Positions 1 to 64,000 of a DNA stretch of 64,000 nucleotides are shown here, piece by piece. The DNA lies in NCBI GenBank assembly GCA_031292625.1, contig JARLGU010000030.1, positions 1 to 64,000 of the forward strand, given 5' to 3'. The notes beneath the pieces were generated by a model, which saw only the letters and a list, made by a program, of their open reading frames with translations, searched no databases and had not been told where the DNA came from. Source of the DNA: Capsulimonadaceae bacterium. GTDB taxonomy: Bacteria > Armatimonadota > Armatimonadia > Armatimonadales > Capsulimonadaceae. The position numbers were made by a program, and so were the translations under genes. Each line of letters begins with the position of its first letter. Position 1 is the first letter of the stretch.

Positions 1-72
1 CTTGCCCGCCTCGATTTCACGGATGACTTGGAGCTTGAACTCCTTACTGAACCTGCGACGACTGAGTGACAT
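1..72 (-). mobile_element. IS3-family transposase OrfA, N-terminus only
   Basis: The minus strand reads MSLSRRRFSKEFKLQVIREI and onward, the typical beginning of the small helix-turn-helix OrfA protein of IS3/IS911-type insertion sequences. In that family OrfA binds the element ends and is joined to the OrfB DDE integrase by frameshifting. Only 24 codons are inside the window; the rest lies to the left. A purine-rich AGAGAG stretch sits about 10 bases upstream of the ATG. The terminal inverted repeat should lie within roughly the next 50 bases but cannot be defined from one end. Family assignment is from motif memory. Confidence 0.7.
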
Positions 73-441
73 GATGGTGGTTTCTCTCTTTCTGAGGATA
101 CCACCTTAACCTGTTGTCTCACGCAGGGGTGCGATCCAGTGGCAGCCGTTCGGCCCAAGTGTCGCAAGGATACGATCGGGCGGATCTTAAGGTTGTCTCG
201 TACGGGACGATTACAAGCAACGCTCGCGCTCAACTGGATTGGCTTCTCGCTCAGCTATCTGTTGTAAATCCCTAACGAGGCTTTGCCTCAGACCGACGAG
301 TTGTAAGTGTGGCGAGAGGCTGGGCTGAGGAGTATAGGCTCCGGCGTCGCCAAACACGGTGCGGAGTATAATCCGACCGGTAGATATGACCGCGCAAGGC
401 GGTAGGTGTCCGTTAAGGACGCGGGATCACCGGAGCCGATT
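73..441. other. Intergenic DNA between IS end and uncharacterised gene
   Basis: This stretch should hold the left IS end (about 73-125) and the leader of the next gene. I see a small hairpin GAGGC-ttt-GCCTC near 277-289 and a TATAAT-like hexamer near 365-370 that could serve the gene at 442. No convincing coding sequence or RNA gene is visible. Confidence 0.4.
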
Positions 442-2043
442 ATGAGTATACCCAAGACAGCTTCCTCCGTTTTACATGACCATATCACTCTTGAGGTCGA
501 AGGGATCGACCGGATGTATCTCAACGTGTTCGTTCCTCGCCTGCAGCGGGAAGTCGGCGTGGTCAGTTTCTTCCGCGACCATCGTGGCATGCAGTTCGCT
601 TCGTCGGCACTGATGGATCCGATCACCAAAGAGTTCGTGAAGGCGATCGACAAGTTCGCCACGCGCAACGATATTCCGGTGATCGCCTTCTTGAAAGGCC
701 AGCGCAAAGACGATATCGCCAAGGAGCACCTGGCTAAGTTCGGGCAAGACCAAGGCGTTCTGTTCATCGGCAAGGCTCAAGAAAAGACAGCCGTCTTTCG
801 CACGGAACGACGCAAAGTTCCTGGCAAGGACATATCTTATCCCTGGATCGTTCGAAGTACTGCAATGGTCAATCACTACTACTTCTACTGCGCCGACCGG
901 GACTTTGGCCCCTTCTTCATCAAGTACTGCTCGTACTTTCCGTACAATGCCAAGCTGTGCATCAACGGCCATGAGTACGCCAAGCGGCAACTGGCGTTGG
1001 AGGGCATTGAGTTTGAACCACTCGACAACGGGATCGCCTCCTGCGATAACCCGGCGCGTCTGCAGCAGATTTGCGACGACTTTTCGGCGGACACGATCAG
1101 AGCACTCTGGCTCAAGTGGCAAGCGATCTTGCCCCAGCCATTAACAGACTCCGACCGGCAGGTCGGCTACGACTACGACCTGTCGATACTCCAGGCTGAG
1201 TTTTCGCTGACTCAGGTACTCGACAAGCCGGTTAGCGGACGGATCTTCTTTGAAGATGTCATCCGGGAGAACCTGGCCATCGGTCGCCCGGATCAGGTCC
1301 AGCTTATCTTTGACAGACGAGTTACCAAACGAACTCCCGGGCGCTTCCGCACCCGCGTTATCACCGAGGGGGTCGTGCCGTCTCTCCACCTCGATTACAA
1401 GCACACGCGAATCAAGCAATACCACAAAGAAGGTCAGGCGCTCCGCACGGAGACAACCATCAACGACACCCATGACTTCGGCATCGGCAAAAGGCTGATC
1501 GATAAGAACCTGGGCGCACTACGCCAGGTCGGCTTCAACGCCAATCGACAACTCCTGAATGTCCAGAAGATCGGCCACGACCCCGCCGTAGGCGAGGATG
1601 TTATTTGCTCGATGCAAAAGTCCGTGATAGTAAATGGCGTCCGTGCCTCCGCGCTTGCCCTCGCTGACGAACGCGCCCAGTTCTTACTACAGGCGCTTGT
1701 CGTCTTTCGCCTTCTGCCCAATGGGTTCTCCAACAAGGACCTACGCGAACATCTGGCGCCGCTCATGGGTAAAGCAGTAGAAGAACTCACGCAAGGCCAG
1801 ATGACCTATCATCTGAGAAGGTTGAAGCTACGAAACCTCATTGAGCGGATCCCCAAAAGCCATCGTTATCGTGTCACCGACCACGGTCTTACGGTAGCGC
1901 TCTTTTACACATGCGCCTACTCCAAACTCTTTCGACCTGTTGCTGCGGAGGTCTTCACACATGACACACCCATACGCATCGCGTTCCAAACTGCCCAAAA
2001 CGCAATTGACCACTATTCCAGACAACGTAAAGTCGCAGTCTGA
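442..2043 (+). CDS. Uncharacterised protein with C-terminal winged helix
   Basis: This 533-residue protein has no signal peptide or membrane segment. I recognise it as one of a widespread unnamed family whose members share stretches such as SYFPYNAKLCINGHEYAKRQL, LSILQAEFSLTQVLDKPVSG and LDYKHTRIKQYHKEG, but I cannot assign a function. The last 110 residues (LRRLKLRNLIERI..HRYRVTDHGL) resemble a MarR/ArsR-type winged helix, so nucleic-acid binding is plausible. A GTG at 406 gives a longer frame; I chose the ATG at 442 because GGAG sits 6-7 bases before it. It stands alone between an IS end and decayed repeat-rich DNA, which suggests an accessory, perhaps mobile, gene. Confidence 0.6.
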   Translation: MSIPKTASSVLHDHITLEVEGIDRMYLNVFVPRLQREVGVVSFFRDHRGMQFASSALMDPITKEFVKAIDKFATRNDIPVIAFLKGQRKDDIAKEHLAKFGQDQGVLFIGKAQEKTAVFRTERRKVPGKDISYPWIVRSTAMVNHYYFYCADRDFGPFFIKYCSYFPYNAKLCINGHEYAKRQLALEGIEFEPLDNGIASCDNPARLQQICDDFSADTIRALWLKWQAILPQPLTDSDRQVGYDYDLSILQAEFSLTQVLDKPVSGRIFFEDVIRENLAIGRPDQVQLIFDRRVTKRTPGRFRTRVITEGVVPSLHLDYKHTRIKQYHKEGQALRTETTINDTHDFGIGKRLIDKNLGALRQVGFNANRQLLNVQKIGHDPAVGEDVICSMQKSVIVNGVRASALALADERAQFLLQALVVFRLLPNGFSNKDLREHLAPLMGKAVEELTQGQMTYHLRRLKLRNLIERIPKSHRYRVTDHGLTVALFYTCAYSKLFRPVAAEVFTHDTPIRIAFQTAQNAIDHYSRQRKVAV

Positions 2044-2101
2044 AAACTTGACTCATACGCTACAGTTTCGGTCATATAAGCACCGCTAGTTTCGCCAGTC
2101 T

Positions 2102-2272
2102 ATGCATGCCGATTGCCCAAGCGCGCTGACAATAGCCGGTGCATGCGTCGGCACGTACACCGAAGCGCGCCACGACTGGTTCTGGCAGGCGATAGAGCAG
2201 ATCGGCGCGGATATGGGCCTGGGGCCGGAGATCCTGGAGCGGTTTTGGGTCGCGGAGAAGGGCGGTGCTTGA
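2102..2272 (+). pseudogene. Short ORF, probable remnant of a decayed gene
   Basis: This 56-codon frame ends in a well-formed amphipathic stretch, HDWFWQAIEQIGADMGLGPE, unlike random sequence. A second frame overlapping its end (GTG near 2265 to TAG near 2340) continues with similar composition (LAAEAWLGPGVEGLWGLIG), as if a frameshift split a longer protein. There is no clear ribosome-binding site. I read it as the eroded 3' end of a former gene, but an intact small protein cannot be excluded. Confidence 0.3.
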
Positions 2273-2400
2273 CACGACGGGGCTGGCGGCGGAGGCGTGG
2301 CTGGGGCCGGGAGTGGAGGGGCTGTGGGGGTTGATTGGCTAGACGCGGCGGGGCACCGATGTCCGCTAGCGCCAAAATCTTCTCGCATCGCCCCCCAACC

Positions 2401-2576
2401 TGCTCTTATCCAGCACCAATAGATTTGCGCCAGGCGGCGTAAGAGCCGACCTTTGCGTGGTCGCGCAGAACCATCCGGCCCGCTAAACGAACAGGCAAAG
2501 GTCGGCTCTTATCATCTGATTCCTACCTATGGAAGCCCGAATCAGCCCAATAAGAGCACTTGCTCTTATGTTTTTT
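2401..2576. repeat. GCTCTTA/TAAGAGC inverted-repeat array
   Basis: The heptamer GCTCTTA or its complement occurs five times in about 170 bases. A perfect 17-bp inverted repeat (TAAGAGCCGACCTTTGC, 2440-2456, against 2495-2511) encloses a 38-base loop. A second palindrome, ATAAGAGCA-ct-TGCTCTTAT (2550-2569), is followed by six T at 2571-2576. It could be a terminator plus a folded small element, or a REP/MITE-like unit. Confidence 0.6.
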
Positions 2577-2597
2577 ACACCTACTGAAAAATTGTCC

Positions 2598-2627
2598 TTG
2601 ACGTGGCTGACCGCTGGCGGGTAAAAT
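2598..2627 (+). promoter_or_regulatory. Sigma-70-type promoter of tRNA-Thr
   Basis: TTGACG at 2598-2603 and TAAAAT at 2622-2627 are separated by 18 bases, and the tRNA starts 47 bases after the -10 box. Confidence 0.65.
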
Positions 2628-2673
2628 CGAGCGTCAACAGATCAAATCCGAGCGATTTTGATAGGTGAAATTT

Positions 2674-2748
2674 GCCGATGTGGCTCAGGGGTAGAGCGGC
2701 TCTTTCGTAAAGAGTAGGTCGGGGGTTCGAATCCCTCCATCGGCTCCA
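2674..2748 (+). tRNA. tRNA-Thr (CGT)
   Basis: The cloverleaf is complete: acceptor stem GCCGATG/CATCGGC pairs perfectly, the D arm is GCTC..GAGC, the anticodon loop TTCGTAA gives anticodon CGT, and the T arm contains GGTTCGAAT. The 3' CCA is encoded at 2746-2748. It stands alone with its own promoter and terminator. Confidence 0.95.
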
Positions 2749-2780
2749 GTTTGGACAATTCTGTCCATTTGCGGTATCGA

Positions 2781-2816
2781 CGCCGTAGAGTGCTTCCCGC
2801 GCTCTACGGCGTTTTT
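2781..2816 (+). terminator. Rho-independent terminator of tRNA-Thr
   Basis: The 10-bp stem CGCCGTAGAG/CTCTACGGCG (2781-2790 with 2802-2811) is followed directly by TTTTT. Confidence 0.9.
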
Positions 2817-2873
2817 GCCAGAACCGCCTGATCGCGATCGAAGCGGCTGTGTTCATTGAAACGGGGACACGAA

Positions 2874-2904
2874 TTGGCCGTAGGGCCTGCAGTTGGGGTA
2901 TAAT
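2874..2904 (+). promoter_or_regulatory. Probable gltBD promoter
   Basis: A perfect TATAAT at 2899-2904 follows a weak TTGGCC (2874-2879) with 19-base spacing. It is the best promoter between the tRNA terminator and gltB and would give a leader of about 275 nt. Confidence 0.5.
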
Positions 2905-3184
2905 GATAACCCATTCGGCTGTCCGCGCACGCGGCGGGCAAACGGCGAGGCATAAGCCCGCCGGACGATCTGAAACGGCGGCGCAGAGGCGGCGCTGTGC
3001 AAGACCCGGAACGTAAGCGATTCTGTTCGTGCGGCAATAAGTCCGCATCCGATGCAGATCCCGCCCGTCGCAGGCTCTGTTTGGATCGCGCCTGATGCGC
3101 TGTCCTTTGCCTGCGCTTATTCCACGCTGGCAACCGACCTCGCGGTATACCCGGGATACGAAGTTTGGTGACGGAAGGTTTACT
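2905..3184 (+). other. Long structured 5' leader of gltB
   Basis: This roughly 280-nt leader contains a strong stem CGGCGGGC..GCCCGCCG around 2931-2963 and a smaller TGCGG..CCGCA hairpin near 3031-3048. It does not match the glnA RNA motif or another riboswitch I know. There is no T-run to suggest simple attenuation. GGAAGG about 8 bases before 3185 is the gltB ribosome-binding site. Confidence 0.35.
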
Positions 3185-6100
3185 ATGACACGCAAAGCCT
3201 TTACCCCGACGACGAGCGCCCTGGCGGGCCTCCCGCCGAAGCAGGGGCTCTATGATCCGAGCAACGAGCACGATGCCTGCGGCGTTGGCTTCGTCGTGAA
3301 TATCAAGGGCAATAAATCGCACGAGATCGTGCAGCAGGCTCTCACAATCCTGCGCAACCTCGATCACCGTGGCGCCTGCGGATGTGAAGTGAATACTGGC
3401 GACGGCGCGGGGATCCTCATGCAGGTTCCGCATAAGTTTCTCGCGGCCAAAGCTGCGACGGAAGGGTTCGCCCTGCCAGGCGCCGGCGAATACGGCGTCG
3501 GCATGGTCTTCGTGCCCAAGAACGCCGCGCACGCGGCGCTTATGGAGAAGAAGGTCGAAACCATCGTGGCCCAAGAAGGCCAGAAGGTTCTCGGCTGGCG
3601 CAGCGTCCCGACCGACAATGCGACGCTCGGCCCCACGGCCGTCAAGAGCGAGCCCAATGTCCGGCAGATCTTTGTCGGCAAGGGAACGATCACCGCGACG
3701 GATCCGCTGGCATTTGAGCGAAAGCTGTTCGTTATCCGCAAGCGCGCGGAGCATGAGATCCGCTTCGGCGGCATCGCAGGCGGCGACCAGTTCTATATCC
3801 CGAGCTTTTCTTCGCGCACGATCATCTATAAGGGACTGCTGACCACTGCGCAGGTTTCCGAGTTCTACCCAGAGCTTGGCGATCCCGCAGTCGAGTCCGC
3901 CCTGGCGCTCGCCCACTCTCGGTTCTCGACAAATACGTTCCCGAGCTGGGAGCGCGCGCATCCTTACCGCTATCTGGCGCACAATGGCGAGATCAATACA
4001 TTGCGCGGCAACGTCAACTGGATCCATGCCCGCCAGGCTCTTTGCCAGTCGCCGCTGTTCGACGACGATCTCAAGAAGATCCTCCCGATCATTAACGCCG
4101 ATGGCAGCGACTCAGCCATGTTCGATAACTGCTTCGAGTTCCTCGTCCTCGCGGGCCGCTCGCTGCCCCACGCGATGATGATGATGATCCCGGAGCCGTG
4201 GTCGAACCATGAGTCGATGAGCGACGAAAAGAAGGCGTTCTACGAGTACCACAGCTGCCTTATGGAGCCGTGGGACGGCCCTGCCTCCATCGCGTTCACC
4301 GATGGCACAACCATTGGCGCGGTGCTTGACCGCAATGGACTTCGCCCATCGCGCTATTACGTGACCAAGGACGACCTTGTCATCATGGCGTCCGAAGCCG
4401 GCGTTCTCCAGATCGAGCCCGAACGCATCCTATCGAAGGGCCGCCTCCAGCCCGGCCGCATGTTCCTGGTGGACACGAAGCAAGGCCGGATCGTCGCGGA
4501 CGAAGAAATTAAGAATACGATTGCGGGCGCGAAGCCGTACCGGCAATGGTTGAACGATCATCTTGTCGATCTCGCCAAGCTTCCAAACGCCGACGCGGAG
4601 CCCATCGAGTCGCACCATACGGTTGTCGAGCGCCAGCGCGCCTTCGGATACACATTTGAAGAGTTGCGCATGCTGCTTTCCCCGATGGCTCGCATCGGCG
4701 TCGAAGCCACCGGATCTATGGGCAACGACACGCCGCTGGCGGTCCTCTCGGATCGTCCGCAGACGCTGTTCAACTATTTCAAGCAGCTATTTGCCCAGGT
4801 AACGAACCCGCCGATCGACTGTATCCGCGAGGAGATCGTCACCTCGCCAATCATCAACATCGGCGGCGAAGGCAATTTGCTCGACCCGCGCCCTGAGAGC
4901 GCGCATGTCATCAAGCTGAACGCGCCGATCCTTACCAACGAGGATCTTGCAAAGCTGCGCAAAATCAACCAGCCCGGCTTCCGATCGGTAACCATCCCGA
5001 TCCTTTTCGACCCCAAAGCGGGCGAGGCTGGCTTGGAAGCGGCGATGCAATCGGTATTCACGCAGGCTGACGTCGCAATCGAGGACGGCGTCAACATCAT
5101 CATCCTGTCCGATCGCGGCGTCGACGCGACCCATGCGCCGGTCCCGTCGCTCCTGGCGGTCTCCGGTTTGCACCATCACCTGATTCGCGAGGGAACCCGG
5201 ACCCGCGTCGGCCTCGTGCTTGAATCGGGCGAGCCGCGCGAAGTGCATCACTTCTCGCTGCTGATCGGCTACGGTTGTGGAGCAATCAATCCGTACCTCG
5301 CGTTCGAGACGCTCGATGACATGATTGCACAAGGTCTGCTTGTCGGCATCGACCACAAGACGGCATGCAAGAACTACATTAAAGCGGTCGTCAAGGGCGT
5401 GGTCAAAGTGGCGTCCAAGATGGGCATCTCGACGCTGCAGTCCTATTGCGGCGCACAGATCTTCGAGGCGGCGGGCCTAAAGCAGGAAGTGATCGACAAG
5501 TACTTCACCTGGACCGCATCGCGCGTCGAAGGCATCGGGCTCGATGTCATCGCCGAGGAAGTGGCTCGCCGCCACACGCACGCGTTCCCGGACCGCCCGA
5601 CGGACGAGACGCTCGATCCCGGCGGCAACTACCAGTGGCGCGCCGATGGCGAACACCATCTCTTCTCGCCGCTCACGATCCACAAGCTTCAGCGCGCGGT
5701 TCGCACGACGGATTACGGCGTGTTCAAGGAATACTCCGCGCTCGTCAATGAGCAGGATGAAAAGCACGCAACCCTGCGCGGCATGCTGAAGTTTAAGAAC
5801 GATCGACCGTCGATTCCGATCGATGAAGTCGAACCAATCGAGAGCATTCTCCGCCGCTTTAAAACCGGCGCAATGTCCTTTGGATCGATCAGTCAGGAGG
5901 CGCACGAAGCGCTGGCGATTGCCATGAACCGCATCGGCGGCAAGAGCAATACCGGCGAAGGCGGCGAGGATCCTGAGCGATTTAAGCCGGATGCAAACGG
6001 CGACTCGCGCAACTCCGCGATCAAGCAGGTGGCGTCTGGCCGGTTTGGCGTTACAAGCCACTACCTGGTTAACGCAAATGAGCTCCAGATCAAGATGGCG

Positions 6101-7813
6101 CAAGGCGCAAAGCCCGGCGAGGGCGGTCAGCTTCCCGGTCCCAAGGTCTACCCTTGGGTCGCGAAGGTTCGACACGCCACGCCCGGCGTCGGCCTGATTT
6201 CGCCGCCGCCGCACCATGACATCTATTCAATCGAAGACCTCGCGGAGCTGATCCACGACCTTAAGAATGCCAACCGCAACGCGAGGATCAGCGTCAAGCT
6301 GGTCTCGGAAGTCGGCGTCGGCACGATCGCCGCTGGCGTCTCCAAGGCGCATGCCGACGTCGTGCTGATCTCCGGTTACGATGGCGGCACGGGCGCGTCT
6401 CCGCAGACATCGATCAAGCACGCCGGTTTGCCGTGGGAGCTTGGGCTTGCCGAAACGCATCAAACGCTGCTCATAAACAACCTGCGCAGCCGCATCACGG
6501 TCGAAACCGATGGCCAACTGAAGACCGGCCGCGATGTCGTAATCGCCGCACTGCTTGGCGCCGAAGAGTTCGGTTTCGCAACCGCGCCTCTCGTAACGCT
6601 CGGCTGTATTATGATGCGCGTCTGTCATCTGAACACCTGCCCTGTCGGTATCGCGACACAAGATCCGCGCCTCCGGAAGAACTTCAGCGGAGATCCGTCC
6701 TACGCGGTGAACTTTATGAAGTTCGTCGCGCAGGAAGTTCGCGAACTCATGGCCGAACTTGGCTTCCGCACGCTCAACGAAATGGTGGGTCGCGTCGACC
6801 GCCTGGAAGTGAAGGCGGCGGTGGATCACTGGAAGGCGAAGGGACTCGACTTCAGCAACATTCTGTACCGGCCGGAGGTCGGCGAGGATGTTGGCACGTA
6901 CTGCACCCAGGCGCAAGATCATGGGCTAGAGGGTTCGCTCGACCTCACGACGCTGCTCGAATTGTGCAAGCCGGCCATCGAAAGCGGCACGCCGGTGAAG
7001 GCCGAAATGCCGATCGTCAACGTTAACCGCGTCGTCGGCACGATCGTCGGCAGCGAGATCAGCAAGAAATACGGCGCGGAAGGGTTGCCCGACGGCACGA
7101 TCGACCTGACGTTCCACGGTTCGGCGGGTCAGAGCTTCGGCGCATTCGTACCCAGCGGCATGACGCTTCGTATTGAAGGCGACGCTAACGACTATATCGG
7201 CAAGGGACTGTCGGGTGGACGAATCATCGTCTTCCCGCCAAAGAAATCCACATTCGTCGCCGAAGAGAACATCATCGTCGGCAACGTCGCTCTCTACGGC
7301 GCGACGATGGGCGAAGCGTACTTCTCCGGCATGGCCGGCGAACGGTTCGCTGTCCGCAATAGCGGCGTGAATGCGGTTGTCGAAGCAGTTGGCGACCACG
7401 GCTGCGAGTACATGACCGGCGGTCGCGTCGTGGTGCTCGGCAAGACCGGCCGCAACTTTGCGGCGGGCATGTCCGGAGGCATCGCCTATGTGCTCGACGA
7501 AGACGGCTCGTTCCCGCAGCGCTGCAACAAGGAAATGGTGGATCTTTCGACACCGGACGACCCGGAGGAGATCCGCGACTTGCGCGCCCTGATAGAACGG
7601 CACGTAGCATACACGGGCAGCCGCAAAGGCCAGCGCGTCTTGGACGAATGGAACAGCCTGCTGCCCAAGTTCGTCAAGATCATGCCGCGCGACTACAAGC
7701 GGATGCTCGACGCCATTGCGCGAGTGCTCGCATCCGGTCTGAGCGGCGATGAAGCGCTGCTCGCGGCCTTCGAGGAAAACGCGAAGGACGTATCGCGCGT
7801 CGGCGGCAAGTAG
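3185..7813 (+). CDS. gltB: Glutamate synthase (NADPH) large subunit
   Basis: This 1542-residue protein converts glutamine and 2-oxoglutarate to two glutamates with GltD. The class II amidotransferase domain begins with the catalytic Cys32 in [10 protein letters not shown], so a short propeptide of about 31 residues must be removed. The central and FMN-binding synthase domains follow, with GMxxAGSGRFGV-like and [10 protein letters not shown] motifs, and the 3Fe-4S ligands lie in [15 protein letters not shown]. The C-terminal GXGXG beta-helix domain carries the repeated glycine pattern. Length is normal for bacterial GltB. The longest frame starts at 3095, but ATG 3185 has a GGAAGG site at good distance and the expected N-terminus. 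gltD follows after 118 bases. Confidence 0.97.
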
Positions 7814-7833
7814 CCATCGAAAAGAACTCTGAG

Positions 7834-7871
7834 CTCCTCCCGCATAGGGAGGAGGGGGCCCACTATGTGGG
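7834..7871 (+). other. Paired hairpins between gltB and gltD
   Basis: Two hairpins lie in the gap: CTCCTCCC/GGGAGGAG (7834-7854) and CCCAC-tat-GTGGG (7859-7871). There is no T-run, so they look like mRNA-processing or stability structures that could set the ratio of the two subunits rather than a terminator. Confidence 0.5.
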
Positions 7872-7931
7872 AAGGTAGGCTACTGACGCTCGATCAGTTC
7901 CTGCCGACATCAATTAACACGAGGAACTTGA

Positions 7932-9416
7932 ATGGGGAAACCCACTGGCTTTCTAGAATATCTCCGCGAGCTACCGCTCGATCGCTCAGCTACTGAGCGA
8001 ATCCGCGATTGGCACGAGTTCCATCTCAAGATGGACGACGCTAAGTTGCGCGAACAAGGCGCACGATGCATGGACTGCGGGACCCCGTTCTGCCACACCG
8101 GGACAATCATGGCGGGCGGCGCTTCCGGTTGCCCGATCCACAACCTGATCCCCGAGTGGAACGATCTCGTTTTCCGCGGTCTCTGGCAAGAAGCGCTTGA
8201 GCGGCTGCACAAGACGAACAACTTTCCCGAGTTCACGGGTCGCGTCTGTCCCGCCCCATGCGAGGGATCTTGTGTGCTGGGCATCAACAACCCGCCCGTG
8301 ACCATCAAGAACATCGAATACTCGATCGTTGAGCGCGGCTTTGACGAAGGGTGGATTACGGCTGAGCCGCCGGCGAAGCGAACCGGCAAGAAGGTTGCGG
8401 TCATTGGATCCGGACCGTCCGGCCTCGCTGCCGCCGCGCAAATTAACCGCGTGGGCCATCATGTCACCGTCTTCGAGCGCGCCGACCGCGTTGGCGGATT
8501 GCTGATGTACGGCATCCCGAACATGAAGCTAGACAAGAACTATGTTCAGCGTCGCGTCGACTTGCTTACGAAGGAAGGCGTCGAATTCGTCGTGAACACG
8601 GAAGTCGGCAAGGACGTTCCGGCTGACAAGTTGCGCAGTGAGTTCGATGCCATTGTGATTGCAACCGGCGCCACGAAGCCGCGCGATCTTCCGATCGAGG
8701 GACGCTCGCTGACGGGCGTTCATTTCGCGATGGAGTTTCTGAAGGCGAACACCAAGAGCCTGCTCGACAGCAACCTGTCCGATGGCGCGAATATCAGCGC
8801 GGCGGGCAAGAATGTTGTTGTCATCGGCGGCGGCGATACAGGCACCGACTGCGTCGGCACATCTCTGCGCCACGGCTGCAAGAGCGTTATACAGCTCGAA
8901 ATCCTACCAAAGCCGCCCCTTCAGAGGGCGTCGGACAACCCGTGGCCTCAGTGGCCTAAGGTCTACAAGCTAGACTACGGCCAGGAAGAGGCGCTGGAAA
9001 TCCAGGGCGCGGACCCGCGAACCTATCTCACCACCGCCAAGCGCTTCATTGGCGACGGACGAGGAGCGCTTAAAGGGATCGAAATCTGCGAGATCGACTG
9101 GACCAAGGACGACAAGGGCCGGTTCGTGCCCGTCGATGTCCCCGGAACATCGAGAGTCATCGATGCGCAGCTCGCACTGCTCGCGATGGGCTTCCTGGGC
9201 CCTGAGCAAAGTCTTCTCGAAGCGCTCGGCGTCGAACGCGATCCGCGCTCGAACGCGAAGGCGGCGCACGGCAAGTTTACGACCAGCGTTCCCGGCGTCT
9301 TCGCCGCGGGAGACGCGCGCCGCGGGCAAAGCCTTGTGGTCTGGGCGATCAATGAAGGCCGAGGCGTCGCCCGCGAAGTCGACCGTTTCCTGATGGGCTC
9401 TACGGAACTCCCGTAG
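7932..9416 (+). CDS. gltD: Glutamate synthase small subunit
   Basis: This 494-residue flavoprotein passes electrons from NADPH through FAD and Fe-S clusters to GltB. The N-terminal cluster cysteines are visible ([18 protein letters not shown] and [12 protein letters not shown]). The FAD Rossmann motif is [14 protein letters not shown] (about 152-165) and the NADPH motif is [12 protein letters not shown] (about 297-308). The ending [18 protein letters not shown] is typical of the family. GAGG precedes the ATG. It forms an operon with gltB. Confidence 0.97.
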
Positions 9417-9430
9417 GCGCTCCGTCATCC

Positions 9431-9465
9431 AGCCGCGCATGGCCACCGCCGTGCGCGGCTGTTTT
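9431..9465 (+). terminator. Terminator of gltBD
   Basis: The 9-bp stem AGCCGCGCA/TGCGCGGCT (9431-9439 with 9452-9460) is followed by GTTTT. Confidence 0.8.
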
Positions 9466-9586
9466 GCTATCGAATACTACGCTATACGCTCGACCGATAT
9501 CCAGACGCGTCGCCAAACCAAACCCACTCAGCGCCGCCCCTTTACGAAGAAAGGCCAAGCGGCCTGAGCGCTCCTGAATCCTAATC

Positions 9587-11944
9587 TTACCGCCCCAACC
9601 ACAGCACGACCGTCGTCAGCGGCGCAACACTCAGCCCTCCCGCCCCCACGGTTGCCGTCTTGCCGCTGATTAAATCCGGGAAAGCGCCCTGCACGTCGTC
9701 TCGTTGCAGCGTATACGCTTTGTCCTCGCTGCAATTCATTGCGATCACGAAGTCGCCGTAGCGCAGCGAGTAGAACGCCGCCTTGCCGACAAAGGGTCCC
9801 CAATCGCCGTACGCCGGTAATATCGCATCGGCGGGACGCGCGCTGATCGGCATGACTTCGCCTGCCCACGCCTGGTGCAAAACCTCGTCCGGCGGCGGGA
9901 AGCCCCTACCCCGGATGCCATCGATCCAATCGTTGCGCGTGTATTGCCGATCGCTGGAGACGAACTGGTACCGGCTATTGGTAGTCACAATTCGCTCGAT
10001 ATTCGGCGTAATCTCATGAATTCGGACGACGCCGTTGATGCCGCGTTCCGAGCGATAGTAGAAGTTGACGAACAGCTTTTCATCGCCGTGCCGCAACGCC
10101 AATACGGCGTCTTCTTCGTCCGCCCACGCAAAATCAGGTTGGCCGTCGCTCATTGGCAATCGGTAGCTTGTCGCGGGTTGCGCTAGAACCGTCTTGTAGT
10201 CGTCGACGGCGCGCATCAAGCAGAGCGCGATGAGCGGATCGGAATCATGCAGCCGGCTGTCGAGCAACTGGAAGAACTGGTTGTCATCAAGACATTGCTT
10301 CGCGCAGCCGATCGCGACCGGATCGCCGGTCACGGCCGCGACCTCCATGGGCTCCGTCTCGCGCACCTCGGCAGCGCCGTAAGCGACATATGACGGATAA
10401 TGCGCCGTCCGGTTGTCGATGACTGACTCAAGGAACATCGCGCGATTGCCGTCGGCATCCGCCAATGGGTACCGGAACGGCGTGCGCGCGCGCTCTATTT
10501 TGATGAGTTGCTGCGTCAGCGCCGGATCGTGAGTGAGGCGCACCATGTCGGTCATGAAGTGCAGGATCGTTTCGCCGTAGCTCCCGACAAATCCCAGTTC
10601 TCGCGACAACCCCTTGCGCGTCACAAGGCTATAGTGCGCCCCGTATGGCAAATGGCTGTAACCGCCCGCCGGCAAATCCATGCCGCCGCCGCGCTCGTGG
10701 CTGGAAAGATCGGCAGGGTCGCTCCCGCGCAACGGTTCGATCCCAGCCGCCTCGTATAGGTAATGCAGAGCCTGTTCCTTCGGCAACGCGCCCGAGGGAT
10801 CGATCATGCGCAGTCCTTCGTTCGCCGTATAGATATTGCGATCGACGATCATCGATTGGTTTGTGTAGAAGCGGCGATGCGTCCGCCAGTAATCGACGCT
10901 CGCCCGTAGCGCCGCGGACCACGCCGCGCGCCGCACGACTTGCGCGCCTCCCGGCAATGTGATCGTCTCGTCGAGACGACCGGCGGCCGCGAGAGCCGGG
11001 TATACATGCAGCAACGCCTCGCCAAGTCCGCCTGCGCCCATCCAGTCAGAGGCGACGTACGCAGGGTCCACGGATTGCTGTTGGGCGATTGCATCTCCCT
11101 CGCGGATCATCTTGTTCAGTGCCGCCTGGCTGCCGAAGACGCTGGTCCACGGCGTGACGTACGCCTCGCTCAAAAATAGCAGAGGATTATGGTGCGCCCT
11201 GATGTCCCCGTGAGCTAGCCGGGTCGGAGCGGAGGCAAGCGACAAAGCGAGCGAGTTTACCCGCTCGCGAACCGCACTCATCGTCTCCGGCCCCGGCGTC
11301 GCGCGAACCGGCATCGCGGGAGCCATCCCCTGCTCCTCGCCTGCCGGCGGATCGAAGCGCGCCTCTACGTGCGTATACGCGGCGTAGATTCCCCGGCTCG
11401 CTTCGGCCATCGGTTTTTGGGCCTGTGCAAACGACGTTCCGTAGAACCAGAGTGGCCCCAACGAACGCAGGGTTAACTCGATCTGGCTGCGGCCGTCGGT
11501 CAGCAGCCTGGGCAACGGCAGGGTCACATAGACGAAGCGGCCCGGCGCTAACGCAACGTCGTCCATCTGGTTAACGACGTCGTAATCGCCCTGATCGCGG
11601 TAGCCTATCTGCTTCTCGCCGCTAAAAAGAAGCAAGCGGCCGGCCTTCTCGCCATGATCCGAGCCCCACAACTTAAACGTCACGTGGTTTGCGCGAGATC
11701 CATCCACTTTGAGCGTGAACGTTATCCGGCCGCCTTCGTACGAAACCGGCGACAGCGGCACAAGGCGGCGCGCGCTAATCCCCAAGCCTCCGGTAATCGT
11801 GTCCGACGCGGAGGCGGCTACGCCATGGGAGGCCTCCGATACCGCATTGCCGAACACGACGGAGTCGATCGGCGGGCCGGCATAAACGGCGACGGATGCC
11901 ATCGCGGCAGCTGCAAGAGCGAGAAGCGGCGTGAGTGATCGCAT
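9587..11944 (-). CDS. Secreted polysaccharide-active protein, alpha-toroid type (function unknown)
   Basis: This 785-residue protein has a clear signal peptide (MRSLTPLLALAAAAMASVAVYA). A beta-rich N-terminal region to about residue 170 resembles the ligand-binding domains that precede helical-toroid lyases and hydrolases. The middle (about 220-560) is helical with aromatic-rich motifs such as NRTAHYPSYVAYGAA, and a beta domain closes the protein. I do not recognise a named family or a certain catalytic residue. It is the last gene of the minus-strand set with the GH43 enzyme (13 bases upstream) and the esterase, so a role in hemicellulose or pectin breakdown outside the cytoplasm is inferred. 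Confidence 0.55.
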   Translation of the reverse strand: MRSLTPLLALAAAAMASVAVYAGPPIDSVVFGNAVSEASHGVAASASDTITGGLGISARRLVPLSPVSYEGGRITFTLKVDGSRANHVTFKLWGSDHGEKAGRLLLFSGEKQIGYRDQGDYDVVNQMDDVALAPGRFVYVTLPLPRLLTDGRSQIELTLRSLGPLWFYGTSFAQAQKPMAEASRGIYAAYTHVEARFDPPAGEEQGMAPAMPVRATPGPETMSAVRERVNSLALSLASAPTRLAHGDIRAHHNPLLFLSEAYVTPWTSVFGSQAALNKMIREGDAIAQQQSVDPAYVASDWMGAGGLGEALLHVYPALAAAGRLDETITLPGGAQVVRRAAWSAALRASVDYWRTHRRFYTNQSMIVDRNIYTANEGLRMIDPSGALPKEQALHYLYEAAGIEPLRGSDPADLSSHERGGGMDLPAGGYSHLPYGAHYSLVTRKGLSRELGFVGSYGETILHFMTDMVRLTHDPALTQQLIKIERARTPFRYPLADADGNRAMFLESVIDNRTAHYPSYVAYGAAEVRETEPMEVAAVTGDPVAIGCAKQCLDDNQFFQLLDSRLHDSDPLIALCLMRAVDDYKTVLAQPATSYRLPMSDGQPDFAWADEEDAVLALRHGDEKLFVNFYYRSERGINGVVRIHEITPNIERIVTTNSRYQFVSSDRQYTRNDWIDGIRGRGFPPPDEVLHQAWAGEVMPISARPADAILPAYGDWGPFVGKAAFYSLRYGDFVIAMNCSEDKAYTLQRDDVQGAFPDLISGKTATVGAGGLSVAPLTTVVLWLGR

Positions 11945-11957
11945 TGAGAATTTTTCC

Positions 11958-13637
11958 TTATGGCCGCCCCGGAACGAAACTGCCAGCGCCAGCGACAGCG
12001 TTCAGATTGCCCGAGTTGCCGGTAACCGAATGTGAGAAGCGCAGAGTCCGCGTAATGTTCGCCGCGAGCTCATACTTGAGCGAAAAGTAGTCGAAATCCG
12101 CGACGGCGGCTCTGCCTACAAAGTCCTGAGCGCACAGGCCGATAAACGCACCGGTAAAGTGCAGTCCCGCGCCGTAGTCGTCAGAGAGCTTCGAGGCGTC
12201 CAGAACGGGGCCGACGCGCGACCATGTTTTGCCGTCCGGCGACGCAAAGAACTGCAAACGCTCTTCCTCGATCTCAGCTCTCAAATAGAATCGATCCCAC
12301 TCGTCAGCCACGATTCGGCTCTCGTTGAGCTCGCCGTATTGCCCGTCATCCGTATACGCGATGCCGATAACGACGCCCATATCCTCGTCGCGCGTCACGC
12401 GAAGGTAATAATGAGTCTTCGTGTCGTACCAGCAGACCAGGCCCGCCGACTGCGAAAAATGCTTTGGCGCAAACTCCAAGCAGGTCTCGGCGACGGCAAA
12501 GCTCTCCTCGACACGCCGTGCGACCAGGCTTTGATCGAAAAGAGAATGCAGCGACTCGCGGCCGCGCAGTCGCAGCCAGCCCGGACGCGAGCTTAGCGAT
12601 GCCCAGTCATCGCTTACCGGTGCGCGCAACGATGCCCATTGAAGCCCGAGCGTCTCGGCGTCGAAGTCGTCGCGGGTCGATTCTGCGTCCCATTGGCACT
12701 CATCGAGAACCGATGCCGCCTGAAGCGCCGGAGCCGTCCGCCCTGATTTGAGCCTCAACCACCCATCGTCCGTCCACACGACCCGCTGAAGACACGTCTC
12801 CCTGCCAAGCATGCAGCGGCGATCCTGGCCGATGGGCCGGCTCGCGAGATGCGCCAGATACCAGGCTCCCGATTGGGTTTGAACCAACTCGCCGTGTCCG
12901 GCCTTCTGCAGCGGATACGCCGCGTCGTCGCGCGATGTGAGCACGGCGGTCGCGGGATCGCATTCATATGGACCGTCGACGCTGTCCGCGCGCGCCATGC
13001 TGATCCCATGGTTCCAGCCGGTGCCGCCCTCGGCCAGCATCAGATAGTATCGGCCGTCATGCTTGTAAAGATTGGGACCCTCAATCAGGCATTCCTTGCG
13101 CAGGATCGTCTTGATCGGACCGATTAAGCCTCTCGCTTGCGCATCGTACTCCTGCAATACGATTCCGGCGAAGCTGGGACGATCCGGACGATTGTCCCAC
13201 TGGACGTTCACGACCCACTTCCGGCCATCATCGTCGTGGAAGAGCGATGGGTCAAACCCGCTGGCGTTGAGAAAAACCGGTTCCGACCAGGGTCCGAGGA
13301 TACCGGTTGACGTGACGACATAATTGAGCACATCCTTGAATGCCCCAACCCGCGTTCGCACAACCGTATAGACTATATAAAACAGACCGTCGTGATAGCT
13401 CAGCGACGGCGCCCAAATGCCGGCGGAATCGATCACGCCGCGTAAATCGACGCCAGTGTCCTTCGTGAGAACGTGTCCGATCAACCGCCAATTCGCCAAA
13501 TCTCGCGAATGGTGTATCTGGATACCAGGCATCCACTCGAATGTGCTCGTCGCGATATAGTAATCGTCGCCCACGCGGAGGATCGACGGATCCGGGTTGC
13601 AGCCTCGGATTATTGGGTTTCGTATCGTTGCAGTCAT
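11958..13637 (-). CDS. GH43 beta-xylosidase / alpha-L-arabinofuranosidase
   Basis: This 559-residue glycosidase begins with the GH43 signature NPIIRGCNPDPSILRVGDDYYI, where Asp16 is the expected general base; LIEGPNLYK holds the expected acid Glu. The five-bladed propeller occupies about residues 1-310 and a C-terminal beta-sandwich with the DUF1349-like layout of two-domain xylosidases completes it. No signal peptide is present, so it is probably cytoplasmic and acts on imported oligosaccharides. I start at ATG 13637, after GGTGAGG, rather than at an upstream TTG that would overlap the esterase gene. Xylosidase and arabinofuranosidase activity cannot be separated by eye. Confidence 0.88.
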   Translation of the reverse strand: MTATIRNPIIRGCNPDPSILRVGDDYYIATSTFEWMPGIQIHHSRDLANWRLIGHVLTKDTGVDLRGVIDSAGIWAPSLSYHDGLFYIVYTVVRTRVGAFKDVLNYVVTSTGILGPWSEPVFLNASGFDPSLFHDDDGRKWVVNVQWDNRPDRPSFAGIVLQEYDAQARGLIGPIKTILRKECLIEGPNLYKHDGRYYLMLAEGGTGWNHGISMARADSVDGPYECDPATAVLTSRDDAAYPLQKAGHGELVQTQSGAWYLAHLASRPIGQDRRCMLGRETCLQRVVWTDDGWLRLKSGRTAPALQAASVLDECQWDAESTRDDFDAETLGLQWASLRAPVSDDWASLSSRPGWLRLRGRESLHSLFDQSLVARRVEESFAVAETCLEFAPKHFSQSAGLVCWYDTKTHYYLRVTRDEDMGVVIGIAYTDDGQYGELNESRIVADEWDRFYLRAEIEEERLQFFASPDGKTWSRVGPVLDASKLSDDYGAGLHFTGAFIGLCAQDFVGRAAVADFDYFSLKYELAANITRTLRFSHSVTGNSGNLNAVAGAGSFVPGRP

Positions 13638-13641
13638 TACC

Positions 13642-15282
13642 TCACCGCCGTTCAATTGTAAATTCCTGGTAGACCGGTCCCGCTGATGCGACCTTTGGCT
13701 CGGCCGCCCTACCCCATTGGAAAGCGCCCACCCGGAAGGTGACCGGATAGCGCGAGCGCACTGGGATGGGCAGGATCTTCAACGTGCCGTCCGCCTGAAC
13801 CTCGGCCGGTCCCGAGACCACGAAATACTGGATCGGCAGGTTTGAGTCCGATGCCGCTCCCAAGGCGACCGATTTAACACCGGCCTTCTGATTTGGAATG
13901 GCCGGCCAAGTGATGTTCTGTGGCGCGCCTGCCTTGTTGATCAAGCTGATCCACAGATGCATCGGCCGATCCGCCGCCCGGTAATCCTTGTCGCCAGGCT
14001 GATACGCCATAATCCATGGTTCCCAAGGATTCCCCTGTCGCGCGATGCCGCCCTGGCTGAGAGCGACCTTGAACGTATCCGGGCCGGTTTGTACCAGCCC
14101 TCCGCTGCCGACGCGGAACAGGATCGGTCCCGAGGCATGGCCCAACGTCTCGCCGGGAAAAAGAGTAGCGGATGGCGACTGGTCCAAGAACGTCGCGGCG
14201 ACTTTGACGGTTACGCCGTCGTCCAGGAACTTCGCTCCGGTATCGGCAAAACCATTCTTCGCAAGCGGAACGGGCACGCCATCCGCCACGAAGTCGATCA
14301 TCTGCGGCTTCTTCGCAAACCGCTGAGCATCGTAGGTATTCACGGCGTTCGCCATCTCTGCGTCCACATACCAGTAGGCCGCCTTTGGATCGCCCTTGTA
14401 CTGGCTCACGGGAACCGCCGCGAAACGCGAAGTTCCAAGCGTCTGGGGATCGACGAGCACACCAGCCGTTTCAGGATAGGGCTTTAGGGTCACGGGAGCG
14501 TCGAGCGGCGCGTCGGCCGGAATACGATAGGCTGCTGCCTTCTTGATAAAGAGTCCGATCACGCCCACCGTTTCCGGGTTCCAGTCGAAGTGCCCTGAGC
14601 CCGCATCGATGAACTCGCCAATCTCACGCTCTCCCGGCTCGCCGCGAAGCTTAAGCACGGATGGGCCGTCGTGATTGGACCACGTCAGCCCCCAATCCTT
14701 GCCCCACTCCGCCCATTCGGACGAGATGTGCAGCACCGGAATGTGTTCCGGAATATGCGCGAGAAACCACCCCTTGTTTGGCAATAGGGCAAAAACGCGG
14801 TCAGGACGCGCGAAACCAAAGCCGTACACGAACGGGCTCGCCGCGGAGTGCCCCACCGGCAGAAGCGGCGCATACTTAATTTCCGGATAGCCGGAAACGC
14901 TCGCGAGATCGCTCAATGCCTGATCGAGCGCAGCCGGTCCCTTTTCGCCGGAGTCGAAGAGGATGTTCAGCGGCGGACGAACAGGCCGCTCATCGCCAGG
15001 CGCGACCCACAAGATTCCCAAGCCGGCATCCGTGCACGCCTGCCGGACGCCCGGATCCTCGAACATCGGCTTTTCCAGCATATTCTGAATGCCGACCACC
15101 AGGCCGCGTATTCGAGGCGCAGCCGGAGGGATCCAGAGATACGCGCGCTGCTCCTGCGTGCCGGGCATTGGGACGGAGTACTGCCAGACGCCCGCCCGCG
15201 CGGCGGCTCCCGTGGCAATCATAGCCGCCAGTACGCCACAGATCTTCGCGAAAGAGGCAATTTGAAATCGATCGATCCGCAT
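13642..15282 (-). CDS. Secreted alpha/beta-hydrolase, probable carbohydrate esterase
   Basis: This 546-residue protein has a signal peptide ending near ATGAAARA. Its N-terminal half has an alpha/beta-hydrolase pattern with the nucleophile elbow GHSAAS (Ser146) and a possible His in SGHFDW. The C-terminal half is beta-rich without a recognised family. Its place between DUF1559 genes and a GH43 enzyme suggests removal of acetyl or feruloyl groups from hemicellulose. AAGAGAAT lies before the ATG. Substrate is inference. Confidence 0.6.
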   Translation of the reverse strand: MRIDRFQIASFAKICGVLAAMIATGAAARAGVWQYSVPMPGTQEQRAYLWIPPAAPRIRGLVVGIQNMLEKPMFEDPGVRQACTDAGLGILWVAPGDERPVRPPLNILFDSGEKGPAALDQALSDLASVSGYPEIKYAPLLPVGHSAASPFVYGFGFARPDRVFALLPNKGWFLAHIPEHIPVLHISSEWAEWGKDWGLTWSNHDGPSVLKLRGEPGEREIGEFIDAGSGHFDWNPETVGVIGLFIKKAAAYRIPADAPLDAPVTLKPYPETAGVLVDPQTLGTSRFAAVPVSQYKGDPKAAYWYVDAEMANAVNTYDAQRFAKKPQMIDFVADGVPVPLAKNGFADTGAKFLDDGVTVKVAATFLDQSPSATLFPGETLGHASGPILFRVGSGGLVQTGPDTFKVALSQGGIARQGNPWEPWIMAYQPGDKDYRAADRPMHLWISLINKAGAPQNITWPAIPNQKAGVKSVALGAASDSNLPIQYFVVSGPAEVQADGTLKILPIPVRSRYPVTFRVGAFQWGRAAEPKVASAGPVYQEFTIERR

Positions 15283-15365
15283 TGATTTATTCTCTTCTTA
15301 ACAAAGCGACCTCGCCAGGGCGATTGCCCAACGGCGAGGCCCGTGAAATCAGAGCGCCATCCGAA

Positions 15366-16241
15366 CTAAATGGGGCTGAACGTCGCGGCAAACGTGTTTA
15401 CCGCGGTTCCCGCCGCATTGTTCGCGTTCCAACCGTAGAAGGTCGAATGGTCCGACGCCTGAGCATCATTCGGCGTCAACGCCGAGAAGCCGCCGGAGAC
15501 CGCGCTGCCCTGAAGGAACTTGACATGGCCGTCGGAGAGCAGGAAGTTGCTGCCCTGGGTATGCCGTCCGAGCGCGGAGGCAGACATGGGGGACTCATAG
15601 TCCGTGTAGGCCGCGTAAGACGTCGCCGTCTCCGATCCCAACCACCCCGTGTCCGGCGTACACTGCTGCGTGTTGCCGGATGTGTCCACTCCGTAGAGCT
15701 TATTGGGTCCAGCCGCCTTGTTCATGTCGAAATAGTTGCCAAACCCGGCGCACGACGTGTTATCGAGCTGAGTCCCCGAATCGAATGTCGCCGCGCTGTA
15801 GGACACCTCAAACATGTTCACCGTGCTCGCCGGCGCAGTCATCATCCCCATATTCGGCTGCTTGCCCGAGCCCGCCATCTTCGTAAGCGCCTCGTTGTAG
15901 CCATACGATACGTGCGGGTACGCAACAATGTAGAACCCGTCGCCAGACTTCGTGTCGTCCGGGCACTGGAAGACGTTCACCGATTTCACATAAGCATAGA
16001 GCTGGCCAGCCCAGCCGACTCCCGCGCCGTAAACGCCGCCGATAGGAAGGTAATCGTCATAGTCTTGCGTATACTGGGTGAAGGCGATGCCGAGTTGCTT
16101 CATATTGCTTGCACACGATGTCTGCCTGGCCTTCTCACGCGCCGTCGCGAAGACCGGAAACAGTATAGCCGCGAGTATCGCAATGATTGCGATGACTACG
16201 AGAAGCTCTATTAATGTAAACGCCTTGTATGTCCGTGACAT
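15366..16241 (-). CDS. Prepilin-like DUF1559 (H-X9-DG) protein
   Basis: This 291-residue protein has a type IV pilin-like N-terminus: a short basic leader, AFTLIELL, then a hydrophobic helix ([18 protein letters not shown]). Residue -1 to the predicted cleavage site is Ala instead of the usual Gly. The globular domain is DUF1559-like and ends with the H-X9-DG motif ([12 protein letters not shown]). Family members are abundant in Planctomycetes and Armatimonadota and are thought to be surface or secretion pseudopilins; their substrate is unknown. I start at ATG 16241, preceded by GGAAAGGAA, not at the longer frame from 16304. It lies in the esterase-GH43 gene set. Confidence 0.85.
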
Positions 16242-16316
16242 CGTCGTTCCTTTCCTTACACTGGAGGCCCCATAAGGTGACCTGAATATGTGACTCGCGA
16301 CCACTTCGAGGACGCC

Positions 16317-17054
16317 TTAATCGTTAGGATCGGCCGTCCACATTCCGCACGGGTTCGCAAACGTTCCATTGCCGCTGGCGCACGTTCCAACACCCGGCGT
16401 ACCGACTGTTTGCTGCGGCTGCATCCACTTCACATGCCCATCGCAAAATCCGTAGTTCCACCCGCCGCTGTGTACCGGCGCCGAAAGGTTGGGTCCGCCG
16501 GACGACGTCGCGCCAGCCTGGTCGTTGGGGTTCGATGCATTCGAGCACGACTGCGCGGCGGTCGTGTTGTTGTACTGCTCCCGTTCAACCAGGTACAGCG
16601 TCGCGGCGGGAGCGGCAACCTGCGAGAACATAAGACTTAACCCATAGCCGGACGGTCCGCTCCGAAGCGCGCTGGTCGCCGAAAATGTCGGTCCCGAATT
16701 CAGACTATAGGAGCGCGTCCCAAGGTTGGTCGTGCGCGTGACCTGATCGTCCGGGCAACTCTCCCACCCGTAGGTGACAGTGGTTGAATTGGACTTCGCG
16801 ACATATTGGTTGATTATGCGGTCCCAACCCTGGTTGCTGCTGCAATATGCCGGAACGTAGTACTCATCGAAGTCCTGGCTATATAACGCGCAAGCGGTCA
16901 TCATCTGCTTCATGTTGTTCGAGCAGCTGGTTTGTCTGGCCTTCTCGCGCGCCGTCGCAAACACCGGGAACAATATCGCTGCCAAAATTGCAATAATAGC
17001 TATAACTACGAGCAACTCAATTAATGTAAACGCTGATGCTTGTCTGTTCTTCAT
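16317..17054 (-). CDS. Prepilin-like DUF1559 (H-X9-DG) protein
   Basis: This 245-residue paralogue of the next gene has a short leader, SAFTLIELL (Ala at -1), a hydrophobic helix and the sequence [19 protein letters not shown] shared by all DUF1559 proteins here. Near the end [12 protein letters not shown] fits H-X9-DG. Cysteines after the helix may form disulfides outside the membrane. It is 41 bases downstream of the GntR/LacI regulator and 75 bases upstream of the next DUF1559 gene, so the three are probably co-transcribed. Confidence 0.85.
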
Positions 17055-17095
17055 TATTCTAGTCCTATCATCCCATTTTTACCAACGAAAATCGA

Positions 17096-18241
17096 TCAAT
17101 CCATAGCCCGAACGAACCTTGGACTCGATGTCGTCTCGCGCTGAACAACGGTTGGCGCATAGACGATCGTCCGGTTGGCATCGGGCGCAGTCGTCCCCGT
17201 CAGCAACTCCACCGCGGTCGCGACCTGCTGTTCGATTAAGTGATCCACGGTCGTCAAGGCAGGGTGCATCCGCGCACCTTCCTCTAAGTTGTCGTACCCA
17301 ACCACCGAAATCTGATCCGGCACCGAGATGCGCGCTCTCCCGAGGGTAGATAGAAGATCTAGCGCCACCCGGTCGTTCCAGCACGCAATGGCAGTCGGCG
17401 CATCGGAGCGCGCAATGAACTCTTGCACCAGGGAAGGATCGACGGCCCACTGAGCCATCGTGTCTTGATTCAACATCTCGAAGGAAAGCGGAGATCCCAA
17501 GCGTTCAGATTCCCGCATCATTTTCAGGCAACCCTGCCAGCGAGCCTGCTTGGTGAAATCTCCATCCGCATGGGCGAACGCAATTCGGCGGTGGCCAAGT
17601 TCGGCAAGATGCTTCGTCACCAAGTAGCCGCCATGTTCCTGATTGCCGCAGACGCACGGGACGCCGAACACCTGATTCGGTTCCGGCGCGCCGACAAGCA
17701 CTACTCGCCGCCCCGACTCGTATAGCTGCTTGGCCAGCGGCGCAAGATCCCGGCGGAAGACAATGAACCCAGTCGGATCGCCAAAGCTGCGAATGTCGAC
17801 GGTCGCAGCCTGCTCGGGACCGAGCAAACGACACGTCACCACCACATCCGATGCGCACGACTCTTCATAGAGCAGTTCCATGCAGCGGTCAAAGATCGAC
17901 CGGTCGGGTCGCGCAATGGCAACAATCGACTTCGACAAAACGGGAGCGACAGAGGCGGCGTAGGACGCCGCGCCGCGCGTAGCGATGTCAGTTACAAACG
18001 TCCCGGAACCATGCCGGCGCACAATCCGTCCCTGCCGCTGAAGCTCATCGAGAGCCTTGAGGACGATCCGCTCGGACGCCCCCAGGCGGCGCATCAATTC
18101 CGTGTGACGCGGCAAGCGGCCGGACGGTCCAAGCGTTACGCACATGCGCTCAAGTTCCTGAAGAACCCGGACAGCCTCCGCTCTTTTGGCCGCGACGGAA
18201 GTGAGTTCAATATTTCGTTGTGCAATCGTCGTGACTGTCAT
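17096..18241 (-). CDS. GntR/LacI hybrid transcription regulator
   Basis: This 381-residue protein joins an N-terminal GntR-type winged helix (about 20-85, LPRHTELMRRLGASERIVLKALDELQRQGRIVRRHGSGTF) to a LacI-type periplasmic-binding fold (about 110-375; motifs EHGGYLVTKHLAELGHRRIAF, AIACWNDRVAL and ISVVGYDNL). This arrangement is known from AraR, where a sugar releases DNA binding. It precedes and probably controls the minus-strand DUF1559-esterase-GH43 set. A palindrome at 18382-18397 in the divergent intergenic region is a candidate operator. The ligand, perhaps arabinose or a xylo-oligosaccharide, is inferred. Confidence 0.85.
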   Translation of the reverse strand: MTVTTIAQRNIELTSVAAKRAEAVRVLQELERMCVTLGPSGRLPRHTELMRRLGASERIVLKALDELQRQGRIVRRHGSGTFVTDIATRGAASYAASVAPVLSKSIVAIARPDRSIFDRCMELLYEESCASDVVVTCRLLGPEQAATVDIRSFGDPTGFIVFRRDLAPLAKQLYESGRRVVLVGAPEPNQVFGVPCVCGNQEHGGYLVTKHLAELGHRRIAFAHADGDFTKQARWQGCLKMMRESERLGSPLSFEMLNQDTMAQWAVDPSLVQEFIARSDAPTAIACWNDRVALDLLSTLGRARISVPDQISVVGYDNLEEGARMHPALTTVDHLIEQQVATAVELLTGTTAPDANRTIVYAPTVVQRETTSSPRFVRAMD

Positions 18242-18381
18242 AATTCGCTGTCAATCCATCGAACTGTTGTCTACTCTTGATGCCAGTATATCATGGTCCG
18301 CCTAATCACGCAAGGGGTTTTGGCGAATTTTTTCGTAAGTTTTGACCACACGCACTCCAATTATCTTATGAATAATAATTT

Positions 18382-18422
18382 TCAACACAAGTGTTGACTA
18401 CACTGACGTTATATGTTAAGCT
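18382..18422 (+). promoter_or_regulatory. Promoter with overlapping palindromic operator
   Basis: TCAACAC-aa-GTGTTGA (18382-18397), 7-bp arms in perfect inversion, overlaps a TTGACT -35 box (18394-18399). TAAGCT at 18417-18422 follows at 17-base spacing. This fits repression of the dehydrogenase-symporter-GH127 operon by the divergent GntR/LacI regulator. Confidence 0.6.
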
Positions 18423-18479
18423 GTAGACGTTCTTTATCTTCAGCCGGCCGGAGCCTTCACGCGAAGGATGCACAGAACC

Positions 18480-19493
18480 ATGACACAAAAACCTTTATCC
18501 GCCTTTCTCGCGCCGAGATCCAATATCGATTTCGTCTATGGAGAGGAGAGAGCCCGCGAAATCGAGACGCGAACGACGCTTATCGAGCCCTACCCCGTCG
18601 TCGAGCCCGACGACTGGCGCACGACGATTGGAGCGGGCAGCGAAATTGAAGTGCTTTTCTCAACCTGGGGAATGCCTGCTATTAATGAAAAGGACCTCGG
18701 CGAGTTTTTTCCGCGTCTGAAGGCCGTCTTCTATGCCGCGGGCTCCGTACAGCTCTTCGCAAGGCCGCTTCTGCAACGCGACGTTACGTTGGTCAGCGCA
18801 TGGCGCGCAAACGCCGTTTCCGTCGCGCAGTTCACGGTCGCGCAGACGATGCTCGCGCTCAAGGGATACTTCCGCAATATTCGTCAGTATGACGGCTCGC
18901 CCTCGACATACGAAAGCGCCTTTCGAGGCGCTGGAGCCTACCGGGAGGCGGTCGGCCTCCTGGGGGCCGGCGCGATCGGCAGCCTGGTAATCGAAAACCT
19001 GATCGCCCAGGATGTCACGGTGCTCGTTTGGGACCCGTTTCTAGATCCGTGCGCCGCCAAACGAATGGGGGCGATTCAGGTCGAATCCATCGAGGAGCTG
19101 TTCCAACGGTCGTATGTCGTCTCCAATCATTTGGCAAACAACGACCAGACGGCCGGTCTGATCACTGGAGAACTTATGCGCCAAATGCGACGCGATGCGA
19201 CGTTCATTAACACCGGGCGCGGCCGAACCGTCAATGAGGCGGAGATGATCGAGACCCTGCGAGAGCGCCCCGATTTGTTGGCTCTGCTCGACGTGACGTT
19301 CCCGGAGCCAATGGGCGCGGACAGCCGTCTGCGGTCGCTGCCAAACGTCATCGTCAGCAGCCACATCGCGGGAACCATCGGCAACGAGGTGCACCGCATG
19401 GCGGATCTCTGCATCGGCGAGTTCGACCGCTTTGCATCCGGACAGCCACTGGAGCACCAGGTCACGATCGACCTGCTGCGTACGATGGCATAA
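18480..19493 (+). CDS. D-2-hydroxyacid dehydrogenase family protein
   Basis: This 337-residue protein belongs to the NAD(P)-dependent D-isomer 2-hydroxyacid dehydrogenases. The nucleotide-binding motif GLLGAGAIGS lies near residues 144-153. The catalytic Arg is in INTGRGRTVNE, a candidate Glu in TFPEPMG and the His in SSHIAGT. The substrate is not evident; in a sugar locus it may reduce or oxidise a sugar acid. ATG 18480 is preferred because AAGGA lies 11 bases upstream, whereas ATG 18468 directly abuts that site. It is first in the plus-strand operon with the symporter and GH127. Confidence 0.85.
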   Translation: MTQKPLSAFLAPRSNIDFVYGEERAREIETRTTLIEPYPVVEPDDWRTTIGAGSEIEVLFSTWGMPAINEKDLGEFFPRLKAVFYAAGSVQLFARPLLQRDVTLVSAWRANAVSVAQFTVAQTMLALKGYFRNIRQYDGSPSTYESAFRGAGAYREAVGLLGAGAIGSLVIENLIAQDVTVLVWDPFLDPCAAKRMGAIQVESIEELFQRSYVVSNHLANNDQTAGLITGELMRQMRRDATFINTGRGRTVNEAEMIETLRERPDLLALLDVTFPEPMGADSRLRSLPNVIVSSHIAGTIGNEVHRMADLCIGEFDRFASGQPLEHQVTIDLLRTMA

Positions 19494-19620
19494 CCGGATC
19501 GAGCGAAGAGCCGGTCAGAGCGGCAGGCAACCGCTCTGCGCTTGTCTATTGCGTGGATATGCCCCTGAGCAACCGAGTTGAATCGAGGGCTGTGTTGCAC
19601 GAAAATGGAAATCCAAACGA

Positions 19621-21426
19621 ATGATCACTCCCTACGATGAGGCGATCATCGCCTTCTACTTTGTCTTTGTCTTGACCGTCGGCCTGTTGTTTAAGCGCCT
19701 CAGCAAGAGCACCTCGGATTACTTTCGCGCGGGCGGCGCGATGCCCTGGTGGATCACCGGGACGTCCGCATGGATCGCGGGGTTTAGCGCATGGACGTTC
19801 ACGGGCGCCGCGGGCAAGGTCTACGAGACGGGGTCGCTCGTGCTGGTGCTCTATTACGCCAACGTATTGGGGCTCGCAATGGTCTACCTGTACACGTGCA
19901 CGCGCTTTCGACGTCTACGCGTTGTGACGTGGATGGAGGCCGTTCGCGCGCGCTACGGCAAGGATACGGAGCAGTTCTATACTTGGATCAAGCTGCCTCT
20001 TCTCCTGCTCTTCTCCGGTGTCGGCCTCAATGCCATCGGCGTGTTCATTTCGTCGGTCTTTCACGTGCAGATTCAGCCGGTCCTGGTCATCCTCGGAGTC
20101 GCGGTTACGATCGTGGCCGTCACGGGCGGGGCGTTTGCAGTGCTGGCGAGCGACTTCGTACAGATGTTTCTTGTAATGACGATCACCCTGGTGGTCGCTT
20201 ACCTTACCCTGCATTTGCCGCAGGTCGGCGGGATCGAAAACCTGTTGCGTCACGTTCCGTCAAGGCATTTCCACTGGACCGAGATCGCGCGTCCGGAACT
20301 GCTGACCCTGTGGGGGTTGGTTATGATCTGGAACGGTCTGGCGGCCGGGAACAACGTAGAAAACGCGACGATGTACCTGATGGCGAAGAGCGACCGCGAC
20401 GCGAAACGGATGGTGCTCATTCCACTGATCGGTTCAATCGCCGGTCCGCTGATCTGGTTTATCCCATCAATGGCCGCGACGATCGTCCACCCGAATCTGG
20501 CGGCGGAATTTCCGCTCCTCAAGAGCCCGCACGAAGCCGCGTTCGTCGCGATGTGCATGGACGTGCTGCCGAAAGGCCTGATCGGGTTGTTGATCTGCGC
20601 CATGCTCGGCGCAACCCTTACGAGCATGGATGCCGGTCTCAACAAGGGCGCGGGCGTCTTCGTGAGAAGTTTCTACTTGCCGGTTCTAAACCCGGCGTGT
20701 CCCGAAAAGAAACTGTTGCTTGTCAGTAAGACGACCACGCTCGTTTTCGGCGCGATCATCGTCTTCTTCGCGGTCGAGTTCAGCCGATTCCGAACGATGG
20801 GGCTGTTCGACACGACCAACCTGCTCGCGGCCTGCCTCGGCGGCCCAATGATCGTGCCGCTTCTGTGGGGAATGTTCTTCAAGAAGACGCCAGCCTGGTC
20901 CGCCGCAACCACCACGGTGATCGGGTTCATTATCTCGCTGACCGTATACTTTACGTTTGATCCGGTTTGGTTCCAGCATCTCTGCGGTTGGGGCACGCTC
21001 AACAAAGATGAAGTGACGTTCTTGCAGCTCGGAGTCTCGGCGTTCGCGACAATCGTACCGTGCTCGCTATGGTTCTTTCTCACGAGCCGCTGGTACGACA
21101 AAAGCCCAGCCGAGCACAAAGACCGGGTGGACGAGTTGTTCACGCGCATGGACACGCCCGTCAACGTCACAAGCGAGGGCGTACAGAATCTGGATCATGC
21201 AATTTACGGTCTTCTCGGCGGGCTGTGCCTGGCGTTCGGAGGATTCATTCTGCTGCTCACGGCGATCCCGAATAACCTGACAGGGCGACTCTGCTTCGTC
21301 TTCTGCGGAGGCGTCGTTGTTATCGCGGGGACGATCCTGACGTCAATTTCGCGCAAGCTGGCCGTCGCCGCGGCCGCGCGTCCGGTAGGCGTCGCGGAGA
21401 TTGCGCCTACGGGTTCGACCGTGTAG
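19621..21426 (+). CDS. SSS-family sodium/solute symporter
   Basis: This 601-residue integral membrane protein shows about 13-14 hydrophobic segments and begins with the SSS pattern DYFRAGGAMPWWITGTSAWIAGFSAWTFTG, as in SGLT-like transporters. It probably imports a sugar or oligosaccharide with Na+ across the inner membrane. It lies between the hydroxyacid dehydrogenase and the GH127 enzyme, so the cargo is likely a product of arabinan or xylan breakdown. The specificity is inferred only from context. Confidence 0.88.
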   Translation: MITPYDEAIIAFYFVFVLTVGLLFKRLSKSTSDYFRAGGAMPWWITGTSAWIAGFSAWTFTGAAGKVYETGSLVLVLYYANVLGLAMVYLYTCTRFRRLRVVTWMEAVRARYGKDTEQFYTWIKLPLLLLFSGVGLNAIGVFISSVFHVQIQPVLVILGVAVTIVAVTGGAFAVLASDFVQMFLVMTITLVVAYLTLHLPQVGGIENLLRHVPSRHFHWTEIARPELLTLWGLVMIWNGLAAGNNVENATMYLMAKSDRDAKRMVLIPLIGSIAGPLIWFIPSMAATIVHPNLAAEFPLLKSPHEAAFVAMCMDVLPKGLIGLLICAMLGATLTSMDAGLNKGAGVFVRSFYLPVLNPACPEKKLLLVSKTTTLVFGAIIVFFAVEFSRFRTMGLFDTTNLLAACLGGPMIVPLLWGMFFKKTPAWSAATTTVIGFIISLTVYFTFDPVWFQHLCGWGTLNKDEVTFLQLGVSAFATIVPCSLWFFLTSRWYDKSPAEHKDRVDELFTRMDTPVNVTSEGVQNLDHAIYGLLGGLCLAFGGFILLLTAIPNNLTGRLCFVFCGGVVVIAGTILTSISRKLAVAAAARPVGVAEIAPTGSTV

Positions 21427-21475
21427 GCAAGCTCTTGGATCACGCTCACTTGTACGTTCAAATCATAAGGTTAAG

Positions 21476-23449
21476 ATGACGGAGCATGAGGCTCTGGCCA
21501 TCAAACAGGGTCATCAATCAATGCCAAGCGATCAATTAGACGGTTTGCCCGCGGGGCGGTGCAAGCTGCTCCCAAGTCCGTTCCAAAACCGATTCGAGCT
21601 GAATCGCGCCTACGTCGGCAGCCTTCAAACCGCAAACCTTCTGCGGCCTTACCTATTCGAGGCAGGCCTCTGGAGCTACTCCGGCTCATTTGGCACCACG
21701 ATTGGAGCAAAGGCGCTCGATGGACCTGAGACATGGCACTGGGGCTGGGAATCGATCACCTGTCAGTTGCGCGGCCACATTCTTGGCCATTGGATGTCGG
21801 CGGCAGCCCACATATGCGCGCAGTGCGTCGATCCGGAGCTTGCCGGCAAGCTCACCCGCGTTGTCGCGGAACTCGCCCGCTGCCAAAAAGCCAACGGCGG
21901 CGAATGGGCGGGACCATTTCCAGAAGCCTATCTGCAACGAATCGCGATAGGCGAAAACGTCTGGGCGCCCCAATATACGCTTCACAAGCTGTTGATGGGC
22001 TTGCTCGACACGTATCTGGTCACGCACAACAACGAAGCGCTGACCGTGTTGACCAAATTCGCAAGCTGGTTTTACCGGTGGAGCGGGCAATATGACCGGG
22101 ATCAGTTCGACGACATTCTCGATTTTGAGACAGGAGGAATGCTCGAAATCTGGGCCGCGCTGTATGTTATTACGGGCGCTCAAGAACACAAAGAGCTGAT
22201 CGATCGCTATGATCGCCGGCGCTTCTTCGACCGGCTGTTGGCAGGCGACGATGTTCTTACGAACAAACACGCAAACACCCAAATCCCCGAAATCCTCGGA
22301 GCGGCCCGCGCGTGGGAGGCGACAGGCGACAGCCGGTACAGACGCATCGTCGAGGCGTTCTGGGACGCCGCAGTCACTCAACGCTGCACGTATTGCACGG
22401 GCGGCTCATCGTGCGGCGAAGTTTGGCAGCCTGCGGGCGTGCTCTCGCCCCGCCTCCACGAGCCGCACGAACACTGCACGGTTTACAACATGATGCGCCT
22501 CGCACAGTTCCTCTACCGGTGGACGGGAGACGACAAATACGCGGATTACTGGGAACGCAACTACCTGAACGCTATCCTCGCGCAGCAAAACGCGGACACG
22601 GGGATGGTCTCTTACTTCCTTCCGCTCGCGCCCGGAAGCAAGAAAACATGGGGATCGCCAACCGAAGATTTCTGGTGCTGCCACGGCTCTCTGATGCAAG
22701 CGCATTCCGCTTGCGATCAGGCGCTCGTGTTTCAAAAGGGCGCCGGGGAGATAGTCGTGAGCCAGTACTTGCCGTCCGTCAGCGAATGGACCGTCGCCGG
22801 CAACGCCATTTCGATACGCATCACGCAGGATACGCAACAGGGCCTCAGCGCCGGCCAATTGTTCACTACCGAGGGGCACAATGCGATCCAGCATATCCAC
22901 AACGCGCCGATTCCCGCGCGTCGTCCGACCGGGTATGTCCACGATATATCCATCAAAGCCACGGCCGCGACTGAGTTCACGCTGAGCCTGCGGGTTCCGC
23001 GGTGGGTCAGCGCCGAACCTACCATCATCGTAAATGGCGAGATCCTGGATAACATGGAACGGAGAGGTACCCGTATCGAGCTGCATCGGGCATGGACGAA
23101 CGACACCGTGCGCGTGATCTTTCCCGCAGCGCTTGCGGTGCAACCCATGCCGGACCGCCCGGATGCCGTGGCCTTCATGGATGGCCCGCTCGTACTCGCG
23201 GGCCTCGTCGATCATGAGCTAACCTTGAATGGCGATCCCAACCACCCCGAGACCATGCTCATACCTGACCGGGAGCGGCGACATGGTTGGTGGAACACCG
23301 GCTATTACCGAACCCAAAACCAGCCAGTGGGATTTCGGTTCGTTCCTTTGCTCGATATCCGGGACGAGGTCTATACCGTCTACTTCCCGGTCAGAGACCT
23401 GCCTATTGAAGGGCAGGTCCCCAACACGCGATCCGAGCGAATTGCGTGA
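21476..23449 (+). CDS. GH127/GH146-like beta-L-arabinofuranosidase
   Basis: This 657-residue protein matches the former DUF1680 family, retaining enzymes that use a cysteine nucleophile held by zinc. The helical (alpha/alpha)6 domain covers about 20-430, with CTYCTGG (304 on), E332-x-C334 in HEHCTVYN, and C401-C402 in FWCCHGS, the positions expected to form the Zn-Cys site. The FWCC form is closer to GH146 than to the CxCC of HypBA1. Beta-sandwich domains follow. No signal peptide is seen. The longest frame begins at 21401 inside the symporter gene, but ATG 21476 has AAGG at 5 bases. It probably removes beta-L-arabinofuranose from imported oligosaccharides. Confidence 0.85.
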   Translation: MTEHEALAIKQGHQSMPSDQLDGLPAGRCKLLPSPFQNRFELNRAYVGSLQTANLLRPYLFEAGLWSYSGSFGTTIGAKALDGPETWHWGWESITCQLRGHILGHWMSAAAHICAQCVDPELAGKLTRVVAELARCQKANGGEWAGPFPEAYLQRIAIGENVWAPQYTLHKLLMGLLDTYLVTHNNEALTVLTKFASWFYRWSGQYDRDQFDDILDFETGGMLEIWAALYVITGAQEHKELIDRYDRRRFFDRLLAGDDVLTNKHANTQIPEILGAARAWEATGDSRYRRIVEAFWDAAVTQRCTYCTGGSSCGEVWQPAGVLSPRLHEPHEHCTVYNMMRLAQFLYRWTGDDKYADYWERNYLNAILAQQNADTGMVSYFLPLAPGSKKTWGSPTEDFWCCHGSLMQAHSACDQALVFQKGAGEIVVSQYLPSVSEWTVAGNAISIRITQDTQQGLSAGQLFTTEGHNAIQHIHNAPIPARRPTGYVHDISIKATAATEFTLSLRVPRWVSAEPTIIVNGEILDNMERRGTRIELHRAWTNDTVRVIFPAALAVQPMPDRPDAVAFMDGPLVLAGLVDHELTLNGDPNHPETMLIPDRERRHGWWNTGYYRTQNQPVGFRFVPLLDIRDEVYTVYFPVRDLPIEGQVPNTRSERIA

Positions 23450-23452
23450 GAT

Positions 23453-23779
23453 CTACAGGCGGATCCAGACGCCGACTGACGCCCCGCCATGATAAGGATG
23501 GGCGACACGCCACCAGTGAGGGTGGCTATAGTACCAATCCCACGTATACCAGGTGTATCCTGGACCGGGAGAATATCCCATCGGGCCAGGTCCGCGATGA
23601 TACCAGGTCCGATGATGCCAACCGCCTCCGTGCTCATAGTAGCGTCCCGGTCCCCCGTCGTATGCGTGGCCGTGACCATGATGCCATTCGTCAGCGCCGG
23701 CAACCTTTCCCGTCCCAAGAACCAGCGCCGGCAATACCGCGGCACTCACTGCAAGTGCGGCAATCCATCGAAGTCTCAT
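23453..23779 (-). CDS. Small secreted His/Gly/Trp/Tyr-rich protein
   Basis: This 108-residue protein has a signal peptide (to about residue 28, LVLGTGKVAGA) and a mature part dominated by His, Gly, Tyr and Trp (HHGHGHAYDGG, WHHRTWYHRG, WYTWDWYYSHPHWW). It may bind metal or belong to the cell surface, but no family is recognised. ATG 23779 follows AAAGGG; an in-frame TTG lies two codons upstream. Its stop is 3 bases from the convergent GH127 stop. Confidence 0.6.
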   Translation of the reverse strand: MRLRWIAALAVSAAVLPALVLGTGKVAGADEWHHGHGHAYDGGPGRYYEHGGGWHHRTWYHRGPGPMGYSPGPGYTWYTWDWYYSHPHWWRVAHPYHGGASVGVWIRL

Positions 23780-24068
23780 TGGCAATGCCCTTTCTTGTCG
23801 TCAAAGCCAGAAGACTGGCGTCGAAGACAGGTTCCACGGCCTGCGCCGCCCCGCGGCGTACGGCCTCGAAGAGTTATTCCCATAATGCGGCCATATTAGC
23901 GCGCGCAAACTGCACGATCGCCAAAGGTCCTCTCAGTCCGTCTGCTAAAGCCCCGCGCTTGATTTGCCGATAATCGACATGAGCAGATCCGCGCGTGGTT
24001 CCGGCATACGGCACGCGCACGCCGGGGCACGGGCGAGTTCGTCCTCGCAGGGACAGGAGACAATTCGG

Positions 24069-25280
24069 ATGGCAACATTCACGTACGATGCCGTGGACTC
24101 GATGGGACATGCCGTTAAGGGAACCATCGAAGCGGACAACGAGCAACTGGTGCTGACGCGGCTGCACGAGCAGCATTTTCATATCGTCAACATTCAGGAA
24201 GGAAAAGCGAGCGCGTTCGCGAACACGTTCACGAAGAGAACCGGCAAAGTGAAATTGCAGGCGCAGGTGATTTTCTCGCGCCAGTTCGCAACCATGATCA
24301 ATGCCGGCATCAGCATGATCAAATGCCTCGACATTCTGGAGAGTCAGACGCGCGACCAAGCCCTCGAGGAAACGATCTCACAGATTCGCCGCGATGTCAA
24401 AGAGGGCATGACTCTCACCGATGCGATGAGCAAGCATCCCCAGGTCTTCTCCAAACTTTACATCAATATGATCCGCGCGGCGGAAATTGGCGGGATTCTC
24501 GATACGATCCTGGATAGATTGGCAGGATTTCTTGAGAAGGAACTGGAAATTAAGGGAAAGGTCAAATCGGCGCTGATGTATCCGGTCCTGGTGATGATCT
24601 TCGCCTTATTGGTGGTTGCGGCGCTGTTCGTCGTCGTTTTGCCCAAGTTCAAAGAGATATTCGACTCGATGAACGTCGAGATGCCTCCGGCAACCGCGTT
24701 TCTGTTTGCGGCAAGCGACTGGATGTGCAACTACTGGTACCTGCTGCCAGTCATCGGAGGCGCGGCCTATGTTGCATACCGATGGTACGCGAAAACACCG
24801 CAAGGTGCGTTCAATATCGACGCGCTCAAGCTCAAGATACCGATCGCCGGTGAGCTTGTCCTGAAGATGTCGATCTCGCGATTCGCGAGAACTTTTGGCA
24901 CGCTCCTTGCATCTGGCGTCCCGATGATGCGCTCGCTGGAGATCATCGGTGAAACATCGGGTAACATTGTAATTGCGGACGCGATTAATAAGACACGCAA
25001 TTCGATCCGCGAAGGTCAGAAAATTAGCCAGCCGCTCGCGCTGAGCGGTCTGTTCCCGCCAATGGTCACCCACATGATCGACGTCGGCGAGGAGACAGGC
25101 CTTCTGTCCGAAATGTTGCTTAAGGTGTCCGACTTCTACGATCAGGAGGTCGACGCCATGATCAAGGGGTTGACATCCCTGATCGAGCCTTTGCTGATCT
25201 CGTTTATGGGCTTCGTAGTCGGGTTCATTGCGATCTCGGTTATGTCGCCAATCTTCAAACTCGTTAGTTCGATACGTTGA
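24069..25280 (+). CDS. Type II secretion / type IV pilus inner-membrane protein (PilC/GspF)
   Basis: This 403-residue protein has the two repeated T2SSF cytoplasmic helical domains (about 65-190 and 270-395), each followed by a membrane segment (ALMYPVLVMIFALLVVAALF, and LISFMGFVVGFIAISVMSP at the end). FSRQFATMINAGISMIKCL and FARTFGTLLASGVPMMRSL are the matching repeat starts. It anchors the assembly ATPase under the pilus or pseudopilus. ATG 24069, preceded by AGGAGA, replaces the longer frame from 23964. No other pilus genes lie beside it, though DUF1559 pseudopilins nearby are possible clients. Confidence 0.93.
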   Translation: MATFTYDAVDSMGHAVKGTIEADNEQLVLTRLHEQHFHIVNIQEGKASAFANTFTKRTGKVKLQAQVIFSRQFATMINAGISMIKCLDILESQTRDQALEETISQIRRDVKEGMTLTDAMSKHPQVFSKLYINMIRAAEIGGILDTILDRLAGFLEKELEIKGKVKSALMYPVLVMIFALLVVAALFVVVLPKFKEIFDSMNVEMPPATAFLFAASDWMCNYWYLLPVIGGAAYVAYRWYAKTPQGAFNIDALKLKIPIAGELVLKMSISRFARTFGTLLASGVPMMRSLEIIGETSGNIVIADAINKTRNSIREGQKISQPLALSGLFPPMVTHMIDVGEETGLLSEMLLKVSDFYDQEVDAMIKGLTSLIEPLLISFMGFVVGFIAISVMSPIFKLVSSIR

Positions 25281-25335
25281 CACTGCTCCGCGCTCTTGCA
25301 GTGCCGGCGGCACTTTCAAGAGCGTGGACTCATTA

Positions 25336-26658
25336 ATGGAAAACAACGAGGCGATCAACGCGCCCCGCGATACGGGTTTGACGGCCCGGCAGGAAGAAGA
25401 AGCCCGCACCAAAAGACTGCTCGAGCGCTACAGCGCCCGCAAGGATGCGGCTGCGCGCGACGCTCTTGTCGAACAGTATCGCCCGCTCGTCGAAAAGTTG
25501 GCGCGTCGCTTTACGCCCACCGGCATCCCGATTGAAGATCTGGTGCAGGAAGGCTATATCGGCCTACTGCACGCAATCGACCACTTTGACGTCTCCAAGA
25601 ACGTCAAGTTCATCACCTACGCAACCCACTGCGTCGGTGGACATCTGCGTCATTATCTGCGAGACCGCGGCCAGATCATCAAAGAGCCTGCATGGCTGCA
25701 AGAGCTCAGCCAACGCGTCCGGCGCGCAACGGACGCCCTTGTCCAGTCGCTTGGCCGCCAGCCGAACAGCGCGGAAATCGCCGAACTCGTCGGGCTAACC
25801 GAAGACGTCATCCGGCAGGTTGAGTCCACCAGGCCCCTCTTCAGCGTCGCATCGCTCGATGAATCGTTCGATGACGGCTCCCGCACGCTCGCGGAAACCG
25901 ATGCCGTCGCGACATCCGGAAATGCCTCAAACAGCGATGAGTTTGCGTCGTTTGAGTTGCCGATCGAAGAGAAAGTCGTCCTCGAGGCCGCTCTCAAGCG
26001 CCTTAAGGACCTTGAACAGAGGGTTGTGTATCTGTTCTACTACGACGACCGCAGCCAGACGGAAATCGCGCGTGAACTGGGCATCTCGAATAACTACGTC
26101 TCGCATATCCTAAAAAACAGCGCGCGGAAACTTCAGCAAATGTACCGCAGCGAAGCAGTGCGCGAGGCGGCGCTTCAGTACGAGCGGCAGTGCGTGCGCC
26201 TGGTTGCCGCGCAAAACCAGCGCAGCGCCGAAGTCGAGGAGATCCCTTCATCGATCGTCGATCCCGTAACCGGGCTCTACTCACGCAACTATTTCGAAGC
26301 GCGGCTCGACGAAGAACTGAGCCGCGCAATGCGCCATGACCTGCAACTCGCCGTCGTTCGCGTCAAACTGGGTTCGGATCTTCCGGAAGCCAACCTCTTT
26401 GCCCATGTCGGCCAGACGATCAAGCAGACCGTGCGCAAAATGGATATTGTCGCCCGCACGGACAACTTCGAGATCGCAGCGCTTCTTCCGCACACTGGCG
26501 AGTCTCGCGCCGTCGTTCTCCAACGGTTGAACGCGCGCCTTGAGCTGCTCGAAGCCGAATTCCCGCACCGATTCACGTACACGATCGGCTCCGCCGCCTA
26601 TCCCGAATTCCGCAAACGCTCGGAAATCTTCGATGCCGCCGCGCCCGCAATTATCTAA
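25336..26658 (+). CDS. Sigma-70 family factor fused to a degenerate GGDEF domain
   Basis: This 440-residue protein begins as a group 3 sigma factor: region 2 (about 40-110, IEDLVQEGYIGLLHAIDHFD), region 3 (about 115-180) and region 4 with its helix-turn-helix (about 235-285, QTEIARELGISNNYVSHILK). After a charged linker, residues about 320-435 align with diguanylate cyclase domains: DPVTGLYSRNYFEARLDEEL matches the usual start, and IGSAAYPEF the usual end. The active-site signature is lost, reading RTDNFEIAALLP where RYGGDEFxxLLP is expected, so catalysis is unlikely and nucleotide sensing or dimerisation is possible. ATG 25336 is used; GTG 25324 is an alternative. It lies 55 bases after the PilC gene, perhaps in one operon. 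Confidence 0.88.
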   Translation: MENNEAINAPRDTGLTARQEEEARTKRLLERYSARKDAAARDALVEQYRPLVEKLARRFTPTGIPIEDLVQEGYIGLLHAIDHFDVSKNVKFITYATHCVGGHLRHYLRDRGQIIKEPAWLQELSQRVRRATDALVQSLGRQPNSAEIAELVGLTEDVIRQVESTRPLFSVASLDESFDDGSRTLAETDAVATSGNASNSDEFASFELPIEEKVVLEAALKRLKDLEQRVVYLFYYDDRSQTEIARELGISNNYVSHILKNSARKLQQMYRSEAVREAALQYERQCVRLVAAQNQRSAEVEEIPSSIVDPVTGLYSRNYFEARLDEELSRAMRHDLQLAVVRVKLGSDLPEANLFAHVGQTIKQTVRKMDIVARTDNFEIAALLPHTGESRAVVLQRLNARLELLEAEFPHRFTYTIGSAAYPEFRKRSEIFDAAAPAII

Positions 26659-26709
26659 GCCCAGCGGCAACGCTGGATCTCAGGAAAGGTCTTGTAAGAC
26701 GGCTTCCCG

Positions 26710-26925
26710 GCCGCCGTGGCCGTTTTTGAAAAAGGGCCGTCACAGCGCATTCACAGCTTGCCGATGTGCACTGGATCGGACGCTGGCGGCAAAAGGCCGT
26801 ACGCGTGTTGACGCGGTCTTGTCGATCGACGCAGTGAACGAGACGCGAGCAAAAAATCGCCCCGGCGGCACGAGCCGTCCTGAATCTTTCTCGCAAAACG
26901 CCATTGTATTACACACACTTTCAGA
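26710..26925 (+). repeat. Intergenic repeat, copy A
   Basis: About 215 bases match a second copy at 28995-29205 at roughly 80% identity by eye. Shared blocks include GCCGCCGTG, CGTTTTTGAAAA, GACGCTGGCGGCAAAAGGCC, GTTGACGC and CCGTCCTGAATCTTTCTCGC. Short inverted segments (CGGC..GCCG) suggest an RNA or MITE-like fold. Frames on both strands are short and lack start signals, so it is probably non-coding. Confidence 0.7.
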
Positions 26926-27042
26926 CCGGGAAATTTGGATGCCTTGCCGGAAACATAGACGTCCAGAACCCATAATGCTGCTCAAATAGAGGCTTCTTTC
27001 GGTCGGCGCTCGACGCTCCGAGGCGAATATTGTTCATGAACG

Positions 27043-27057
27043 CGAGAATGATTCTCG
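27043..27057 (+). promoter_or_regulatory. Fur-family-like operator
   Basis: CGAGAAT-g-ATTCTCG is a perfect 15-bp palindrome close to Fur/PerR-type boxes such as TGAGAATGATTCTCA. It lies 210 bases before the D-aminoacylase gene, downstream of repeat A. No iron gene is nearby, so function is uncertain. Confidence 0.4.
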
Positions 27058-27198
27058 TTTAGCGGCAACTTCCGGGTATCTTACTTCCTTACCAGTGGAG
27101 TCTTATACAAGCAATACGGAATGGGGCCAAGGATACGCCCAGGCCGTACGCAACTCGAACAAAGAATAATGAGAGCAGAACGGTTCGATGCGCGGCAA

Positions 27199-27237
27199 GG
27201 GGCCGGACTCAGGCTGGTTTGGGATACGTCCGGCCCT
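27199..27237 (+). other. Leader hairpin before the D-aminoacylase gene
   Basis: GGGCCGGAC and GTCCGGCCC form a strong 9-bp stem around a 19-base loop, ending 31 bases before the ATG. It lacks a T-run; it may modulate translation or stability. Confidence 0.4.
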
Positions 27238-27267
27238 GTAACCCCGGCGTAGGAAACCGAAAGACAC

Positions 27268-28899
27268 ATGGTGAACGAACCCGGCAAGCGACTTGTAGGC
27301 GACGCGCAGGCTGATTACGTCCTGACCGGCGGCACGGTCTACGATGGATTGGGCGGGCCGCCGGTTCAGTCCGACGTTGCAATCCGCGGCGATCGAATAG
27401 TTGACATTGCTTCCGGGCTGGCATCCAAGTATGCCGCGGCGCGACAGATCGATGTCACCGGACTGTCAGTCACCCCGGGCTTTATCGATATTCACACACA
27501 CTCGGATATTTCCGTTCTCGTCAATCCGCTCATGGAATCCAGCGTGCACCAGGGCGTGACCACCGAGGTCGTGGGCAACTGCGGCATGTCGATCGCATCG
27601 ACCCTGCCGACCGCCGAGTTCGCATTCGAGCGAAGCTGGCTGGAACGCAGCGGCCTTCAAATGACCTGGGGCTCGTTTGCCGGGTTTCTGCGCGCCGTCG
27701 AGGAGCAAGGCGTCGCGATCAATATCTGCTCGCAGACGGGGCACGGCACGCTCAGGAAGCAGGTGATCGGCGTGGATGACCGACCGCCTTCGCCCAGCGA
27801 GCTGACGCGCATGCAAAGCTTGGTCGAGTCGGCAATGAGCGACGGCGCGGTTGGGCTGAGCACGGGCCTCGAATACCTTCCTGGGGGCTACGCCAACCTG
27901 GACGAAATCGTGGCCTTGGCGTCAGTCGCCCACGCGGCAGGCGGATTCTACTCGTCGCATATCCGCAACGAAGGCGACACGCTGCTTGAATCGGTCGACG
28001 AAGCGATCGCGGTCGGGAAACGTACCGGGATTCCGGTCCAGGTATCGCACCTCAAAGCCGAAGGCCGCAAGAATTGGGGCAAGGTCTCTGCGGTTCTTCA
28101 GCACATGGACGACGCCCGCAAGGCGGGCTTCGACGTATTGACGGACCAGTATCCTTATACCGCGTTCATGACCGGTCTGCAGGTGGTGCTGCTGCCAAAA
28201 TGGGCGATGGCGGGAACCATCGACGATATGCTAGAGCGCTTGAGCAATTCGACGACGCGGACGCAGATACGCGATGAAATCCTGCGAAATCCGCCGGACT
28301 GGACCAAGATCCAGATCGCCGTGTCGCGCAAACGACGTGACACGCAGGGATTGACGCTTGAACGGCTTGGCGCACGAGAGGGTAAGCACCCGCTGGATGC
28401 CGCGCTGGACCTGCTGCTCGACGAAGGAGGCTGGCTTGCGGCCGCCCATTTCGCGCTGAGCGAAACGGACCTGGAAACCGTCCTGCGCGATCCGCACACG
28501 ATGATCGGCAGCGATGGCGTTTCGACGGCCCCGCGCGGGGCGCTTGCGGAAGATCAAACGCATCCACGCACCTACGGAACGTTTCCGCGCGTGCTGGCAT
28601 CGTGCGTTCGCGACCGTGGAATCATCCCGCTCGCCGAAGCTATCCGGCGTATGACAAGCCTGCCCGCGGGGCGCATCGGCCTGCGGGACCGAGGACGGCT
28701 GGCGGTAGGCATGAAGGCGGACGTGACCGTGTTTAAGGCCGGGGAGATCGCTGACGTTGCGACGTTCGAAACGCCGCATAAGTTCGCGGTCGGCATCGAG
28801 TACGTATTCGTAAACGGGCGGATTGCGCTCGAAAACGGCGTCCAACGGGACGTCCGTCCCGGCCGGGTGCTGCGGAGAGAAAACGGGGCGGTAGCGTAG
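27268..28899 (+). CDS. N-acyl-D-amino-acid deacylase (amidohydrolase family)
   Basis: This 543-residue metallo-amidohydrolase hydrolyses N-acyl-D-amino acids or related D-dipeptides. The metal motif is HTHSD after GFIDI (about residue 75), with VGNCG, SSHIRNEG and VSHLKAEGRKNWG providing further ligands, and GSDGVSTAPRGALAEDQTHPRTYGTFPRVLA is the characteristic C-terminal block. The beta-sandwich halves at both ends (DYVLTGGTVYDG and GMKADVTVFK) are intact. No signal peptide is present. AGGA lies about 12 bases before the ATG. Intergenic repeats flank the gene on both sides. It may recycle D-amino-acid compounds from cell walls. Confidence 0.9.
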   Translation: MVNEPGKRLVGDAQADYVLTGGTVYDGLGGPPVQSDVAIRGDRIVDIASGLASKYAAARQIDVTGLSVTPGFIDIHTHSDISVLVNPLMESSVHQGVTTEVVGNCGMSIASTLPTAEFAFERSWLERSGLQMTWGSFAGFLRAVEEQGVAINICSQTGHGTLRKQVIGVDDRPPSPSELTRMQSLVESAMSDGAVGLSTGLEYLPGGYANLDEIVALASVAHAAGGFYSSHIRNEGDTLLESVDEAIAVGKRTGIPVQVSHLKAEGRKNWGKVSAVLQHMDDARKAGFDVLTDQYPYTAFMTGLQVVLLPKWAMAGTIDDMLERLSNSTTRTQIRDEILRNPPDWTKIQIAVSRKRRDTQGLTLERLGAREGKHPLDAALDLLLDEGGWLAAAHFALSETDLETVLRDPHTMIGSDGVSTAPRGALAEDQTHPRTYGTFPRVLASCVRDRGIIPLAEAIRRMTSLPAGRIGLRDRGRLAVGMKADVTVFKAGEIADVATFETPHKFAVGIEYVFVNGRIALENGVQRDVRPGRVLRRENGAVA

Positions 28900-28994
28900 T
28901 CTGATTGAGCGACGATAATCGATTGGGACTTTCGCTTGCTTTGCGTTAAGCGAGTGGTAACCCTAGATTGTGCAGGACTTAGGAACGCTCTTTC

Positions 28995-29205
28995 GCCGCC
29001 GTGACCGTTTTTGAAAAGGGGCAGTCGCAGCGGTTTCACCGCTTCACGACGTGCGCTGCGATCGGACGCTGGCGGCAAAAGGCCGTGCATGTGTTGACGC
29101 AGCCTTGCCGATCGACGCCGTCAACGAGGCGCGGGTAAATGTACCCGGCGGCACGAGCCGTCCTGAATCTTTCTCGCAACGCCGATTAATGACACACCTT
29201 CTTAC
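28995..29205 (+). repeat. Intergenic repeat, copy B
   Basis: This is the second copy of the roughly 215-bp repeat at 26710-26925, in the same orientation, ending 26 bases before the AI-2E permease gene. The most conserved blocks are the GGCGGCAAAAGGCC segment and the terminal CGGCGGCACGAGCCGTCCTG. Being upstream of genes in both cases, it could be a cis-acting RNA or a mobile non-coding element. Confidence 0.7.
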
Positions 29206-29231
29206 AAAGCGAAAGTCCTGACGAACCCCAC

Positions 29232-30434
29232 ATGGAAAACACGGAACACGACACGCCGGCGGAGACGCCGGTCGAGGCAATTTCGCTGCGAAAATGGATC
29301 AGGCTGCTCGTCGTCTGCTCATCGCTGCTGCTGCTCGGCGGCCTGGTCTACGTCGGCGTCCATCTCGCCTCCGCTATCCACCACACGCTGCTTCTCTTCG
29401 CCCTCGGCGCGTTGATCGCGTATGCTCTCGACCCTCTCGTCGAACGCGTCCGTCACATTCGCGTCGCCAAGGGGCGCAAGCCTTTAAGAACTCCCTCCCG
29501 CGGCGCCACCGTTGGGATGCTGTTCTTCGTGCTTATTGTCTTTTTTGCGATTGGGGTCGCATGGCTAGGACACCAGATGCAAGGGCAGATCGCCTACCTG
29601 GAGACCGACTTCCCTCTTCTTAAGCAACGCGCTTTGAACCTTGCCGTGCGAACAGACGGGATCCTCGCGGATCATCACGTTCGCTACAGCGTTGAGGACC
29701 TGGTCCACAACCCGCCGCCCGAGGTAAAACAGGCGCTCGGAAAAATCGGCCTCGCGGTGATCCCTGCATTGACGCACGCATTTGCGAACATCGCGGAATC
29801 CATCATCGTGCTGCTGATCTCCGTATATTTTCTGATCTTCGCCTCCGAAATGCGCGAGAAGGTTAACGCTTGTCTTCCCGCGCCAATCCGAACATACGCG
29901 GAGCTTTGGGAAACGGACGTCAACCGGATCTTCGGCGGCTTCGTTCGCGGACAGATTTTGATCGCGCTGCTAATGGGCGCCGCAACCGGCCTTGCATGCC
30001 TTGCAATCGGCATCCACCTGTGGTTGATGATCGGTCTGTTTGTCGTCGTCGCGGCGCTGATCCCCGTCTTCGGCCCCTACATCGGCGCCGTCCCGGCGAT
30101 CGTCGCCGCGCTGGTTGGACCGACGCATTTCCACAACCCGGTCGTCGCCGCAATCGTCGTCCTGATTGTGTTCGTGGTCATTAACGAAGCCGGGTCGAAG
30201 ATCCTGTACCCTCGTCTCGTAGGGGCAGCGCTCGGCTTGCACGAGGTGCTCGTACTCTTTGTGCTCTTCGCGGGCCTCGAAGTCGGCGGCATCGTCGGCG
30301 TGCTTTTCGCGGCCCCTGTCACCGCATTCGTCATCGTGACCATTGTCCACGTTTACCGTTACTGGCAGAACCTGCCGGACGATTTGATCAGCGAGAACCG
30401 GCCCGTCAGCACGCCGAGCGCCCTTCTGAAATGA
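29232..30434 (+). CDS. AI-2E family transporter (PerM/YhhT-like permease)
   Basis: This 400-residue inner-membrane protein has 7-8 hydrophobic segments and the family motifs VYFLIFASEMR in the middle and FGPYIGAVPAIVAAL and LVGAALGLHEVLVLFVLFAG toward the end. Members export or exchange small compounds; AI-2 transport is shown only for a few, others act as Na+/H+ exchangers. The start lacks a good Shine-Dalgarno sequence, with the ATG only 26 bases after repeat B, which may therefore form its 5' leader. Confidence 0.88.
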   Translation: MENTEHDTPAETPVEAISLRKWIRLLVVCSSLLLLGGLVYVGVHLASAIHHTLLLFALGALIAYALDPLVERVRHIRVAKGRKPLRTPSRGATVGMLFFVLIVFFAIGVAWLGHQMQGQIAYLETDFPLLKQRALNLAVRTDGILADHHVRYSVEDLVHNPPPEVKQALGKIGLAVIPALTHAFANIAESIIVLLISVYFLIFASEMREKVNACLPAPIRTYAELWETDVNRIFGGFVRGQILIALLMGAATGLACLAIGIHLWLMIGLFVVVAALIPVFGPYIGAVPAIVAALVGPTHFHNPVVAAIVVLIVFVVINEAGSKILYPRLVGAALGLHEVLVLFVLFAGLEVGGIVGVLFAAPVTAFVIVTIVHVYRYWQNLPDDLISENRPVSTPSALLK

Positions 30435-30657
30435 GATGAAATCCTCTCAATGGCGACGCGGCCGAGCATACCGTTTGGTTCTGAGAACAAAGGATGCCCT
30501 CTGTCGGACCTGAATGGCGATGCGGATAGACAAGCCCCATTATGGCGGGCATCCGCGCCCGTAATATCGGACCCCATCGCCTTAACGGCCGTTGCGCCAG
30601 CGAGACCGTTTTCGGCGCTGTCGAGGATTGCGCCCTGAACGCCAGCGCATTCCGCCG

Positions 30658-32592
30658 TCACTTTGTATACCGGAAGAAATGAACGTCGAACGGCGGCAGA
30701 ATCACCTGCATCTTCGGGTCCACGATCACCTGTTGAGTGACATCTCGGATTTGCTGTCCGGCTGTGTACCACGGAAGACGGGACGCCGAGGGAATCTCCA
30801 TTCTGTTGCGCGTGTGATTCACAAGCAGCACCATCGTCGAGCCGTCGCTCTCGGCAATCCTTCGCGCCTCGATGCGTGGACAACGGACGCTAAAGGAGAA
30901 TGAACCCTTTTGCGGCGCCCACCACCCGTATTTCACGAGAGACGTTACAGTGTAGAAACCGCCAAGGGTTTTGTCACGATAGTCACCGGCCGCCTGGTAA
31001 AGGTCCACGTTTTGCCGGCTGCGCGCCTTGAGAGCTGCCAGGAGCGCCGGATCCAGCGGCTGTCCGTATTCGTTCTCGCTCGGCCAGTCGCCAGCCCATT
31101 CGATTTGTACGGATCGCGGCAACGCAAGCAGATCTCGCAACGCCGCATTGGGAATGCTTGTATTCCCAGGAACGATAATCGTATCGAGGCGCGTGGCCTG
31201 AGCGTCGAGGTCGAGGTCCAGCACGAAGCGCCACGACCGGCCCGTGGTCCCAAGCGCCGCGTAAGCATCCTCCAACGGAGCGGGCGAAAGCGGAATTGGC
31301 CGATCGTTAACGACGGCGCTAGAACCAGACGTGACCGACGCGAAGGCATCATTGTAGCTAAGATGGTTTGCCCCGCGCACGCCGTCCGAGTCGGCGACGA
31401 GTACGGGACGCGCGCTCAAGTTGGCGGAACTCTTCTGGAACAGCGGCTCCGTAACCAACACGCCAATGCGCGCATTACGGGTCGCTTCCGCGAAGCGGTG
31501 AAGCTCAGGAGCGAGGCGATAGGCCTCACTGAGCGTCGCGGGGGTTTGCGCGTGAATGGCGGCTATTTCCGGCTTCGTCCAGGCCCCCCACTCAAAACTG
31601 GAATTGATCGTTTCACCACACAAAGCGTCGGCAAGATAGCGATAGCGGACCAGTTCCACGGACGGGTAATACCCGTATCGATCATGGTACAAGTGAATTT
31701 CCGAATCGAACAGCGGACGCGGGTCGCAGTCCGAAAGGACACGCATTACCCACAGAGGTTCATTGGCGACAAGGTCATCCCACTCCAACACTGTCGCGCT
31801 TGGATAGTCACAGTACAGGTACGGATCGGCCAGCGCCTTCGACCCATATCCAATCTTATCGCCCAGAATAGGCTTTATGACCGAGTCGAAAACCGCGCCA
31901 TAAAACTTGCCAAAGCGCTCGGTCGCAAAATGCCGCATATCGATTCGTCCCGGCGTGTTTTCGGCCGGTATGCCGATTTCCTCAAAGGCGCCGTAACTCG
32001 ATCCCCACGTTTTGTTCAAATTGCCAATCGCGCCGTAGCGCGTCCGCAGCCAGTTTCTAAAGGTTTGACAGTAAAGAGGCGCTTTCTCCGGGTCTTTGGG
32101 AAAGCTCGGTCCAACCTCGTTGCCGAGCGAAAAACCGCGTACGCACGTGTGACCGCGCAACGCGTCAACCCAGTTGATAACATAGGGGCGCAGATAACCG
32201 GCGGCATCCGCAACGCCCTTATCGAAATCGCCAGCTTCGCTCCTGCCGTATTGAATGTTCTCCAGCACCCAGACACCTAGATCGTTGCGATCGCACCAAT
32301 CGAGCACGAGATCCACGCGACGCCTGAACGAACTGCCTTTGGAGAGATTCGTCCAAATCCAAGATGAAATATTGACATGCCGGTAACCTTCCCGCTTGAT
32401 CTCGGCCAGTTCGCTTAGCATGTCCTTATCCGATGTCTTGTCGTCGGGAATATAGAACACGACGCCAAAGTCGGGCTGATTCGAGGGCAGCAAACCGATT
32501 GCAGCAGGCTGGATCGCATCGCCCTTCATGGGACAGGGCGTCAACGCGCCTAGCATGGCCGCGATCACGCAATATAACAAAAGTCTTCGCAA
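30658..32592 (-). CDS. Secreted GH42/clan-A-like glycoside hydrolase
   Basis: This 644-residue protein has a signal peptide and a TIM-barrel region (about 40-380) of clan GH-A type. FSLGNEVG (Glu159, preceded by Asn as in clan A acid/base sites) and PLFDSEIHLYHD (Glu298, candidate nucleophile) fit GH42 beta-galactosidases. A glutamine-amidotransferase-like middle domain and a beta C-terminal domain would complete a GH42 layout. No usual GH42 cysteine cluster is obvious, so it may be a divergent family. It is third in a regulator - DUF1559 - glycosidase set. Confidence 0.7.
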   Translation of the reverse strand: MRRLLLYCVIAAMLGALTPCPMKGDAIQPAAIGLLPSNQPDFGVVFYIPDDKTSDKDMLSELAEIKREGYRHVNISSWIWTNLSKGSSFRRRVDLVLDWCDRNDLGVWVLENIQYGRSEAGDFDKGVADAAGYLRPYVINWVDALRGHTCVRGFSLGNEVGPSFPKDPEKAPLYCQTFRNWLRTRYGAIGNLNKTWGSSYGAFEEIGIPAENTPGRIDMRHFATERFGKFYGAVFDSVIKPILGDKIGYGSKALADPYLYCDYPSATVLEWDDLVANEPLWVMRVLSDCDPRPLFDSEIHLYHDRYGYYPSVELVRYRYLADALCGETINSSFEWGAWTKPEIAAIHAQTPATLSEAYRLAPELHRFAEATRNARIGVLVTEPLFQKSSANLSARPVLVADSDGVRGANHLSYNDAFASVTSGSSAVVNDRPIPLSPAPLEDAYAALGTTGRSWRFVLDLDLDAQATRLDTIIVPGNTSIPNAALRDLLALPRSVQIEWAGDWPSENEYGQPLDPALLAALKARSRQNVDLYQAAGDYRDKTLGGFYTVTSLVKYGWWAPQKGSFSFSVRCPRIEARRIAESDGSTMVLLVNHTRNRMEIPSASRLPWYTAGQQIRDVTQQVIVDPKMQVILPPFDVHFFRYTK

Positions 32593-32644
32593 GATACTCT
32601 ACTCCTCATCATTCGGACACGTGGCGAGCGGATAATCAAGATGC

Positions 32645-33457
32645 TCAATATAGGCTATAGGTCGCTGCGATCGTCGCGCATCCCGTATTTGCTGCAACGC
32701 CAGTGCAATCGCCGCTGGTTCCATTGTTGGAACCAGCGGACACCTGCGTGCCCATGAACCATTTGGCGTGGCCGTCCGCCATCAGGTAACACGCTCCGCC
32801 ATTGTGACGTCCCAACGGGCCGGTATACGTTGCGTAGCCATAGGTATCTCCATACCAGCAACTGCTCATATCCTTAGGATAGCCGGTCGCGTACTCCACA
32901 GACGGATTGTTCCAAATTGGCATTGGGTTATAGGCGCCGCCGCATCCGTTGCCGATTGGCGAACCCCACTCTCCTGGCAACACGGTGACAGGGTGGTACG
33001 GCGTCCAGGCCATCCCCGTGCTGTAATTTTGCAATTCGAAAAGCATCACGGTTTTTGAAGGCGCGACAAACCGCGAGATTGGATAAGTTACGCTCGGACC
33101 GAAATACGAGCTTTGGTACGAGAAATTCATGTTGTAACCGTAGGAGCTAATAGGGACACCTGCGCTGGTGTCCGAGGGACATATGAAAACCGCAGTCGAC
33201 TTGACGAAGGGATAGATCTGTCCGGCCCAGCCCATCGAGCAGTTGTTCCTCGTCCCGTTTCCGTCAGGCCCGCATTCGTCGAAGTCCTGTTCATATTGGA
33301 TCACGGCCAGCCCAATCTGCTTAAGGTTGGACAGGCAGGCAGTCTGCCGCGCCTTTTCCCGCGCAGTAGCGAACACGGGGAACAAAATTCCGGCAATTAT
33401 AGCAATAATTGCTATTACAATTAATAATTCAATTAGTGTAAATGCACTTCTTTTCAT
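32645..33457 (-). CDS. Prepilin-like DUF1559 (H-X9-DG) protein
   Basis: This 270-residue protein starts [19 protein letters not shown], with Ala at -1 to the predicted prepilin cleavage site, followed by the shared [21 protein letters not shown] segment. [12 protein letters not shown] near the C-terminus is the H-X9-DG motif. Many cysteines in the globular part suggest extracytoplasmic disulfides. It lies 20 bases after the regulator gene and 52 bases before the GH42-like gene, repeating the order of the locus at 13-18 kb. Confidence 0.85.
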
Positions 33458-33477
33458 ATCAGTTTCCTTCTAAATAT

Positions 33478-34722
33478 TTATCGCTCATCTCGCTCACCGC
33501 CGGCCGGTCTACGAGACGAATTGCGGACAATGAGCTGCGGACGAAGCGCGACGTGCATGCCGGCGGATTGATGGCGAACCACTCGTCTCAATAGGAGATC
33601 CGCCTCCCGGCCGAGGTCTTCCCAAGGAGGGCGAACGCTGCTCAGGCCGATCTCGACCGACAGCGGATCGTCATCGACGCCGACAATCAAGAAGTCGCGC
33701 CCCGGCGATAGACCTGCCTCGCTGGCCGCGAGCAGAATTCCTCGCGCGGTGACATCGTTGGCGGCGATGACGCCTTCTCGAAGCGTCCCGTCCGCGATCA
33801 TCTTCTTCGTCGTATCTTTTGCGGCCTCAATCACCGCGCTAGCCTTCGTGCCAACGGTGGGCAGCGTGGGATTGCCGCGAATAATCCGGAGAATATCTTC
33901 GGGCCGCTTATAGAGAGCAACGCCCTCTTGAGCGGATGCGATGCGCTCCTCGACCCATCCTCCCGATTGCGGAGCGACGAAACGCAGTTCCTCGACGCCC
34001 TGTTTTAATAAATGCTCAACAGCCAGGAAGCCGGCATACGATAAATTGGAACTGACATAAGGGATCGGGCAGCGCAGTGTGCGCGACGCGACGAGAACGG
34101 TTGGGATCTCGTTTGCAAGCCCGGAAGTATAGAATTCCGCCACTTCCTCTGCATCATAGGCTGCGTAAATGTCGATTATGACAACGACCGTTGCGCCTTG
34201 CGAGCGGACCTGCTCGAACGCGGACATCAACGAGAGCGTGGGCGTCCTTGGACCTCTATCGATGTTGCACAGGACAGTCCCATCGCCCGAAGGCAAAAAC
34301 GATTGCTCCAGTGCTCTTATAACCGATCGGCACCAGAGGTTATCGCCTTCATTTGGATCCATTTCCAACGATGCAATCATTCCGAGCACTTTGGCGCTGC
34401 TCCGCGATTCTGCAAACGAAGGCGGAGCGAATCGCTGCGTCTCCTCGGCCGCGAAATCGCCAGAACTCGACCTCACGTCGCCAGACTCCAAAACGAACGT
34501 CCCAGTTCGGTTCGCGCTCAATGCCCCTTTGAGCAGTAGGCCCGACACGGCTCGCTCTACGGTCGCCACCGCAACACAGTAGTCGCGCGCTAGCTGCGTT
34601 CTCGCCGGGATTTTGGTTCCGGCCGGCCAATCGCCGCACGCTATTCGCGAGAGAATGTCCTTTTCAATATCGCGAAAGGATCGCCCAGACCCAGGGCGAG
34701 AGACTGTCGTTGTTTTGGCCAT
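33478..34722 (-). CDS. GntR/LacI hybrid transcription regulator
   Basis: This 414-residue paralogue of the regulator at 17096 has an N-terminal GntR winged helix (about 15-85, IPARTQLARDYCVAVATVERAVSGLLLKG) and a LacI-type sugar-binding fold (about 115-410; YVSSNLSYAGFLAVEHLLKQGVEELRFVAP, GVIAANDVTARG and FLIVGVDDDPLSVEIGLSSVRPPWEDLG). It likely senses an oligosaccharide and represses the downstream DUF1559 and glycosidase genes. ATG 34722 follows GGAGAAG; the longer frame uses an upstream TTG. Confidence 0.85.
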   Translation of the reverse strand: MAKTTTVSRPGSGRSFRDIEKDILSRIACGDWPAGTKIPARTQLARDYCVAVATVERAVSGLLLKGALSANRTGTFVLESGDVRSSSGDFAAEETQRFAPPSFAESRSSAKVLGMIASLEMDPNEGDNLWCRSVIRALEQSFLPSGDGTVLCNIDRGPRTPTLSLMSAFEQVRSQGATVVVIIDIYAAYDAEEVAEFYTSGLANEIPTVLVASRTLRCPIPYVSSNLSYAGFLAVEHLLKQGVEELRFVAPQSGGWVEERIASAQEGVALYKRPEDILRIIRGNPTLPTVGTKASAVIEAAKDTTKKMIADGTLREGVIAANDVTARGILLAASEAGLSPGRDFLIVGVDDDPLSVEIGLSSVRPPWEDLGREADLLLRRVVRHQSAGMHVALRPQLIVRNSSRRPAGGERDER

Positions 34723-34965
34723 CTGCAAACTTCTCCGCAAAGCGGTGCACGATTGACGTGAACTATGTTACCTAGTATATCACCCGCAAATCGCGTTGTC
34801 AAGCAGTTCTTGTCCGATCCGCTTAAAGTCCACTCCGCTGGTTCCCGCTTACGGGATGCCCGGCGGTTTCATGCGTTGCCCATCCGCGCTCAGCAACGCC
34901 GACCGCGGGATCTCCCGAGCCCGTTGACGCTCGTGGCTGCTAGGATGAAGCATTCTCCAAAACCC

Positions 34966-34995
34966 TTGACCGCAAGCGCCTCGCTGCGGTAGAAT
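34966..34995 (+). promoter_or_regulatory. purH promoter
   Basis: TTGACC (34966-34971) and TAGAAT (34990-34995) are 18 bases apart, placing the transcript start about 20 bases before the riboswitch. Confidence 0.75.
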
Positions 34996-35019
34996 CGCGG
35001 CGTCATCAACCCTTTGGAC

Positions 35020-35128
35020 GGCGATGCAACTGGCGCATATTCAGCTTCGCGCAAGACCGGTAGCTGAGTACGGGGATTAACCCCAAGGGAGCATCGCAAT
35101 CTGGAATCGTCGCGCGCCTGGACATCGT
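35020..35128 (+). promoter_or_regulatory. ZTP riboswitch (pfl motif)
   Basis: The conserved parts are in order: GCAACTGGCG (35026-35035), a small stem GGGG-attaa-CCCC, AAGGGAGCATCGC, and the 3' element GCGCGCCTGGACA (35112-35124). P1 forms from CGATG (35022-35026) and CATCG (35123-35127). The RNA binds ZTP/AICAR ribonucleotide, signals of 10-formyl-tetrahydrofolate shortage, and typically switches on purine and folate genes; here it precedes purH, the enzyme that consumes AICAR. Confidence 0.85.
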
Positions 35129-35164
35129 TTCGCCACACGGCCGGAAAGATGCCAGGCGCGTTTT
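35113..35164 (+). terminator. Riboswitch-controlled terminator of purH
   Basis: CGCGCCTGG (35113-35121) plus ACATC pairs with GATG-CCAGGCGCG (35148-35160) and is followed by TTTT. The 5' arm is also the conserved 3' element of the ZTP aptamer, so ligand binding should block the terminator and allow purH transcription. Confidence 0.8.
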
Positions 35165-35241
35165 GCGTTATGCTTCTTCGGCTCAATTCTGTGCTTTACG
35201 TAAAGAGTTGGTTACGAAAGGCATTGGTAGACGCAGTTTTC

Positions 35242-35260
35242 GTCCAGGCGCAGCCTGGAC
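35242..35260 (+). other. Hairpin before the purH ribosome-binding site
   Basis: GTCCAGGC-gca-GCCTGGAC is a perfect 8-bp stem-loop 28 bases before the ATG. Its right arm repeats the GCCTGGACAT of the riboswitch 3' element, so it could compete with it, or this may be chance. Confidence 0.4.
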
Positions 35261-35287
35261 ATTCAACCACAGCGAGGTAATCCGCAC

Positions 35288-36856
35288 ATGAAGATTAAGC
35301 GAGCGCTCCTTAGCGTTTCCGATAAAGCAGGACTGGTCGAGTTGGCGAAAGAGCTCGTCGACTTGGGAGTTGAGCTTCTTTCGACCGGAGGGACGGCGTC
35401 GGCGCTTGCCGCGGCGGGGCTTCCCGTCACCGCGGTTTCCGACGTTACGAAGTTTCCCGAGATGCTGGAAGGTCGCGTGAAGACGCTGCACCCAGCGATT
35501 CACGGCGGTTTGCTTGCCGATCGCAGCAAGCCCGAGCACATGGCCAAGATCGCCGAGCATGGCATTGAGCCCATCGATCTCGTCGTTATCAACCTGTACC
35601 CGTTCGCCGCGACGATTGCGCGGCCCGACGTGACCCGCGAACTGGCGATCGAGAATATCGACATCGGAGGTCCGTCGATGGTGCGCTCCGCCGCAAAGAA
35701 CCACGCATCCGTGACCGTGGTGACGTCGCCCGACGATTACCCTGCGCTGATCGACGAGTTGCACCGCAACGGCGGCGAGACGAGCGAGGCGCTTAGGCGC
35801 GAGTTGGCGGCCAAGGCGTACGCGCATACGGGAGCCTACGACGCTCTCATCGCATCGTACCTTCGCCGCGATCAGACCGGCTTTCCGCAGATCCTGCCGC
35901 TTGCGTTCACCAAGGTTCAAGATCTACGCTACGGCGAAAATCCGCACCAGAAGGCGGCATTCTACCGCGAAGACGGCTTTACGCAGCCCGGCGTCGCGAC
36001 CGCGAAAAAGCTGCACGGCAAAGAGCTGTCGTTTAACAACATCTTCGATATCAACGGCGCTTACGAACTCGGACAGGACTTCGCTCAAGAGGAACAGCCA
36101 TTCGCCGCGATTATCAAGCATACCAATCCTTGCGGCGCCGCGCTCGCCCCTACCCTTGACGAGGCGTTTAAACGCGCCCGCGCCGGCGATCCCATCTCGG
36201 CGTTCGGCGGCATTCTCGCGCTGACCCGCCCTATCGATGTCGCAACGGCCGAAGCGATCACCGCGCCGAACACGTTCTTCGAAGCGATTATCGCACCGGG
36301 CTACGAACCGGAAGCATTCACGATGCTGACGACGAAAAAGAAGTGGGGCGCGAACCTGATCCTGCTTGAGACGCCCAACCGCGAAAAGCCGATCGAATCC
36401 GAGTGGGACCTCAAGCGAGTCACGGGCGGTCTTCTCGTACAATCGCTGGACGTCAAGGCCATCGACCGGGCCACCCTGGACGTTCCGACGCGACGCGGCG
36501 CGACGGAAGAGGAGCTCAACGACCTGATCTTTGCGTGGAAAGTCGTCAAGCATATCAAGTCCAACGCCATCGCAATCGCGAAGGGCGGTCAGCTTTACGG
36601 AGTCGGCGCGGGGCAGATGAATCGCGTCGGAAGCGTCCGTCTCGCGGTCGCCCAGGCCGGAGCGAATGCGCAAGGCGCGGCGCTCGCATCCGATGCGTTC
36701 TTCCCGTTCTCCGATGGCCCGCAGGCCGCTGGCGAGGCCGGCATCACATCAATCATCCAACCCGGCGGGTCAGTCAAGGACGCCGAATCGATCGCCATGG
36801 CCGACCAGTACAACATCGCGATGGTGCTCACCGGAGCGCGTCACTTCCGGCATTAA
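35288..36856 (+). CDS. purH: Bifunctional AICAR transformylase / IMP cyclohydrolase
   Basis: This 522-residue enzyme performs the last two steps of purine synthesis. The N-terminal MGS-like IMP cyclohydrolase domain begins RALLSVSDKAGLVELAKEL and contains VKTLHPAIHGGLL. The transformylase domain has LRYGENPHQKAAFYR, the catalytic IIKHTNPCGAA and AIAKGGQLYGVGAGQMNRV, ending TGARHFRH as is usual. Length is typical. GAGG lies 9 bases upstream. Expression is controlled by the ZTP riboswitch upstream. Confidence 0.97.
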   Translation: MKIKRALLSVSDKAGLVELAKELVDLGVELLSTGGTASALAAAGLPVTAVSDVTKFPEMLEGRVKTLHPAIHGGLLADRSKPEHMAKIAEHGIEPIDLVVINLYPFAATIARPDVTRELAIENIDIGGPSMVRSAAKNHASVTVVTSPDDYPALIDELHRNGGETSEALRRELAAKAYAHTGAYDALIASYLRRDQTGFPQILPLAFTKVQDLRYGENPHQKAAFYREDGFTQPGVATAKKLHGKELSFNNIFDINGAYELGQDFAQEEQPFAAIIKHTNPCGAALAPTLDEAFKRARAGDPISAFGGILALTRPIDVATAEAITAPNTFFEAIIAPGYEPEAFTMLTTKKKWGANLILLETPNREKPIESEWDLKRVTGGLLVQSLDVKAIDRATLDVPTRRGATEEELNDLIFAWKVVKHIKSNAIAIAKGGQLYGVGAGQMNRVGSVRLAVAQAGANAQGAALASDAFFPFSDGPQAAGEAGITSIIQPGGSVKDAESIAMADQYNIAMVLTGARHFRH

Positions 36857-36863
36857 GATCGAA

Positions 36864-36893
36864 GTCGAGGGGGCCTTATCGGGTCCCCTCGAC
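36864..36893 (+). terminator. Possible purH terminator hairpin
   Basis: GTCGAGGGG (36864-36872) pairs with CCCCTCGAC (36885-36893) just after the purH stop. The following CCGTCTT is a poor T-run, so termination would be weak or Rho-assisted. Confidence 0.5.
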
Positions 36894-37040
36894 CCGTCTT
36901 CGTATTCGGCGCGCCTCATCGTTCTCCACCGTCGCCAGTTCAATCCCTCATCTCGCAAAAAAGCCGAAACTTACGCATGACATCCAGACCGTGGCGGAGA
37001 ACAGTGCATAACATTTCATAAAGAAACCCGGAGTTCCAAT

Positions 37041-38153
37041 ATGCCTGGTACAAAATCGATCGGCGCAAAGCCCGCTCCGTTCGCGTCGCGCCTGCAGCCA
37101 TTTGTCGATAGCGGCGTGCTGGCAGGAGCCATCGCCGCCGTCGCAAACCGCGACGGGTTCATCGCCATAGAGGTCGTCGGCCTTGCAGACATCGCCGCAG
37201 GTAGACCAATGGCGCAAAATTCCCTCTTCTGGATTGCCTCGCAAAGTAAGCCGTTCACAACCACGGCGTTCATGACGCTCGTTGACGAGGGCAAAGTCAG
37301 CGTAGAAGATCCTCTCGAGAAGTACCTTCCTGAGTTTGCCAATCTTCGCTACGTCGCGTACGAGGATGCCGACGCCGCGCTGCTCAAGCCGGTCAAGACA
37401 CCCATCCTCGTTCGCCACGTCCTCAGCCACACCTCGGGCCTGCCGTTCTCCAGTAAACTGGAACGCCCCACACTCGATCTGCGTCCGTTGCGCGATCGGG
37501 TCATCAGCTATACGATCGCGCCTCTACTCTTTGAGCCAGGGACCAAGTACTCGTACTCCAATGAAGGAACGAATACGGTCGGACGATTAATCGAGGTGTT
37601 GTCGGGACAGGACTACGAGCAGTTTCTAAAAGAACGGATTATTACGCCGCTCGGTTTGCGCGACACGACTTTCTATCCGAATGCGGAGCAGCTTGGACGC
37701 CTTGCGAAGGCCTACAAACCCGACCCGGAAACGGGCGCGCTGACCGAGCAGCCGATCGACCAACTGCTTTACCCACTCACGGATCCGTCACGACAGCCGA
37801 TGCCGGCAGGCGGCCTATTCTCGACCGCGCGCGACGTGTCGATCTTCTACCGGATGCTGCTCAATGGCGGTATTTACGATGGCAAGCGAATCGTCTCCGA
37901 GGAATCGCTTAACCAGGCGACGAGCAAACAAACAGGCGAGAGTGTCGACGCGAATTACGGATTCGGATTTGCGGCGGACGACGGATCCTTCGGACATGGC
38001 GGCGCAATCGGGACGAACACGTCCGTCGATCGCAAGAGCAAGACGTTCACGATCTGGATGGTGCAGCACCACGGTTACAAGGATGACGCTGGCGGCGCGA
38101 TCAATGCCGCGTTCCGCGAGGGCGTCGAGGAAGTGCTCGCAAACGCGGAGTAG
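37041..38153 (+). CDS. Serine hydrolase, class C beta-lactamase family
   Basis: This 370-residue protein has the beta-lactamase/DD-peptidase fold: Ser67-x-x-Lys70 in ASQSKPFT, Tyr-Ser-Asn in YSYSNEGTN, and HGG in FGHGGAIGT replacing KTG. SHTSGLP is the common companion motif. No signal peptide is apparent, so a cytoplasmic esterase, D-aminopeptidase or muropeptide amidase is more likely than beta-lactam resistance. In Bacillus subtilis a relative (AmiE) is encoded beside NamZ; the next gene here is NamZ-like. GGAG precedes the ATG by 8 bases. Confidence 0.85.
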   Translation: MPGTKSIGAKPAPFASRLQPFVDSGVLAGAIAAVANRDGFIAIEVVGLADIAAGRPMAQNSLFWIASQSKPFTTTAFMTLVDEGKVSVEDPLEKYLPEFANLRYVAYEDADAALLKPVKTPILVRHVLSHTSGLPFSSKLERPTLDLRPLRDRVISYTIAPLLFEPGTKYSYSNEGTNTVGRLIEVLSGQDYEQFLKERIITPLGLRDTTFYPNAEQLGRLAKAYKPDPETGALTEQPIDQLLYPLTDPSRQPMPAGGLFSTARDVSIFYRMLLNGGIYDGKRIVSEESLNQATSKQTGESVDANYGFGFAADDGSFGHGGAIGTNTSVDRKSKTFTIWMVQHHGYKDDAGGAINAAFREGVEEVLANAE

Positions 38154-38430
38154 GATCCCATACGCCCCGGACGGCCTGTCCGGAGTCGGCTTCGCCCGCT
38201 CCAAGATTGGTTACGAGCCTCATGATCGTACCATTTCTAAACACTCTGGGGACCAAGCACTTTCAGTACGGCGAAGAAACGAAGATGGCGGATCGATCGA
38301 CGTAGTAATTGGCGACATGCATTCGAGATCACAGGCCATTCCGTTCAGTAAATGCGCACTGTACAATAGATATAGCCGCACCTTATGCGGAATAAGCCTC
38401 AATCGTCGGTTCGCAAGTTAGGATAACAGC

Positions 38431-39558
38431 ATGCCGGTCAAAACAGGAGCTCAAGCTTGGTACGCGAACGGATTCGCGCAGTTGCAAGGAATGCGGATCG
38501 GGTTCGTCGCCAACCAGACCGCAACCATCGACGAGGGTCTCTCGACCCTCGAAGCGCTTATCGCCGCCCCGGATATTCGCGTCGAGACGTTGTTCGGCCC
38601 TGAGCACGGCGCGTTCGGCTCGTTCGACGAAAATGTCCCGGATCTCGTCGAGCCCTCAACCAACCTGCCGATCCGTTCGCTTTATGGTACATCGCGGAAA
38701 CCCGCGCCAGACGATCTGACCGGCCTCGACGCGCTTCTGTTCGAGATGCAGGACATCGGAGCGCGCTTCTACACATACGCGTCGACATTAGGGCTCTGCC
38801 TCGAAGCCTGTTCCGAGCGCGGGATTCCGTTGATTGTCCTCGACCGGCCCAATCCGATCACAGGGATGCACTTCGAGGGACCGCTCGCCGATCCCGAACG
38901 GCTCTCGTTCACTGCGTACCACACGATCCCGATCCGCCACGGCCTCACGCTAGGCGAACTGGCCAAGCTCTACGCGATCGAAAAGCATTGCGAGCACGCG
39001 CTTCGCGTTGCCGCCTGCACTGGCTACACGCGGCAGATGTGGTTCGATGAAACCGGCCTTCCGTGGCGCAATCCGTCACCGGCGATGCGCAATTTGGAAG
39101 CGGCGACGCTCTACCCCGGAGTATGCTTGTTGGAGCAGACGAACTTCTCCGTCGGACGCGGCACGGACGCCCCATTTCAAGTCGCCGGCGCGCCCTACGT
39201 GAAGTCCGAACCATGGATCGCGGCGCTGGAACGCGAGCGCCTGCCAGGCGTGCAGTTCGAGCCATGCCGCTTTACGCCAGCGCTGCGCGAGTTCGCGGGC
39301 GAACAATGCAACGGCATCCGGATGGCTGTTACGGCGCGCGATGAGCTAGACGCCGTCCGGCTCGGCGTGACGCTGATCACAACCCTTCGCGACGTGTTCC
39401 CCGAGAAGTTCGACCCGAGCGGCGCAATCAAACTCCTCGCCAATCAGAAGACCTTCGATGCCATTGCCGGCGGTCGCGACGCCAAAGCCGTGTGCGCGAC
39501 GTGGCGAGACGATCTGGCAGCATGGGAGTCTCGCCGCAAGCCCGCCCTGCTCTATTAG
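38431..39558 (+). CDS. Exo-beta-N-acetylmuramidase NamZ-like protein (DUF1343/GH171)
   Basis: This 375-residue protein has the DUF1343 signatures LFGPEHGAFGSFDENVPD (near 51-68), DALLFEMQDIGARFYTYAST and LVLDRPNP-like VLDRPNPITG, as in NamZ, which releases MurNAc from peptidoglycan ends. The central EQTNFSVGRGTDAPFQVAGAP and final DPSGAIKLLANQKTFDAI fit the family. No signal peptide is visible. Together with the upstream serine hydrolase it may process recovered muropeptides. Specific activity is inferred from the family. Confidence 0.85.
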   Translation: MPVKTGAQAWYANGFAQLQGMRIGFVANQTATIDEGLSTLEALIAAPDIRVETLFGPEHGAFGSFDENVPDLVEPSTNLPIRSLYGTSRKPAPDDLTGLDALLFEMQDIGARFYTYASTLGLCLEACSERGIPLIVLDRPNPITGMHFEGPLADPERLSFTAYHTIPIRHGLTLGELAKLYAIEKHCEHALRVAACTGYTRQMWFDETGLPWRNPSPAMRNLEAATLYPGVCLLEQTNFSVGRGTDAPFQVAGAPYVKSEPWIAALERERLPGVQFEPCRFTPALREFAGEQCNGIRMAVTARDELDAVRLGVTLITTLRDVFPEKFDPSGAIKLLANQKTFDAIAGGRDAKAVCATWRDDLAAWESRRKPALLY

Positions 39559-39779
39559 GCAGCACGGTTTCGTTCGTATCTTCATGTTTTGCTCGCCTTT
39601 GCCAAACAGAGCGATTAACCTTTACGACATCAGCCGCCTATGGGATGAAGCCTTCGGCATCCCAACAGCCTGCGCCCGTAAGAAGCGCCACAGCAGACAG
39701 CTTCGTGATCGACGTATTCGCGAACGCCGCTGCGAGAAACAAGCCCCGTCACGTAAATGCGCCCTGCCGGCCGCACACT

Positions 39780-39808
39780 AAAAAAGGGCCGCAGGTTGCC
39801 TGCGGCCC
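39780..39808 (-). terminator. Terminator of the 39819-40805 gene
   Basis: On the minus strand GGGCCGCAGG-caa-CCTGCGGCCC, a perfect 10-bp stem, is followed by six T. Confidence 0.9.
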
Positions 39809-39818
39809 AAGCCGATTG

Positions 39819-40805
39819 CTAATGCCCTCCGTGGTCGTCGTGACCGCCAACGGAGCCGCCGTGACCGCCAGCAGGAGCCCCGTGGTCGCCGACGGAGCCG
39901 CCATGACCGCCCGCAGGAGCCCCATGGTCGCCGACAAAGCCGCCGTGGCCGCCAGCAGGAGCCCCGTGGTCGCCGACGAAGCCGCCGTGGCCGCCAGCAG
40001 GAGCCCCGTGGTCGCCGACGAAGCCGCGATGATCGCCAACGGGAGCGCCGTGGCCGCCGACGAAGCCGCGATGGTCGCCAACGAATCCGCGATGGTCGCC
40101 GATGAAACCGTGGCGATCGCCCGCGAAGCCGACACGATGATCCCCATGGAATCGCGGCGCGCCGCCCCACCGGTAGAAGTCAGGGTGAACAACCATCATG
40201 TGATACGGCGCCGGATGAGAATGGTAGTAGATTGAGAACGGGCCCCAGCTTAAGAATACGCTACTCCCAATAACGACACGGAAACCATCCACGTGACGCC
40301 CGCCTGGTGCAAATCCTGCATAGTAATGCATCCCCGGGTACCATCCAATGCCAATGAAGGCGCTCCAGGTCGGCGCGATTGCTCGAACGACCGGTTCGGA
40401 AGGATACTCATGGCGTGCAAAGGGATACCAGAAGGCTCCGGGAACGGCTGCGTTCTCCAGGTAGCCTCGTCGAGGGACATAAAGGATAGGGGTCCCGTTG
40501 TCATTGACGAAATAGAAGTCAGGCCCGGTCGCTCGCGCAAACTTCATGACGTACAAATTATCCGAGGCGAACGGGACAATAATCGTCTCGCCGGAAGTGT
40601 CCGGAAGTTGGTATCCGCCCTGGTCAAACGTCGGGTGGACGATTGTCACCTGCTCTCCGGAAGGTATATCCCGGTAATTGAAGACGTTGCTGTCCGACGG
40701 ATCCGCCCATGCCGCGGCGGAAAACGCTAACAGGATAAGAGTACTTAGCTGCAGCAGTAAGCTAGCGGATCTTGCGATCCTCGATGATTTAAGCACGATG
40801 TCCAT
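39819..40805 (-). CDS. Secreted protein with conserved head and GDHG repeat tail (paralogue 1)
   Basis: This 328-residue protein has a signal peptide ending near AAAWA. Residues about 40-215 form a conserved beta-rich head shared with the neighbour at 41004 (GETIIVPFASDNLYVMKFAR, YLENAAVPGA.WYPF and GWYPGM.YYAG). The tail, about 110 residues, consists of near-perfect 13-residue repeats GDHGAPAGGHGGF/S, rich in Gly, His and Asp and lacking Cys. I recognise no family. The tail could bind metal or form an extended surface or matrix segment. A strong terminator ends the transcript. Confidence 0.65.
   Translation of the reverse strand: MDIVLKSSRIARSASLLLQLSTLILLAFSAAAWADPSDSNVFNYRDIPSGEQVTIVHPTFDQGGYQLPDTSGETIIVPFASDNLYVMKFARATGPDFYFVNDNGTPILYVPRRGYLENAAVPGAFWYPFARHEYPSEPVVRAIAPTWSAFIGIGWYPGMHYYAGFAPGGRHVDGFRVVIGSSVFLSWGPFSIYYHSHPAPYHMMVVHPDFYRWGGAPRFHGDHRVGFAGDRHGFIGDHRGFVGDHRGFVGGHGAPVGDHRGFVGDHGAPAGGHGGFVGDHGAPAGGHGGFVGDHGAPAGGHGGSVGDHGAPAGGHGGSVGGHDDHGGH
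39836..40130. repeat. In-frame 39-bp tandem repeats
   Basis: A 39-bp unit encoding 13 residues is repeated several times with few changes, then decays into shorter GDHRGF units toward 40130. The near-identity of copies at DNA level indicates recent expansion and likely length variation. Confidence 0.8.
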
Positions 40806-40928
40806 TCCTCCTTAACCCGTCGCACGCGCCCATCCGCGACGATCAAGCTCGTCGCCGCCGGCATCACGACAACGGGATTCGTATAGTTGCCGTGAACTAT
40901 TTCTATCGAATCGATTGTCTAGAGACGA

Positions 40929-40966
40929 TTGAAGCCCGCCATTTGGTAGGCAAAGGCAGGCTTCAA
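40929..40966 (-). other. Hairpin between the two paralogues
   Basis: TTGAAGCC and GGCTTCAA (40929-40936 with 40959-40966) form an 8-bp stem with further pairing inside. There is no T-run; it may be a weak terminator or processing site after the 41004 gene. Confidence 0.4.
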
Positions 40967-41003
40967 CCGTCGCCACTCAGAGAGTACTTCTTCTTACCGA
41001 TGT

Positions 41004-42347
41004 TTACCGGCCAAATCCGGAGTGGCCTCCAAATCCGCCGCCACCCCCGAAGCCGCCTCGGCCTCCGCTAAAGCCGCCGCCGCCGCTTCCGCCGAAGCCA
41101 TGGTCCGCGCTTCCACTAAAGCCGTGGTCGCCAAAGAAACCACCAGAGCTTCCGCTAACGCCGCCGAAGCCGTGGTCGCCGATCACGCTGCCCGTGCTGC
41201 TTCCTCGATCGCCGCCAAAGCCGCGACCGCTAAATGCGCTAGAGGAACGGCCAGCGCCTACGCCATGGTCGTCGCCGCCGCTAAAGCCGCGACCGCTAAA
41301 GCCGCTGGAATCGCGGCCCGCGCTTACGCCATGGTCGCCGCCGCCGCTAAATGCGTGGTCGTCTCGACCGGCAACGCCGCGATCGCCGATAAATCCGTGA
41401 CCGCCGGAGTCGCGGCTTACACCACGATCGCCGTTGTAGCCATGGTCGTCGCGCCCGGCAACGCCGCGATCGCCGATAAATCCGTGGCCGCCAGAGGTCC
41501 GGCTTACGCCGCGATCGCCGCTGAAGCCATGGTCGTCGCGCCCTGCGAAGCCGTGGTCGTCGCGCCCTGCGAAGCCGTGGTCGCTAAAGCCACGACCGCC
41601 CCGGAAGACACGATCCCCCATCGGGCGATCGCCATGCCATGTCCCCCAAGGACGACCGCCATAGGCATAGTACTCATGGTTGAAGATCCCCAGGTGGTAC
41701 GGCGCTGGATACCGGCCGCAGTAGAAGTCGAACGCCGCCCAGCCGTGGAACAGGTGATCGCCAAAGACGATCTCGAACCCCGAGCAGGGAGCGACAATAA
41801 TCCCCTCCGACCATGGGCGATCGCAGTAATACCCGGCATAGCAAATCATACCCGGATACCAACCCATTACGACATAATCGTTCCAGCTAGGAGCGATGCC
41901 AAGGTACACGGGTTCAGCCGGATGGTAATCCGGTGTGAACGGATACCAGCGGGCGCCTGGAACAGCCGCGTTCTCTAGGTACACGCCTTCGGGAACGTAG
42001 AGCACCGGTGCGCTCCCATCATTGATGAAAGTCATGCGAGCGCTGTCCGTTCGCGCAAACTTCATGACATACAGATTGTCGCTGGCGAAGGGCACGATGA
42101 TCGTCTCGCCCGCCGTGTCGTAAAGCTGATAGCCTCCCGAATCGAACGTCGCGCGCGTGATCGTAACCTTCTCATTCTGCGGGACGTCCTTCCAATTAAA
42201 GACGCTGTCCGCGGACGTACTGCCCTTTTGATCCACCGGGGGCGCTGTCGAAATCGGCTGGTCGGCACGGACCGGCGTCCCCATGAGAACCATCCCGCTC
42301 CACGCAAGCAAGGCCGACGCTGCTACAAATACGATTTTCCGTTTCAC
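41004..42347 (-). CDS. Secreted protein with conserved head and Gly/Asp/His repeat tail (paralogue 2)
   Basis: This 447-residue paralogue has a signal peptide ending near TPVRA. Its head (about 45-235) matches the 39819 protein over most of its length, including GETIIVPFASDNLYVMKFAR and YLENAAVPGARWYPF. The tail, about 200 residues, is built of degenerate GRDDHGF, GDRGVSR and GHGFIGDRGVAGRDDH units and ends in almost pure Gly/Phe/Ser (GGRGGFGGGGGF). GTG 42347 is preferred: GGGAG lies 6 bases upstream, whereas the longer frame needs a TTG. The function is unknown; the head-tail layout suggests an anchored domain with a disordered, perhaps metal-binding extension. Confidence 0.65.
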   Translation of the reverse strand: MKRKIVFVAASALLAWSGMVLMGTPVRADQPISTAPPVDQKGSTSADSVFNWKDVPQNEKVTITRATFDSGGYQLYDTAGETIIVPFASDNLYVMKFARTDSARMTFINDGSAPVLYVPEGVYLENAAVPGARWYPFTPDYHPAEPVYLGIAPSWNDYVVMGWYPGMICYAGYYCDRPWSEGIIVAPCSGFEIVFGDHLFHGWAAFDFYCGRYPAPYHLGIFNHEYYAYGGRPWGTWHGDRPMGDRVFRGGRGFSDHGFAGRDDHGFAGRDDHGFSGDRGVSRTSGGHGFIGDRGVAGRDDHGYNGDRGVSRDSGGHGFIGDRGVAGRDDHAFSGGGDHGVSAGRDSSGFSGRGFSGGDDHGVGAGRSSSAFSGRGFGGDRGSSTGSVIGDHGFGGVSGSSGGFFGDHGFSGSADHGFGGSGGGGFSGGRGGFGGGGGFGGHSGFGR

Positions 42348-42534
42348 AGTAATCTCCCTCTTAGGCCTATGCCCCAATTACAGGCCGCCCGCCTGAGTTG
42401 CCAGGCTTTCGGCGCAACCATCAAATACTCGGCGCTCTTCTTAGCAGAGTACCTTCCTGCTTATGAAGACGCAATCACCATGGCATTTGGTTCCTCTTCG
42501 CAACACTTTAGGTGTATTAAGTAAAAAATTTTAC

Positions 42535-44292
42535 TTATCTCGCTGCGATGCGATAAGAAACCTTATCCGTGGGTCGTTCCAGATCGAATCGCAAAAGGCC
42601 GCAATGCCCTCGCCGATTTTCAAAGTTGTATGGAATGTCCAGCATGCCTGACACTGGACCGTCCACGATCACACGAACCTGCTCATCCGCCATGCTCAAC
42701 GTCGCGACCGCCTCGGATGCGCTTTGAGTTAGCTCAACGCTGGTCGTATGTCCATCGCCGCAATCCCGGAGATAGGGCACGATCACCGTCTTATACCCAT
42801 TGTCCCCTTTACTCATGAAGGAGATATGAATACCATCATGATCAATTTCAACAATAATCCGACAACATACGATGCTGCCCCGTACCCGCGCGGCGACCGA
42901 GAATCCTGCCCTATCAGGCAGCGGCTCGATGGCGCCAATCAGCGCAAGAGGCTCCCAATCATACGGCGAAATATCGCCGCGCCCAGGACCGGAACGCCGC
43001 GCAACGCCCATGTTATAGAGCTGACCGTCGCTGAGGTAGCGGGCGCTGGACGCGAATTGCAGACGGCGCCGCAATCCCACTGTCACATCAATTATGCCAT
43101 ACGAATCGTATGCGGGGCTGGGAAAGCCATTGAAATGCACGCTGTATGGGCCGCTGTGCGCCGCCGCGCGAAACACGGGGTCGTTCTCTATGTATGTTAG
43201 CGGCTCGGGATGCGCGAGCATCACCGGTTCATACGGCCTTGAGGAGGTATCGAAGCCTCGCAGCAGGGCGACGGCAAAGAAACCGAGCGCCAGATTTGCG
43301 TAGTTGCCGTCAAAGGAATAGCCCTCGTAGCCGACTCGCATTTCCGGCGGAAGCAGGTTCTCGACCGGGCTAAAATAACCGTCCCGGCGTTGATAGCGGG
43401 CAAGCGACTCGAACGCCGCCCCGGCCGCGTTGCGCGCACGGGCTGCCGACTGCGGGTCGCGCTCCGCCAGAAACTCAGCCGCCTCCGTGAAATAGGCGCA
43501 CTGAACGCCGAGCGTCCATGTCTGGCCGGTACTGCGGTAGGCCGATGCCATCGAGCCGTCGGAAAGCTGCACGGCCAGGCTGCGGCGCAGACCAGAAATC
43601 AGCAACTTCTCAAGCGTCGCGCGCCACCGGCCGTCATAGCCTTCGGCAAGCAGGTCCTGAAGATGGAACCGCGTAAACAAATCGTAACTGTTGGGATGAC
43701 CGCCCTCGTGAAAAAATCCCGTCTCAATGTCGATGTGACCGTCAAAAAATACGCCAAGCCATTCGTCGAACTGCTCGATGTTTACGTTCGACAAACCCTC
43801 CCGAATGCGAATCCATTCGCCTGACAGCCAAACGCTCGCCCAGTTTGACGGCGGACGCGCCATGAATGGCTTCGGCACATCCACGCGCCCGATCCTCGCC
43901 TTTAGACCCGCAACTTCCTCGCCGCCAAGAATGTCGCGGAGGAGAATGTAGGATTTGAGGATCGCCGGCCAGAAAAAGTCGCGATGATTGATCGCACTTC
44001 CCGCCCCCGTAGCCCTGTTCGCTCCGGACAGATTCGGTGAGCAGGCCGGGTCCTCCACGTGCGCCAGCGCGGCGCTGCAGACCTTTAGGGCCAGCCGCGC
44101 ACGCTCAAGGCGCTCCGGTCCCGTGGAAAGGCTCGCGATCGCCGCGTGGCAAAACCCGTGATAGGGCGTGCCATATTGAGCGGGTTCCTTGTACACCGGA
44201 TCGATCAACTCGCCATCGTCGCGAATGAGCGACCGAAAGCTGTCGACGCCTACACGAAGCACATTGAGCGGATTGCTTGCATTCACGGACAT
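42535..44292 (-). CDS. Putative cytoplasmic alpha-toroid polysaccharide enzyme
   Basis: This 585-residue protein lacks a signal peptide. Residues 1-370 are helical with spaced aromatic motifs (NHRDFFWPAILKSY, NWASVWLSGEWIRIREG and FFHEGGHPNSYDLFTRFHL), the pattern of (alpha/alpha) toroid glycosidases or lyases, and the remainder is beta-rich, as in heparinase-like or DUF2264-like enzymes. I cannot name the family or catalytic residues. The neighbours give no clear substrate. Confidence 0.5.
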   Translation of the reverse strand: MSVNASNPLNVLRVGVDSFRSLIRDDGELIDPVYKEPAQYGTPYHGFCHAAIASLSTGPERLERARLALKVCSAALAHVEDPACSPNLSGANRATGAGSAINHRDFFWPAILKSYILLRDILGGEEVAGLKARIGRVDVPKPFMARPPSNWASVWLSGEWIRIREGLSNVNIEQFDEWLGVFFDGHIDIETGFFHEGGHPNSYDLFTRFHLQDLLAEGYDGRWRATLEKLLISGLRRSLAVQLSDGSMASAYRSTGQTWTLGVQCAYFTEAAEFLAERDPQSAARARNAAGAAFESLARYQRRDGYFSPVENLLPPEMRVGYEGYSFDGNYANLALGFFAVALLRGFDTSSRPYEPVMLAHPEPLTYIENDPVFRAAAHSGPYSVHFNGFPSPAYDSYGIIDVTVGLRRRLQFASSARYLSDGQLYNMGVARRSGPGRGDISPYDWEPLALIGAIEPLPDRAGFSVAARVRGSIVCCRIIVEIDHDGIHISFMSKGDNGYKTVIVPYLRDCGDGHTTSVELTQSASEAVATLSMADEQVRVIVDGPVSGMLDIPYNFENRRGHCGLLRFDLERPTDKVSYRIAAR

Positions 44293-44624
44293 ATGATCAT
44301 GCCCTCCTCTTCAACCGCCATGCGAAATTGAAGGATGCGCACGGCAGACGGATTATGCTGCCTGTACGCCGGGGAGCAATCGAACTCCTCCATGCGGATC
44401 GCGGAATCCCGTCGCTGATGCAGGGAATGGAAGTGTGGGAACGATTGGATGGCGCTTAAAGCGAGGGTCTAATAGATGCCTTCCGCCGCAATAGAAGGCT
44501 TGTGACAGGCACGTGAGCGCGATATTAGCGAATAGGAGAAGAGATGAGTAAAAGCGGCGCCGATACTCGCTCGCACGGAATGCCCTAATTTGATTTATGA
44601 AACCCAGCATGTCGCCAGTCCGCG
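44293..44624. other. Intergenic DNA, nothing recognised
   Basis: No start signals, RNA gene or strong hairpin is visible. The promoter of the gene ending at 42535 should lie at its left end. Confidence 0.4.
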
Positions 44625-44819
44625 TCAAGCTTTATGATACCAGCCGTAAATTGCACCGGAGACGAAGCATATTGCCACGACGATAAGGGCAGCCATTGCG
44701 ACTAAGTGGTCCGGTTTAACGGAGTGATATTCTGTGTGAGCTTCCCACAACGCCCACACGGCAATAATCGGCAACACGAACTTGCGAGCTGAATATACGT
44801 TCATTTGCGAGCATGCCAT
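44625..44819 (-). CDS. Small membrane protein, unknown
   Basis: This 64-residue frame has two hydrophobic helices (KFVLPIIAVWALWE and LVAMAALIVVAICFVSGAIYGW) around a short polar turn, ending in YHKA. No good Shine-Dalgarno site precedes ATG 44819 or the alternative ATG at 44804. It follows the DUF559-like gene by 24 bases, with a hairpin between. No family is recognised. Confidence 0.4.
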   Translation of the reverse strand: MACSQMNVYSARKFVLPIIAVWALWEAHTEYHSVKPDHLVAMAALIVVAICFVSGAIYGWYHKA

Positions 44820-44832
44820 TATCAATACAGCG

Positions 44833-44857
44833 TCCGGCCGACGCTACGTCGGCCGGA
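44833..44857 (-). other. Strong hairpin at the end of the DUF559-like gene
   Basis: TCCGGCCGACG-cta-CGTCGGCCGGA has perfect 11-bp arms, and the three-base loop is the TAG stop codon on the minus strand. No T-run follows, so a Rho-assisted terminator or translation-coupling structure is possible. Confidence 0.6.
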
Positions 44858-45407
44858 TCGTGCGCGGAGGCGACGGCAGATCCTCGATCGAAACGGAAGG
44901 AACGATCGCGTCTTCTTCCTCGCTGATCTCGTGTCGATGGATTTGCCCGGCGGCGGGCCTGGGCGTGTGGTCGTCCTCGTCGAAATACTCGTCGTCGCCG
45001 ACGTAAGCGGAGTCGCGGGCGATGACATGGGATTCCATCGGTTCGCCGCTCCACTCCTGCCTTGCGGCAATAGACACCAGCAGATCGCAAACGCGCACCG
45101 GATCACGGTAGATTTCCGTAGAATGGATGTTGACGATCGTGTACCCACGCAAAAGGAGAGCCTCGACCCGCGAGATATCCTCGGCGGTTCGCTCAAGTTC
45201 AGGGGGAAGATCGTATTCGATGGCAATGCGCGCTGCCCGACAGCAAAGCGCGACGATGTGATCGCCTACTAAGATCTCGCGACCAAATCGAACGCTCAAA
45301 CGCCGGTCAGCCAATATGTGATGCCACAAGATAAGCTCGGCAGGCGGCAAACACTTTGACTGCACCCGTCTAATACTCTTGTACGAGTGAAGAGAATCCC
45401 GCATCAT
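44844..45407 (-). CDS. Degenerate DUF559 (VSR-like) endonuclease-fold protein
   Basis: Residues about 20-115 follow the DUF559 plan: LPPAELILWHHILADRRLSVRFGREILVGDHIVALCCRAARIAIEYD, then a hydrophobic RVEALLLRGYTIVNIHSTEI block. In active members the strand reads IVDFxC and IExD; here the first acidic residue is Ala (HIVALCC), while IEYD remains, so nuclease activity is doubtful. An acidic tail (DDEYFDEDDH) follows. GAGGGT lies just before the ATG pair. The surrounding DNA is AT-richer than the rest, which hints at transfer. Confidence 0.6.
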   Translation of the reverse strand: MMRDSLHSYKSIRRVQSKCLPPAELILWHHILADRRLSVRFGREILVGDHIVALCCRAARIAIEYDLPPELERTAEDISRVEALLLRGYTIVNIHSTEIYRDPVRVCDLLVSIAARQEWSGEPMESHVIARDSAYVGDDEYFDEDDHTPRPAAGQIHRHEISEEEDAIVPSVSIEDLPSPPRTIRPT

Positions 45408-45654
45408 ACCCTCTTGTACAGACTACTACATAAACCTATTCATGCCGAAGAGATAGATTATGCGCGGAGAGGATGGCAGCAGCGGTCTGTAAAAACTAAT
45501 ATACGCAATATACCACACTATACATTGAAATACATGAGCACGAGCGAGATTTTAACCCATAAAGGGACATAAACACAAGTCCTTTAGATTCTAGATAACA
45601 CGCTTTACATGTTGTTTATCAATGATCTACAGAGGTGTCAAATAAAGTCCGGTG
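45408..45654. other. AT-rich intergenic stretch
   Basis: This block is clearly richer in A and T than its surroundings (runs such as AATATACGCAATATACCAC and TTTAACCCATAAAGGGACATAAA). It should contain the promoter of the DUF559-like gene. No coding sequence is seen. Confidence 0.4.
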
Positions 45655-45701
45655 CGAAAAAAGAGTAAGGCCGTTCGCTAGTTGGTCTCAGCGAACGGCC
45701 T
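45655..45701 (-). terminator. Terminator of the DUF6785 gene
   Basis: On the minus strand AGGCCGTTCGCT..AGCGAACGGCCT, a perfect 12-bp stem (45668-45679 with 45690-45701), is followed by TACTCTTTTTT. Confidence 0.85.
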
Positions 45702-45742
45702 CGTATAAGGCAATTTGCCCCATCTCGGCGAGGCCTTACGCC

Positions 45743-47740
45743 TTACTGCCAGAACTGATAGGTCGGATTGTTTGTTGCAAGACCCCAGAAATTCAGGAGG
45801 CTGCCGGGGATGAACTGGCCCAGAATCAGCCCGTAGAAGAACGGCAATGCGGTCCCATAGCTCTTCCCGCCGCCAAACCGAAGCAGGAACCACTTAACCA
45901 ACCACGCCAAAAAGAGCGGCATCCACAAGAGGTTCATCTCCCAGGAACCGCTCACCGCATACGCGAGCGGATGGAACGGCCACCAGCCGCCGGTCGCCCG
46001 CAGCACTTGCATCGCAAGCGCCGCCACAAAGCCGATCAGCACCGCGACGCCGACCGCCCCGTTGGCCGGCTTGGGAGTCGTCAACCAGCTCACGTAACGA
46101 TCCCATGGCTCGTTGCCGAAGCGAGGGTTTCCGTGAACGTAGCCGAGATGCAAGATCGCCCAGAACGCGCAGATCATACCGAATACCCCGGCCAGCATCA
46201 GCGCCCATATCCATTTGCGCATTTCCCGGGCGGCGCCAGACTGCTCGGCCATCTTCAACCCCTCGAGCTGGAACGGCATCGGATGGCATCGATACGCCCG
46301 GTTGAACCAGAAGAGCAGGCTGAAAGCCGCCATGTTCTGACCGCCCAAAGCGTGCGGGCCCAGAAAGGTCGAAAGAGTCCAGTCAGGCCCCGTAAAATGC
46401 AGATCATGAACGGGCGTCCCCATCTCGGCGCGCATTCGGGTAATCGCGAGAGCGATCGCAAAGTAGAGGAAAAAGAACGCAACCGCAAGCCACGCGCTCA
46501 TGCCCAGGCACATCGCGAAACCGATCAGCAGCACAAGCCCCACCGCCATGCCGGTCAGCGCCGTCCGGTAGCGCATCGGCTCATCGCTGTCATCGAGCGT
46601 CGAGACCAGTCCCGCGGCACGCCGCCAAACCTGCTTCAGGTACGGCAGACTGATCTGAATGGACGCCACGAAGAAGAGGATATAGGCTCCAAGCGCCTGA
46701 TAGTTGGCGTACGGCATCTGTGGATCGGCGTCCCAGGCCAAAGCGGATACGCCGATCGCCTGCAACTTCCACGTAATGTAGAAGAACCAGCACGAGAAGA
46801 GAAAATCGAGCGGAAGGAGGACGCCAAGGCCCAAGACGAAAGGATAGAACGTCACCGGCGTCCACCCGATCGCGTTCCACGGCTTCGTCGTCGTATACAG
46901 GTGCAAGTCGAACGTCTGCCCGGCGCCCGCGGTCAGGATCGAGGGGACCGCAGGATAGAAATAATTGATCGAGTTCACAATGTCGATCGCGGCCGCAATC
47001 GCGAAGCCGATCCAAAAGAGCCGGTTGCGAAACAGCGACGGCTTTCCTTCTCCCGAACCAAGCGGTTGATTGGACGTCAGGTCGAGCGGCATGCGGACAA
47101 GCGGATAACCGAGGCGTTCATTCTCCGTCCACTGCTTGCGCAGAATGACATTGATGCACTGCATCACGTAGAGCAGCACCGTCGTGAACCCCGTCCACGT
47201 TACGATCGCCGGCAGCCAGGCCATTAGGTGCTCGCGCGTGTAGAGCGTGTCGTTGCCGTGATAGAACCCGTAGGTTGCGTCGACATTAGGCGTCATCGCC
47301 CAGCGCGGAAGCCAGTGCCAGAACAGCTTTTCGTAGTTATGCGACGGCGTCGACCACGCAAACGGCCACGAAAGCGAGCCCACCAGCACCTGCGCGAAAT
47401 CGTGGCCAGCCATGCACGAACCAACGCACAGCATCGAGTACACGAGCAACAATTCCGCCTGTGTCAGCGCCCACGACGGCCGGACGCGGACGACCAGCGA
47501 ATTGATCCCGGCCATGACGACGAGAGCGAAGATGCAGTTGAAGAACAGTGAAACCGTCGTCGGATGCGCCGAGTACCGGACATACTCCATGTCCACCACC
47601 CAAAATGCGTTGAGCGGCAGAAGAAGAAGGCCGAGTACGATAGCGCGGGCGCGCAAGCGCGGAGCCGGACGCGCGGACGCCTCGAACGACGAAGCAGCAT
47701 CGGAGCTCGAAGGTTCACGATTGTCACGTTGGGGATTCAT
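45743..47740 (-). CDS. DUF6785/DUF6784 family polytopic membrane protein
   Basis: This 665-residue protein has about 14 hydrophobic segments after a 30-residue polar N-terminus. VNSLVVRVRPSWALTQAELLLVYSMLCVGS and LGYPLVRMPLDLT are typical of an uncharacterised family distantly related to OPT oligopeptide transporters and common in Armatimonadota and Planctomycetes. A role in uptake is likely but the substrate is unknown. It is a single gene with its own terminator. Confidence 0.75.
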   Translation of the reverse strand: MNPQRDNREPSSSDAASSFEASARPAPRLRARAIVLGLLLLPLNAFWVVDMEYVRYSAHPTTVSLFFNCIFALVVMAGINSLVVRVRPSWALTQAELLLVYSMLCVGSCMAGHDFAQVLVGSLSWPFAWSTPSHNYEKLFWHWLPRWAMTPNVDATYGFYHGNDTLYTREHLMAWLPAIVTWTGFTTVLLYVMQCINVILRKQWTENERLGYPLVRMPLDLTSNQPLGSGEGKPSLFRNRLFWIGFAIAAAIDIVNSINYFYPAVPSILTAGAGQTFDLHLYTTTKPWNAIGWTPVTFYPFVLGLGVLLPLDFLFSCWFFYITWKLQAIGVSALAWDADPQMPYANYQALGAYILFFVASIQISLPYLKQVWRRAAGLVSTLDDSDEPMRYRTALTGMAVGLVLLIGFAMCLGMSAWLAVAFFFLYFAIALAITRMRAEMGTPVHDLHFTGPDWTLSTFLGPHALGGQNMAAFSLLFWFNRAYRCHPMPFQLEGLKMAEQSGAAREMRKWIWALMLAGVFGMICAFWAILHLGYVHGNPRFGNEPWDRYVSWLTTPKPANGAVGVAVLIGFVAALAMQVLRATGGWWPFHPLAYAVSGSWEMNLLWMPLFLAWLVKWFLLRFGGGKSYGTALPFFYGLILGQFIPGSLLNFWGLATNNPTYQFWQ

Positions 47741-47932
47741 TAAGCAACATTGCCTTTCTGGATGGATCTTTTCGCCAAATGCCGCCGATTTCCTGCTAAG
47801 GGCGAACGATGCGGCGCGATTCTGAAACGGACAAGCGAAAGAAGTGGACTGCCGTCCGCGAGATTAGACCTCAGAGCGCGTGAAAAGCGCCTCGTACACG
47901 CGTGCGCGACGAGGCACGGCGGCACGGGGGAG

Positions 47933-47938
47933 TATAAT
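47933..47938 (+). promoter_or_regulatory. hslV -10 box
   Basis: TATAAT stands 37 bases before the hslV ATG in GC-rich surroundings; no clear -35 hexamer is visible. Confidence 0.45.
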
Positions 47939-47974
47939 ATAGGTCAAGCGCGTTAAGCGCGGGCGGGAAAAATA

Positions 47975-48511
47975 ATGAAACCAACATTTCGAAGCACGAC
48001 AATCTGCGGAGTCAGGCGCAACGGCAAAACGGCCATCGCCGCCGACGGACAGGTGACGCTGGACAAGACCATTATCAAGCACAGCGCACGCAAGCTGAGG
48101 CGCATGTACCATGACCGCGTGCTCGTCGGCTTCGCGGGAAGCGCCGCCGATGCACAGGCGCTGGCGGATCGGTTCGAAGCCAAGCTCGAATCGGCCCAGG
48201 GAAACCTCAAACGCGCCGTCATTGAGTTCGCCAAGGAATGGCGGTCCGATCGCGTCCTGCGGCGCTTCGAGGCGCTGATGGTGGTCGGGGATCCCGAGTA
48301 CCTGCTGGTGCTCTCCGGCGACGGAAACGTGATCGAGCCCGACGATGGCATCGCGGCGATCGGCTCCGGCGGACCCTACGCCCAGGCCGCCGCCAAGGCC
48401 CTGCTGGAGAACACGGAGCTATCCGCGCTGGAGATTGTCGAGCGCTCGCTCAAGATCGCCTCCGATATCTGCATCTACACGAACGATCATATCAGCGTCG
48501 AAGAGACGTAA
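47975..48511 (+). CDS. hslV: ATP-dependent protease proteolytic subunit HslV
   Basis: This 178-residue protein is the threonine peptidase ring that works with the HslU unfoldase. It aligns throughout with known Hsl[49 protein letters not shown] and DICIYTND. The catalytic Thr is Thr8, so a seven-residue propeptide (MKPTFRS) must be removed, as in Thermotoga-type HslV. hslU is not adjacent in this window; tRNA-Leu lies downstream on the other strand. Confidence 0.95.
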
Positions 48512-48524
48512 GAGGTTCGCGGAT

Positions 48525-48565
48525 CTAAAAAGGCAAACGCCCGAGGCCGTCTAGCGGCTTCGGGC
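48525..48565 (-). terminator. Terminator of tRNA-Leu
   Basis: GCCCGAGGCCG (48539-48549) pairs with CGGCTTCGGGC (48555-48565) with one G-T pair, and on the minus strand GTTTGCCTTTTT follows. On the plus strand it may also end hslV mRNA. Confidence 0.75.
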
Positions 48566-48577
48566 GCATGCAATCCA

Positions 48578-48662
48578 TGGTGCCGAGGAGGGGACTCGAA
48601 CCCCTAAGTCTTGCGACACCAGCTCCTGAAACTGGCGTGTCTACCAATTTCACCACCTCGGC
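48578..48662 (-). tRNA. tRNA-Leu (CAG)
   Basis: The minus strand gives acceptor stem GCCGAGG/CCTCGGC, a class II variable arm (TGTCGCAAGACTT), anticodon loop TTCAGGA with anticodon CAG, and GGGGTTCGAGTCCCC as T arm. The 3' CCA is encoded. Confidence 0.95.
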
Positions 48663-48703
48663 AGAGTGTGGAGAAGTCGAATACGAGCGATTCGACATTG
48701 AGA

Positions 48704-48733
48704 ATTATACCGGGACATGGTATATTGAGTCAA
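48704..48733 (-). promoter_or_regulatory. tRNA-Leu promoter
   Basis: On the minus strand TTGACT (48733-48728) and TATAAT (48709-48704) are 18 bases apart, ending 42 bases before the tRNA. The MITE copy lies 20 bases upstream of the -35 box. Confidence 0.8.
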
Positions 48734-48752
48734 GACCCGTTTGCGAACAACC

Positions 48753-48975
48753 CAGGGCGATCGCATCTCTAACTGTTAACAGCGGCGCGAGTCCTGTCCT
48801 GAAAGGGCCGGCCTGTGTTGAGAAAGCCCGTGAAGGGGCTAATCGGTAGGCGGCCAGCATTTTCGTGAGCCGGCAGCCCGATTGATGGGGCTTGACATCT
48901 CAGGACGGTCGTTCACGGCCGGAAACCGAGCCAATATCGGTGACAATCGTTGATATGAGTAGATGCGATCGCCCT
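48753..48975 (+). mobile_element. MITE copy 1
   Basis: This roughly 223-bp non-coding element has terminal inverted repeats of the form AGGGCGATCGCATCT/AGATGCGATCGCCCT, and a nearly identical inverted copy lies at 51516-51740. It is flanked by a 12-bp direct repeat TTGCGAACAACC (48741-48752 and 48975-48986), a target-site duplication. No transposase is encoded, so it must depend on one elsewhere. Confidence 0.88.
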
Positions 48976-49002
48976 TGCGAACAACCTTCGCGTTGTTCGC
49001 AA
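48975..49002. other. Inverted repeat at the MITE insertion site
   Basis: TTGCGAACAAC-cttcgc-GTTGTTCGCAA has perfect 11-bp arms, and its left arm is the sequence duplicated by the MITE. It may be a palindromic operator or hairpin of the NlpC/P60 gene that was the insertion target. Confidence 0.6.
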
Positions 49003-49148
49003 CGATTAGAGACTCACCTCACGGCGCATCCTTCAGGGAGTCGCAATTCGCGCCAATAATCATGATACGGCGACCGAACGGCCCGCGCACATCTTTCGTT
49101 ACCAGGCTCGTGTGCGCTGTTTGCTCCGGCGCTTGGAGGCAATACGAC

Positions 49149-50039
49149 TTGCAGAATCGCCGACGAGACGACCTGCGAACAGGCGTCGTCCTGACTGCGA
49201 CGCTCTTCGCCATAATGACCCTGGCGCATACGGATGCAGCGGCCCACCTCCGCAAGCACCGCCACGCGGACAGCCGAGCGCTGTATTCGCGCCGTGCCCC
49301 TGCGCTCCCGTCCCGCGGCGTCACCGACACGCGTGATCCTTCGCCTGTTGTCGTCGGCCGCCTCGGCGTCGTCACCGTGGATAACGTCCCGATCAACGCT
49401 GGACGCGAGCAGTATGGACGTCTTCTATCCCGAGTCTCGAAGGGCGCCAACCTTACGATTACCGGGCAAGAGGGCGAATACTACGCCGTGATGATGATAG
49501 ACCACAGTATTGGCTTCATCGCCAAGGACAAGGTCGACCTCCTCGACTACGAATTAACGGCCGATGTCACGACAATGGGCGGCGCTGGCCCCAAGGGACA
49601 GGCGCTTGTGCAGGCCGCGATGCAGTATCTCAATGTCGTCCCCTACCGCTGGGGCGGGACAACCATGAGCGGCATCGACTGCTCTGGATTCGTCCGTGCG
49701 GTTTATGGGACCCAGGGAATGACCCTACCCCGCACCGCCGCGGAACAGGTCGGGCTTGGCTACGACGTTCCCTTGAGCGACATTTCGAAGTGGCAAGCCG
49801 GCGACAGGATGTATTTCCAGTTCCACCACTCATACATCGATCACACGGCGATGTACATCGGCAACGGCTACTTCATCCACTCGCATATCGATGGCGGCGT
49901 CACCGTCACGAAAGTTAGCGACCCAAGCTACTGGGCCCACCTTGTCGCGGTCCGCCGATCTCCAGAGCTCCTCGGCGACGCACAATTTGCGAGCACCACG
50001 CCGAGGGCCCCAGATACCGAGGCGAGTCAAGCGCAGTAG
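49149..50039 (+). CDS. Secreted NlpC/P60 peptidoglycan endopeptidase
   Basis: This 296-residue protein has a signal peptide (about 1-32, LRTGVVLTATLFAIMTLAHTDAAA), an SH3-like region (about 65-125, VVTVDNVPINAG..GSIGFIAKDKVDLL pattern) and an NlpC/P60 domain. Catalytic Cys178 is in GIDCSGF and His232 in DHTAMYIG, with a later HSH. It cleaves peptide stems of peptidoglycan. TTG 49149 is chosen because GGAGG lies 9 bases upstream and the frame then opens on a signal peptide. The longest frame starts inside the MITE end and adds 62 unlikely residues. A good terminator follows. Confidence 0.85.
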   Translation: MQNRRRDDLRTGVVLTATLFAIMTLAHTDAAAHLRKHRHADSRALYSRRAPALPSRGVTDTRDPSPVVVGRLGVVTVDNVPINAGREQYGRLLSRVSKGANLTITGQEGEYYAVMMIDHSIGFIAKDKVDLLDYELTADVTTMGGAGPKGQALVQAAMQYLNVVPYRWGGTTMSGIDCSGFVRAVYGTQGMTLPRTAAEQVGLGYDVPLSDISKWQAGDRMYFQFHHSYIDHTAMYIGNGYFIHSHIDGGVTVTKVSDPSYWAHLVAVRRSPELLGDAQFASTTPRAPDTEASQAQ

Positions 50040-50066
50040 TTTTGGCGACGGAGTATTCTGACACGA

Positions 50067-50100
50067 ACGCCCGGGATGATCGTCCCGGGCGTGTTTTTTT
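50067..50100 (+). terminator. Terminator of the NlpC/P60 gene
   Basis: ACGCCCGGGA-tgatcg-TCCCGGGCGT, a perfect 10-bp stem, is followed by G and seven T. Confidence 0.93.
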
Positions 50101-50193
50101 GCCCGTAAAGCATTCAGGCTTTCGATCAAGGGCGTCCTTTCCCTCTTCCCGCACGGCCACCGGCGAGCGGACCGACGCGCGAGCTTCTCAGGG

Positions 50194-50199
50194 TAAAAT
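50194..50199 (+). promoter_or_regulatory. proA -10 box, possibly leaderless
   Basis: TAAAAT ends only 9 bases before the proA ATG, and no Shine-Dalgarno sequence lies between. If used, the transcript would begin at or just before the start codon. Confidence 0.4.
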
Positions 50200-50208
50200 A
50201 GTCTTACC

Positions 50209-51468
50209 ATGAGCAACGAAATTATCACCGAAGTCGACGAGAAGGCCAAAGCCGCAAGAGATGCCGCGAGCGTGCTGGCGACCGCCGGAAGCCGCAAGGA
50301 CGCGGCGCTGGAGGCGATCGTCGCGGAGCTGGAGGCGCGGGCAGAGGACATCTTCGCCGCGAACGCCCGTGATGTGGCGGCTGCGCGCGAAAAAGGCCTA
50401 CCGGAGAACATGATCGACCGATTGACGATCACGCGGAAGCGCTTAGACGCCATGAAGCAAGGCGTCGCCGAAGTTCGTGCGCTTCCCGATCCCGTCGGCA
50501 AGGTCATCGACGGTTGGCAGCGTCCCAACGGTTTGCGAATCACCAAGGTTCGCGTCCCGATCGGCGTCATCGGCATTATTTTCGAATCCCGCCCAAACGT
50601 CACCGTCGACGCCGCGGCGCTCACGATCAAGAGCGGCAACGCAACCGTCCTGCGCGGCGGCAGCGAATCGATCAATTCGAACATCGCGCTCACCAAAGCC
50701 CTGCAGGCGGGGCTCGCAAAGGCGGGGCTTCCTCCCGCGGCGGTCAGCCTCATCGAGACCACCGACCGTGAGGCCGCGCGGCGGATGATGACCCTGAACG
50801 GCGTCATCGACTGTCTCATTCCGCGCGGCGGCGCTTCGCTCATCCAAACCGTCGTCAAAACCGCGACGATCCCCGTCATCGAAACCGGAACCGGCAACTG
50901 CCACGTGTACGTCGATCGCGCTGCCGATCCGTCGAAGGCGGCGGCGATTGTGGTGAACGCGAAAACTCAGCGGACATCGGTTTGCAACGCCGCCGAGGGC
51001 CTGCTCGTTCACAAGGATGCAGCGGCGAGTCTCCTTCCAGTAATCGGCGAGCAGTTGCGTGAGAAGGGCGTCGAGATCCGCGCGGACAAGGCGACGCGCG
51101 CGCTGCTGCCATGGGCGCTCGAGGCGACGGAGCAAGACTGGTACACGGAGTACAATGCGCTAATCATGTCCGTTGCGGTCGTGGACAGCGTGGCGCAAGC
51201 GATCGCGCATATCAACAAATACGGCACGCATCACAGCGACGCGATCATCACCGAGGACTATGCCGCCGCAGAAAAGTTCGTAGCCGGCGTCGACTCGGCC
51301 GCTGTGTACGTCAACGCCTCCACGCGCTTTACCGACGGATTCGAGTTCGGCCTTGGCGCGGAAATTGGCATCTCGAACCAAAAAATGCATGCGCGCGGTC
51401 CAATGGGTTTAGAGGAACTGACGACATACAAGTTCATCGTCCGCGGCGACGGGCAGGTGCGAGAGTAG
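50209..51468 (+). CDS. proA: Glutamate-5-semialdehyde dehydrogenase (gamma-glutamyl phosphate reductase)
   Basis: This 419-residue NADPH enzyme makes glutamate semialdehyde in proline synthesis. Family blocks are VPIGVIGIIFESRPNVT (about 115-131), GNATVLRGGSE, NAKTQRTSVCNAAEGLLVH with the catalytic Cys near 255, and RFTDGFEFGLGAEIGISNQKMHARGPMGLEELTTYK at the end. Length is typical. It starts with MSNEI with no Shine-Dalgarno site. proB is not in the window. Confidence 0.96.
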   Translation: MSNEIITEVDEKAKAARDAASVLATAGSRKDAALEAIVAELEARAEDIFAANARDVAAAREKGLPENMIDRLTITRKRLDAMKQGVAEVRALPDPVGKVIDGWQRPNGLRITKVRVPIGVIGIIFESRPNVTVDAAALTIKSGNATVLRGGSESINSNIALTKALQAGLAKAGLPPAAVSLIETTDREAARRMMTLNGVIDCLIPRGGASLIQTVVKTATIPVIETGTGNCHVYVDRAADPSKAAAIVVNAKTQRTSVCNAAEGLLVHKDAAASLLPVIGEQLREKGVEIRADKATRALLPWALEATEQDWYTEYNALIMSVAVVDSVAQAIAHINKYGTHHSDAIITEDYAAAEKFVAGVDSAAVYVNASTRFTDGFEFGLGAEIGISNQKMHARGPMGLEELTTYKFIVRGDGQVRE

Positions 51469-51515
51469 TCCCCCAACGCCGTACTAGTACGATTGCGGCG
51501 TGCAAATCGGAAGAG

Positions 51516-51740
51516 CAGGGCGATCGCATCTACTCATATCAACGATTGTCACCGATATTGGCGCGGTTTCCAGCCGTGAACGAGCGTCATGAGATGTCAA
51601 TCCCCATCAATCGGGCTGCCGGCTCACGAAAATGCTGGCCGTCTACCGATTAGGCCCGTTCACGGGCTTTCTCAACACAGTCCGGCCCTTTCAGGACAAG
51701 ACTCGCGCCGCTGTTAACAGGTATAGATGCGATCGCCCTG
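51516..51740 (-). mobile_element. MITE copy 2
   Basis: This 225-bp element is the inverted near-identical partner of copy 1. Its ends are CAGGGCGATCGCATCT and TAGATGCGATCGCCCTG, a perfect terminal inverted repeat. A 10-bp target duplication ATCGGAAGAG flanks it (51506-51515 and 51741-51750). It sits 48 bases after the proA stop and holds no gene. Nothing else is recognised between it and 51930. Confidence 0.92.
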
Positions 51741-51929
51741 ATCGGAAGAGTTCATTCTCGCTTGAGCGAGCAAGTTGCATGACAAGCGGATCAAGCGCCG
51801 GACTGCTCGAAAACGCGATTGGAGTGCAGCGGAGCTCTGACGACAGATCCGCGTGCCCCCACTTAACGAGCGATCTTCAAGTTTCCTCGCCGTCCTTCCG
51901 TGCGCGCCGCGATTGCAGGCGTACTGCCA

Positions 51930-54293
51930 TCATCGATTAGCGCGCGCGGGGCGAGTGCGCGCCCCTTGCGTCTTCGATCGACCTCGCACATCCGGAACTT
52001 CCGCCGCCGGATCGGGAGCCGGCGCGGGGTCTTCCTCGTGCGCGAATTCAATCGCGCGACGACGGAACGCGGCGAAACCTCCGAGGGTATAGAGAAGCGT
52101 CCCGCCCCACACGAGCCAGATCATGGGCTTGGTGCTGAGGTCGAGCTGAACCATCTCATAAGGGTCCGGCAGATTGAACGTTGACAACGTTACGGTCGAT
52201 GGCAACTGCACGTCGCTAATCGCGACGATCGCGTTCGGCGGGCCGGGAAGCGCTGCCGGGACGGCATTCTTGGATGATGTCAGCTGATTAAAGACGAACT
52301 CCGGCCGGATTGGGTAAACCTTGCCCTGGTAGGCGACATCCAACAAGGCATGCGTGCGCAGTTCGGGCAGCTTCTGAATTGCATCCACGCCGCCGGACAT
52401 GAGCGCGTCGTGGACCTCGTCCGACCACGACATGCCCTTGTAGTTGAACGTGTAGCCGCCGTAGCTAAACGAGTCGCCCTGATGCAGCGTCACCCCATTG
52501 TTCGGGCTCGTCGGGTTGATCGAAAGCGGTCCGCGATAGTGCGCCAGGTAGAGGTCGCCCCACGCGAAGTTCCGGATATCCGGCGGGTTGGCGAACATCG
52601 TATCCTGGCCTTCCCACGGAGCCATGAAAAGATGCGGCGACGCAATCCATGACCGCCCATCCTTTTCGACGAGCACGCGCAATGTATTCGCCCGGTCGTA
52701 CGGCTGTGAAGACATTCCAAGGTAAGTCAGCTTATAACCGAGCGCCTCAACAGGGTTGTCCTTGATTAGCGAGAGATGCAAAGCTTGCCGCGAGAATGTC
52801 ACCAGGCAAGCGATCCCTGCGATCAGCATTGCGACGCCGATATGCGCGACGATTCCGCCGGCCGTCATCCGCGTCGCCGGACGCTTCACGCGACCGGCGA
52901 GCAGCACGAGGTTCGTCAGGCCCGTAAACAACGCGGCCGCGAACATCAGGAGCATCCACGGCTTGCGACCACCGAGCACAAACATGCCGAGAGTCAGGAC
53001 GATGGTTATGATGTAGGCGGGAAGCAGCTTCGCTCCGAGCGGGCGCGACTCTGACGAGCGCCATTCCAGATACGGAGTGACTGCCATCGCGACCAGCATC
53101 ACGAGGGCAAGCGGATACACGGCCTGATTATAATATTCCGGCTGCGCCCCCGCTCCCTTGGCGAGCCAAAGCTTGGTGATCAACGGCGCCGACATGCCCA
53201 GCGCCGTGATGATGCCGATCGTCGCGATCACCGCGCTGGCCAGGAAGAAGCCGAACTCGCGCGTCAAAATGCTTGCATACGCCACCGGTTTGGGGATTGA
53301 CTTAAACCGCACGACGAGCAGCGTGAGCGGCAAGACGAAGGCAACGATTACCTCGCTCAAAAGAAGCGTAAACCCGTCCTTGCCCAGCGACGAGAACGAG
53401 TGCACGGAGAAATCCGCGAGCAATCCCGTCCGTGTTAGAAACGTCCCGTAGCACATGAAGGCGAACGGAAGCGATGCGAGCAGCAGGTTGCTGACCTTAT
53501 AGCCGCCGTTCGCGCGCTGAATCGGAATGCCGTGCAGAAGCGCAATCAAGAAGAGCCAGGGAACGAGAGACGAGTTCTCGACAGGATCCCAGCCCCAAAA
53601 GCCGCCCCAACCTAGCGTCTCGTACGCCCAGTATCCGCCAAGCGCCACCCCCAAGCCGTGGATGCCAAAGGAGAACAACGCCCACGGGAACACGCGCCGC
53701 AGCCAGCCGTCCCAATCTTTGTAAATTAGACCGTAAAGCGCCCAAACCCAGGGAAACGCCAGCGACGCAAAGCCAAGGAACAGGATCGGCGGATGGATGA
53801 CCATCCACTGATTTTCGAGCAACGGGTTCAGACCGACGCCATCGGCCGGGACAGGCCCATCGCCCAGCTTGAAGGGACACTTGACCAGAACGAGGGTGAG
53901 CAGGAACGATTGCAGGACCGCGAAGATCGGCCAGATCCGCGCTTCCTTGCCGCCCGCGCGATGGGCAAGCACCGCGCCGAGCACGGATGTCCAGAGCACC
54001 CACAGCAAGATGCTCCCCTCTTGACCGCCCCAGAAGGCGGCGAGCAGATAACGCGCCGACGAGCGGCGCGCCGAGTACTCGGCGACGTAGGCAACCTGAA
54101 ACTGGTGGGTCGCGATAAGGAATACAAGATAGGCGCTGGCGGACGCGACACATACGGCGGCCGCAATGGCTGCTCGTTTCGCCAGAGCCGCCATCGCTTC
54201 GGGAGCCTGCGCCCGCCAGGACGCGACGAACAAGCCCGCCGCTGTAATCGTTGCGATTAGCGCCAGGGCAAGGAGTACGTAGCCAGCGATCAT
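51930..54293 (-). CDS. ccmF: Cytochrome c-type biogenesis heme lyase CcmF
   Basis: This 787-residue inner-membrane protein attaches heme to apocytochromes in System I. About 15 membrane segments are visible. The WWD heme-handling domain is at about 229-246 (WGGFWGWDPVENSSLVPW), and conserved His residues flank it (VIHPPILFLGF and SFGIHGLG). A large periplasmic loop precedes the last helix, followed by an unusual Pro/Ala-rich charged tail of about 35 residues. It is last in the ccmABCDEF set; no CcmG, CcmH or CcmI is present. Confidence 0.95.
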   Translation of the reverse strand: MIAGYVLLALALIATITAAGLFVASWRAQAPEAMAALAKRAAIAAAVCVASASAYLVFLIATHQFQVAYVAEYSARRSSARYLLAAFWGGQEGSILLWVLWTSVLGAVLAHRAGGKEARIWPIFAVLQSFLLTLVLVKCPFKLGDGPVPADGVGLNPLLENQWMVIHPPILFLGFASLAFPWVWALYGLIYKDWDGWLRRVFPWALFSFGIHGLGVALGGYWAYETLGWGGFWGWDPVENSSLVPWLFLIALLHGIPIQRANGGYKVSNLLLASLPFAFMCYGTFLTRTGLLADFSVHSFSSLGKDGFTLLLSEVIVAFVLPLTLLVVRFKSIPKPVAYASILTREFGFFLASAVIATIGIITALGMSAPLITKLWLAKGAGAQPEYYNQAVYPLALVMLVAMAVTPYLEWRSSESRPLGAKLLPAYIITIVLTLGMFVLGGRKPWMLLMFAAALFTGLTNLVLLAGRVKRPATRMTAGGIVAHIGVAMLIAGIACLVTFSRQALHLSLIKDNPVEALGYKLTYLGMSSQPYDRANTLRVLVEKDGRSWIASPHLFMAPWEGQDTMFANPPDIRNFAWGDLYLAHYRGPLSINPTSPNNGVTLHQGDSFSYGGYTFNYKGMSWSDEVHDALMSGGVDAIQKLPELRTHALLDVAYQGKVYPIRPEFVFNQLTSSKNAVPAALPGPPNAIVAISDVQLPSTVTLSTFNLPDPYEMVQLDLSTKPMIWLVWGGTLLYTLGGFAAFRRRAIEFAHEEDPAPAPDPAAEVPDVRGRSKTQGARTRPARANR

Positions 54294-54312
54294 AAGTCGT
54301 CCTCGGTCGGGA

Positions 54313-54717
54313 TCAAATTCCCTTTAGTGCCGTAGAGCGCCCATAGCTGCGCTCGCTATCGCTTCCCTGATACTTCGACGGACACTTCAGCATCAGCTTA
54401 TCGGCCTGAAACGTGCTGCCGTCATAACGGCCGATTGCCGTCACCTGCACCGCCTGCTCGAAGTTTGCCGGCCGCGTCGCCACAAATGAAACGGGCAGCG
54501 CATCGTGCTGGTCGTTGACAATCACAAAGTTCAATCTCCCGGCATCGCCATAGTGAATGCTTGCCTTGTCGAGTTTGCCCATCACCTGAACGCTGCCGTC
54601 CGCATGCCTGGCCTGGTCAAACGACACGTACGGCGTCAACGTCCGCACAAATGCCGTCGCGCCAAACGCCAGAGCGGCAACAATGATTGCCAGTCCGAGC
54701 CATGCCGCAGGTTTCAT
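54313..54717 (-). CDS. ccmE: Heme chaperone CcmE, C-type (Cys-x3-Tyr) variant
   Basis: This 134-residue protein has an N-terminal membrane anchor and the OB-fold beta barrel that carries heme in the periplasm. In most CcmE the covalent heme site is His in HxxxY; here the corresponding motif is LKCPSKY, Cys112 and Tyr116. A CxxxY CcmE is known from the System I* variant of some archaea and Desulfovibrio, which also lack CcmH. The gene overlaps ccmD by 4 bases (ATGA) and lies 19 bases before ccmF. Confidence 0.9.
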   Translation of the reverse strand: MKPAAWLGLAIIVAALAFGATAFVRTLTPYVSFDQARHADGSVQVMGKLDKASIHYGDAGRLNFVIVNDQHDALPVSFVATRPANFEQAVQVTAIGRYDGSTFQADKLMLKCPSKYQGSDSERSYGRSTALKGI

Positions 54718-54878
54718 TGTACTCCAGTTTCCTTATCTTGAGAAGAATCGTTTTCTATAGATAATTTACCTACAATGCGTTCAATATGGCTCAGCCGCCT
54801 GTCCACTGCCAGAATAAAGAGAAAAACGCCGGCCCAGACCAGCAGCGCGACGATCAGAAGAGGCATCATTCCTTGCAT
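54714..54878 (-). CDS. ccmD: Heme exporter small subunit CcmD
   Basis: This 54-residue protein has one membrane helix (MMPLLIVALLVWAGVFLFILAV) followed by DRRLSHIERIVGKL, the basic amphipathic tail of CcmD, which helps release heme-loaded CcmE from CcmABC. ATG 54878 has GGAGG at 7 bases and overlaps the ccmC end by 13 bases. Confidence 0.85.
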   Translation of the reverse strand: MQGMMPLLIVALLVWAGVFLFILAVDRRLSHIERIVGKLSIENDSSQDKETGVQ

Positions 54879-55543
54879 TGGTATTCCTCCCAGGCCATGC
54901 GCACCAGGTCGGCGCGAACGGCAATGTTCTGCAGCCAGGCGTACAGGCCGATAAAGCCGGCTCCCGCGGCAAGCAGCGTCCACGAGTAGGCAGCGTCAAA
55001 CTGAGTATTCTTTGGGTGAAGGGATTGGGTCGCCATGTACTTGGGCACGACGTACCCGAGCATAGGCGTCATAACCACCGCGAAGAGGACGTAGACCGCG
55101 CACACCGACGCACGCTTTTCGGCGTCCTCGATCCCCGCGCGCAAAACGAAATAGGCGGCATAGATGAGCAGCAACAGGAAGATGCAGATCTGCTTGGGAT
55201 CCCAATTCCAGTAAGCTCCCCACTCCACCCGAGCAAACACGGATCCCGTCACGGTCGCCAACACGCAAAACAACGCGGCCAGCGCAACCGACGTTTTGCT
55301 GCGAATATCGTCAACTGGATCGCGCCCCCTCGTCAGATACCGCAATGCGTACCAGCCGGACACAAAGGCCGCGACAATGACGACCATGGAGTTAGGAAGG
55401 TGAAGAATGATGATCCGCGCCAAATCGGGAGAAGAAAAGACGCCCCCCGCCGCGGCGGGCACGGCTGATGGAAGCCAAAGAAAGGTCGCCACGAGAACCA
55501 ACGCTATCCAAACGCCTAGGAAAAGCTTTCCGAATGTAGCCAC
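54866..55543 (-). CDS. ccmC: Heme exporter CcmC
   Basis: This 225-residue inner-membrane protein presents heme to CcmE. Six helices are visible, with the WWD motif EWGAYWNWDPKQ (about 108-119) and His residues in HLPNSMV and SLHPKN. GTG 55543 is chosen because AGAGGTGA lies 5 bases upstream; the longer frame uses a TTG at 55570. It lies 87 bases after ccmB. Confidence 0.93.
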   Translation of the reverse strand: MATFGKLFLGVWIALVLVATFLWLPSAVPAAAGGVFSSPDLARIIILHLPNSMVVIVAAFVSGWYALRYLTRGRDPVDDIRSKTSVALAALFCVLATVTGSVFARVEWGAYWNWDPKQICIFLLLLIYAAYFVLRAGIEDAEKRASVCAVYVLFAVVMTPMLGYVVPKYMATQSLHPKNTQFDAAYSWTLLAAGAGFIGLYAWLQNIAVRADLVRMAWEEYQCKE

Positions 55544-55630
55544 CAGGTCACCTCTTAAAAACTCTCGCAAAGCCCGCTCGGAATCCAGCCGGACGTACCA
55601 GATACCAGTAAATGATTATTACACAGGTTC

Positions 55631-56314
55631 CTAATCGTTCCAGACAAAGTCGAATAACATCAGCGACGCCGTAACAGCCACAACAACGTAGGATCCAAGC
55701 ACCTGCAGGTCGCCCAAGCCGGGTTCGATGCTGCCCGAGAGATTTCCGACTCCCATCGCCGCTTCTACGCCGTGAACTCCGGCCAGCAGCACCGGCGCAA
55801 GCACCGGAAACGACAGCGCGGCCAGGAGACCGCTTCGCGCCGTCGCCTGCGCCACAAGCGCCGCGGTCAGCGTCATAACCGCCGCTAAAGCTAATACCCC
55901 AAGCAGCAACACAAAAAAGAAAAGAGGCACGTTCACAACGCGAATTCCAAGCATTGCAACGAGCATGGGCGATGCAATCGCGGTCAATAAGGTCAGCACG
56001 GTCGCATTCGCAACGTACTTACCAGCCCAAACCGCGGTCGCCCGCGCGGAAAGCCTCAGGGCTAGAGCCGTTCCGCGCTCCTCTTCATGAACGAACGAAC
56101 GCCCCAAACCCGTCGCGGCGGTAAAGAATATGACGATCCAGAGAAGCGCCGCAGCCGCCTCTCGCCCCGGCGCGGCGCCGCCGCGCAACGCGAGCGCGAT
56201 TAAGGTGAGGGAACACGCCGCGAATAGGCCAACGGATGAAAGCGAGACACGAGTTCGCCACTCGCTCACCCACTCCTTGACAAAAACTGCGGCGGCTTCA
56301 GTTACCCAGGACAA
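55631..56314 (-). CDS. ccmB: Heme exporter membrane subunit CcmB
   Basis: This 227-residue protein has six membrane segments and the family N-terminus FVKEWVSEWRTR with FHEEERGTALALRLS-like FVHEEERGTALAL. It pairs with CcmA in the ABC unit that drives release of holo-CcmE. The longest frame begins at 56776 within ccmA in another frame; TTG 56314 with GGGGAG upstream is the probable start, overlapping the ccmA end by 17 bases, which implies translational coupling. Confidence 0.9.
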   Translation of the reverse strand: MSWVTEAAAVFVKEWVSEWRTRVSLSSVGLFAACSLTLIALALRGGAAPGREAAAALLWIVIFFTAATGLGRSFVHEEERGTALALRLSARATAVWAGKYVANATVLTLLTAIASPMLVAMLGIRVVNVPLFFFVLLLGVLALAAVMTLTAALVAQATARSGLLAALSFPVLAPVLLAGVHGVEAAMGVGNLSGSIEPGLGDLQVLGSYVVVAVTASLMLFDFVWND

Positions 56315-56975
56315 GTGAACGCTCCCCAAACGCCTTCTCGCGCGGATCGTTTGTCGCCAGCAACGCGAGACCGCCCGATGCCGCATGATCGGCAACAATG
56401 CGACGGACCAACTCCACGCCCTCTTCATCGAGAGTCGCCGATGGTTCATCGAGAAGGAGGACGCGCGGTTCGTGCAACAGTGCGAACGCAAGGCGCAAGC
56501 GCTGGCGCATGCCGGACGAATACGCGGACACGAACTCGTCCCCGCGCCCCGTAAGCCCGACTGTGTCCAGCAGCGATTCTCCACGATCGAAGGAATGCGG
56601 CAACCCTCGCACGGCCGCGAAAAAGCGTAGGTTTTCGCGACCGGTGAGTTCCGTGTAGAGCGAAAGATCCGGCGACGCATACCCGACCGACCGACGGCGC
56701 TCCGCCGGATCGAGCGGCCTGCCGCCGAGACGCATCGTAACGGCCCCGCCGGTCGCGCGGAGCAGCCCCGCGACAATCTTTAGGAGCGTGCTCTTCCCGC
56801 TGCCGTTCGGTCCCGAGACGACGACCACTTCCCCCCCCGTAACGGCCAGCGAAACGCCGCGCAATGCGCGGCGCCTGCCGTAGGTCTTGGCGATTTGTGT
56901 CAATTCCAGTTCGACCGGCTGAATCTCTAGCAAGAAGATCTCCGAAGCGCGAGGCGGCTCCCTAACCGGGCGCAT
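56298..56975 (-). CDS. ccmA: Heme exporter ATP-binding protein CcmA
   Basis: This 225-residue ABC ATPase has Walker A GPNGSGKST, signature YSSGMRQRL, Walker B VLLLDEPSATLD and a switch His/Asn-type segment LLATNDPRE. It powers the CcmABCD complex. ATG 56975 follows GGGGAC. It is the first gene of the minus-strand ccm set and diverges from the multiheme cytochrome genes. Confidence 0.92.
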   Translation of the reverse strand: MRPVREPPRASEIFLLEIQPVELELTQIAKTYGRRRALRGVSLAVTGGEVVVVSGPNGSGKSTLLKIVAGLLRATGGAVTMRLGGRPLDPAERRRSVGYASPDLSLYTELTGRENLRFFAAVRGLPHSFDRGESLLDTVGLTGRGDEFVSAYSSGMRQRLRLAFALLHEPRVLLLDEPSATLDEEGVELVRRIVADHAASGGLALLATNDPREKAFGERSLVLGN

Positions 56976-57329
56976 CAAGTCCCCGCAACCACACGCGAGC
57001 GGCGACGAAAACGCACTCCACCCTCATGATAACACGTCGCCAGAAAGAACGTCATCCGAGGAGCACGTCAGCAAACCATGCTACGAAGTATACCTATACT
57101 CAAGGAGTAGACGGGCATTTTAGAAGACCGACCGAAGCATAGAATATACGCCTATCTTGCGAAAACAGTCAAAATCAAAAAAATATTCCCACACAAAAGA
57201 AGGATGTTTGTCACTTGACATATAATCAGGCGTATAATGGTACGGCAAACGATAGAGAATCGTTTCGCATTTTTTCCGGCGCACCATTGACGGCTATTTT
57301 ACCAGACTACCATTGGATGGGATTGCACC
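56976..57329. promoter_or_regulatory. Divergent control region, ccm set and multiheme cluster
   Basis: This region separates ccmA (minus) from the decaheme gene (plus). TTGTCA (57208-57213), TTGACA (57215-57220) and two TATAAT boxes (57221-57226 and 57233-57238) mark the likely plus promoter; spacings are 19 and 12, so the exact pair is unclear. A palindrome AGTATA-cc-TATACT lies at 57087-57100. Most of 57100-57240 is AT-rich. Confidence 0.45.
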
Positions 57330-58412
57330 ATGAGGCTAGCGCGTATTCTGCGTTCAGTAGTTGGTTGTGTCATTGTCGCCACGCCTATTATTGGCCTGAT
57401 GGCTATCTCAGTGGCTCAGCAGACTAAGCCGGCAACAGAGAAGCCCAATCCGTTTCCGCTGAGCCTGTTCGGTCAAGCAAAACCGAGCGACTATGTCGAC
57501 GAGACAAAGTGCATGGAGTGCCACGATCAGAAGCACGCGGACAACCCGATGGCAAGGGCGTACGCCAGCTTCCAGGCATCGCCGCACCGCCCCTTCGTTC
57601 AAGCGCCCGATCTTCCGATTGATAAGCGAGGTTGCCAGGGCTGTCACGGTCCCGGAGGCCCTCACATTGCGCAGGTGGGCAGCGACGATGCGCTCAGCTA
57701 TATTTTCAGCTATGCCAATGCCAGCCCTCGGGAAGTGGCGCTCGCCTGCCTACGGTGTCACAACGACGTAATGACCGAGGCCCATTGGAAGCGCACGGAC
57801 CATGCGCGCGCCAACATCTCCTGCATCTCATGCCACAAGATTCACCAGGACGGCCACCCGAGAGCGTTCGATGCTACCGGCAAAGCCCCGCGCGGTCCCA
57901 TATTCCCGTCGGCGGCGGAACCGCGCAAACTTCTTAAGGCCGATCAGGCCACCCTTTGCGGCTCGTGCCACCGCCAGCAGTTGAATCGGTTCCGCATGAA
58001 TTTCCACCATCCGGTCCCTGAAGGTCGAATGGTCTGCAGCGATTGCCATCAGGTACACCCGCAAAGCGCCGGCGCCAAGGGCGACGCCGACCCGCGCACT
58101 CCCACTCAGGTTGCGACGATCGGACTGCAAAGCGACAAGGAAACGTGCATCACGTGTCACGCGGAAGTTGCCGGCCCCTTTGTATACCAGCACGACCCGG
58201 TCGAGGGGATGACGGGGCAAGGCTGTCTTGAGTGCCACAACCCGCACGGCTCCCAGAATCCGTTTATGCTGAACTTGTACTCAAGAGGCTTGTGCGCCCA
58301 ATGTCACGCGGATAAGCTGGCGACGCACAACCCGGGGCGAACATGTTGGCAGGTCGGTTGTCACGTCGGCATCCATGGTTCCGATCACGACCCGAATCTG
58401 CTGCGTAAATGA
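57330..58412 (+). CDS. Periplasmic decaheme cytochrome c, MtrA/DmsE-like
   Basis: This 360-residue protein has a signal peptide (to about AISVA, residue 29). Heme sites CXXCH start at residues 61, 102, 140, 165, 210, 236, 273, 299 and 322, nine in all. CWQVGCH at 339-345 is a CX4CH site of cytochrome c3 type, giving ten. Size and regular heme spacing match MtrA/DmsE-type cytochromes, which insert into an MtrB-like barrel. It is followed by a lipoprotein, a barrel candidate and an octaheme lipoprotein. No strong Shine-Dalgarno site precedes ATG 57330. Confidence 0.88.
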   Translation: MRLARILRSVVGCVIVATPIIGLMAISVAQQTKPATEKPNPFPLSLFGQAKPSDYVDETKCMECHDQKHADNPMARAYASFQASPHRPFVQAPDLPIDKRGCQGCHGPGGPHIAQVGSDDALSYIFSYANASPREVALACLRCHNDVMTEAHWKRTDHARANISCISCHKIHQDGHPRAFDATGKAPRGPIFPSAAEPRKLLKADQATLCGSCHRQQLNRFRMNFHHPVPEGRMVCSDCHQVHPQSAGAKGDADPRTPTQVATIGLQSDKETCITCHAEVAGPFVYQHDPVEGMTGQGCLECHNPHGSQNPFMLNLYSRGLCAQCHADKLATHNPGRTCWQVGCHVGIHGSDHDPNLLRK

Positions 58413-58473
58413 TCGACTTGACAAGCGAGCGCGCCGCCCGGCGGCATGGCGCCCGATCATGAAAGGAATGTAA

Positions 58474-59136
58474 ATGCATCAGTCGCGCGGTTGGCAGATG
58501 GCAAAGCCATTGACCTCAATCATCCGTCTTGGCTCGCTGGCGCTTGTTGGCGCGGCGGTTATCAGTGGATGCAATATGAGTGCGTCAAAGGGTTCCGCCA
58601 GCGGGCCAACATCGCCGCCAGTGATCCCTGTGCCTGCTCCGGCAGGCGCGGCGCTTCCGTCCGGTCACCCGGGAATGGACCACGCGAGCGCAATGACGCC
58701 GCCGCAATCCGGCATGGCGATGCCGCCAGGACACCCGGCCGTTGACCAGGGAAGCGCGACGATGCCGCCGCACGCCATTTCCGTCCTGCCGTCAGGTCAC
58801 CCCGGCGTCGATGGCGGCGGGGCAACGATGCCGCCCGGACACGGCTCGATGGATCTAGGCAAAGCGCCGGAAGTTACGCCAACTGCCGAGCTGGACGCCA
58901 AGATTGCAAAAATGGAAAAGACGGGAGGCTCGAAGCAAGAGCTTTCCTTGCTCTACAGCGAACGCGGCGGCGCGCGAATGATGGACAATCAGGCGTCGCC
59001 GCATGTCAAGTATCGCGCCGCTCTTCAGGATTACCGGCACGCACTGAAGCTTGATCCGAATAACAAGGACGCCGCGAACAATAAAGCGTTGATCGAATCG
59101 ATTTACCGCGGCATGGGAAGACCAATTCCTGAATAA
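58474..59136 (+). CDS. Lipoprotein with GHP repeats and TPR-like tail
   Basis: This 220-residue protein has a lipobox (VISGC, Cys33). Residues about 60-125 hold four spaced repeats: LPSGHPGMD, MPPGHPAVD, LPSGHPGVD and MPPGHGSMD, each with a His-Pro or His-Gly and Met that could bind Cu or heme. The C-terminal 70 residues resemble one TPR unit (YRAALQDYRHALKLDPNNKDAANN). AAGGA lies 7 bases before the ATG. It sits between the decaheme and barrel genes, so a role in assembly or electron transfer is likely but unproven. Confidence 0.7.
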   Translation: MHQSRGWQMAKPLTSIIRLGSLALVGAAVISGCNMSASKGSASGPTSPPVIPVPAPAGAALPSGHPGMDHASAMTPPQSGMAMPPGHPAVDQGSATMPPHAISVLPSGHPGVDGGGATMPPGHGSMDLGKAPEVTPTAELDAKIAKMEKTGGSKQELSLLYSERGGARMMDNQASPHVKYRAALQDYRHALKLDPNNKDAANNKALIESIYRGMGRPIPE

Positions 59137-59221
59137 GGACGATAAAGGCGACGCGGATAGCCAGGACGGGCGATACGGGTTCGGCACATAGACCTGCGGT
59201 GCAGCTCAGGAGATGAAGATC

Positions 59222-61015
59222 ATGCGGGCACAGACCCTTTTCCAAGCCGCAACGTGCTTGGCAATATTGTCCGCCGCAACGCTTTGCAGGGCGGTTGCGG
59301 ACGCTCCGTCGCCGACTCCAGCGGCCGATTCCGCCGCCCCGCAAACAGTCGCGACCGTCGCCGCGCCGGATACGACGGCGGCTCCAGCGTCCACTACCGC
59401 GCCGGCCGCCGCCACTACCGCGACGGCGGATCCATCGGCGATGCCGGCGGCGAGCCAGTCCCCTGCCCCGCCGCGCCCCAAGCCGTCGCCGATTCTCGAA
59501 CACCCGGGCAGCCTCACACTCGGCTACTCCGACTGGGGCATCCCTTACGACGTCAACAAAGTGCGCCAGTACGCGACCCCGCCTCACGGCATCTATCTTC
59601 AGCAGTTGCGCTATGTGCCGCTGTCCGACGCGGGAAATCTCGGCGTCTTTTCGCTAGAGGATTTCGCCGAACAAGATTATCGCGACTACGGCCAGTTAGC
59701 GCTCAACGGCGGAAAAACGCACGTCGACGCGCTTGTGATGAACAGCGAGTTCCTCGAGCCGACCACGAACATCGTCCCGACCAGCGACCGCAACGTCCAG
59801 GAATACTATTTCCAGCAAATGGTCGCCCACGGTTTCAAAGTCTCCACGCGCTATCGCATGGACCAATTGGATCAGTATTTCGATGTCGGCCTCGACCCGC
59901 TCCATCAACGAACCCGTTACAACGATTTCACCGCAGGCGGCCGGTTTGCGGATGGATTCCTGAGCCTGATGTACAGCGATTGGTATTACTGGGACCGCAC
60001 GGGAACGCTGTTCAATACGCACGATCAACATTCTCAGGTGTCATACCTTCGAGACCTAGGATCGCAATCGATCGAGGCCAAGATCGGGACACATAAAATT
60101 AGTCAGGACGGCGCTCCGAGTTCGTACATGCAAAACGCGACGGTCTCCGATGCCGTAACCGTCAACGACAAGACCGACGCATCCGTCAATTTGTCCCTGG
60201 ACAACCGCAGCGTTCCCGTCGTCCAGAATTCATACGTTCGAGAACAACAATCGGCGACGGCCCGAGTTGCTCATACCTGGAATACCAACTGGCGCGGCAC
60301 ATTTGCCGCCCAATTGCGCCAGGCGCAGCGAATGGACGACACGCACACCTACGTCGACGAACCCCGCTGGCAGACATTCGAGGCGCGGCTGAATGGCCGG
60401 ATCAGCCCGACGACCCGATTGCTTGCTCGGGCATCGACGGAAAACTGCTGGAACGCCCCGGAAATGCTGGACAACGGCACGCTCCTCTGGACCGCCCGGC
60501 AAACTGGCGAACTGCGGTTCGACGTATCTAACGATCCCTACGACTACTACGTGTCGTACGACCTTCGCCGGCAATGGAACGACTCGCAAGCGACCACGGT
60601 GGCAAGCGACATTTACCACTTTGGCGGCGATTACCAGGCTCTTCCGACCGTGAGCCTGAACGGCGATTTGACGATTGAGCGCTGGTCGGCCACCGGCAAC
60701 CAGGCGAGTGGCCCGTCGCTAAGCGAGTTCGCCCCAAGCAGCGAAACCGTCGATTTCGGCGTCAACTGGACGATCTCTCAGACACTCTTTATGGACGCGA
60801 ATTACTCGTTCTTCCTGACCGCGAACAACAATCCGTTGCTTCTTCAAGACGGCAACACAAGCGGACATTTCCTGACCGTGCAACTCCAGGACCGATTGGC
60901 GCATGGACGAGAGTTTACGTTGACTGTTTCGCCGTGGGTATACAAGGATACCGTCGTCCAACAAATGGACTCGACGCCGACATTTGTCATGCTGACCGCA
61001 ACGACGCCGTTCTGA
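59222..61015 (+). CDS. Outer-membrane beta-barrel, MtrB/PioB-like candidate
   Basis: This 597-residue protein has a signal peptide ending near CRAVADA, a Pro/Ala/Thr-rich linker (to about 90), then some 500 residues of alternating polar and aromatic strands (for example HGFKVSTRYRMDQLDQYFDV and TLFMDANYSFFLT), ending in Phe (MLTATTPF) as outer-membrane barrels do. Position between decaheme and octaheme genes fits the MtrB/PioB porin that sheaths an MtrA-type cytochrome. The CXXC near the N-terminus of Shewanella MtrB is absent. ATG 59222 has CAGGAG at 10 bases; ATG 59213 is too close to it. Confidence 0.7.
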   Translation: MRAQTLFQAATCLAILSAATLCRAVADAPSPTPAADSAAPQTVATVAAPDTTAAPASTTAPAAATTATADPSAMPAASQSPAPPRPKPSPILEHPGSLTLGYSDWGIPYDVNKVRQYATPPHGIYLQQLRYVPLSDAGNLGVFSLEDFAEQDYRDYGQLALNGGKTHVDALVMNSEFLEPTTNIVPTSDRNVQEYYFQQMVAHGFKVSTRYRMDQLDQYFDVGLDPLHQRTRYNDFTAGGRFADGFLSLMYSDWYYWDRTGTLFNTHDQHSQVSYLRDLGSQSIEAKIGTHKISQDGAPSSYMQNATVSDAVTVNDKTDASVNLSLDNRSVPVVQNSYVREQQSATARVAHTWNTNWRGTFAAQLRQAQRMDDTHTYVDEPRWQTFEARLNGRISPTTRLLARASTENCWNAPEMLDNGTLLWTARQTGELRFDVSNDPYDYYVSYDLRRQWNDSQATTVASDIYHFGGDYQALPTVSLNGDLTIERWSATGNQASGPSLSEFAPSSETVDFGVNWTISQTLFMDANYSFFLTANNNPLLLQDGNTSGHFLTVQLQDRLAHGREFTLTVSPWVYKDTVVQQMDSTPTFVMLTATTPF

Positions 61016-61204
61016 GCGGCGGCGGAATTGCGGACGATTCGCGATGCGGGCACGATCAAGCGGCGGTCGAATGGCCCGGCCGGATGGTTCCAAGCTCAGC
61101 ACAGCGTTCTGAGCCGTCGGGAAGACTATAACGCACTTTGGAGATCATTATCGGCGCCGCTTCGCGGTGCAAGCGGCGCGATGAGCGCCAGGAGAATTCA
61201 GGTC

Positions 61205-62743
61205 ATGAAAAGGAAATACCTAGTCCTCTTTTACATCTCTACCACGCTATTGGCAGTTGCGACCATGGCGATTGTGGGTTGTGGCGGCGGAGGCGGCCCG
61301 GTATCGTCTGGCTCCGGATCGTCATCCGTGATCTCGCCGAGCGCGGCGTTTGCCGCGCTTCTGCCCGCCGCCCAGGCAAAGGCCACCAATGTCGGCGAGG
61401 CAAAGTGCGCCTCGTGCCACGCCGCGGAGGCAAGCAACTGGACGCATACCGTTCATAGCACGAAGAACGTGACCTGCGAAAACTGTCACGGCCCCGGCAG
61501 CGCCCACGTCGCCCAATCGACGCCTGACGGGACAACGATTCTGACCTACCCGAAAGTCACGCAGAACGTCGTTTGCAGCCAGTGCCACGGCCCCGAGGAA
61601 AATGATTGGGCGACGACGCCGCATGCTCAAGTAGTCTCCAGCTTCGTTGGCCTGACATCCTATGGCAACGTGCCGACCTGTTTCCGTTGCCACAGCGGCG
61701 ACTTCCGCACCGAATATATTGATGCCCCGCTCGCTCTCGGCCATACCGCGGCGCAGGTTGACTCGACGATTACGAGCCTGACTACGGCCCAAGAGGCCGT
61801 GGCGGCGAACAATGTCCATGCTACCGCCGAGTGCGTCACCTGCCACGACCCACATACGGCGACCACCAACTTAACTTCGTCCGGCGGGCAGTTCCAGCTT
61901 CGGCGGCCAACGTCGAACTCGGACACGACAGGCATCGCCGCCGGAGTGTCGGTCGCGACGTACACGACCTACAATCAGCTTTGCGGCAGTTGCCACAACG
62001 ACCGCGCCGCCGATCCTTCAGACGCCGGGCTCGTGAAGAGCACGTCCCGGCCGGCCGTGCACAATGGCCCCGAAATGAACATGCTGCTTGGCGTCTCGGG
62101 CGTCCAAACGGACGACACGGGAGCGCAGTCGCCGGCGGGCACGTCCAGCCATATGAATGCGCCCGACCAGTGCGTCCATTGCCACATGCCCAATGCGAGC
62201 CACACCTTCACGGTGCAACTCGACACGAGCTGCTCTCCGTGCCACTCGGCAACCGACGCGGCATCGCGAGAGTCGGCCATCCAGACGGAGATTCTCGGCG
62301 ACCTGAACACGTTGCAGACGAACTTGTCGACATGGTCGGCGACGAAGTTTGCGTCCCTTGCCGGCGGGCTTCCGACGACATATTCGTGGGACTATACGAG
62401 CCAGATCTTGGGTGACAGCCCGACAGGCACAGGCTACGTTCCTGCGTCGCAAGCGGTTGCCACGATCCCAATCGAGATCCAGCGCGCACGCTACAACTAC
62501 TGGTACATCATTAAAGACCAGAGCTACGGCGTTCACGATCCGATCTACGAGCGTTTCCTCATGCAAATCGCCAACAACAACGTGACGGAAGCCTTGGCGA
62601 AGCTTGGCGTGACGGCGCTTCCGCTCTCGACTCCTGCGACGCAATCGACGGCGACCCTCAAGGCGTACTTCAACGCCCAGGCCGCGCGGGTAAAGCAATC
62701 GTCGTCCATGTACGTGCGAACGTCCGCATCCGTAAGGAAGTAG
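61205..62743 (+). CDS. Octaheme c-type cytochrome lipoprotein, probable cell-surface
   Basis: This 512-residue protein has a lipobox (AIVGC, Cys26) followed by a Gly/Ser linker. Eight CXXCH sites are present: CASCH, CENCH, CSQCH, CFRCH, CVTCH, CGSCH, CVHCH and CSPCH. The C-terminal helix IEIQRARYNYWYIIKDQSYGVHDPIYERFLM resembles the end helix of cytochrome c554/NrfA-like multiheme proteins. It would take the MtrC/OmcA place on the outer surface. AGGAGA lies 9 bases before ATG 61205; the longer frame from 61028 is discarded. A terminator follows. Confidence 0.85.
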   Translation: MKRKYLVLFYISTTLLAVATMAIVGCGGGGGPVSSGSGSSSVISPSAAFAALLPAAQAKATNVGEAKCASCHAAEASNWTHTVHSTKNVTCENCHGPGSAHVAQSTPDGTTILTYPKVTQNVVCSQCHGPEENDWATTPHAQVVSSFVGLTSYGNVPTCFRCHSGDFRTEYIDAPLALGHTAAQVDSTITSLTTAQEAVAANNVHATAECVTCHDPHTATTNLTSSGGQFQLRRPTSNSDTTGIAAGVSVATYTTYNQLCGSCHNDRAADPSDAGLVKSTSRPAVHNGPEMNMLLGVSGVQTDDTGAQSPAGTSSHMNAPDQCVHCHMPNASHTFTVQLDTSCSPCHSATDAASRESAIQTEILGDLNTLQTNLSTWSATKFASLAGGLPTTYSWDYTSQILGDSPTGTGYVPASQAVATIPIEIQRARYNYWYIIKDQSYGVHDPIYERFLMQIANNNVTEALAKLGVTALPLSTPATQSTATLKAYFNAQAARVKQSSSMYVRTSASVRK

Positions 62744-62772
62744 CCGCGCGTCGCGTGGACGCGAGGCAATGC

Positions 62773-62802
62773 AGAGGGGAGCCGCTATCGGCTCCCCTCT
62801 TT
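62773..62802 (+). terminator. Terminator of the multiheme cluster
   Basis: AGAGGGGAGCCG-ctat-CGGCTCCCCTCT, a perfect 12-bp stem with a 4-base loop, is followed by TT. The short T-run makes it slightly weaker than canonical. Confidence 0.8.
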
Positions 62803-63053
62803 GGCATTCAGCTGTCAGCCAATTGGCTGCAAGCACAATGCTGTGGGCGTCAGGCACTTACGAACCGGTAAAAGTGCGCGGATTTATCCGCTAGCGCCCC
62901 TTGCCATCCTTTCCCGGAGCTTTTGCGACTCAATTGCCGGCCTCGGAGGCTGTCGCGGCAACGTTCGCCATCCATCGACACTTATCGCACGAGCCAATTC
63001 CGGTTAAATCGAAAGTGGAGCGCCTCTTGCGTCACGATTCTTCTCCCTGCGCG

Positions 63054-63107
63054 TTGACATCTCGCGAGACAGGTGATATACTTGATTTAGGAAAACAGGT
63101 TTCCTAA
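63054..63107 (+). promoter_or_regulatory. Strong promoter with palindromic operator
   Basis: TTGACA (63054-63059) and TATACT (63077-63082) are 17 bases apart. TTAGGAAA-acagg-TTTCCTAA (63087-63107) overlaps the expected start of transcription. The nearest complete downstream gene is the DUF1559 gene at 63527. Confidence 0.75.
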
Positions 63108-63193
63108 TGTTTTCGATAAAAAAACTTGATGCTATCGTACAAGAATCGCTTCCACAAGGTCGCAAGTTGCGATGTCACAATATGTGCCAATGA
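63107..63193 (+). CDS. Possible 28-residue leader peptide or gene remnant
   Basis: ATG directly follows the operator and opens MFSIKKLDAIVQESLPQGRK and onward for 28 codons to TGA. No Shine-Dalgarno site is visible; on a transcript starting near 63090 it would be almost leaderless. It may be a remnant of a DNA-binding protein N-terminus, a leader peptide or chance. Confidence 0.2.
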   Translation: MFSIKKLDAIVQESLPQGRKLRCHNMCQ

Positions 63194-63526
63194 CACGGCA
63201 TCCGCCGCGTCAAAAAAACGCTCAAGCGAACTAACTCGGCTGCGCCTCGGCGCGCTTCGCGCGGAACCTACCTTCCCATTTCATTTGCCGCTTCCTCTCC
63301 TTCGACAGGCTCAGGACTCCGAGCGAGGCCGAGGAGCCGAAGCGGGAGGAGCTAAGGGGCGCTTGGCAATGCGGCCAACAGTCTCTCCGTTTCGGAGAGA
63401 AGGGGCCCCCATTCCGATGGGGTAGAGAGGTCTCCGAACGCGCGAACCACGCTCAAATTGAGCTGTATTTTCATAAGATCGCACTAATTTTGGATCGTCA
63501 AGGTCGGATGGCACCGGAGAACGAAA
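63194..63526 (+). other. Leader or intergenic stretch before the DUF1559 gene
   Basis: Short hairpins are visible: CTCTCCG-ttt-CGGAGAG (63381-63397) and CCCCAT-tccg-ATGGGG just after. Otherwise nothing is recognised. If transcribed from the promoter at 63054 it would form a leader of more than 400 nt. Confidence 0.35.
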
Positions 63527-64000
63527 ATGAGGTTCATGATGAAAACAAACGAATGCGAGCATAGGGCTTTTACATTAATTGAGCTTCTAATTGTTATCGC
63601 TATTATCGCTATATTAGCAGCAATTCTATTTCCGGTCTTTGCGACCGCGCGAGAAAAGGCTAGACAGGCAGGTTGCGAAAGCAACCTCAAGCAGATTGGT
63701 CTGGCGTTCGTTCAATACTGCCAGGATTACGATGAAGGCACGCCGTACGCATGCTACAATGGCGCAACCCCGATCGGTTGCGGCGCGTCTGGCCAGGAAT
63801 ACGGCACCACCCTGGGTTTTTGCCTATCACCCTACGTCAAATCGACAGCCGTATGGCGCTGCCCGAGCGACAGCCTCTCGAATCCGCCAGCAGTCGCGGG
63901 TTTTACCAGCGCCGGCATCTATGGCGGGTACTGGAACGTCAGTTACACCTACAACTACTACTTCATGGAGCTCTGGAAAACCGGGAGCGACGCCGGCGCG
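63527..64000 (+). CDS. Prepilin-like DUF1559 protein, 3' end outside window
   Basis: The first 158 codons are present. A short leader ends [10 protein letters not shown] (Ala at -1), followed by [26 protein letters not shown] and the shared [19 protein letters not shown]. Several cysteines and Tyr/Gly-rich segments ([12 protein letters not shown]) follow. The H-X9-DG end is beyond the window. GGAGA precedes the ATG by 7 bases. Confidence 0.85.

Follow-up and report, generated by a model that had tools for sequence, protein, structure and literature searches.

The window analysed here is a stretch of 64,000 nucleotides from the genome of a Capsulimonadaceae bacterium. It contains a gene in which a sigma-70 factor is followed, in one reading frame, by a degenerate GGDEF domain, as an earlier note on this DNA had proposed from the letters alone; the features of the locus are collected in Table 1. 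Reading-frame analysis placed the ATG at 25336 and the stop codon at 26656-26658, with no frameshift between them. The note had called for a domain-architecture search, and Pfam gives sigma-70 region 2, region 3, region 4 and then GGDEF, all above their gathering cut-offs. The three sigma models in the order 2-3-4 place the protein in the sigma-70 family, and the broad sigma-70 model TIGR02937 is exceeded as well (106.4 against 42.9 bits). Full-length relatives across the phylum, with about 36-56% identity over most of the length, have the same single-frame fusion; it is therefore not the product of misassembly or of an overlooked stop codon. A frameshift or two misjoined genes, named in the note as grounds for rejecting the fusion, are ruled out because the frame is uninterrupted in genomes throughout the phylum. 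The assignment to group 3 sigma factors survived in part: the NCBIfam SigB/SigF/SigG model TIGR02980 is the best subfamily match of the sigma part, at 173 bits under a curated cut-off of 234, so that "group 3" expresses a likeness and membership is unproven.

Table 1. Features of the sigma-GGDEF locus (positions in the window)
Feature	Coordinates	Strand	Basis
pilC-like gene for a platform protein (T2SSF), immediately upstream	23964..25280	+	T2SSF, E 1.7e-62; start codon uncertain
sigma-70/degenerate GGDEF fusion gene	25336..26658	+	440 aa, ATG to stop; full-length relatives across Armatimonadota
sigma-70 region 2, residues 44-112	25465..25671	+	PF04542, E 5.5e-19
sigma-70 region 3, residues 123-179	25702..25872	+	PF04539, E 1.6e-10
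sigma-70 region 4, residues 219-267	25990..26136	+	PF04545, E 5.2e-13
predicted helix joining region 4 to the GGDEF domain, residues 273-294	26152..26217	+	AlphaFold2, modest confidence
degenerate GGDEF domain, residues 307-426	26254..26613	+	PF00990, E 1.4e-13, 51.4 bits (cut-off 23.8)
R330, equivalent of PleD R313 (partner-side I-site arginine)	26323..26325	+	conserved in 49/49
R333, in register with WspR R198	26332..26334	+	conserved in 43/49; WspR R198 from PMC2270323
R367-K-M-D370, RxxD I-site motif (PleD R359/D362)	26434..26445	+	R in 49/49, D in 48/49
dead active-site loop D376-N-F-E-I380 replacing GG(D/E)EF	26461..26475	+	alignment to PleD
R397, equivalent of PleD R390	26524..26526	+	conserved in 49/49

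The C-terminal domain reaches the PF00990 gathering score and has the GGDEF fold by structural superposition. An AlphaFold2 model of the isolated domain (mean pLDDT 84.4, pTM 0.78) superposes on PleD and other cyclases with VIA Z of about 17-18.8, and the model indicates that the fold is retained. The full-length model had a pTM of 0.34 and its Foldseek rows superposed badly (rmsd 10-34); we therefore make no claim on how the sigma and GGDEF halves are arranged.

Alignment with PleD showed that the active site of this domain is gone. R-T-D-N-F-E-I lies opposite R-Y-G-G-E-E-F of PleD, in agreement with the RTDNFE loop read earlier; D327 of PleD is replaced by K, N335 falls in a gap and GGEE has become D-N-F-E. 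The metal, GTP and GG(D/E)EF residues of an active diguanylate cyclase are thus missing from the window domain, and D327, K332, N335 and GG[DE]E (PleD numbering), which serve metal and GTP, are lost in the fusion family as a whole. An intact active site was found in none of 49 fusion domains and in 43 of 46 other Armatimonadota GGDEF domains. Judged by its residues, the fusion GGDEF domain is a catalytically dead former diguanylate cyclase. An active cyclase or a GTP sensor was rejected on this family-wide loss. The earlier proposal of an autonomous sensor of c-di-GMP or GTP is accordingly unsupported for GTP; for c-di-GMP it is supported as a plausible one, the I-site being intact.

The c-di-GMP I-site of PleD consists of R313' (from the neighbouring domain), R359, D362 and R390 (PMC7288161, PMC12943098). 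R330, R367, D370 and R397 of the fusion align with these four residues; the PleD sequence used agrees with PDB entries at every residue. The window protein, whose quartet reads RRDR, has the residues of a c-di-GMP I-site receptor, that is an RxxD motif and two further arginines. We aligned the 49 fusion GGDEF domains, which come from many families and have a mean column identity of 30%. Outside the motif columns divergence is fast, and invariance is limited to the three columns R330, R367 and R397, with D370 kept in 48 domains. The chance that three invariant columns would all fall within the named quartet among 161 columns is 6e-6 if ancestry is ignored. The partner arginine is offset by three residues between PleD and WspR, the PleD R313 column coming before WspR R198, and the family keeps both.

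The full quartet is present in 48 of 49 fusions as against 23 of 46 other Armatimonadota GGDEF domains (Fisher p 2e-8; the test counts related sequences as independent, and p-values are a guide only, since relatedness inflates them and the controls were chosen for high GGDEF score). R359 and D362 are common in all GGDEF domains; the R313 position is kept in 49/49 fusions versus 30/46 of the others and the R390 position in 49/49 versus 37/46. Dead enzymes thus conserve the I-site more strictly than live ones. A later test set of 20 members, fetched after the pattern had been seen and mostly from further families, has the quartet in 19 and no active-site motif. The exceptions are RRNR in L068 and the absence of the last arginine in L166. 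Structural demands, too, can preserve the residues of an I-site. The intact I-site is the main evidence for the predicted binding of c-di-GMP.

Neither this site nor the age and spread of the fusion had figured in the earlier note. Close relatives belong to Armatimonadota and include a Capsulimonas MAG, and a scan of genome contigs with short peptide patterns returned relatives of the same family only. A profile built from 32 full-length members was run on 291 Armatimonadota genomes and matched 208 of them at E 1e-60 and 188 at 1e-90, with one copy in nearly every genome at the latter threshold; among the weaker matches are families whose sigma factor has no GGDEF domain (e.g. f22) or which have only related sigma factors. 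The fusion is thus conserved; a want of conservation, together with a lack of nucleotide binding, had been the other ground on which the note would have given up its reading. Outside the phylum the look was limited in extent: among the matches listed at 1e-90 there was none (397 relatives, about 106 of them outside Armatimonadota by subtraction), and a search of 30 genomes of one other phylum, run without a positive control, gave no match. In a tree of the 49 fusion domains, 46 other Armatimonadota GGDEF domains, PleD and WspR, the fusion domains form one clade with a support of 0.997, which fits a single old fusion. A plasmid or phage origin was considered and rejected, no such record covering 80% of the query and the matches falling on the sigma part. 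Family f22 (L091, L093, L094 and L099) has the sigma orthologue without the GGDEF domain, an apparent loss and a useful natural control. This, together with the absence of the gene from many genomes, means that the fusion is not essential to the phylum.

The gene follows a pilC gene, as noted before; the latter ends 55 bases before the sigma gene on the same strand. The arrangement recurs: 27 of 61 loci (11 families) and 15 of 20 later loci, i.e. 42 of 81, have a PilC gene immediately upstream in the same orientation, as do about 21 of 36 families overall. Families such as f18, f7 and f10 show the order secretin, PilB, PilT, PilC, sigma-GGDEF. MshEN is a c-di-GMP-binding domain, and the f18 PilB carries one. 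In family f2 the adjoining pil genes run on the strand opposite to the fusion gene, and the extracted stretches of f5, f9, f24 and others showed no pil gene. Adjacency to PilC is in itself no proof of control over pilus genes. In the f18 locus L100:4638-15981 the sigma-GGDEF gene is followed on the same strand by genes for a GAF/PAS histidine kinase and a zinc-ribbon/TPR protein. Judged by eye, the neighbours on either side of the pilC-sigma pair in the window seem to be unrelated genes (glycosidase-like at 21401-23449, amidohydrolase-like at 27268-28899), and no anti-sigma gene was recognised beside the sigma gene in the window by inspection without a profile search. Further pilC- and pilB-type genes of the host genome sit on other contigs. 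The genome also encodes 17 other GGDEF and 5 EAL domains; the host can therefore probably make and break down c-di-GMP, and the messenger is probably present.

These data could be explained by a one-piece protein that is both an alternative sigma-70 factor and a c-di-GMP receptor, tied to type IV pili, and we consider this the probable reading. Regions 2-4 would steer RNA polymerase to a class of promoters, and the C-terminal former cyclase, its active site gone, would have kept the inhibitory site as a receptor for c-di-GMP. The I-site of PleD and WspR grips an intercalated c-di-GMP dimer between R-x-x-D plus an arginine of one domain and an arginine of a second (PMC2270323). By analogy, c-di-GMP may link one sigma molecule to a second, or to another GGDEF protein, through their C-terminal domains, and such bridging would alter the ability of the sigma factor to bind polymerase or promoter. 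The bound form is somewhat more likely to be the inactive one, a slight preference that follows the RsiG-WhiG precedent. The regulon would likely include the co-located type IV pilus genes.

The main rival is that the GGDEF domain senses no nucleotide and is a protein-interaction module only, its target being the sigma part, an anti-sigma factor or another GGDEF protein. A catalytically dead domain would suit this role, and there is a precedent: RmdB, whose GGDEF domain is catalytically silent, is a ligand of sigma-WhiG (PMC13232838), so a GGDEF domain needs no catalytic motif of its own to contact a sigma factor. RmdB resembles the fusion in that a silent GGDEF domain acts on a sigma factor; it differs in acting in trans, whereas the domain described here is covalently joined. 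However, an interaction module does not predict an invariant I-site quartet that is better kept than in live cyclases and recurs in the later members, and we regard this explanation as unlikely.

Somewhat less likely again is sensing of a different nucleotide through the I-site, for example (p)ppGpp or another cyclic dinucleotide. The site is an arginine-rich pocket, and PDB entries 9g85 and 9g86 are, by their titles, of PleD with c-di-GMP and ppGpp or pppGpp. Yet these four residues form the canonical site for c-di-GMP, whose turnover enzymes are encoded in the genome; sensing of GTP at the active site, whose residues are gone, is very unlikely. A vestige, or a module that serves dimerisation or stability and takes no part in signalling, would fit the sigma factor of f22 without the domain and the fast divergence outside the motif columns, but is improbable given that 188 of the 291 genomes in this deep phylum have kept the domain and that its I-site is selectively retained. 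An active diguanylate cyclase, for which the Pfam name GGDEF speaks, or a frame artefact joining two proteins is refuted at the level of sequence by the 0/49 intact active sites and the continuous frame across the phylum.

A sigma factor with its own predicted c-di-GMP site has parallels in known systems. In Streptomyces and Rubrobacter the RsiG-(c-di-GMP)2-WhiG complex sets sigma activity by c-di-GMP, and the Rubrobacter targets include type IV pilus genes (PMC8325347). Both cases concern a sigma-70 factor under c-di-GMP control with pilus targets, here predicted; in RsiG-WhiG, however, c-di-GMP binds a separate coiled-coil anti-sigma factor, RsiG, whereas the predicted site of the fusion is in the attached GGDEF domain. 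The pattern E-x3-S-x2-R-x3-Q-x3-D, taken by us to be the c-di-GMP-binding motif of RsiG, had no match in the window protein or in any of 61 members. PelD is an I-site effector with a dead GGDEF domain. PopA keeps an RxxD I-site and has a degenerate active site (PMC12564702). Both share with the fusion an RxxD motif retained beside a degenerate active site; their outputs are cell-cycle proteolysis or polysaccharide export, and that of the fusion a sigma factor. PleD and WspR resemble it in fold (GGDEF, Z about 17-18) and in the residues of the I-site, but are active cyclases in which the I-site serves product inhibition, whereas the fusion enzyme is dead. SigB, SigF and SigG, the closest subfamily, differ by the model cut-off that the fusion does not reach and by its extra C-terminal domain. 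The parts, an I-site effector domain and a sigma-70 factor, are known; no description of the sigma-GGDEF combination was found in the literature searched, which took in few subscription papers.

Many members end in Ala-Ala: 26 of 58 (L043-L102), as against 1 of 418 neighbouring long frames, and 14 of 20 later members (L161-L180). The window protein ends PAII, without Ala-Ala. The tmRNA tags of six fusion-bearing genomes end LAA or FAA, the usual type of end for ClpXP-directed tags (PMC9382460). It is a fair guess that the Ala-Ala end is a putative ClpXP C-degron on the sigma factor in many families, where it may make the protein a ClpXP substrate. The fullest version of the preferred reading, in which c-di-GMP at the I-site gates a sigma factor driving type IV pilus genes across Armatimonadota, with a ClpXP-type Ala-Ala degron added in many lineages, has in our estimate an even chance of being right. 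If true, no route from messenger to promoter choice would be shorter than a sigma factor bearing its own c-di-GMP site, and the protein would be a lineage-wide regulator in a phylum where experimental genetics is scarce; linkage to pil genes suggests why such a switch would exist, and the Ala-Ala ends may add a second layer of control.

Elsewhere in the window, a ZMP/ZTP riboswitch (RF01750, 46.8 bits) was detected at 35016-35130 on the plus strand, upstream of the frame at 35288.
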